A DNA stretch of 37,204 bases, taken from positions 1-37,204 of the forward strand of contig JAISKT010000039.1 in assembly GCA_031261295.1 (NCBI GenBank), given 5' to 3'. A program made the translations under genes and the position numbers. Positions 1 to 37,204 of this stretch are shown one piece after another (position 1 is the first letter of the stretch; each line of letters begins with the position of its first letter). Origin of the DNA: Candidatus Symbiothrix sp. GTDB taxonomy: Bacteria > Bacteroidota > Bacteroidia > Bacteroidales > Azobacteroidaceae. The notes beneath the pieces are model-generated. The model did not search any database. It was not told the DNA's origin and saw only the letters and a program-made list of their open reading frames with translations.

Positions 1-654
1 AGAAAAGGTTGAGAGAATCATTTTTAGGGTAACGCTTCTTATTGGTTGCGAAAGCAAGCAGTAAGGAGCGTTTCCTTTTTTGTAAATACTAATTTAGCAT
101 AGCCAATCGCGGAGCGATTACATTATTGTAGAAAAAATATCACCCCCATCTACCAAAAACCGCGGAGCGGTTTCATTGTTGATTCTCATTCGATGGTGCT
201 GTTATGCAACCGCTCCGCGGTTGACGGTGGTAACTGGTATTATTTGGTGCTACAATAATGCAATCGCTCCGCGATTACATGCGCTAAAAAAAGTGTAGCG
301 TCTCAACCTTGCCGAATAAAAGAAAAGGTTGAGAGAAAATTTTTAAGGTAGCGCTTTTTACCGGTTGCGAAAGCAAGACGTAAGGAGCGTTTCCTTTTTT
401 GTAAATACTAATTTAGCATAGCCAATCGCGGAGCGATTACATTATTGTAGAAAAAATATCATCCCCCATCTACCAAAAACCGCGGAGCGGTTTCATTGTT
501 GATTCTCATTCGATGGTGCTGTTATGCAACCGCTCCGCGGTTGACGGTGTCAGGTGGTATTATTTTGTGCTACAATAATGCAATCGCTCCGCGATTACAT
601 GCGCTAAAAAAAGTGTAGCGTCTCAACCTTGCCGAATAAAAAAGAAGGTTGAGA
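1..654. repeat. Two tandem ~320-bp cruciform repeat units (1-320, 321-640) plus the start of a third (641-654)
   Basis: Near-identical copies with period 320; outer arms AAGGTTGAGA (5-14) / TCTCAACCTT (301-310); nested inverted pairs AATCGCGGAGCGATT (105-119) / AATCGCTCCGCGATT (262-276) and AACCGCGGAGCGGTT (158-172) / AACCGCTCCGCGGTT (208-222). Confidence 0.95.
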
Positions 655-738
655 CGATAGGCGGCAAATTTTCGGGGGAGTTGTATTTCTATTCGATTTT
701 GAATATCGAAACCATTAGAAATACAACTCTCTTTTTTA

Positions 739-864
739 TTACACTGCAAACTTAAGGGTTATCTTTTCGAAATCAGAAAAGCTTATTATTCGGGTTCTTT
801 CTATTTGTTGCATAGTTAACAGATCAAGATCACCGGTGACTAAATAGTTAGCATTGGAGTCAAT
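739..864 (-). pseudogene. C-terminal remnant of a PIN-domain toxin
   Basis: Minus-strand reading ...SNANYLVTGDLDLLTMQQIERTRIISFSDFEKITLKFAV* aligns with the C-terminus of the intact PIN protein at 36358-36780 (KADYLLTGDKDLLVLRTHNRTKIMTYKEFETIIATL*); N-terminal catalytic part absent. Confidence 0.8.
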
Positions 865-1070
865 CTCTCTTTTCTTACAGTTTCCACTTCTTTTGTAATA
901 TCTTCCCATGAAAGATTTTCCGTCTTTAATGATTTCAAAAGATTTTCAAAACGATTTAAAAATAAGGTCTTTTTGAGTTCTTTGTATATTTCCAACTTAT
1001 CCATATCATTCATTGAACGAAAAATATTAATAAATTGGCTCTTCTTCAAATTTAACTGTATCGTTTCCAT
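840..1070 (-). CDS. Orphan antitoxin-like small protein (partner of a PIN toxin remnant)
   Basis: ORF from METIQLNLKKSQF...; position, size and C-terminal motif (E(V/I)..VR) resemble the antitoxin at 36767-37015; directly upstream of the PIN remnant. Confidence 0.7.
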   Translation of the reverse strand: METIQLNLKKSQFINIFRSMNDMDKLEIYKELKKTLFLNRFENLLKSLKTENLSWEDITKEVETVRKERLTPMLTI

Positions 1071-1098
1071 AATTCGCCTGCTTTTTGAATTTCTTTTA

Positions 1099-1129
1099 CA
1101 AAGATAATCGTTCCAATTCCAATAGCAAA
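1099..1129 (-). promoter_or_regulatory. Bacteroidetes-type promoter TTTG-N19-TATCTTTG upstream of the orphan antitoxin
   Basis: Minus strand TTTG (1129-1126), 19-nt spacer, TATCTTTG (1106-1099); start codon at 1070. Confidence 0.7.
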
Positions 1130-1397
1130 TTATTTTCCTATTTTTGTCGCAAAATAGAATTAAGGCGGCCAAAAATTCGTATTTAGACGATCAGGATAAT
1201 TCGCGGATAGTCCTATTATTTTTTATAAACAATAAAAAAGTCGCTGCCCTGAATCTATATCGTGATTCGGATGGATTATGCTTAATTTTCTGAAGGTGTA
1301 GCGTTTCCATATCGTTAAATAGATAGAATGATCGTAAACATTTTATATCCGGATGCGTTGTTATTATGAAAGTTTAATTTAATGCACTTTTAAGAAC

Positions 1398-1622
1398 ATG
1401 GAAAATAAATTTAAAGCAGCGTACAATCAAATTTGGAAGCATTTGGCCGATAAATATGATTCCGAGGGAAATTCAGTGGAAGATATTGTGAACGAAAAAT
1501 CGTTGCATATTATCTTGACAAGGTATTTTTCCCATCTTTCCGAAACAGAAAAACAGAATCTAATCAACGAATTGCGGGCTGCCGAAGAAAAGCAGGGAAT
1601 CCCCGGAAACGAACGGATTTGA
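1398..1622 (+). CDS. Small hypothetical protein (74 aa)
   Basis: Clean ORF ending exactly at a repeat border; not recognised. Confidence 0.6.
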   Translation: MENKFKAAYNQIWKHLADKYDSEGNSVEDIVNEKSLHIILTRYFSHLSETEKQNLINELRAAEEKQGIPGNERI

Positions 1623-1722
1623 ACTAAAAACTAAGAACTAAAAACTAAAAGTTACGCAAAGCGCGGTAACAGGCGTCAGCCAACTTTTAGTTTTTAGTTT
1701 TTAGTTCTTAGTTTTTAGTTCT
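1622..1722. repeat. Heptameric (AACTAAR)n inverted repeat / bidirectional hairpin
   Basis: Left arm 4 heptamers, right arm 5 heptamers in reverse complement; sits between convergent genes. Confidence 0.9.
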
Positions 1723-2243
1723 CACTCCCTGTCGAAGAATGGATTTTTGGAGGAGGCGCTGATAGGAATCGCGATGACCGTTTGGCATCCGCCGAGCCAA
1801 TCCAATTTTTGCGCAGCCAATCCTACCGAAAACATTGTGCGCGAATCGACCCGCCAATCGGCAGCCGTAGCGCAAGCCGAACCTACGGCAATACCCACAT
1901 CAATCGAATTCAAAGCGCAAGGAACCTGTTCCGGTTTTTCCGCGCAAGTGGCAAAACCACAATGTGCGCAATTCAAGCCTTGAAGTCCCGCGTGTGTTCC
2001 GATTAAAACCACGACTTCTGCAGAAAGCACATTTTTTGCATCCCGGAACATAAATTTCAAACCCGTATGTTCGCCCAATTCGTGCGTTTTTTCGGACAGG
2101 GTTTTTATATCCTCACCTTCCACGGCTATCACTTCGATAATATCTAAACCCTTGGCTTTTGGGGCCGTGCGTGCGGCGGTCATCATCTGTTTAGCCACTT
2201 CAACCAAATGCGCGTGACGTGTTTTTCTTTCGTTCAATAGCAT
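1722..2243 (-). CDS. DUF2148 ferredoxin-domain protein
   Basis: 173 aa; Cys-rich core NCAHCGFATCAEKPEQVPCALNSIDVGIAVGSA is typical of DUF2148. Confidence 0.85.
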   Translation of the reverse strand: MLLNERKTRHAHLVEVAKQMMTAARTAPKAKGLDIIEVIAVEGEDIKTLSEKTHELGEHTGLKFMFRDAKNVLSAEVVVLIGTHAGLQGLNCAHCGFATCAEKPEQVPCALNSIDVGIAVGSACATAADWRVDSRTMFSVGLAAQKLDWLGGCQTVIAIPISASSKNPFFDRE

Positions 2244-2265
2244 AATCCGTTTCTTGTTTTTCTAA

Positions 2266-4338
<2,073 letters not shown>

Positions 4339-4364
4339 ATTAGTAGTAAAATAATGTACTTTTA

Positions 4365-4395
4365 TTTGTTTTAGTTCATATTTTTACTACTTTTG
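4365..4395 (+). promoter_or_regulatory. Canonical Bacteroidetes promoter TTTG-N19-TACTTTTG for hicAB
   Basis: TTTG 4365-4368, 19-nt spacer, TACTTTTG 4388-4395; ATG at 4425. Confidence 0.8.
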
Positions 4396-4424
4396 CTATA
4401 CCAAAACAATAAATAATCCAAAAG

Positions 4425-4616
4425 ATGATACTAAAAGTATTCGAAATTATTGAGATGATTGAAGCAGACGGCTGGTTTTTTGTAAGACAAAAAGGCAGTC
4501 ACATGCAATTTAATCACCCAACAAAAAGAGGAACAGTAACGGTTCCTAATCATGGTAGAAATTACGAATTGGGTCATAAATTAGTTAATTCTATTTTAAA
4601 ACAAGCAGAAATTTAA
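4425..4616 (+). CDS. hicA: HicA-family toxin (mRNA interferase)
   Basis: MILKVFEIIEMIEADGWFFVRQKGSHMQFNHPTKRGTVTVPNHGRNYELGHKLVNSILKQAEI; typical HicA dsRBD-like fold with GSH motif. Confidence 0.9.
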   Translation: MILKVFEIIEMIEADGWFFVRQKGSHMQFNHPTKRGTVTVPNHGRNYELGHKLVNSILKQAEI

Positions 4617-4641
4617 TTTCTTGCACAAAAACAAATAAGTA

Positions 4642-5046
4642 ATGGAAAAGGTAATTGTAGAAATTGAATATACAGGTAACAATTATTGTGCGTATTCTCC
4701 CCAATTGGATGGATGTGTAAGTACAGCCGATAATTTGGAAGATATGAAAAAAAATATCAAAGAAGCGATTGAGTTTCATGTTGAAAGCAGTTTAGCAGAC
4801 AATGACCCTATTCCGGATATTTTCAAAGGAGAATATGAATTGGAATATGTTTTATCTACCGAAGCCCTGCTAAACGCTTACAGTAATATATTCACAAAAG
4901 CCGCTCTAAGTCGTATAACAGGTATTAATGAACGCCAATTATGGCATTACGCAGCAGGTGTAAAAAAACCCCGTATCAAACAAACTAAACGCATCGAAGC
5001 CGGACTACACCAATTAGGGACACAATTATTATCTGTACATCTTTGA
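4642..5046 (+). CDS. hicB: HicB-family antitoxin with C-terminal HTH
   Basis: N-terminal HicB fold (YSPQLDGCVSTADNLEDMKKNIKEAIEFH) next to hicA; C-terminal Xre-like HTH. Confidence 0.88.
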   Translation: MEKVIVEIEYTGNNYCAYSPQLDGCVSTADNLEDMKKNIKEAIEFHVESSLADNDPIPDIFKGEYELEYVLSTEALLNAYSNIFTKAALSRITGINERQLWHYAAGVKKPRIKQTKRIEAGLHQLGTQLLSVHL

Positions 5047-5084
5047 TTTGAGCGTCTGACAACAATAATTTACTACAAAAATAT

Positions 5085-5092
5085 TACCTTTG
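5085..5092 (+). promoter_or_regulatory. -7 box TACCTTTG
   Basis: Matches TAnnTTTG just upstream of the ORF starting at 5106. Confidence 0.4.
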
Positions 5093-5105
5093 TTAATTAA
5101 AAGAG

Positions 5106-6914
5106 TTGAAGAAAATAGTTTTCACATTAATATTGACGCTTAATATGCTTATTGGCTTATCAGTCAATCACAAAGAAGGTCTTTCCTGCATTTCCAACGC
5201 TTATGTGAATGCGGTTGTCAAAGCGGGTGGAACTCCTGTGTTGATACCTCTTACCAACGATAATCAAGTCTTGGAGGCTGTTTTATCACAAATAGACGGA
5301 CTAATCTTGTCTGGAGGCGGCGATATTTATGCGCCGCTGTTCAACGAAGAATTGCATCCGGCTGTCGAATCGTATGATTTGGAACGGGACCATTACGATA
5401 TTCAATTGGTAAAAAGAGCGGCTGCCAAACAAATGCCGATTCTGGGAATTTGCCGGGGACATCAGGTAATCAATGTCGCTTTTGGCGGAAGCCTGATCCA
5501 GGATATTCCCTCGCAAGTCCCTGATTCAAAAATCAATCACAACCAATCGGAAGCCCGCGAAATCGGGACGCATCCAATAACGATTGTACCTGATTCAAAA
5601 CTTTCCCAAATCGTGTACCGTGCATCGTGCACCGTGTACCCTTTGTCCGTTAATTCCTTTCATCACCAAGCCGTTAAAGTGGTGGCGCCCGGATTGGAAG
5701 CCGTCGCCCACGCCGAAGACGGAGTCATCGAAGCCATTGAATCCACGGAAGGAAATTCTATTCTGGGCGTGCAATGGCATCCCGAAAACATGGCTGTGGC
5801 AGACAACGATACCATGCAGGCCATTTTCAGGCAAGTGGTAAGCGAAGCCGAATTGTACCGGATGACCAAAGATATTCACAAGAATATTTATTCCATTGAT
5901 TCCCATTGCGATACGCCCATGTATTTCCCTTATAAAATCGACATCGGGAAAAGAAATCCGCTGTTGAAAATCAACCTGCACCAAACGGGTGAAACCTCCG
6001 GCGAACAGTTTGCCAACTACCAACTCAAAGTGGAAGTTCCCCAAATGCAAGACGGTTTGTTGGACGCTTCTTTCATGGTGGCCTACCTCAAACAAGGGAA
6101 ACGGGACGGGAAAGCGCTACAGAAAGCAACGGCAAAAACCGAATCCATTCTCAAGGAATTGATCCGGCAAGTCGAAAACAATCGGAATATAGTCGGAATC
6201 GCCAAATCGACCGGCGACCTCAAACGCCTGAAAAAAGAAGGCAAAAAAGCGATTTTTATCGGCATCGAAAATGGTTACGGCTTAGGAAAAGACATTGGCA
6301 ACGTAAAGAAATTTGCTGACATGGGCGTGACTTATATCACTTTATCCCACAATGGAGACAACGATATTTGCGATGCCGCGGTGGACAGTCGTTCGGAACA
6401 CAATGGTTTGAGTGAATTCGGCAAGGAAGTGGTAAAAGAAATGAACCGCCTCGGCATAATGGTGGATATTTCCCACACTTCCGAAAAAACGTCATTGGAT
6501 GTATTGGAAATAAGCCGGTTTCCGGTTATCGCCTCCCATTCTTCCGTAAAAGCCTTGTGCAATCACCAACGGAACATATCCGACAAATTGATGCACGCCA
6601 TTGCCAACAAGGGCGGAGTTATCCAGATTTGTCTTTACAATTATTTCCTCCGGAAAGACGGAAAAGCAACGGTAAAAGATGCAGTCAATCATATTGATTA
6701 TGTAGTCAAAACGGTAGGAATCGACCACGTAGGAATCGGTTCCGATTTTGACGGCGGCGGCGGAATCAAAGGAGTGAATGCAGCCAACGAAATGCCGCAA
6801 ATCACGATCGAACTCCTGCGCCGGGGATATTCCGAAGAAGACATCGCCAAAATATGGGGAGGCAACCTGATGCGGGTAATGGATATTGTACAATCAGTAA
6901 ACAGTAAACAATGA
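5106..6914 (+). CDS. Fusion: gamma-glutamyl-gamma-aminobutyrate hydrolase-like (peptidase C26) + membrane dipeptidase (peptidase M19)
   Basis: N-terminal GICRGHQVINVAFGG and FHHQAVK..QWHPE of class-I glutamine amidotransferase; C-terminal IDSHCDTP, IASHSS, HVGIGSDFDGGGG of M19. Apparent start is TTG; ATG at 5145 is an alternative. Confidence 0.88.
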   Translation: MKKIVFTLILTLNMLIGLSVNHKEGLSCISNAYVNAVVKAGGTPVLIPLTNDNQVLEAVLSQIDGLILSGGGDIYAPLFNEELHPAVESYDLERDHYDIQLVKRAAAKQMPILGICRGHQVINVAFGGSLIQDIPSQVPDSKINHNQSEAREIGTHPITIVPDSKLSQIVYRASCTVYPLSVNSFHHQAVKVVAPGLEAVAHAEDGVIEAIESTEGNSILGVQWHPENMAVADNDTMQAIFRQVVSEAELYRMTKDIHKNIYSIDSHCDTPMYFPYKIDIGKRNPLLKINLHQTGETSGEQFANYQLKVEVPQMQDGLLDASFMVAYLKQGKRDGKALQKATAKTESILKELIRQVENNRNIVGIAKSTGDLKRLKKEGKKAIFIGIENGYGLGKDIGNVKKFADMGVTYITLSHNGDNDICDAAVDSRSEHNGLSEFGKEVVKEMNRLGIMVDISHTSEKTSLDVLEISRFPVIASHSSVKALCNHQRNISDKLMHAIANKGGVIQICLYNYFLRKDGKATVKDAVNHIDYVVKTVGIDHVGIGSDFDGGGGIKGVNAANEMPQITIELLRRGYSEEDIAKIWGGNLMRVMDIVQSVNSKQ

Positions 6915-7906
6915 ACAATAAACAGTTATATTTTGTATTTATTATTGGTATCTTATTAATAGGATGCTCTTGCAAGCAAAATCAACAAACCGTGGCGCAA
7001 ACTGAAAAGGCCGTAGAGATAGTTGTTCCCGAATTTAATGCCGACAGCGCGTATTATTACACTGCCGCACAAGTGGCTTTTGGCCCGCGGGTACCCAATA
7101 CGCCGGCGCATGTAGCCTGCGGGAACTACTTAGCCGGCGAATTACGGCGGTTTGGAGCGGAAGTCATCGAGCAGGAAGCCGTTCTTCAAACGTATAACAA
7201 GCAATCCATTCACGCCAAAAACATCATTGCTTCTTTCAATCCCGAAAATAAAACACGGATTCTATTGTGCGCCCATTGGGATTCCCGCCCGTTCGCCGAC
7301 CAAGACCGGAATCCTGAAAATCATCATACACCCATTGACGGAGCCAATGACGGCGCCGGCGCTTGTGGAGCCTTATTGGAAATCGCCCGTCAAATCGGGA
7401 TACAACAACCTGCAGCCGGAGTCGATGTGATTCTTTTTGATGCCGAAGATTGGGGAACTCCCGAATTTGAGCAAAACATTTACGGCAGTACCGGCTGGTG
7501 TCTGGGTTCAATCTATTGGGCAAAAAATCCGCATGCGCCCAATTACACAGCCAAATACGGGATATTGTTAGACATGGTCAGCGCACCCGGAGCACAATTT
7601 CGCAAAGAATATTTCTCCATGCGGAACGCCTCCAACATTGTCAAAAAAGTATGGGAAGCGGCGCAAGTCCTTGGATACGGCTCCTATTTCATCCATAAAG
7701 ACGGCGAAGGAATCGAAGACGACCATGTAGAAGTATTCAAATATCGTAAAATACCCTGCATTGATATTATCCATTATGATCCCAATCTTCAAAAGGGATT
7801 CGGAGATTATTGGCATACCGTCAATGACAATATGAATGAAGTGAGCAAAGAAACTTTAAAAGCGGTAGGCCAAACGGTTCTGTACACCGTTTTTAACGAA
7901 AAATAA
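6911..7906 (+). CDS. M28-family peptidase / glutaminyl-peptide cyclotransferase-like lipoprotein
   Basis: Lipobox LLIGCSC; AHWDSRPFADQD and DGANDGAGACGALLE zinc-site motifs. Confidence 0.88.
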   Translation: MNNKQLYFVFIIGILLIGCSCKQNQQTVAQTEKAVEIVVPEFNADSAYYYTAAQVAFGPRVPNTPAHVACGNYLAGELRRFGAEVIEQEAVLQTYNKQSIHAKNIIASFNPENKTRILLCAHWDSRPFADQDRNPENHHTPIDGANDGAGACGALLEIARQIGIQQPAAGVDVILFDAEDWGTPEFEQNIYGSTGWCLGSIYWAKNPHAPNYTAKYGILLDMVSAPGAQFRKEYFSMRNASNIVKKVWEAAQVLGYGSYFIHKDGEGIEDDHVEVFKYRKIPCIDIIHYDPNLQKGFGDYWHTVNDNMNEVSKETLKAVGQTVLYTVFNEK

Positions 7907-7919
7907 ATTGAAGAGAAAC

Positions 7920-8345
7920 ATGCAAACAATCAATCAGGTACAAGATGAAATAATCGAAGAGTTTTCCGCCTTCGACGATTGGATGGATAAATATTCCCTG
8001 CTTATTGAAATGGGAAACGAACTGCCGCCGTTGGATATCAAATACAAGACAGCCAATAACTTGATAGAAGGTTGTCAAAGCCGCGTCTGGCTGCAAGCTG
8101 ATTACGAGGACGGAAAAATCATTTTTCAGGGAGACAGCGATGCCGTTATTGTCAAGGGTATTGTTTCCTTATTAATTAAAATACTCTCCGGTCACACACC
8201 GGATGAAATCCTCACAGCCAATTTGTATTTCATTGATGCCATCGGATTGACAGCGCACCTTTCGCCGACCCGCTCCAACGGATTAGTAGCGATGCTGAAA
8301 CAAATGAAATTGTATGCGCTGGCGTTTAAAGCCAAAAATCAATGA
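7920..8345 (+). CDS. sufE: SufE-like Fe-S metabolism protein
   Basis: IEGCQSRVWL cysteine motif and SufE-like fold sequence; ATG at 7920 preferred over TTG at 7908. Confidence 0.88.
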   Translation: MQTINQVQDEIIEEFSAFDDWMDKYSLLIEMGNELPPLDIKYKTANNLIEGCQSRVWLQADYEDGKIIFQGDSDAVIVKGIVSLLIKILSGHTPDEILTANLYFIDAIGLTAHLSPTRSNGLVAMLKQMKLYALAFKAKNQ

Positions 8346-8929
8346 GAAAACTAAAAATCACCGAATTGAACCGGATCACTCCCGAGGATTTTAAAACCGC
8401 TGAAAAAATCCCGTTGATCGTGGTGTTGGACAATGTGAGAAGCCTCCACAATGTGGGTTCTGTCTTCCGCACTGCCGATGCTTTCCGGGTGGAAGCCGTT
8501 TATTTATGTGGAATTACGGCTGTTCCGCCTCAGGCCGAAATCCACAAAACAGCCTTGGGCGCAGAAAATACGGTGAATTGGCAATATTTCGAAAACACCT
8601 TGGATGCAGTGGCCGAACTCAAACAAAAAAGCTATCATATCGCAGCAGTGGAACAAGCCGAAAACAGTATCCTGCTTGATCAGCTTCATTTGAAAGATGA
8701 AAAATACGCGATTATCCTGGGTAATGAAGTGCACGGAGTCAATCAGGAGGTGATGAATCAATGCGATTCCTGTATAGAAATTCCCCAATTCGGAACGAAA
8801 CATTCCCTCAATGTATCCGTCACTTCGGGCATTCTTATCTGGGAATTTTTCAAAGCACTCCCATTTCCACCATCTGTACTACCCGCTCGGCAGCAGCATC
8901 TTTGCCATCCGGATCCCAGTCCGATTTGA
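8342..8929 (+). CDS. SpoU/TrmH-family RNA methyltransferase
   Basis: VLDNVRSLHNVGSVFRTADAF, ILGNEVHGV, IPQFGTKHSLNVSVTSGI SPOUT motifs; overlaps sufE stop. Confidence 0.88.
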   Translation: MRKLKITELNRITPEDFKTAEKIPLIVVLDNVRSLHNVGSVFRTADAFRVEAVYLCGITAVPPQAEIHKTALGAENTVNWQYFENTLDAVAELKQKSYHIAAVEQAENSILLDQLHLKDEKYAIILGNEVHGVNQEVMNQCDSCIEIPQFGTKHSLNVSVTSGILIWEFFKALPFPPSVLPARQQHLCHPDPSPI

Positions 8930-9449
8930 GGCTGGCGCCGAACATACCGGCAAACACATTCCAAAAACCGGCACGAAAAGGGCCTAAAAAAGCTTTGAGG
9001 ATATCATAGGAATTTTGGTTACATTCCCGGTCAATCAATTTGATTAGTAATTTTCCCTGGGACAAAGTCATTTTTTTCAAAACCGGTTTATATTCCGCAA
9101 AAAGCTCCTTTTCCATGCGCTTCAAATGCGCCTCCCGCGCCTTATCATCCGGCAACGTCATCATATATTCATACGTTTCTATGAGCGTACCATAAATCAT
9201 TTGGGCATAAGGCAAGGTTTTTTTTACATCCCGAATCAATTTCCGGTATTGTTCATCCTGCTTTTCATTCTTAACTGTCTGCGGCGGATAAATATAAATA
9301 TCCCTTATCACCAAGGTCTTGACCGTATCTCCCTGACTGACAATAAACGAAGGAATACTGTCCCGAAAAGAGGAGTTCTGCGCTTTTGTATGGAAACAAA
9401 AAACAAAAGAAACAGAAAAAGCCGCTAATAGAATTTGAAAATTTTTCAC
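8850..9449 (-). CDS. DUF4294 protein
   Basis: IRDIYIYPPQ...YRKLIRDVKKTLPYAQM pattern; probable GTG start at 9449 giving a signal peptide. Confidence 0.78.
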   Translation of the reverse strand: MKNFQILLAAFSVSFVFCFHTKAQNSSFRDSIPSFIVSQGDTVKTLVIRDIYIYPPQTVKNEKQDEQYRKLIRDVKKTLPYAQMIYGTLIETYEYMMTLPDDKAREAHLKRMEKELFAEYKPVLKKMTLSQGKLLIKLIDRECNQNSYDILKAFLGPFRAGFWNVFAGMFGASLKSDWDPDGKDAAAERVVQMVEMGVL

Positions 9450-9470
9450 AGCACAAAAATAAACATTTTT

Positions 9471-9501
9471 CTTGTTTTTATTAAATAAATCCTTATATTT
9501 G
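9471..9501 (+). promoter_or_regulatory. Bacteroidetes-type promoter (CTTG-N19-TATATTTG)
   Basis: TATATTTG 9494-9501 with near-consensus -33 at 9471-9474. Confidence 0.5.
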
Positions 9502-9572
9502 CACAAAACAATGCCTCCATTGTTTTTAATCAAAACGGAATAAATTACTAACATTTTAATACATCAAAACGT

Positions 9573-10382
9573 ATGCGTATGAAAAAGATCATCCCGCAAG
9601 TTTTTAAGAATTTACTTATTCTTTCTTTCGTATGTTTCAGCCAGACATCTTTGGCTGTCAGTGAATTATTTTTTATGGATGCGCGTTCCTTTGCGTTAGG
9701 GAATGTCCATGCCTTGAGTGACGAACTGCTCAATCCGGCAACTATCGCTTTTTCGGAACAGAGGCAAGCGGGAATTTCCGTCTTGAACCGCTTCCAAATG
9801 AAAGAGTTGAATACGGCGAATCTCTATTTGAAGTATCCCAACAAATGGTTGGATGCAGGTGTCAAGTTTTCCACTTTCGGTTACGAAGATTACCGGATCA
9901 GTCAAATGCAAGCGAGCTTTGCTAAAAAGATTGCACCCAATCTCTCGCTGGGTATTCAGTTGGCTTATTTAAATGAATCTTCAATACTCGAAGAAAACGC
10001 CAGGCAAACCTTTACTTCCGGTTTAGGGGTTTATTACCGCTTGAATGAGAAAATTGACTTGGCTTTATTGGGCGAAAACCTCCTGCATACTTTCGACGAT
10101 AACCCGGTTTGCGGCTATGCAGGGATGAAATACAAGCCTTTTGAAAACTCGGTTCTTCTATTGGAAGCAAATTATGGAAAAGAAACGCAATTTACTTTCT
10201 CATTGGGTTTTGAGTATGAAATCCTCAACCAATTTCTAATCCGGGCCGGATTCAGATCCAATCCGAAGACGCCTTCTTTTGGAATTGCCTACCAATGGAA
10301 TAAATGGACAGTCGAAGCGGGATTTTCTTTTCACTCCGTTTTGGGAGTAAGCAGTATAATTGGCGTGAACTTTGAACTTTAA
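9573..10382 (+). CDS. Outer-membrane beta-barrel protein (PorV/PorQ-like)
   Basis: Signal peptide, then alternating beta-strand pattern (MDARSFALGNVHALSDELLNPATIAF...). Confidence 0.6.
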   Translation: MRMKKIIPQVFKNLLILSFVCFSQTSLAVSELFFMDARSFALGNVHALSDELLNPATIAFSEQRQAGISVLNRFQMKELNTANLYLKYPNKWLDAGVKFSTFGYEDYRISQMQASFAKKIAPNLSLGIQLAYLNESSILEENARQTFTSGLGVYYRLNEKIDLALLGENLLHTFDDNPVCGYAGMKYKPFENSVLLLEANYGKETQFTFSLGFEYEILNQFLIRAGFRSNPKTPSFGIAYQWNKWTVEAGFSFHSVLGVSSIIGVNFEL

Positions 10383-10396
10383 TTAAATGACAGACT

Positions 10397-12427
10397 ATGA
10401 GAACGATACTGAAAATCACCCTGATTTTTATCGGGGAAATATTTGTGCAAAATGCTTTTTCACAAATAAGTGCAACCAATTCGGAATGGATGCAATATCT
10501 GGAAGAACTGGCTGATAATGAAGAAATAAACGAAGAATATCTCGAGAATTTGTTTGACGAACTCTCGCATATTGTTGAAAATCAATATAATTTGCAGAAA
10601 GTAAGTAAAGAGGAGTTAGAAAAACTACCGTTCCTCACGGACTTGCAAATAGAAAACCTGCTGTATTACATTTATAAATACGGCCCTTTAACCGATATTT
10701 ATGAATTAAAAAATGTGGAAGATTTGGACAGTCAAACGATTACCTATTTGCTCCCTTTTGTGTATGTGGGCGAAATAGAGAATCAGGAAAAAGCGATTCC
10801 AACCGGTAAATTTCTTCAGTACGGCAAACAGGAATTGATGCTCCGTAGCAATTTTACCTTACAGGAAAAGGCCGGTTATACAAACGATTCATATTTAGGC
10901 GATCCGTATTACCTGAGTTTCCGGTATGGATTTAATTACAAAGACCAAATACAATGGGGAATCAGCGGCGAAAAAGATCCCGGAGAACCTATCCTGAAAG
11001 GCTACAACAAAGGTTTTGATTATTATGCCTTCAACTTGACGTTCCGGAAACTCGGCTTTTTGGAAGAATTGCAATTCGGGAATTACCGCCTTTCTTTCGG
11101 ACAGGGATTGGTCATGAACACTAATTTTTCCATGGGAAAAACATCGGATGTTGTCAATATCAATCAACGGAATACGGGCATCCAAAGGCATGTTTCCACC
11201 AATGAAAGTCAATATTTCAACGGAGTAGCCGGTCTGTTGAAATGGGGAAATACCCGCCTCAGCCTTTTTTATTCCAACCGCGATTGGGATGCGACTGCGG
11301 ACCATGCGACCATACGGACCTTCAAAACAGACGGTTATCACCGGACTTACAATGATTTGCTGAAAAAACAAACGGCTAATACCGAAACGGTTGGAGGCAA
11401 TATCCAATGGAAAAAAGAAAATCTTTCATTGGGATTAACCGCTACTTACTATTCTTTTGGAGGGAAAAAACTGAATCCCGATTTAAAACCGTACAATTTA
11501 TTTTATTTGCGGGGAAAAGACGGATTCAATACCGGACTGAATTATGGTTATCAACAGAAAAACTGGAATTTCCAGGGAGAAACAGCGATGGATAAATCTG
11601 GTAAAATAGCGAGTATCAACAACTTATTTCTCAAACCGGTTTCCTTTATGAATTGGGCGTTTTCTTTCCGGTATTACGACAAAGCCTACAATGCGTTTTA
11701 CGGGAAAAGTTTTTCCGAATCCACTACCGTACAAAACGAAACCGGATTATACACCGGAATGAAAATCCAATTGCTCCGCCGCTGGGAATTGTCCGCTTAT
11801 TGGGATTATTTTGTTTTTCCCTGGTTGAAATACGGCATTGACACGCCTTCCTCCGGAAATGACGCTTTGGTGCAACTGAAATACAATCACAATTCTAAAT
11901 TGCAAATGAATTTGAGGTACAAATTCAAGGAAAAATCTAAAAATGTTTCGATAGAAGATAAAAAAATAACGTCCGTTTTACCTTACGAGCAATATCGCTG
12001 GCAATATCAATTGAATTACGCTCTCAATAAAATCCTGTCATTCAAGACACAAGCGGATTATAATGTATATAAGAGCGATTGGAAAGAGCAACCCGCCTGG
12101 AGCATTACCCAATCCGCTTCTTACGCACCGGATAAGTCCAAATTCCAATTGGACGGCGCATTGGCCTATTTCCACACCGGCGATTGGGATACCCGAATCA
12201 ACATTTATGAAAAAAACATACTCTATGCTTTCAGTTTCCCAACCTATTACGGCGAAGGCTTAAGGTATTATGTTGTAGCCAAATGGAAAATCGCCAAGCC
12301 CTTGACACTCTATTTGAAATGCGCTTCCACGCATTATTTGGACAGGGAGATCATCAGTTCGGGATTGGAAGAAATCCAAGGGAAAGAAAAAACCGATATT
12401 TATTTTTTAATCAAGTATAATTTTTAG
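10397..12427 (+). CDS. Helix-hairpin-helix domain plus outer-membrane beta-barrel protein
   Basis: N-terminal ComEA-like HHH repeats (VSKEELEKLPFLTDLQIENLLYYIYKYGPLTDIYELKNVEDLDSQTITYLLPF) followed by a long beta-barrel-like region ending YFLIKYNF. Confidence 0.75.
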   Translation: MRTILKITLIFIGEIFVQNAFSQISATNSEWMQYLEELADNEEINEEYLENLFDELSHIVENQYNLQKVSKEELEKLPFLTDLQIENLLYYIYKYGPLTDIYELKNVEDLDSQTITYLLPFVYVGEIENQEKAIPTGKFLQYGKQELMLRSNFTLQEKAGYTNDSYLGDPYYLSFRYGFNYKDQIQWGISGEKDPGEPILKGYNKGFDYYAFNLTFRKLGFLEELQFGNYRLSFGQGLVMNTNFSMGKTSDVVNINQRNTGIQRHVSTNESQYFNGVAGLLKWGNTRLSLFYSNRDWDATADHATIRTFKTDGYHRTYNDLLKKQTANTETVGGNIQWKKENLSLGLTATYYSFGGKKLNPDLKPYNLFYLRGKDGFNTGLNYGYQQKNWNFQGETAMDKSGKIASINNLFLKPVSFMNWAFSFRYYDKAYNAFYGKSFSESTTVQNETGLYTGMKIQLLRRWELSAYWDYFVFPWLKYGIDTPSSGNDALVQLKYNHNSKLQMNLRYKFKEKSKNVSIEDKKITSVLPYEQYRWQYQLNYALNKILSFKTQADYNVYKSDWKEQPAWSITQSASYAPDKSKFQLDGALAYFHTGDWDTRINIYEKNILYAFSFPTYYGEGLRYYVVAKWKIAKPLTLYLKCASTHYLDREIISSGLEEIQGKEKTDIYFLIKYNF

Positions 12428-12493
12428 ATTTTTCATTGGAAAATACGAAAATTCGTATTATCTTTGAGGAGTCTATCAAAAAAATGATAGATT

Positions 12494-12691
12494 ATGGAAT
12501 TTGAAAGACAGAAAAGAATTGCAAAAGACTTATTTCTTTACTATGCAACGCAGTTTAATTCTTCTGTAAAAGAAGAACGAAGACGAGAGATTATGAAGCA
12601 GATAGATGCAACTTTAGACATTTATCTTTATTACAAAAAACAAAATGATAAAAAAAATCATGGAAAAAGAAGAAACAGATTTATTAAATGA
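12494..12691 (+). CDS. Small hypothetical protein overlapping the DUF5053 gene
   Basis: 65-aa ORF behind a TATCTTTG box (12459-12466); overlaps the next ORF. Confidence 0.5.
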   Translation: MEFERQKRIAKDLFLYYATQFNSSVKEERRREIMKQIDATLDIYLYYKKQNDKKNHGKRRNRFIK

Positions 12692-13118
12692 CATTAGAAG
12701 GTTATTCCCCACAGAAAGACTGTACCAGGAGTTTCTTTTGTTTCGGAAAATGACAGACGAAGAACGGGATCTATTTGAAGAAAAGAATAGGGAATGGGTT
12801 AACAACCTTAGTCCTGAAGAACAAGAGCAGCATGTGCAAGATCTTATTACCGGTGCAAAACAAGCAGTTGAATATTATGCTGATATTATTGTGAAAGAAC
12901 AATTGGGAAATATTCCGGATTATGTTTCTTTCTCCAAAATAGCCAAAAACTACTTTGGAAAATCAAGCAGTTGGTTGTATCACCGATTAAAAGGGACTTT
13001 GATAAATGGCAAACCGGCCAAGTTTACAGAAGAACAACGATTAAAATTAGCAGGCGCTTTCGATGAATTGGCGAATGATTTCAAGAAGGCTTCTCAAACG
13101 CTTCGTGCTGCCGTTTAA
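12645..13118 (+). CDS. DUF5053-like protein
   Basis: FSKIAKNYFGKSSSWLYHRLKGTLINGKPAKFTEEQRLKLAGAFDELA is typical of DUF5053. Confidence 0.75.
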   Translation: MIKKIMEKEETDLLNDIRRLFPTERLYQEFLLFRKMTDEERDLFEEKNREWVNNLSPEEQEQHVQDLITGAKQAVEYYADIIVKEQLGNIPDYVSFSKIAKNYFGKSSSWLYHRLKGTLINGKPAKFTEEQRLKLAGAFDELANDFKKASQTLRAAV

Positions 13119-14044
13119 TCGACAAAACGTTTGGTCAGATCGCCGTAGGCGTCAATGCGGCGATCCCGTAAGAACGGCCACCACCGGCGAACTTCTTCCG
13201 AGCGCTTGAGATTGACTTCCACAACGAGGTTTTCTTCTTGAGTAGTAGAGGCTTGGGCAATAATTTCTCCTTGCGGGCCTGCCACAAAACTGTTTCCCCA
13301 AAACCGGATTCCCCGGGTTTGGCCGGAGGGATCGTCTTCGTGCCCTACCCTGTTTACTGCAATGACATTCAATCCGTTATAAACGGCATGTCCTTGTTGT
13401 GAAATAATCCAGGCATTTTTTTGCCGTGCTTTTTCTTCTTCCGTATCGGAAGATTCCCATCCGATGGCCGTAGGATAAATCAGTAGTTCAGCGCCGGCCA
13501 GCGCCATCAAGCGGGCGGCTTCGGGATACCATTGATCCCAACAAACCAGAACGCCCAATTTCCCCAAGGAAGTGGAAATGGGTTGAAATCCCAAATCTCC
13601 CGGCGTGAAATAGAATTTTTCGTAATAAGCCGGATCATCCGGAATGTGCATTTTACGGTATTTGCCTGCGATTGTCCCGTCACTTTCAATCACTACGGCT
13701 GTATTGTGATACAAACCCGGAGCGCGTTTTTCAAATAAAGACAAGACCAAAACAATTCCCAATTCTTTGGCTAACCGGCCAAACAAATCCGTGGAAGGCC
13801 CCGGAATGGTTTCTCCCAAATCAAACAAGCGGGTATTTTCCGTCTGGCAAAAATACAATCCGTTGTGCAACTCCTGCAACACCACCAATTGCGCGCCTTT
13901 AGCCGCACAATCGCGAATATTGGAAAACAATTTATCAATATTTCCCTGAATATCAGCTGTATTGGACTGTTGCACCAAACCCACTTTTAGGGTGCAAGGT
14001 GCACGGTGCACGGTATGCGGTTGATTTGTCATTGTATTTTTCAT
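13115..14044 (-). CDS. aguB: N-carbamoylputrescine amidase-like carbon-nitrogen hydrolase
   Basis: VGLVQQSNTADIQGN..., LVVLQELHNGLYF, YRKMHIPDDPAYYEKFYFTPGD, VCWDQWYPEAARLMAL nitrilase-superfamily motifs; adjacent to agmatine deiminase. Confidence 0.88.
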   Translation of the reverse strand: MKNTMTNQPHTVHRAPCTLKVGLVQQSNTADIQGNIDKLFSNIRDCAAKGAQLVVLQELHNGLYFCQTENTRLFDLGETIPGPSTDLFGRLAKELGIVLVLSLFEKRAPGLYHNTAVVIESDGTIAGKYRKMHIPDDPAYYEKFYFTPGDLGFQPISTSLGKLGVLVCWDQWYPEAARLMALAGAELLIYPTAIGWESSDTEEEKARQKNAWIISQQGHAVYNGLNVIAVNRVGHEDDPSGQTRGIRFWGNSFVAGPQGEIIAQASTTQEENLVVEVNLKRSEEVRRWWPFLRDRRIDAYGDLTKRFVD

Positions 14045-14095
14045 AAATCATATTATTTCTTTATCGTGCACCGTGAACCTTTGTACCTTGCACCC
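13990..14095. repeat. Inverted repeat GGGTGCAAGGTGCACGGTGCACGG... spanning the start of aguB
   Basis: Arms 13990-14019 and 14065-14095 with the start codon in the loop. Confidence 0.8.
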
Positions 14096-14107
14096 AAAAA
14101 ATCGTCA

Positions 14108-15136
14108 TTAAATGAAACCTTCCGGTATTTGCATCGTTACACAATGTAAACTTCCGTGTTGTTTTATCAAAGGCAAACAATTGATTCCGATGATTTCCCG
14201 GTCGGGAAATGCTTGTTGCAAAGCCGTTTTCGCCACTTCATCCAAAGGAGAATTGTAAGCAGGCATCAATACGGCGCCGTTGATTATCAAAAAATTGGCA
14301 TAAGTAGCGGGCAAACGTTCGCCTGCATCATAAACGGCCTCAGCCATTGGAAGCGCAATTAAATGATAGGGAATTCCTTCCATTGTCCTGAACGTTTTCA
14401 ATTCGCTCTCCATCAGGGACAATGTTTCGAAATGTTCATCGCTCTCATCCGTGCATTGTACGTAAGCAATGGTCTCCTTGTTACAAAAGCGGGCCAATGT
14501 ATCCACATGTCCATCGGTATCGTCTCCCGCCAAATCCCCCTGGTTTAACCACAATATCCTTTTAGCGCCAAACGCTTTCAAATAATCTTCCGCTTCCGTC
14601 CGGTCTAATCCATTCCGGTTGGGTGATAAAAGACACTCGGAAGTTGTCAGAATCGTTCCTTCCCCGTCACTTTCGATACTTCCGCCTTCCAACACAATAT
14701 GCAACAGATTTTGATAGCCAACATTGGACGTAAAAATACCACTCTCGTACAATTGGCGAGTAATTTGATTATCCTGATTAGCCGGAAATTTCAATCCCCA
14801 ACCATTGAAAGCAAAATCCAAAAGATACGGTTTCCCTTCCACAAAAACAGAAATAGGCCCATGATCGCGTGCCCAAGTATCATTGGAAAGAAATTCCCTG
14901 AATATAATTTGTGAATAATCCACATCGCCTAATGCAGACTTAACATCTGCAATAGAAGCACATACAATGATTAATTTTTCCCGCCGGATTACTTCTTTAG
15001 CTATGGAAACAAAACAAGGAATCACCTCATCCAAAATTGGCTGCCAATCCGTATGGATATGAGGCCAAGTCAACATCACGGCACTTTGTGAAGTCCATTC
15101 AGCCGGCAACTTAATACTAAAAGAATTTTGTTCCAT
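14108..15136 (-). CDS. aguA: Agmatine deiminase
   Basis: TWPHIHTDW, TWARDHGPISVF, LEGGSIESDGEGTILTT, NQGDLAGDDTDGHVDTLARF, GSLHCVTMQIP motifs; start at MEQNSF. Confidence 0.92.
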   Translation of the reverse strand: MEQNSFSIKLPAEWTSQSAVMLTWPHIHTDWQPILDEVIPCFVSIAKEVIRREKLIIVCASIADVKSALGDVDYSQIIFREFLSNDTWARDHGPISVFVEGKPYLLDFAFNGWGLKFPANQDNQITRQLYESGIFTSNVGYQNLLHIVLEGGSIESDGEGTILTTSECLLSPNRNGLDRTEAEDYLKAFGAKRILWLNQGDLAGDDTDGHVDTLARFCNKETIAYVQCTDESDEHFETLSLMESELKTFRTMEGIPYHLIALPMAEAVYDAGERLPATYANFLIINGAVLMPAYNSPLDEVAKTALQQAFPDREIIGINCLPLIKQHGSLHCVTMQIPEGFI

Positions 15137-15142
15137 GTCCAC

Positions 15143-15174
15143 AAAGATACTATTTTCTTTGGAATGTATCAAAT
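15143..15174 (-). promoter_or_regulatory. Promoter TTTG-N20-TATCTTTG for aguA
   Basis: Minus strand TTTG 15174-15171, TATCTTTG 15150-15143; ATG at 15136. Confidence 0.7.
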
Positions 15175-15269
15175 TTAATAGACTTTGTCATTTAACTAAT
15201 AATATTTGTTAATAAATTAGTTGAATTAAAAAATTCAATGCCTATTTTTGTACGAACAATTCCTTTATC

Positions 15270-16007
15270 CTATAACTTCCGCTGCCGTACCACTTCGTAC
15301 ATCAACACCGCCGCCGCTGCCGATACATTCAACGAAGCAATCGTCCCTGCAATGGGAATTTTCACCATTTCATCGCAAATACGGAGATTATCCATAGAAA
15401 TACCCATGTCTTCTCCTCCCATTACAATGGCGGTAGGCGTGGAATAATCCGCTTGGGTATATTCCGCCGTAGCTTTTTCGGTAGCCGCAATCACTTTGTA
15501 ACCGCAGTCTTTCAGGAATTTAATGGCATCCGTGATGCTGTTTTCTTTGCATACCGGCAAGGTAAGCAAAGCGCCTGCCGATGTTTTCACGGCATCCGCA
15601 TTGACGGAAACGCTGTTACGGGCGGGAATTACGAGGGCATCCGTTCCGGCACATTCGCAGGTGCGGGCAATGGCGCCGAAATTGCGGACATCGGTGATTC
15701 CGTCCAACAAGACGATAAACGGATTTTTCCCTTCTTCGTACAAAAAGGGAACAATGTCTTCCAAGGTTTGATAGGTTACGGCGGAAATAAACGCAATCAC
15801 TCCCTGGTGGTTTTTGCGTGTCAACCGGTCTAACTTTTCCTGCGGCACGCGCTGAATCGGGATGTGGGTATCTTTCACAATATTGAAAAGTTCCCGGGAC
15901 AAATCGTTTTGCAAATCCCTGCGCATCAAAATTTTATCTACTTCTTTTCCTGCCTGAACGGCTTCTATCACGGCACGTGTGCCAAATATCATTTCACTTT
16001 CTTTCAT
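15270..16007 (-). CDS. rlmB: 23S rRNA (guanosine-2'-O)-methyltransferase RlmB-like
   Basis: SPOUT motifs: LDGITDVRNFGAIARTCECAGTDALVIP, VMGGEDMGIS, KIPIAGTIASLNVSAAAAVLMYEV. Confidence 0.9.
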   Translation of the reverse strand: MKESEMIFGTRAVIEAVQAGKEVDKILMRRDLQNDLSRELFNIVKDTHIPIQRVPQEKLDRLTRKNHQGVIAFISAVTYQTLEDIVPFLYEEGKNPFIVLLDGITDVRNFGAIARTCECAGTDALVIPARNSVSVNADAVKTSAGALLTLPVCKENSITDAIKFLKDCGYKVIAATEKATAEYTQADYSTPTAIVMGGEDMGISMDNLRICDEMVKIPIAGTIASLNVSAAAAVLMYEVVRQRKL

Positions 16008-17659
16008 TTCAATAATTCTTTCGCATTTTCAATGGCGGCGCTTGTCAATTCCGAACCGCTCAACATTTGTGCAATCTCTTTTATCCGTTCTTCCGTGGAT
16101 AAGCGGCGGATGTGCGTTTCCGTAAAATCACCTTCTTCTTCCTTATAGACAAAGAATTGCGAATCGCCTTTAGCTGCAATTTGGGGCAAATGCGTAATGG
16201 CGATTACCTGCATCACTTCGCCCATCCGGTGCATGATGTCTCCCATTTTATCCGCTATTTCTCCCGAAACGCCCGTGTCTATTTCATCAAATATAATCGT
16301 AGGCAAAGCAGTCGCTCCCGCAATCAACGATTTGATTCCCAGCATCAAACGGGAAATTTCACCGCCGGAAGCCGTTTGGGCTACCGCTTTCAATTCGCCG
16401 TTTTTGTTGGCCGTAAAAAGGAAACCGACATCATCTATTCCGGTGGCATCGGGCGATTCTTTTGTCATTATCCGGCAACTGAATTGCATGTAAGGCATTC
16501 CCAACACGCTCACTTGATCCACCAATTGTTTTTCCAAATAAACAGCGGCTTTCTTGCGGGTGGTTGATACTTTTCCGGAAAGTTCTGTTACCCGTTGCCG
16601 GGAAGCATCCAGCAATTTTTGCAATTTAGCTATTTCGTCGTCGTAATTTTCTATTTCCTGTAATTGTGCTTCCAGATTGTCCCTTAACGAGATAAGCGCT
16701 TCCACCGAACCGGTTTTGTGTTTTTGTTGCAAAGAATAAATCAAATCCAAGCGTTCGTTTATCCACTGTAAACGCTCCGGATCTAATTCTAATTTTTCGG
16801 ATTGGCGGCTGATTTCCAATGACAAATCCTTCAAATCTAAGTAGGCCGTTTGCACCCGTTCGATGATTTCACCCGAAGGAGCGTATATTTTTTGCAGGGA
16901 TTGGGCCAGGTTCAAGGATTCTTTCAAGGAAACCACCACTCCCTTGTTGTCATCCGACAATAAATGTTCAATCGCGTACAATCCGTTTTTCAGTTCTTCC
17001 ATATTCGAAAGAATCCGCAATTCTTCCTCCAGTTCCGTTTGTTCCGCCGGTTTCAATTTGGCTTCTTCCAATTGTTGGAATTGAAAACGCAGGTAATCCT
17101 GTTCGCCAGCCTGTTCGCTCGCTTTTTCCTTTAATTCTTTCAATTGCTTGCCAATGGATAAAAATTCCCGGTAATGCGTTGTATATTCTTCCCGCAAATT
17201 TTTGTTACCGGCCAATACATCCAATACTTGCAATTGGAAACGGTTGTCGCCCAGTAATAGATTCTGGTGTTGTGAATGAATATCGATCAGGAAAGTTCCC
17301 AGTTCTTTCAAATCGGTCAGACTTACGGGACTGTCATTGATAAACGCGCGGGATTTGCCGGAACTCCAGATTTCCCTCCGCAGAATGCAGTTTTGCGTAT
17401 CGTAATCCAAGTCCCGTTCATTGAAAAAGGCTTCTAAACCGTAGGAAGAAATATCGAACAGTCCCTCAATCGAACATTTGTCTTTTCCTTGCTGAATGGA
17501 TTTGGCATCGGCCCGCTGGCCCAAAATCAGGGACAAGGCGCCTATGATAATGGATTTTCCGGCGCCGGTTTCTCCGGTAATCACCGAAAAACCCTGGGAA
17601 AACTCAATTTCCAGATTGGAGATCAATGCGTAATTTTGTATTGTCAGTCTTTTGAGCAT
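16004..17659 (-). CDS. recN: DNA repair protein RecN
   Basis: ITGETGAGKSIIIGALSLILGQRAD Walker A, ASGGEISRLMLGIK signature, TIIFDEIDTGVSG Walker B. Confidence 0.95.
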   Translation of the reverse strand: MLKRLTIQNYALISNLEIEFSQGFSVITGETGAGKSIIIGALSLILGQRADAKSIQQGKDKCSIEGLFDISSYGLEAFFNERDLDYDTQNCILRREIWSSGKSRAFINDSPVSLTDLKELGTFLIDIHSQHQNLLLGDNRFQLQVLDVLAGNKNLREEYTTHYREFLSIGKQLKELKEKASEQAGEQDYLRFQFQQLEEAKLKPAEQTELEEELRILSNMEELKNGLYAIEHLLSDDNKGVVVSLKESLNLAQSLQKIYAPSGEIIERVQTAYLDLKDLSLEISRQSEKLELDPERLQWINERLDLIYSLQQKHKTGSVEALISLRDNLEAQLQEIENYDDEIAKLQKLLDASRQRVTELSGKVSTTRKKAAVYLEKQLVDQVSVLGMPYMQFSCRIMTKESPDATGIDDVGFLFTANKNGELKAVAQTASGGEISRLMLGIKSLIAGATALPTIIFDEIDTGVSGEIADKMGDIMHRMGEVMQVIAITHLPQIAAKGDSQFFVYKEEEGDFTETHIRRLSTEERIKEIAQMLSGSELTSAAIENAKELLK

Positions 17660-17671
17660 GGAAGCGAAATG

Positions 17672-18589
17672 TTATTTTTTCAAGGGATCCAGTTGATTGG
17701 ACATAGTCGGATACAGGCTGCGAAGCAAATCGTACAGTTCTTTCTTTTCCTCTTGTGTCGCCTTTCCTCCGATGGATACGATTTCGTCTAATTTGGAATC
17801 GGCGAACATCTGAAGGATTATTTCGGAATTGCGTACCTGGCGTAATTCTTTCAATACCGGTAAAGCATTCAAAATCGTTGTCCGCGCCCGATCCGGATTG
17901 GCCGCCATTTCGTCTAATCCTTTCCGGTGATACGTGTACCACAAATCGCGGTATCCTTTTAAGGAAGCATCCAAAAAAGCATTGATGATAGAGCCCCGGT
18001 TGCGGTTATCATCGAAAGAAGACCAGCCGCCCCAGCCCGAATTGGATTGGGCCATCGTGGCAATAGTCTGGGCCTGCCGGTAAAAAAGGCTGCCGCCCGT
18101 AGGAGAAAAACTGTCAAAATCCAAGGCCAGAATCAGGTTGGCATAAAAAGCGATTACCGCTTCCAGATTACTGTTCAATGAGTTTTGTTGCATGCCAAAC
18201 GTATTTTGTTGCGTTTCAATTGTCGCATTCTCCATATATTCAAATTCAAATTTGGTATCCCGGAAATTAAGCATAGTCGTTGTGTACGACGAATTATAGA
18301 CCGGCCGGCGCGACTGGACAAATAATTCCGCCTTGAAAGCGGTTTCCGAGGGTTGCTCAAGTATTGTCAACGAGAAAGTACAGTCGATCCGTTCGTTAGA
18401 AGAAAAGGTAGTTGAACTCCATTTCGACCCATTGATATACTGACTCAAAGCCTGTTCCAAAGATGTAAAAACATTCTTGTTCGTCGTCTGAATCCGCTCG
18501 CTGTTGACGGTTACCCGGGCATTCAATTCCTGTGCCTGCAAGTGAAGCAGGGAGGCAAAGAATAAAATAATTATACTGATATATTTCAT
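17672..18589 (-). CDS. DUF4835 protein
   Basis: QELNARVTVNSERIQTTNKNVFTSLEQALSQYINGSKW is typical; neighbours recN and coaBC. Confidence 0.88.
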   Translation of the reverse strand: MKYISIIILFFASLLHLQAQELNARVTVNSERIQTTNKNVFTSLEQALSQYINGSKWSSTTFSSNERIDCTFSLTILEQPSETAFKAELFVQSRRPVYNSSYTTTMLNFRDTKFEFEYMENATIETQQNTFGMQQNSLNSNLEAVIAFYANLILALDFDSFSPTGGSLFYRQAQTIATMAQSNSGWGGWSSFDDNRNRGSIINAFLDASLKGYRDLWYTYHRKGLDEMAANPDRARTTILNALPVLKELRQVRNSEIILQMFADSKLDEIVSIGGKATQEEKKELYDLLRSLYPTMSNQLDPLKK

Positions 18590-18602
18590 AATATATATTC
18601 TA

Positions 18603-19883
18603 CTATTCATCATTTTGTTTTAAACAATTCTCTAATTGTTTCATGCTTTCATGGAATAATCTTCTACCTTCTTCAATACTCATATATCTTACAGTAGTGA
18701 TAGTATCCATGACATCTGCCGCCACTTCCTTTTTCGACTTCAACGGAAACGCTTTTGCATTTCCTTCGGCATCAATTATCGTTATTTTATTGGTGTCTTC
18801 CCGGAAGCCGGCGCCGGCATCCCGTAGAGAATTCAGCACAATAAAATCCAGGTTTTTCTTCTGCAATTTTTCTTTTGCATTGGGGAGTTCATTGTCTGTT
18901 TCCAAGGCAAAACCCACCAACACTTGATTCTCTTTTTTTATTTCCCCTAACGATTTCGCAATATCCGGATTGGGCGTCAATTCCAATGTAAGCGACTCCC
19001 CGGACTTGCGTTTCAGTTTGTTTTCCGAATAATGAACCGGTTTGTAATCGGCTACGGCTGCACAAAGAATACCTGTATCTGTCTCCGGGAAATGAGCCAG
19101 AGCTGCCTGGTGCATTTCTTCCGCCGATTCAACGTTTATCCGCTTGATATTCGGATGAATCGTTTCCAATCTGACCGGCCCGGTAATCAAAATGACTTCC
19201 GCTCCTCTTGCCGCACATTCTTCCGCCAGGGCAAAACCCATTTTACCGGAAGAATAATTACTTATATAACGTACGGGATCTATCTTTTCATACGTGGGAC
19301 CCGCCGTTATCAGCACTTTTTTTTGGGTAAGTTGCACTTTTTTTTCAAAAAAAGTTTCAAGGACTTTGACAATCGTATCCGGTTCTTCCATCCGGCCTTT
19401 CCCTTCCAATGCGCTTGCCAGAAAACCGGTGGCCGGTTCAATAATCTGATTTCCGTACGATTTCAGTTTCTCCAAGTTTTGTTGCGTACTCGGATGCGCA
19501 TACATATCCAAATCCATGGCGGGAGCGATAAATACCGGCGCTTTCATCGACAGATAAGTCGTGATAAGCATGTTGTCTGCAATTCCGTTCGCCATTTTGC
19601 CAATGGTAGCTGCCGTAGCGGGAGCAATCAGCATCAAGTCGGCCCAAAGACCTATATCTACATGGCTGTGCCAGGTTCCGTCGTTGGCTGTAAAAAACGC
19701 GCTGACTACCGGCTTTTGCGTCAAAGCAGACAAGGTAACGGGCGTAATAAACTCTTTTCCGGCAGGCGTGATAACGACTTGCACTTCCGCTCCTTTTTTT
19801 ATCAAGGCGCGGCAAAGACAGGCTGCTTTGTAAGCCGCTATACTTCCCGTAATCCCCAATACAATTTTTTTTCCTGCTAACAT
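18603..19883 (-). CDS. coaBC: Bifunctional phosphopantothenoylcysteine decarboxylase / phosphopantothenate-cysteine ligase
   Basis: LGITGSIAAYKAACLCRAL, MLIAPATAATIGKMANGIADN, VLITAGPTYEKIDPVRYISNYSSGKMGFALAEE. Confidence 0.95.
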   Translation of the reverse strand: MLAGKKIVLGITGSIAAYKAACLCRALIKKGAEVQVVITPAGKEFITPVTLSALTQKPVVSAFFTANDGTWHSHVDIGLWADLMLIAPATAATIGKMANGIADNMLITTYLSMKAPVFIAPAMDLDMYAHPSTQQNLEKLKSYGNQIIEPATGFLASALEGKGRMEEPDTIVKVLETFFEKKVQLTQKKVLITAGPTYEKIDPVRYISNYSSGKMGFALAEECAARGAEVILITGPVRLETIHPNIKRINVESAEEMHQAALAHFPETDTGILCAAVADYKPVHYSENKLKRKSGESLTLELTPNPDIAKSLGEIKKENQVLVGFALETDNELPNAKEKLQKKNLDFIVLNSLRDAGAGFREDTNKITIIDAEGNAKAFPLKSKKEVAADVMDTITTVRYMSIEEGRRLFHESMKQLENCLKQNDE

Positions 19884-19996
19884 AAGACCTTAAAACTTAA
19901 AAAACGCTGCAAGTTAGCCATTTTTCATAAGTTCCGCAACGATTTGCACCGTTCTTTTGTTTATTATAAAATATAACACATCTAATTAGATAAATT

Positions 19997-21337
19997 ATGA
20001 AAATGAGAAAATTATTTTTTATCACCTCTTTACTGATCATTCCATTTTGTTTGAATGCCCGGGAACCCAATCCATTGGCGGTTGAAAATCAATTTCCCGG
20101 CAATTCCGATGCTTTAAAAGTGTATAAGTCGGCTGCTAAAGAACAAGCAGATACAACAACGGCTGCGATACGAACCTCCTGGATTGCCAACAGGCCGGGA
20201 GACAACTGGTTTTTTTCCTTGTCCGCAGGAGCAGCTCATTTGCTGAGCGAGGAAACCCGTTATTTACCTGCAGGCAGCCAATTGAATCCTACCTATGGCT
20301 TTGCTTTTGGTAAATGGATGTCGCCCGTATGGGGATTGCGCCTGAATGTCACCGGGGCAAAATTGAATGGTTTCGCTACCTGGTTTGATGACCGGGGATA
20401 TGGAGAATGGTATGTAGGGGATCAACATCCGAACATTTATAATGTGAAGAGCACCAATACGTATGTTTCCGCCCATACGGAGGAAGGCGCCGCTTTTGTC
20501 AAAGAAAGATTCCTGAATACCGACAAACTGATTCATACCGGCCATGGCGATGGTTACGGATATGACTTTATGTATATGGGCGTTTCGCTTGATTTTTTGC
20601 TTAACCTGAAGAATACGTTCAAGGCTTATAACCCGAAAGCCTTTTTTAATCCGGTAATATATGGCGGTTTTGGATATGCCCATACATTCAAGGAAGATCA
20701 CCGGACGGCCGTTAATAATATCATGGAGAAAATAGGCGGTATGGCGAATTTTCGTCTAAGCGACAACTGCCAACTCTTCTTAGATGTGCAATTCCTCTTT
20801 TTACCTGAAATATTTGACCGGCGGGCGGGCGCTCACCTGACACAAGATATGGTTGATAATTACACCATTGGTTTTACTTACCAGTTCAATTTCAGGCATT
20901 TCATCAAATCGCCGGTTTATGAAATTAAAGCGGTTGAGACATTAACCGACCGGGTCAACGAATTGCGAAGCCGTTCGGAAGCAGCAAGTCCTTCGGATGT
21001 GATAAGTAAGGAAAAATCTCCGGTAGATCCGGTATTTTTTGAACTGGGCAGTTATGAACTGGGTTATTCCCAGCTAATTAGCATACGGAAAGCGGCCATG
21101 TATCTATACAATCATCCGAAATCCAAAATCCGGATAGAAGGTTATGCGGATAAGAATGCCGGTACTCCGGAGCTTAATTTGAAATTAGCTCAAAATCGCG
21201 CCAATGCGGTGGGCAATGCCTTGTTTGAGAATTTTGGGATAGACCGTAACCGGCTTATTATTAAATACTTTGGGGATACGGTACAACCCTTTGAAGAAGG
21301 ACGTCAAAATCGAGTGGCCATCCTCGTTATCCCGTAA
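19997..21337 (+). CDS. OmpA-family outer-membrane protein
   Basis: Signal peptide, beta-barrel region, C-terminal OmpA domain (KIRIEGYADKNAGTPELNLKLAQNRANAVGNALFENFGIDRNRL). Confidence 0.85.
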   Translation: MKMRKLFFITSLLIIPFCLNAREPNPLAVENQFPGNSDALKVYKSAAKEQADTTTAAIRTSWIANRPGDNWFFSLSAGAAHLLSEETRYLPAGSQLNPTYGFAFGKWMSPVWGLRLNVTGAKLNGFATWFDDRGYGEWYVGDQHPNIYNVKSTNTYVSAHTEEGAAFVKERFLNTDKLIHTGHGDGYGYDFMYMGVSLDFLLNLKNTFKAYNPKAFFNPVIYGGFGYAHTFKEDHRTAVNNIMEKIGGMANFRLSDNCQLFLDVQFLFLPEIFDRRAGAHLTQDMVDNYTIGFTYQFNFRHFIKSPVYEIKAVETLTDRVNELRSRSEAASPSDVISKEKSPVDPVFFELGSYELGYSQLISIRKAAMYLYNHPKSKIRIEGYADKNAGTPELNLKLAQNRANAVGNALFENFGIDRNRLIIKYFGDTVQPFEEGRQNRVAILVIP

Positions 21338-21346
21338 AAAACAACG

Positions 21347-21384
21347 AATCCGTCATTTCTCGCATACACTCGAAATGACGGATT
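21347..21384 (+). terminator. Hairpin AATCCGTCATTTC-N12-GAAATGACGGATT
   Basis: 13-bp inverted repeat just downstream of the ompA-like gene. Confidence 0.65.
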
Positions 21385-21414
21385 TGCAAACTTTTTGGAC
21401 AGCTTCTTTTAAAT

Positions 21415-21930
21415 TTACAGCAGTTTTTCCAGGTATTGGAGAAACTCGTTGTTTGTCCAATTGCCGCTGAAGTAGGCGCCGTTTACAAAAAAGGAGGGTG
21501 TACTATCCACTTTTGCTTTATCACCGGAAGCAACATCTGCATTGACCTTATCCACTGTTGGTTTGCTTCCAAAATCTTTCTCGAATTTGGCTTTATCCAA
21601 ACCGATGGATGCAGCATATTGCACCAAGGAAGCATCATCTAAACGCCGTTGATTTTCAAAAATAATATCGTGCATTTCCCAGAATTTACCTTCCAGGCCG
21701 GCAGTTTCCGCGGCGATGGCAGCATGAACGGCATGCTCATGCAACTCTTGCAAAGGATAATTCCGGAAAACAAATTGCAGTTTATCACCCAATTTCTGTT
21801 GCAATTTTTTTACAATATAATACGCTTCCCCGCAATATGGGCATTGATAATCTCCGTACTCCACTAATGTAATCGGCGCACCCGATGCCCCTTGTGCATG
21901 ATCCGAACTTGTTACTTTTTCCAAACTCAT
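21415..21930 (-). CDS. DsbA-family thioredoxin-fold protein
   Basis: VEYGDYQCPYCGEAYYIVKKL CXXC motif and STPSFFVNGAYFSG. Confidence 0.88.
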   Translation of the reverse strand: MSLEKVTSSDHAQGASGAPITLVEYGDYQCPYCGEAYYIVKKLQQKLGDKLQFVFRNYPLQELHEHAVHAAIAAETAGLEGKFWEMHDIIFENQRRLDDASLVQYAASIGLDKAKFEKDFGSKPTVDKVNADVASGDKAKVDSTPSFFVNGAYFSGNWTNNEFLQYLEKLL

Positions 21931-22020
21931 AATTATTAATTTTTTTAGTGTTCTTTCTGATAGAACATTTTACAGCCCGGAATGTTTTGGAGAAGCGTTA
22001 AGTGAATCTTAATTATTTGC

Positions 22021-22887
22021 TTAAAGCAGATTGATACATTTTTTCAAACTCAGCTCCCATTCCGGCACAATAATCCCAAACGTTTCTTTTATCTTCGTTT
22101 TATCTAAAACGCTATACATGGGCCGGGTAGCTTTCGTCGGATACTGATCGGTAGGAATCGGATGTACCGTACAACCGGTTATCCCCGCCAACTGAAAGAT
22201 TTTTTCGGTAAAATCAAACCAAGTCGTAATTCCTTCATTACTATAATGATAAACGCCGGAAGGAAAAGTTTTTTCTTTTTCAGTGTAAACAATAATGGAT
22301 AAAATGGCTTGCGCCAAGTCGGCGGCATACGTAGGTGTTCCTTTTTGGTCGTAAACGACGTTCAATTCCGGGCGTTCTTTGCCCAGACGAAGCATCGTTT
22401 TTACAAAATTATTTCCATAAATGGAATATAACCAAGCGGTTCGGATAATGATGCTTTCCGGACAAATAGCCAATAATGCCTCTTCTCCCTCGCGTTTGCT
22501 TTTCCCGTAAACCGACTGGGGATGGGTCGTGTCCGTTTCCTTGTAAGGAGCGGTTGCCCGGCCGTCGAATACGTAGTCGGTCGATACATGGATAATCCGG
22601 GCTTTTCCTTTGGCTGCTTCCGCCAGGTTTTTGACCGCATCCCGGTTGATTTTGTAACACAATTCCACATCGTCTTCCGCTTTATCGACAGCTGTATAGG
22701 CGGCGCAATTGACGATGTAATCTATTTTTTTGTCCTGAACAATTTTTACAACTGCTTCTTTTTGAGTCAAATCCAATGTGTCCACGTCGGTCGGAATAAA
22801 ATTAAATTCGGGATATTGGGCGTACAATACTTCTAATTCACTGCCTAATTGTCCTTTTGCACCTGTAATGAGGATGTTTTTTGTCAT
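22021..22887 (-). CDS. rfbD: dTDP-4-dehydrorhamnose reductase
   Basis: ITGAKGQLGSEL, VNCAAYTAVDKAEDD, HVSTDYVFDG, YGKSKREGE motifs. Confidence 0.93.
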   Translation of the reverse strand: MTKNILITGAKGQLGSELEVLYAQYPEFNFIPTDVDTLDLTQKEAVVKIVQDKKIDYIVNCAAYTAVDKAEDDVELCYKINRDAVKNLAEAAKGKARIIHVSTDYVFDGRATAPYKETDTTHPQSVYGKSKREGEEALLAICPESIIIRTAWLYSIYGNNFVKTMLRLGKERPELNVVYDQKGTPTYAADLAQAILSIIVYTEKEKTFPSGVYHYSNEGITTWFDFTEKIFQLAGITGCTVHPIPTDQYPTKATRPMYSVLDKTKIKETFGIIVPEWELSLKKCINLL

Positions 22888-22894
22888 AATTTAT

Positions 22895-22912
22895 TACTTT
22901 TGTACAAAAGTA
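22895..22912. promoter_or_regulatory. 18-bp perfect palindrome TACTTTTGTACAAAAGTA: face-to-face -7 boxes
   Basis: TACTTTTG on + (22895-22902) and on - (22912-22905) between divergent rfbD and MBL-fold genes; minus -33 TTTG at 22934-22931 (N18). Confidence 0.7.
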
Positions 22913-22918
22913 CGAAAT

Positions 22919-23719
22919 ATGTGGCAATATCAAATCTTGGAGACAGGCTTTTTTTACGCAGACGGCGGCGCCATGTTTGGCGCCATACCCAAGAGGGCGT
23001 GGAGCCGGAAGTATCCTTCCGATGAACAAAACGGTTGTGTCTTGGCCATGAACTGCCTTTTGGTTTGGAATAATGAAAAAGTCGTTTTATTGGATACCGG
23101 CGTAGGAAACAAAGATGTAGGAAAACTTTCGTATTACCGCTTTTTTGACACTGAAAATATCACGGATTTAGTGCGTAAACAAGGTTTTGAACCGGAACAA
23201 ATCACCGATGTGGTTCTTTCGCATCTTCATTTTGACCATTGCGGCGGTTGCACATACAAAGATGAAAAAGGAAATTTAAAAATCACTTTCCCAAATGCAA
23301 ATCATTGGGTAAGCGCTTCTCAATGGAACAATTACCTGCATCCGAATGCATTGGAAAAAGATTCTTTCCGTTTGCAGGATGTGATGCCGGTGAAAGAAGC
23401 CGGATTGTTGCAATTAGTAGATACGGATATTGAACTGTATCCGGGTTTTAACATCAGTCTTTATGACGGCCACACCGCCGGTCAATTGGTTGTTTCTTTT
23501 ATATCGGAAAAGGAACAAACCGTGTTATTCCCGAGCGATGTGATTCCGACCAAGGCGCATTTGTCCAACGAGTGGATTTCGGCTTACGATACGCATCCGT
23601 TGAAATCGTTGGCAGCAAAAATCAAAATTAAAAAAGAGACGGAGAGCAAAAATACCTGCATGGTGTTTTACCATGATGCTTATCATCCACGAATTACACG
23701 AATTAACCCGAAAGAGTAA
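22919..23719 (+). CDS. MBL-fold metallo-hydrolase
   Basis: LSHLHFDHCGG motif, DTGVGNKD, DGHTAGQLV; start at MWQYQIL. Confidence 0.9.
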   Translation: MWQYQILETGFFYADGGAMFGAIPKRAWSRKYPSDEQNGCVLAMNCLLVWNNEKVVLLDTGVGNKDVGKLSYYRFFDTENITDLVRKQGFEPEQITDVVLSHLHFDHCGGCTYKDEKGNLKITFPNANHWVSASQWNNYLHPNALEKDSFRLQDVMPVKEAGLLQLVDTDIELYPGFNISLYDGHTAGQLVVSFISEKEQTVLFPSDVIPTKAHLSNEWISAYDTHPLKSLAAKIKIKKETESKNTCMVFYHDAYHPRITRINPKE

Positions 23720-23745
23720 TTTGTGCTAATTCGTGTAATTAGTGG
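23687..23745. repeat. Palindromic repeat CCACGAATTACACGAATTA...TAATTCGTGTAATTAGTGG
   Basis: 19-bp arms with one mismatch; the MBL stop codon lies in the loop. Confidence 0.85.
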
Positions 23746-23772
23746 ACAACAAACAATTAAAATAAATTAAAA

Positions 23773-24513
23773 ATGAAACGGTTTACTCCTTTATTTATCG
23801 CTTGCTTTATCGCATTCCCTTTGCTGCATTCCTGTTTGTCAGGCAATTTCAAGGAAATAAAAGGGAATTACACCATCGTCAATGAAAAAATCGCTATTGA
23901 TGATTACGAAGGAATCATTTTGGGCGTACCCGCAGAAGTGATTTATCAACAGATTTCGCAAGCAGAACCATTCTTGCAAGTGTTGGTGGACGAAAACATT
24001 CTTCCGCGGTTGAAAATTTCGGTGGAGGATCATTGTTTGGTCATCTCTCAAAACACCGATTCCATGTTGCGGCCGACTCAATTCAAAATTTACACCAATT
24101 CGCGAAGTTTGTGTAAAGTAGAAATAGCGGGAACCGGCAATATTCTAATGGAAAAAGAAGTGAATTCCCAGGATATGGACATCCTTATTTCAGGAGTCGG
24201 GAATGTAAAAACCGACAGCCTGTATTGTGAAATCCTAAAGGTAAAAATAACGGGAGCAGGTGATGCTGAAATCAATGGCGCAGCGACTAACGCCACGTTC
24301 TCCATTGATGGAACAGGAAGCATCAAGGCGTTTGGGTACTTGGTTCAAGACTTGAATTGCAGCATCAATGGCGCCGGCGATGTGGAGGCATACGTTTCTA
24401 AAAACTTGAATGCGAATGTTTCGGGAGTAGGAAATTTGAGGTACAAGGGAAATCCGGAAACCGTTGTGACTAATATCAACGGAGTAGGAGATATTCGGAA
24501 GACAAATGAATGA
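23773..24513 (+). CDS. DUF2807 (GIN domain) lipoprotein
   Basis: Lipobox LLHSC; repeated GxGxxx beta-helix pattern (ISGVGNVKTDSL, ITGAGDAEINGAA, INGAGDVEAYV, VSGVGNLRYKG). Confidence 0.85.
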   Translation: MKRFTPLFIACFIAFPLLHSCLSGNFKEIKGNYTIVNEKIAIDDYEGIILGVPAEVIYQQISQAEPFLQVLVDENILPRLKISVEDHCLVISQNTDSMLRPTQFKIYTNSRSLCKVEIAGTGNILMEKEVNSQDMDILISGVGNVKTDSLYCEILKVKITGAGDAEINGAATNATFSIDGTGSIKAFGYLVQDLNCSINGAGDVEAYVSKNLNANVSGVGNLRYKGNPETVVTNINGVGDIRKTNE

Positions 24514-24527
24514 CGGTTTGATTGCGG

Positions 24528-24586
24528 ATAATCTATAATAATTAACCTGAGTTCCTTATCCGGAACTCAGATTAATTATAGATTAT
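24528..24586. terminator. Long hairpin ATAATCTATAATAATTAACCTGAGTTCC...CGGAACTCAGATTAATTATAGATTAT
   Basis: Near-complete 25-bp stem with 5-nt loop directly after DUF2807 gene. Confidence 0.8.
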
Positions 24587-24708
24587 AAAGACATAATTCA
24601 TTAAAAGAAAAAGCGTTAGGAACTTTTATTCTTGTACCCGAAACTTCGACAATTTCAAAAACGAACAAGAATAAGTAAGACGTATGCTACCCTTACCTTT
24701 TTTTATTA

Positions 24709-24739
24709 TTTCCGGGGTTGGGTCGAGCAACCCCGGAAA
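24709..24739. other. 12-bp perfect hairpin TTTCCGGGGTTG-GGTCGAG-CAACCCCGGAAA
   Basis: Located 3' of the minus-strand surface-protein operon. Confidence 0.85.
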
Positions 24740-24811
24740 GTCAAGAGCGTACAATACCTAATCACAATAAAATTATGATTTAAAGCCACTCATTTGATAG
24801 CGACGGTGGTT

Positions 24812-25711
24812 TCACTGTTTCAATAAGCACGGCCTTAGGATGTTTTCACCAATGTCGAATTCGCTGCTCCAACTTATGAGGCTGAGGACACCCGTCCCAC
24901 ATTGGCTGTAGGCGGAGACCGACCCTGAAGTCCATATTTGCCCCGATTTTCCCGGCCAAAATACGTCATAGTTGTAATAAGTCGTCACCCCATTGACTGG
25001 CCTATTTTCATACGGCATGCATTCACTCGATTTCATCATTCCCACATAGTAGTATCTCGCGTCAGGATTAGTGCTGTATATATATTGACCCGACACTTCA
25101 ACGTTCACAACAGTGATTGAACTGTGATCTTCATGTCCACCGTCTGTGGTTGTCACCGTAATGGTAGCACTACCATTTCCTATAGCCGTTACCAAACCGC
25201 TTGCACTAACCGTTGCCACAGCTGTATTGCTTGATTCCCAGGTCACGGCTTTGTTTGTGGCAGTAGTTGGAGCTACCGTAGCAGTCAACTGTTGGGTGGT
25301 CAAAGTAGTAAATGCTTTTGAAGTCGGGCTTACCGTTACACCGGTAACCGGGACAGCGGCGTTTATAACATGCCACTGCGCTCCATCCCACACATAAAGA
25401 CCTGCGCCATCGGCCAGTTCGCCGTTCGTATTATACACGATCAAGCCTTGCAAATCGCTATCAACGATAGAAGCCTTGTTGGTAAATACATCCGGAATTT
25501 CATTGAGGTTGTCAATATTTACGTTTAAAGGGAGTAAGCCGAGATTTGACCCTTCAGGAGTCGTCAAATCCAGCAATGCTCCCGTCACAGCGCTCTCCGT
25601 TCCGCCGATATGTACCTGCGCTTGCATTGCAGCAGGCAAAACCAGCCATAAGGCGGCAAAACATGCCGCCCAAAGTTTTTTTGTTCTCTGTTTCATCTTC
25701 ATTCTTTTCAT
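24812..25711 (-). CDS. Secreted surface protein: N-terminal surface domain + BIG2 Ig-like domain + C-terminal unknown domain
   Basis: Signal peptide; QVHIGGTESAVTGALLDL...GLIVYNTNGELADGAGLYVWDGAQW; BIG2 repeat VTGVTVSPTSKAFTTLTTQQLTATVAPTTATNKAVTWESSNTAVATVSASGLVTAIGNGSATITVTTTDG. Confidence 0.75.
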   Translation of the reverse strand: MKRMKMKQRTKKLWAACFAALWLVLPAAMQAQVHIGGTESAVTGALLDLTTPEGSNLGLLPLNVNIDNLNEIPDVFTNKASIVDSDLQGLIVYNTNGELADGAGLYVWDGAQWHVINAAVPVTGVTVSPTSKAFTTLTTQQLTATVAPTTATNKAVTWESSNTAVATVSASGLVTAIGNGSATITVTTTDGGHEDHSSITVVNVEVSGQYIYSTNPDARYYYVGMMKSSECMPYENRPVNGVTTYYNYDVFWPGKSGQIWTSGSVSAYSQCGTGVLSLISWSSEFDIGENILRPCLLKQ

Positions 25712-26040
25712 TAATTTTTCTTCCAAATCGGTTTCCATCCGTCTGTTGCACCCGTCCAGATATAAATACCTTCCGCGCCGATTGCGGTATTATATACAAT
25801 CAGTCCGACAAGTTTGGTAGCCGCATCAGGTTCCGTAGAAAACGCTTCCACACTGTTTAATGTCAAACTGTTTACTTTAGGCAATAACAGACCACCTACA
25901 TAACCATTCCCATTGTTCAAATCCAGGACAGCGCCTTGGGTGGGTACATCCGTATCAACTCCACCGATACGCACTTGTGCATTCACACTGGTTGCACCCA
26001 TAACGATGAGTGTCAGCACTAAAAAAATCATCTTTTTCAT
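25711..26040 (-). CDS. Secreted short paralogue of the N-terminal domain of the downstream gene
   Basis: MKKMIFLVLTLIVMGATSVNAQVRIGGVDTDVPTQGAVLDL...LVGLIVYNTAIGAEGIYIWTGATDGWKPIW; start codon chosen at signal peptide. Confidence 0.7.
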   Translation of the reverse strand: MKKMIFLVLTLIVMGATSVNAQVRIGGVDTDVPTQGAVLDLNNGNGYVGGLLLPKVNSLTLNSVEAFSTEPDAATKLVGLIVYNTAIGAEGIYIWTGATDGWKPIWKKN

Positions 26041-26247
26041 ATTACTTGTATAATTTAAATTTGTATTTCGTATAAGACGCATAGCGCCTGTTTTATAAAA
26101 GGGCAAGGCAACCGGTAATTATAAATTTAATAAGAATGAAAAAAATCTTGTGGTTGCCTGTACCCTAAGTGATGGGCGGGCGCGTTCAAACAGTTAAAAA
26201 TGAGAGCGAAAAAACCATTGAACTGACACACCCGCCAATTTCCTTTG

Positions 26248-26335
26248 CCCGTCATTTCGAACGAAGTGAGAAATCTAAAGCTAAGCCGTAAGCCCTACGG
26301 AACACCATAGATTTCTCGCTACGCTCGAAATGACG
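26248..26335. repeat. Palindromic repeat CGTCATTTCGAACGAAGTGAGAAATCT...AGATTTCTCGCTACGCTCGAAATGACG
   Basis: ~27-bp arms, imperfect inverted repeat. Confidence 0.85.
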
Positions 26336-26433
26336 ATTGTATGTGTTTGTGAAAATACATCTGACTTGTTCTGCATGTCTGTAGAATTTATGCCTCCAAG
26401 TCCCTGAGAAGCGGTTATTTAAAATAAAAAACG

Positions 26434-26590
26434 TGGGACCCAAACTTTATTTGTGACAGAGGTTTTCGACGACCCACACAATCAAATAAGTTAGACCCAC
26501 GAATCAACGTGAGCGCTAAACTATTTATTCTTGATTGTGTAGAAGTGTCGAAATTTCTGTCACAAGAATAAAAGCTTACGCTTTTTTTTA
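26434..26590 (+). ncRNA. Candidate structured element: ~135-nt imperfect palindrome ending in AAAAGC-TTAC-GCTTTT-TTTT
   Basis: TTTATTTGTGACAGAggttTTCGAC...CACACAATCAA pairs with TTGATTGTGTagaagtGTCGAAatttCTGTCACAagaATAAA; T-rich 3' end. Could equally be a DNA element. Confidence 0.35.
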
Positions 26591-26798
26591 TTTTATAAAA
26601 TACTATCTATTTTGTAATAATAGTTGTTTAATTAATTGACAAAAGTAGTAATTGTTTTCATATAAACAAAGGAATTACCAAAATTTAACGAATGAATAAA
26701 TTATAACAAACTAATATAACAACCCAAACAGCCACAACGGAATTTTATTCCGGCGTATGGATGTCGAACCGGATCAACAATAAAATCCAAAAAACTAC

Positions 26799-28379
26799 TT
26801 AAAATTCCGAGCTGAAGTGAAATTTGATTTCCGGAAAATCCTGTTGCGCCATTTGCAGCACATAATTGGAATCGGCCAGGAACACATCGCGCCCCTGTTT
26901 ATCCAAAGCCATATATTGGTATTTCCGTTTCTTGAAATTTTCCAATGCCTCCGGCGAATCGCTTTCTATCCAACAGGCTTTGTATAAATGGATAGGCTCC
27001 CATTTGCATTGAGCGCCGTATTCATGCAAAAGCCGGTATTGGATTACTTCAAATTGCAACTGTCCGACCGTTCCGATGATTTTCCGGCCATTGTATTGAT
27101 TGATAAAAAGTTGCGCCACGCCTTCGTCCGTCAATTGGTCGATGCCTTTGTTCAACTGTTTGGTTTTCAGCGGATCGGAGTTTTCAATGTACTTGAACAT
27201 TTCGGGAGAAAAACTGGGTAATCCTTTGAAATGCAGGTTTTCACCGGAAGTTAACGTATCGCCAATCTTGAAATTTCCCGTGTCGGGCAAACCGATAATA
27301 TCCCCGGCATAAGCCTCGTCAACCGTTTCTTTCTTTTGCGCCATAAAAGCGGTTGCTTGTGAAAATTTCATCTGCTTGTCGAACCGGACATGCTTGTAAT
27401 TGGCATTCCGCTCAAATTTTCCGGAACAAATTTTCAGGAAAGCAATGCAACTCCGGTGGTTGGGATCCATGTTGGCGTGAATCTTGAAAATGAAACCGGA
27501 AAACGGATCTTTTTCGGGCGTCACTTCCCTTTCTTCCGCTGTCACCGGACGGGGAGAGGGGGCAATTCGTACAAAACAATCCAACAGTTCTTTGACGCCG
27601 AAATTATTCAAAGCCGAACCGAAAAACACAGGAGCGATATCTCCTTTCAGGTAAGTATCCACATCAAATTCGGGATAAACACCTTTGATCAAATCCAAAT
27701 CGGCGCGAAGCCGTTCCGCCAAATCGCTTCCGATATATTTTTCCAGTTCGGGACTGTTAATATCCTTGAACTGAATGGATTCGGTAACGGTTTGTTTGCT
27801 GGGCGTATAAATATCCAATTTTTCTTCGTAGATATTGTACACGCCTTTGAATTTGCTGCCCATTTCAATCGGCCAACTCAAGGGTCGCACGTGGATGTGG
27901 AGTTCTTGTTCCAGTTCGTCCAGTAAATCGAAAGGATCTTTCCCGTCCCGGTCCATTTTATTGACAAAAACAATCACCGGTGTTTTGCGCATCCGGCAGA
28001 CTTCCATCAGTTTACGGGTTTGCGCTTCCACCCCTTTGGCAATATCGACCACGATAATCACGCTGTCCACGGCAGTCAACGTGCGGTAGGTATCTTCCGC
28101 AAAATCCTGATGGCCGGGCGTATCGAGGATATTGATTTTATAATCGTCGTAATCGAATCCCATGACCGAAGTGGCCACGGAAATACCCCGTTGTTTCTCG
28201 ATTTCCATCCAGTCGGAGGTAGCTGTTTTCTTTATCTTATTGGATTTGACCGCTCCCGCCACATGAATAGCTCCCCCAAAAAGCAAGAGTTTTTCGGTAA
28301 GGGTTGTTTTTCCCGCATCGGGATGGGAGACGATGGCAAAAGTTCTCCTTCTTTGTATTTCCTGGCTTAATTCAGACAT
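26799..28379 (-). CDS. prfC: Peptide chain release factor 3
   Basis: [42 protein letters not shown] GTPase motifs; start at [14 protein letters not shown]. Confidence 0.93.
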
Positions 28380-28396
28380 TGTATGATAATTTGGCA

Positions 28397-28404
28397 CAAA
28401 AGTA
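28397..28404 (-). promoter_or_regulatory. -7 box TACTTTTG for prfC
   Basis: Minus-strand TACTTTTG 18 nt upstream of the start codon. Confidence 0.5.
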
Positions 28405-28538
28405 CGAATAATAATAGAAAAAGCCTATGATTTCTTTTACGGAAATATAAGCTCTATTCATACGTTTTGCTTGCTATTTAACGCATTTTTTATAACTTTG
28501 CCCATCGTTAAACTTATTTTATTAATATCATAAAGCAA

Positions 28539-29411
28539 ATGAAAACATTTAAATCGGTTCTTGTACTACTATCTTTGGTGATAATGATTTCTTGCGGCCC
28601 TTCCGACAAGAAAACAGTGGAAAAATTGGAGAAAAACATTGGTCTCCAAATGTATTCTCTTCGCGATGACATCAATAACGACGCGGTAGGTGTTGATTCT
28701 ATTATTAAGGTAATCGGCGAAATGGGTTACAAATATGTGGAAGCTGCCAGCTATTTCGACGGCCTTATTTACGGAATGCCTCCCGAAACATTCAAGGAAA
28801 AAGTAGAGGCTGCCGGTCTTATTTCACTTTCTTGCCACGTGCGTCAAGATATCACAGACAATATGGACGAAGTATGGGCTTGGTGGGACAAATGTATTGC
28901 CACCCACAAAGCAGCCGGTATGAAATACATCGTTCAACCGTCGATGCCGACTCCCGAAACAGTGGAAGGCCTTCAGGCGTATTGCGATTATTTCAATCAG
29001 GTAGCCGAAAAATGTAAAGCCGCCGGTCTGGAATTTGGTTATCACAACCACGCTTACGAATTTGAAAAAGTGTATGATGACGGCACCGTTATGTACGACT
29101 ACATGATTCAACACATGGATAAAGTATTTTTTGAATTAGATATTTACTGGTGTCAAAAAGGCGGCCGCTTAGCTACCGAATTATTCACCCAATATCCCGG
29201 CCGTTTCACGTTCCTGCATGTGAAAGACGAAGCGGAATTGGGACAAAGCGGTTATATGAATTTCGAAGATATATTCAATAATATTGATAAATCAGGTGCA
29301 AAATATCTTATCGTAGAAGTAGAAAGATACAACGTGCCCCCGGTAGAATCCGTAAAACAAAGCTTAGATTACCTGAACAACGCCGAATTCGTGAAAATAA
29401 CTAAAAACTAA
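28539..29411 (+). CDS. Sugar phosphate isomerase/epimerase-like TIM-barrel lipoprotein
   Basis: Lipobox MISCG; IGLQMYSLRDD, LEFGYHNHAYEF, FFELDIYWCQKGG, FLHVKDE motifs. Confidence 0.87.
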   Translation: MKTFKSVLVLLSLVIMISCGPSDKKTVEKLEKNIGLQMYSLRDDINNDAVGVDSIIKVIGEMGYKYVEAASYFDGLIYGMPPETFKEKVEAAGLISLSCHVRQDITDNMDEVWAWWDKCIATHKAAGMKYIVQPSMPTPETVEGLQAYCDYFNQVAEKCKAAGLEFGYHNHAYEFEKVYDDGTVMYDYMIQHMDKVFFELDIYWCQKGGRLATELFTQYPGRFTFLHVKDEAELGQSGYMNFEDIFNNIDKSGAKYLIVEVERYNVPPVESVKQSLDYLNNAEFVKITKN

Positions 29412-29490
29412 AAACTAAGAACTAAAAGTTGGCTGGCGCCTGTTATCGTGCGTCAGCCAACTTTTAGTTCTTAGTTTTTAGTTCTTAGTT
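29399..29490. repeat. Second heptameric (AACTAAR)n hairpin between convergent genes
   Basis: 4 heptamers + GGCTGGCGC...GCGTCAGCC core + 4 heptamers reversed; contains stop codons of both flanking genes. Confidence 0.9.
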
Positions 29491-32400
29491 CCCTCTATCC
29501 AGTGGCGGGCGTTTACGAAGGCTTCTATCCACGGGCTTACTTCGTTGTTTTTGTGTTTTTGCGGATAATGCGCCCATTGCCAGGGGAATATGGACCGTTC
29601 CAAGTGGGGCATCATTGCCAGGTGGCGGCCGTCTTTGGAACAAATGCCGGCTACGGCATAATCCGAACCGTTTGGATTGCCTGGATATTCACCGTATAGA
29701 TATTGCGCTACCACCGAGTATTTCTTTTCTTTCAGCGGCAGAGAAAATTTCCCTTCTCCGTGGGCTACCCAAATTCCTAATTTACTTCCGGCCAAGGAAC
29801 CGAACATCACCGATTGATTTTTCGGGATGGTCACCGATACAAATTCCGATTCAAATTTATGGGAATCGTTGTGAAGCATCACCGTTCGGTGTTTGTGTTC
29901 GGGGTTAATCAAATTCAGTTCGACCATCAACTGGCAACCGTTGCAGACACCCAAACTCAAGGTATCGGGACGTGCGTAGAATTTGGCCAATGCTTCTTTC
30001 GATTTTTCATTGTAAAGGAAAGCGCCCGCCCAACCTTTGGCCGAGCCTAAGACATCCGAATTGGAAAATCCGCCGCAGAAAACAATCAGGTTGACATCTT
30101 CCAGTGTTTCGCGCCCGGAAGCCAAGTCGGTCATGTGTACGTCTTTCACATCGAAACCGGCCAAGTATAACGAATAAGCCATTTCCCGTTCGCCATTGGT
30201 CCCTTTTTCCCTGATAATGGCCGCCTTGATACCCGATTGGTTTTTGCGGTCGGCCGAGATTTGATACGAATCCAATGTACCTTGGAACGATTTGGCGAAT
30301 TTGACTTCTAAGGGTTGTTGGCTGTAGTTTTCAAAACGTTTCTTGGCCAAGTGATGAGTTGATTGCTCCCGGTCTAATAAATAAGAAGAAGAAAACCAGA
30401 CATCCCGCAGGTAATCAATACCGAAATGATATTGGGCGTTATTTTTGGAAAGTAAAATATGACGTTCCTTTGTCGGCCGGCCTATCCGGACAAAACGAAC
30501 ACCTTGCTCAGTTAAGTACGTTTCCACTTTTTCCTTATTTTCTCCCTGAATGATAATACCCGGATTTTCGCTGAATAGTATTTTTATCACATCCTGTTCG
30601 GCGATACCGTCTAAGGTAATGTCAAGTCCGCCGGAACCATTGCCGAAGCACATTTCCAATAATGTGGTAATCATCCCACCGGCTGAAATATCGTGACCGG
30701 CCGCAATCAATTCGTTTTCAATCAAATACTGAACGGCATTGAAAGCGGTTTTGAAGTATTCCGTATCCTTTACAGTCGGAACTTCATCGCCTATCCGGTT
30801 CAACGATTGGGCAAAAGCCGAACCGCCTAATTTCAGCGTATCGGATGAAAAATCAATATAATACAATCTTTTACTTGATTTATTAATTACAACAGGAGAT
30901 ACAATCTTCTTAATATCAGATACTTCAGCTCCTGCCGAGATAATCACCGTCCCCGGAGAATACACTTTCAAAACTTCCCCTCTTTGGGAGGGGGTTGGGG
31001 GGAGGCTATATTTTTGTGTCATGGACAAAGAATCTTTTCCGGTAGGAATATTGATTCCCAAATCGCATGCAAATTTGGAACAAGCTTCCACCGCTTCGTA
31101 CAGACGGGCGTCTTCTCCCGGATTGCGGCAAGGCCACATCCAGTTGGCGCTCAATGAGACACTTGCCAACTGATTTTTCAAAGGGGCAAAAACGATGTTG
31201 GTCAACGCTTCCGCAATGGCCATCACCGAACCGGCGGCAGCATCCGCCAGAGCCACCTGCGGGGCATGACCGATGGAAGTGGCAATCCCGGCTTTCCCGC
31301 GGTAATCTAAGGCCACTGCGCCTAAATCGCTCAACGGCAATTGGATTTCACCCTGACATTGTTGACGGGCTACTTTTCCGGTTACCGAACGGTCCACCTT
31401 ATTTGTCAGCCAATCCTTGCAAGCCACCGCTTCCAACCGCAAAACATCTTCGAGGTATTCAGGAAGTTTCTTCAGGTGATATTCCGGCGCCTCAAAAGTT
31501 TCTTTTATCGTAACATCGTTCATAATCGTGCGCGGAGGTTTCCCGAAGAAATCGCACAGTTGCATATCTAAAGGCCGTTTTTCTTTTTCCTGTTCAAAAA
31601 CAAACTGCATATCCCCGGTCGTTTCCCCTACCACATACATCGGAGAACGTTCCCGTTCGGCGATTTGCTTTACGCGGGCAATATCTTCCGGTTTCAAAAC
31701 CAATCCCATCCGTTCCTGGCTTTCATTCCCGATAATTTCTTTCGCCGAAAGAGTCGGGTCGCCTACCGGAAGGTTGTCCATATTGATTTTCCCGCCGGTC
31801 GTTTCCACCAATTCGGAAAGGCAATTCAAATGGCCGCCTGCGCCGTGGTCGTGAATGGAAACAATCGGATTTTTATCGGATTCGGCCAAGGTACGGATTA
31901 CATTGGCTACCCGTTTTTGCATCTCCGGATTAGCGCGTTGCACGGCGTTCAATTCAATTCCGCTGGTATATTCCCCGGTATCGACAGACGAAACAGCGCC
32001 GCCACCCATCCCGATGCGGTAGTTATCGCCGCCCAGGATAACGATTTCTTCGCCCGCTTCCACGGTTCCTTTCAGGGCATCCTCTTTTTTAGCAAAACCG
32101 ACACCGCCGGCCAGCATAATCACTTTATCATAAGCAAATTGCTTGTTGTTTTCTTCATGTTCAAAAGTCAGGAGGGAACCGCAAATAAGCGGTTGACCGA
32201 ATTTATTTCCAAAATCGGAAGCCCCGTTGGATGCTTTAATCAGGATTTGTTCGGGTGTCTGGTACAGCCATTTGCGAGGCGGCATTGCCTGTTCCCACGG
32301 CCGTTTTTTCTCTGAGCGCGGATAAGCCGTCATATAAACAGCTGTTCCGGCAATCGGCAACGAAGCTTTCCCTCCGCCCAAACGGTCCCGGATTTCGCCA

Positions 32401-33197
32401 CCGGTTCCGGTAGCAGCGCCGTTGAACGGTTCTACGGTAGTCGGGAAATTATGCGTTTCCGCTTTCAGCGAAATAACGGTTTCAATCGCCTTGGTTTCAA
32501 AAAAATCGGGTTCATCGCCCCGGCCCGGCGCAAATTGCTCAATGACAGGCCCCTGACTAAACGCGACATTATCTTTGTAAGCGGAAATCAATTGATTGGG
32601 ATTGACTTTGGACGTTTTCTTTATCAATTGGAAGAGGGTAGATTCTTTTTCCACTCCGTCAATGACGAAGAGGCCATTGAAAATTTTGTGACGGCAATGT
32701 TCCGAATTTACCTGGGAGAAACCAAACACTTCGCTGTCAGTCAGTTTACGACCCAGTTTCGCACTTACCTCATTCAAATAATCAATTTCTTCGCCGTTCA
32801 AAGCCAAGCCTTCCTGCTGATTGTAAACGGCAATATCGTCAATGGAAATAATTTCGTCCGGTTTTTTGTTGATGGTAAAAATGTCCTGTCCAATACCCTT
32901 ATACACTTTTTGAAGCATCGGATCGTACGGGGCATGCGCGTTTTTAACCATCTGAAATTCTTCTATCCGAGTGATTCCTTCGATACCCATAATTTGGGTA
33001 ATTTCTACGGCATTGGTACTCCACGGCGTCACCATTTCACGGCGCGGCCCGATACAAAAAGAATCTATTTTACTTTCTTTCAATAATTTAGCTCCACTAA
33101 AAAGCCAAACCAACTTGTGGATGTCTTCCCGGGCCAATTGTACCGTTACTTCGACTGCTAAAATAGAATGAGTGAGCGTTTTGAAGAATAAAACCAT
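29478..33197 (-). CDS. purL: Phosphoribosylformylglycinamidine synthase
   Basis: 1239 aa; FSQVNSEHCRHKIFNG, SLKAETHNFPTTVEPFNGAATGTGGEIRD, HDHGAGGHLNCLSEL, C-terminal amidotransferase GVCNGCQ. Confidence 0.95.
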   Translation of the reverse strand: MVLFFKTLTHSILAVEVTVQLAREDIHKLVWLFSGAKLLKESKIDSFCIGPRREMVTPWSTNAVEITQIMGIEGITRIEEFQMVKNAHAPYDPMLQKVYKGIGQDIFTINKKPDEIISIDDIAVYNQQEGLALNGEEIDYLNEVSAKLGRKLTDSEVFGFSQVNSEHCRHKIFNGLFVIDGVEKESTLFQLIKKTSKVNPNQLISAYKDNVAFSQGPVIEQFAPGRGDEPDFFETKAIETVISLKAETHNFPTTVEPFNGAATGTGGEIRDRLGGGKASLPIAGTAVYMTAYPRSEKKRPWEQAMPPRKWLYQTPEQILIKASNGASDFGNKFGQPLICGSLLTFEHEENNKQFAYDKVIMLAGGVGFAKKEDALKGTVEAGEEIVILGGDNYRIGMGGGAVSSVDTGEYTSGIELNAVQRANPEMQKRVANVIRTLAESDKNPIVSIHDHGAGGHLNCLSELVETTGGKINMDNLPVGDPTLSAKEIIGNESQERMGLVLKPEDIARVKQIAERERSPMYVVGETTGDMQFVFEQEKEKRPLDMQLCDFFGKPPRTIMNDVTIKETFEAPEYHLKKLPEYLEDVLRLEAVACKDWLTNKVDRSVTGKVARQQCQGEIQLPLSDLGAVALDYRGKAGIATSIGHAPQVALADAAAGSVMAIAEALTNIVFAPLKNQLASVSLSANWMWPCRNPGEDARLYEAVEACSKFACDLGINIPTGKDSLSMTQKYSLPPTPSQRGEVLKVYSPGTVIISAGAEVSDIKKIVSPVVINKSSKRLYYIDFSSDTLKLGGSAFAQSLNRIGDEVPTVKDTEYFKTAFNAVQYLIENELIAAGHDISAGGMITTLLEMCFGNGSGGLDITLDGIAEQDVIKILFSENPGIIIQGENKEKVETYLTEQGVRFVRIGRPTKERHILLSKNNAQYHFGIDYLRDVWFSSSYLLDREQSTHHLAKKRFENYSQQPLEVKFAKSFQGTLDSYQISADRKNQSGIKAAIIREKGTNGEREMAYSLYLAGFDVKDVHMTDLASGRETLEDVNLIVFCGGFSNSDVLGSAKGWAGAFLYNEKSKEALAKFYARPDTLSLGVCNGCQLMVELNLINPEHKHRTVMLHNDSHKFESEFVSVTIPKNQSVMFGSLAGSKLGIWVAHGEGKFSLPLKEKKYSVVAQYLYGEYPGNPNGSDYAVAGICSKDGRHLAMMPHLERSIFPWQWAHYPQKHKNNEVSPWIEAFVNARHWIEGTKN

Positions 33198-33341
33198 TTG
33201 AATTTATGAATTATGAGTTACCACTATGAACTAAGCCACTTTTCGAGGACAAAAGTAATAAAAAAATAGTATTTTTGTTCAATCTAAAGATGATTTGCTT
33301 ACGCAAAAAATCCAGTTCTATTAGAAATAATTGTAATAATA

Positions 33342-33373
33342 TTTGCAGGTTATAAAATAATAACCTATCTTCG
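33342..33373 (+). promoter_or_regulatory. Promoter TTTG-N20-TATCTTCG with palindrome AGGTTAT-N6-ATAACCT in the spacer
   Basis: TTTG 33342-33345; palindrome 33347-33366; TATCTTCG 33366-33373; ATG at 33405. Confidence 0.6.
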
Positions 33374-33404
33374 TGTAATAATTATAAACCCAACAAATTT
33401 AAAC

Positions 33405-33641
33405 ATGCCAACATTATTAATTTTATTCGGACTAAGATTTTATTTTTACACTCGTGACCACGAACCTATTCATGTGCATGTAGAAAGTTCTGACGGCGAA
33501 GCAAAATTTGAAATCGAAAATGAAGTTATACTCGTATCAAACAAAGGCTTAAAGCGAAAAGACCTCAAATTGGCTGAAAGCATTTTGGAAGAAAACAAAG
33601 AAAATTTCATTAACGAATGGAAAAAGGTTTTCGGTGAATAA
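33405..33641 (+). CDS. DUF4160 protein (toxin-antitoxin-like)
   Basis: FGLRFYFYTRDHEPIHVHVESSDGEAKFEIEN matches DUF4160. Confidence 0.88.
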   Translation: MPTLLILFGLRFYFYTRDHEPIHVHVESSDGEAKFEIENEVILVSNKGLKRKDLKLAESILEENKENFINEWKKVFGE

Positions 33642-34086
33642 TTTCCGAAATCTTTTCCACTATAAAAACGGAAGGGATATGAAAATAAAGAAATTATGGT
33701 TTGACAACGAAAAAATATTCGTGCTTACCGATGATGAAAAACAACTGTGGCAATCACTTCTTTGGTATCCGCGTTTGCAAAATGCAACGCAGGAACAACG
33801 GAATAACTACCGAATAACAAACACCGGTATTCGTTGGGAAGAGATTGACGAAGATATGTCTTTTGAAAGTTTCTTCTATGACGAACCGGAGCCTACCGGA
33901 ATAGCTAAAGTATTTCATCAATACCCTGAACTGAACGTATCGGCCATAGCAAGGCGCATGGGAATGAAACAAAGTTTATTGGCTGCCTATGTCAGTGGAT
34001 CAAAGAAACCATCGATAGAACGAACAAAGGCAATTGAAAAAACAATACATAATTTCGGAAAAGAACTAAGCGCTATTCAATTTTGA
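33634..34086 (+). CDS. DUF2442 protein with C-terminal HTH (likely starts at MKIKKLWFDN, 33679)
   Basis: LTDDEKQLWQSLLWYPRLQNATQEQRNNYRITNTGIRWEEIDEDMSFESFF is DUF2442; C-terminal HTH. Confidence 0.85.
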   Translation: MNNFRNLFHYKNGRDMKIKKLWFDNEKIFVLTDDEKQLWQSLLWYPRLQNATQEQRNNYRITNTGIRWEEIDEDMSFESFFYDEPEPTGIAKVFHQYPELNVSAIARRMGMKQSLLAAYVSGSKKPSIERTKAIEKTIHNFGKELSAIQF

Positions 34087-34228
34087 ATCAACAATTCTAA
34101 TTGACTTCGCTCCGGGCTGAGATGCTTGCAATGTTTTATTTATAAAAAATAAAATACGTAAGTGGATATTGAAAATTAATGTAATATTTGCATGACTTAT
34201 ATTTTGCATGACTTGATTTTTTAACACA

Positions 34229-35167
34229 ATGCAGCTAAAAGAACCCATTGAAGATTTGTTTCAGGAACAATTGCAGGACTGGCCGTTAGCGGCCGGGAAT
34301 TATGCGGATTTGCAACAGGTGTTGTGGAAAGATATTGATTTTGAGGGTTTTGAAATAAAAATTCAATTCAATCCCGAACGCATCCGTTCTTCAGGCGCGA
34401 AAGTAGATCGTTCTTCGATTCAACAACGGCCGTGTCTTCTCTGTGCCGGAAATCGTCCTCCGGAGCAAAAGGGACTGGATTATCCGCCCCATTATACTCT
34501 TTTGCTGAATCCGTATCCGATTTTTCCCCGGCACCTGACCATTCCCGATACCCGGCACGTTTCCCAACAAATCCAAGGCCGGATAAAGGACTTTTTGTCA
34601 TTAGCGCGGGATTTACCGGATTATACGCTGTTGTACAACGGGCCGAAAAGCGGCGCTTCCGCTCCCGACCATTTTCATTTTCAAGCCGGAAATAAAGGTT
34701 TTTTGCCGGTTGAACACGATATTCATTTTTTCCCCGGAAAAAAATTACTCAAACAAGAGGCATTGGGAAGTATTTATTCTATGGAAAATTATCTTCGCCA
34801 TTGTTTTGTTTACGAAAGCAATCACGAAGAATGGTTGCTTACCCGGTTCCATCAATTGACCCAATTATTACAGGCGGTTCAACCGGCGGAAGAAGAACCC
34901 ATGTTCAACCTGATTGGTTGGAAAGAAGAAAGCCATTGGCAGTTGGTTGTTTTCCCGCGAAAGCAGCACCGGCCGCGCCAATTTTACGAAACCGGTGATA
35001 ATCAGCTGCTTCTTTCTCCGGGAGTTGTTGATTTTGGCGGCGTTTTAGTCGTTCCCCGCAAAGAAGATTTCGATAAAATAGATAAAAATGTTTTGATTGA
35101 TATATATTCACAATTAACTTTGAGCGATGAAGCAACCCGAAATATCTGTCGGCATCTTATCGGCTGA
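34229..35167 (+). CDS. DUF4922 protein (HIT / GDP-sugar phosphorylase-like)
   Basis: CLLCAGNRPPEQKGL, GPKSGASAPDHFHFQAG HIT-like motif. Confidence 0.83.
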   Translation: MQLKEPIEDLFQEQLQDWPLAAGNYADLQQVLWKDIDFEGFEIKIQFNPERIRSSGAKVDRSSIQQRPCLLCAGNRPPEQKGLDYPPHYTLLLNPYPIFPRHLTIPDTRHVSQQIQGRIKDFLSLARDLPDYTLLYNGPKSGASAPDHFHFQAGNKGFLPVEHDIHFFPGKKLLKQEALGSIYSMENYLRHCFVYESNHEEWLLTRFHQLTQLLQAVQPAEEEPMFNLIGWKEESHWQLVVFPRKQHRPRQFYETGDNQLLLSPGVVDFGGVLVVPRKEDFDKIDKNVLIDIYSQLTLSDEATRNICRHLIG

Positions 35168-36230
35168 CGAAATCCATGTTCAAAACAATCCGGCCAACGC
35201 TTCTTTTATCCTGAAAGAGGTGCCTATCGGAATTAATTTCCATTGGGAACGGAAAGAAGACCAGGAATTTAAAGGCGAATTGAAAATCATCCGTGAAGGA
35301 GATAAACTGACGGTCCTAAATATCATTCCCATAGAGGATTACTTAGTGAGTGTCATTTCTTCGGAAATGAGCGCCACCGGTTATATTGAATTGTTGAAAG
35401 CCCACGCTGTGATTTCCCGCAGTTGGCTGTTGGCGCAGAAAGAAAAAGCTTCGCAACTTCATCAGTCTCAGTTCGTTTATTCGCCTGTTACCGAAACGGC
35501 TGACGAATATATCCGTTGGTACGACCGGGAAGATCATGCGCATTTTGATGTTTGTGCAGACGACCATTGCCAACGCTATCAGGGAATTACGCGCGCTTCT
35601 ACACCGGAAGTAAAAGAAGCGGTTGAAAGCACTTTCGGGGAAGTCTTAATGTATGATGGAAAGATTTGTGATACCCGCTTTTCAAAATGTTGCGGCGGCA
35701 TCACCGAAAAATTTGAAAATTGTTGGGAACCGGTTCCGCACCCCTATTTGGATAGTGTTGCAGATCCTTTTTGTAATACCAACGACCAAAAGGTGTTGAG
35801 CCAGGTACTAAACAATTATGACCGGGAAACCCGGGACTTTTACCGTTGGACAGTGGAATATTCCCGGGAAGAAATCAGCGATTTGATCCGGAGGAAATCC
35901 GGTTGGGATTTTGGGGAGATTCTGGATTTAATTCCGGTGGAAAGAGGCCCGTCGGGGCGTATCATCCGCTTAAAAATCGTTGGAACTCAACTGACTAAGA
36001 CCATCGGCAAAGAATTGTTTATCCGCAAAGCCTTATCGGAAACCCATTTGTACAGTTCGGCTTTTGAAGTAAAAAAAGAAAAGGATAAATTCATATTAAA
36101 CGGCTCCGGCTGGGGGCATGGCGTTGGGTTGTGTCAGATTGGAGCGGCTGTCATGGCGAAAGAGGGATACACATATAAAGAGATATTGGCGCATTATTTT
36201 TCCGGCGCCGAATTAAAAAAATGCTATTGA
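35127..36230 (+). CDS. SpoIID/LytB-domain protein
   Basis: IEDYLVSVISSEMSATGYIELLKAHAVISRSWLL and GSGWGHGVGLCQIGAAVMAKEGYTYKEILAHYF. Confidence 0.92.
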   Translation: MKQPEISVGILSADEIHVQNNPANASFILKEVPIGINFHWERKEDQEFKGELKIIREGDKLTVLNIIPIEDYLVSVISSEMSATGYIELLKAHAVISRSWLLAQKEKASQLHQSQFVYSPVTETADEYIRWYDREDHAHFDVCADDHCQRYQGITRASTPEVKEAVESTFGEVLMYDGKICDTRFSKCCGGITEKFENCWEPVPHPYLDSVADPFCNTNDQKVLSQVLNNYDRETRDFYRWTVEYSREEISDLIRRKSGWDFGEILDLIPVERGPSGRIIRLKIVGTQLTKTIGKELFIRKALSETHLYSSAFEVKKEKDKFILNGSGWGHGVGLCQIGAAVMAKEGYTYKEILAHYFSGAELKKCY

Positions 36231-36293
36231 ATTTCAAAAAAGATAGTTTTCATCACCCCTTGAAAATCCTGAAGTTTGGAATTACTCAGGTAC

Positions 36294-36333
36294 TGTAAAT
36301 ACTAATTTAGCGTAGCCAATTGCGTAGCGGTTA
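36294..36333 (+). repeat. Diverged fragment of the 320-bp repeat family
   Basis: TGTAAATACTAATTTAGCGTAGCCAATTGCGTAGCGGTTA versus TGTAAATACTAATTTAGCATAGCCAATCGCGGAGCGATTA at 81-120. Confidence 0.85.
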
Positions 36334-36357
36334 GGGAATATATGGTATAGTTCAATG

Positions 36358-36780
36358 TTATAATGTAGCAATAATAGTTTCAAATTCTTTGTATGTCATT
36401 ATTTTAGTCCGATTATGAGTTCGTAACACCAGCAAATCTTTATCGCCTGTCAAAAGATAATCTGCTTTAACGGTTTCAGTAAAAGCGAGCAAATACAAGT
36501 CTTTGGCATCCCTCAAACCGGACGACACAGCAACATCCGTTATGGGACTCCAAATGCAAGAAACGTTCATTAACTCCAATGTTTTTTCTATATGCTCTGC
36601 AGTGGTATATTTTCTGATTTTTTCGCGGGAGGCAATCCGTAGAAACTCCACTTTTAATTCTTCACACATATATATTGAAACAGAATTATTGTTACACAAA
36701 GAACGTAATTCCAATAGTCTTTTACCGATAAGCAATGAAATCCAGAGATTTGTATCAATGATTATTTTACATTTTGCCAT
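36358..36780 (-). CDS. PIN-domain toxin (putative toxin-antitoxin, PIN family)
   Basis: IIIDTNLWISLLIGKRL, GLRDAKDLYLLAFTETVKADYLLTGDKDLL. Confidence 0.88.
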   Translation of the reverse strand: MAKCKIIIDTNLWISLLIGKRLLELRSLCNNNSVSIYMCEELKVEFLRIASREKIRKYTTAEHIEKTLELMNVSCIWSPITDVAVSSGLRDAKDLYLLAFTETVKADYLLTGDKDLLVLRTHNRTKIMTYKEFETIIATL

Positions 36781-37015
36781 AACGCACTGCTCTGACCTCG
36801 TTCATTATATCTTCATCTGACAAATCAATATCTTTTGGACTACTTTCTATATATTTATCCCAAAGGTTTTGCTTATTATCAATAAACCATCCCATTTTAT
36901 CAGCAAAAAGTTTAAAAAACTGTATGTCCGATTGTGGAATGTCAACAAATAATTTTTCTCGAACAGCTTTCTTTTTAGAGATTATAGATTTTTTTTTTAA
37001 TATTGTTGTTTCCAT
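36767..37015 (-). CDS. Antitoxin of the PIN toxin
   Basis: Overlaps the toxin start; acidic/basic 82-aa protein; same order as the 840-1070 locus. Confidence 0.75.
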   Translation of the reverse strand: METTILKKKSIISKKKAVREKLFVDIPQSDIQFFKLFADKMGWFIDNKQNLWDKYIESSPKDIDLSDEDIMNEVRAVRYGKM

Positions 37016-37146
37016 ATTTATTTTGTTTTAGAAATACATTTGCAAAGATAGCAAATAATTGGAAATTGAGAACGTTGTTTACGCTAAATCAGGGTAAACG
37101 CACGAAATTTTCTTATATTTCCGGTCAAAATGCTTACTTTTGTCGA

Positions 37147-37204
37147 ATGGCATCTATATATGATTATTTAAGCGAGATAGAAGACTACCGGATAGAGAAA
37201 AAAT
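37147..37204 (+). CDS. Start of an ISAs1-family-like transposase, cut by the window end
   Basis: MASIYDYLSEIEDYRIEKK... resembles the N-terminus of ISAs1-type transposases; TACTTTTG box at 37135-37142. Confidence 0.5.
   Translation, partial: MASIYDYLSEIEDYRIEKK

Follow-up and report, generated by a model that had tools for sequence, protein, structure and literature searches.

A predicted leader RNA with two alternative folds upstream of surface-protein loci in Candidatus Symbiothrix sp.

Attenuators place a terminator and an antiterminator, mutually exclusive, in the leader that precedes the regulated gene. By analogy with trp-type leaders, T-boxes and riboswitch expression platforms, the element described here, from a 37,204-nt stretch of Candidatus Symbiothrix sp. 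DNA (the window), would set the pairings S1:S2 and S3:S4, the latter followed by a U-tract, against a competing pairing S2:S3, and it occupies the same leader position. It departs from those systems in that no conserved leader peptide or aptamer was identified, the competing fold contains three hypervariable self-matching helices, and many kinds of secreted-protein genes follow. Classed among leader RNAs, it stands out by a self-matching barcode and by its expansion to about 77 surface loci.

Several candidate structured RNAs of Bacteroidetes have been found by genome comparison, among them Flavo-1, Bacteroidales-1 and Bacteroides-1 (PMC2864571). The element matches none of the RNAs from that study that carry Rfam numbers; GUCCY-hairpin and Bacteroides-2 are listed there without such a number. 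Candidate RNAs of gut Bacteroidetes such as HMP2_1032 (106 bp, near TonB; PMC8040213) are palindromic and terminator-like, as the element is, but shorter; they are set beside it by description only. When covariance models were used, no family of Rfam 15 matched the element in the window, at the loci of 15 relatives or at 7 distant loci, and no description of it was found in the open-access literature, a set that subscription papers mostly fall outside. Within what could be searched (Rfam 15 and that literature), the element is undescribed.

Two kinds of DNA-level system also invite comparison. Like the attC sites of integrons, the element forms long imperfect hairpins in which pairing persists despite variation in sequence; unlike them, it is selected as RNA on one strand and does not flank cassettes, and no arrays were seen among the 77 loci. 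With phase-variable or cassette-based surface antigen systems it shares a large family of surface-protein loci in a single genome. Here, however, every locus has its own promoter-like sequence and leader, and no inversion site, expression site or recombinase is in evidence.

The leader element and its copies in the genome

A conserved 18-base piece immediately following the element has 77 occurrences in the genome, where the reversed control has none, and either of the inverted stretches at the window locus, used as a query, leads to dozens of places; such searches give lower bounds (at least 77 copies). The sequence common to these places starts sharply about 120 bp 5' of the hairpin and comprises a promoter-like pair, the 170-nt hairpin, a smaller hairpin with GGGACTTG and the start codon. 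In 55 of the 77 copies the promoter-like pair reads TTGG/TTGA, exactly 19 nt, then TA(C/T)(C/T)TTTG, an arrangement that the reversed control never gave. The element lies on the sense strand, between this promoter-like sequence (recognized from the consensus) and the start codon. Nearly all copies precede one or two same-strand secreted-protein genes of the FISUMP/Big_2 type: a secreted protein of about 110 residues, often accompanied by a larger one with Ig-like and FISUMP domains. Upstream genes are unrelated between loci. The surface loci have clearly spread through the genome, and would have done so together with the leader. In the window, the parts are as follows.

26041-26689, minus strand: conserved leader block in full, sharply bounded on the 5' side (GTTAA) and running to the first start codon (77-copy conservation profile)
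26640-26670, minus strand: promoter-like pair TTTG, 19 nt, TACTTTTG, of the Bacteroidetes -33/-7 type (read directly; assigned by consensus only)
26426-26593, minus strand: full leader RNA element (model R1, 174.9 bits, E 3.3e-29; 37 bits on the plus strand)
26563-26583, minus strand: S1 (AAGCGTAAGC) and L1 (TTATTCTTG), 5' strand of the left hairpin (L1:L2 and S1:S2 co-vary across species)
26540-26562, minus strand: hypervariable V1, V2 and V3, extent approximate (near-exclusive Watson-Crick pairing with 26454-26482)
26508-26538, minus strand: L2 (CAAGAATAA) and S2 (GCGCTCACG), 3' strand of the left hairpin (pairing and covariation tests)
26483-26501, minus strand: S3 (CGTGGGT) and R1 (ACTTATTTG); S3 pairs with S2 (apex) or S4 (terminator)
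26454-26482, minus strand: hypervariable V3', V2' and V1' (own partner best in 75 of 75 copies)
26426-26453, minus strand: R2 (CAAATAAAG), S4 (CCCACG) and U-tract, 3' strand of the terminator-like hairpin (R1:R2 and S3:S4 more than 99% paired in A1)
26380-26412, minus strand: small conserved hairpin with GGGACTTG (CGCTTCTCAGGGACTTGGAGGC), kept in copies and relatives by inspection
25711-26040, minus strand: P0002, small secreted protein of the expanded family (no Pfam family at cut-off, no NCBIfam match)
24812-25738, minus strand: P0001, secreted protein with a Big_2 Ig-like domain (Pfam Big_2, 1.1e-18)
24605-24690, plus strand: 5' half of the element by itself, comprising only the left hairpin, in the 3' flank of the surface genes and antisense to them (by alignment)

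The element measures about 168-170 nt and reads, in order, left half (S1, L1, V1, V2, V3, L2, S2), apex, right half (S3, R1, V3', V2', V1', R2, S4) and U-tract; the window copy is among the 75 aligned in A1. The stems of the GGGACTTG hairpin are changed in some copies and relatives (e.g. GCTTTT..AAAAGC). Larger sister genes of P0001 end in a FISUMP domain, above cut-off.

The long leader holds further inverted repeats. Two conserved ones, GGCGGGCG..CGTCCGCC and AGGGTACAGGCAACC..GGTTGCCTTGCCCT, sit between element and start codon at positions of about 500-680 in the 77-copy consensus. At 26250-26335, inside the window leader, a 28-bp inverted repeat (I2, CGTCATTTCGAACGAAGTGAGAAATCTA) resembles a dispersed palindrome in its own right; only some sister leaders contain any sequence there.

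Some loci are irregular. Complete elements lacking a surface gene occur at L098 (C150, near 14967) and L125 (C284, near 3281); these are solo copies or remnants. At L120 (C273, near 26504) the left half is deleted, so that promoter and right half adjoin, and this copy would keep only part of the switch. Families of 3' flanks, about 130-270 bp long and with strong hairpins, are common to several loci (after the stops of L095, L103, L121 and L124), suggesting that each duplication took in the 3' end of the locus as well. Since many contigs (e.g. C158, C231, C318 and C386) end no more than a few hundred bases from the element, 77 is probably an underestimate of the surface loci.

The window locus had drawn attention in the first-pass annotation by an inverted similarity spanning 24608-26587, taken there for the terminal repeats of a mobile or invertible cassette. 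The similarity is real and well above chance, though it had been described incompletely: the local alignment between 24605-24677 and the reverse-complemented right side extends over about 73 columns, further than first noted, and scores 57, against 36 at most in 300 dinucleotide shuffles. The I1 arms (24623-24654 and 26543-26574) are 84% complementary, and I5 and I6 extend I1. Two paralogous secreted-protein open reading frames do lie between the stretches (25711-26040 and 24812-25738, both on the minus strand), and the repeat does recur beside surface-protein genes with different cargo, in at least 77 copies; both stretches are members of this genome-wide repeat. What did not hold is their role as cassette ends. 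The right-hand stretch is the sense-strand 5' half of the leader RNA, that is, the 5' half only of the longer element at 26426-26593 (minus strand), whose second half makes the hairpin pair I7 and others; the left-hand stretch has no second half. Moreover, an inverted half-copy on the 3' side is present at two loci only, the window and C161, against 77 leader copies, and the two "ends" are thus not a general feature of surface loci. The loci examined gave no indication of inversion or target duplication, nor of a recombinase associated with them. The neighbourhood after prfC differs among the relatives that could be read, with no identifiable empty site there. The earlier reading of the locus is partly supported: dispersal of the gene family together with its leader has support, and a mobile or invertible cassette has not.

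The left-hand stretch would be a truncated, inverted leftover in the 3' flank. Its near-twin, 95% identical, is at 2151-2256 (minus strand) of C161 (L148), the only other such flank found; it likewise lies in the 3' flank of a Big-type surface gene, one that runs off the contig end. The 3' flanks common to other surface loci are without a half-copy. We also considered the half-copy as a trans-acting RNA and rejected this, the best pairing of its loop with the 75 right loops reaching -15.5 kcal/mol as compared to a mean of -23.9 kcal/mol between loops of the same copy.

Pairing in two mutually exclusive folds

The element can be drawn in two ways: as one extended hairpin (fold 1), or as two separate hairpins, the second of which ends in a terminator-like stem and U-tract (fold 2). 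In the 75 copies of A1, 99.0% of the cells of the extended fold are paired, as compared to 75.5% in shuffled alignments, and 540 cells contain pairs changed on both sides, as compared to 151. The covariation score is 0.673 (0.198 when shuffled and at most 0.10 when slid), and shifting the partner by a single base destroys the signal. Nearly all of the change is carried by V1-V3, with 1387 Watson-Crick, 14 G-U and 3 A-C cells. For the alternative fold, 97.8% of the cells are paired, against 37-54% when slid (A1). Within the genome the alternative stems are conserved and do not co-vary; their covariation comes from other species.

For the comparison across species, each segment was scored with its own partner and with the partners of other sequences, taking relatives and distant Bacteroidota together (n = 72). 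This swap test retains shared ancestry, and its negative controls (e.g. S2:S4 and L2:R2) are flat. The model used to fit alignments A3 and A5 contains V1-V3 and S2:S3 and is without S1:S2, L1:L2, R1:R2 and S3:S4.

The strongest preference for the own partner is that of V1, V2 and V3 (z of -28, -20 and -28). Pairings of both folds follow: S2:S3 (-9.6) and L2:R1 (-6.8) on one side, S3:S4 (-6.4), S1:S2 (-5.9), L1:L2 (-8.7) and R1:R2 (-9.7) on the other. Four combinations, L1:R2, S1:S4, S2:S4 and L2:R2, are not clearly below chance in the 72 sequences. Substitutions in the three S segments that share partners go together: where S3 has changed from U to C, S2 and S4 have both changed from A to G (four of four cases), and the copies furthest removed (L263 and L267) keep the same pairing relation with quite different letters in S2, S3 and S4. 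Right halves folded alone give mean z values of -3.45 and -4.0 relative to shuffles; values below -2 were obtained for 29 of 30 distant and 39 of 42 nearer sequences. Altogether, these comparisons show that the predicted terminator stem S3:S4 and the competing S2:S3 are both conserved, and that they are mutually exclusive.

The mismatches tolerated in the stems have a direction. Changes in conserved stems are one-way, from A to G opposite U, leaving a G-U pair on the sense strand. In the stems of the alternative fold, G-U outnumbers the A-C mismatch 150 to 9; across species the corresponding numbers are 51 to 0 for S2:S3 and 26 to 1 for S3:S4. A DNA palindrome would have no strand preference, and the excess of sense-strand G-U thus points to RNA and not to DNA ends. 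As judged from these substitution patterns, the element is shown to be selected as RNA on the sense strand.

A possible attenuator and its alternatives

We consider it probable, on the strength of the sequence comparisons, that the element is a structured RNA in the 5' leader of surface genes, where it would act as a transcription attenuator with two exclusive folds and with V1-V3 helices of its own in each copy. With the left and right halves folded as separate hairpins, the GC-rich stem of the right half followed by the U-tract would resemble an intrinsic terminator. Were S3 to pair with S2 instead of S4, V1-V3 would zip the two halves into the long hairpin and the terminator stem would be taken apart. 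Depending on the winning fold, RNA polymerase would either stop before the surface genes, at the S3:S4 hairpin pair, or read on, the long hairpin with S2:S3 letting it pass. A protein, a ligand or the speed of the polymerase are candidate signals for the choice. In an energy calculation the long hairpin is favoured by about 16 kcal/mol (-57.6 as compared to -41.5), hence kinetics or a factor would have to favour the terminator fold. Certain species have an interrupted U-tract (CTTCGT, CTTTCT); in these, termination may thus be weak, or translation or RNA decay may be the step that the switch controls. The folds give sharp predictions on the effects of swapping one arm, and then both.

The same helices could be put to a different use if local stems and V1-V3 helices formed together, in a kissing or paranemic complex serving as a protein scaffold or mRNA protector and not as a terminator switch. 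Such a joined complex would accommodate the covariation of L1:L2, R1:R2 and V1-V3 alike, the short local stems that the conserved GAAA..TTTC and GGGT..ACCT flanking V2 can form (A1, A3), and the failure of L1:R2, which the complete long hairpin requires, to co-vary. Yet covariation is also seen for S2:S3 and L2:R1, which exclude S1:S2, S3:S4, L1:L2 and R1:R2; since co-varying but incompatible pairings indicate that folds alternate, we regard the joined complex as unlikely. Copying is another way for two arms to match. Template-switch repair of the palindrome, with one arm copied during replication, would give the near absence of G-U in V1-V3 without selection on RNA, but it would also have evened out the conserved parts of the two arms, which stay different in all copies, and L1:L2, R1:R2 and S3:S4 co-vary with the G-U bias of RNA. 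Template switching may contribute to how V1-V3 change; that it accounts for the match is very improbable.

The smallest chance goes to a DNA-level mobile or recombination element (MITE, REP-like or attC-like hairpin), with the surface genes as cassettes moved in trans. It would fit the high copy number, the long palindrome with variable arms as in attC sites, the dispersed loci with a sharp 5' edge and the inverted half-copies at two loci. It is at odds with the tolerance of G-U on the sense strand, with the fixed place between promoter and start codon and with the 1-10 copies before unrelated genes in most other genomes, and no arrays are seen and the inverted partner is confined to two loci.

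A peculiarity of the proposed attenuator is the individuality of its variable helices. No two of the 75 copies have the same V1-V2-V3 triple, and the pairing energy of the left loop with its own right loop averages -23.9 kcal/mol, as compared to -8.7 kcal/mol with foreign ones, the own partner being best in 75 of 75 copies. Copies are likewise distinct in a second genome, the Dysgonamonadaceae MAG Cc175_bin72 (32 of the 33 aligned). Under independence, and given the many alleles, 0.04 pairs of matching triples are expected; chance alone makes most triples distinct, so that distinctness by itself is no proof of selection for it. Variable helices are normal in structured RNAs; the unusual features are the strictness of the V1-V3 pairing and the number of copies in one cell. 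Having its own V1-V3 in each copy would allow dozens of leaders to work in one cell without pairing with each other. We tentatively envisage, as a possibility that we rate below even, a phylum-wide leader RNA with a private barcode in each copy and no cross-talk, through which this lineage would have given some 80 surface genes individually working switches. If true, the barcode is relevant to the question of how cross-pairing is prevented among paralogous RNA switches.

Distribution of the element in Bacteroidota

Model R1 finds the element in 55 of 100 relatives, representing 22 of 57 genera, and in 32 of 297 genomes sampled from the phylum Bacteroidota, several complete genomes included. 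Copy numbers in relatives are lower bounds, at most 28 places having been scored per genome; among the places scored, most other genomes have 1-10 copies, located before unrelated genes. A same-strand open reading frame begins within 500 nt of 31 of 40 copies in relatives, mostly 45-70 nt away, and most of the remaining copies have too little contig sequence left downstream. Many of the downstream proteins in relatives have a signal-peptide-like start, others resembling HlyD-type secretion or small HTH proteins (by eye); in distant genomes TonB/SusC-like proteins, also named by eye from sequence, occur downstream. The element would be a regulatory RNA absent from the catalogues, found across a phylum dominant in animal guts and preceding outer-surface and secretion genes whose control is poorly understood.

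Among named records, an exact version of the element is present in MAGs labelled Dysgonamonadaceae, Tannerellaceae and Prevotellaceae, which we infer from their isolate names to be termite-gut bins. Viral contigs gave no match to the exact element pattern, a single exact pattern being a weak test of phage carriage. A specialised NusG-type antiterminator was considered as a partner and set aside, as there is no correspondence between the count of NusG-domain genes and that of the element. L162, which comes from another family of the order, has two further features near an element copy, at 2704-2738 and 214-289: a DUF805b RNA scoring slightly under the gathering threshold, and a group II intron domain.
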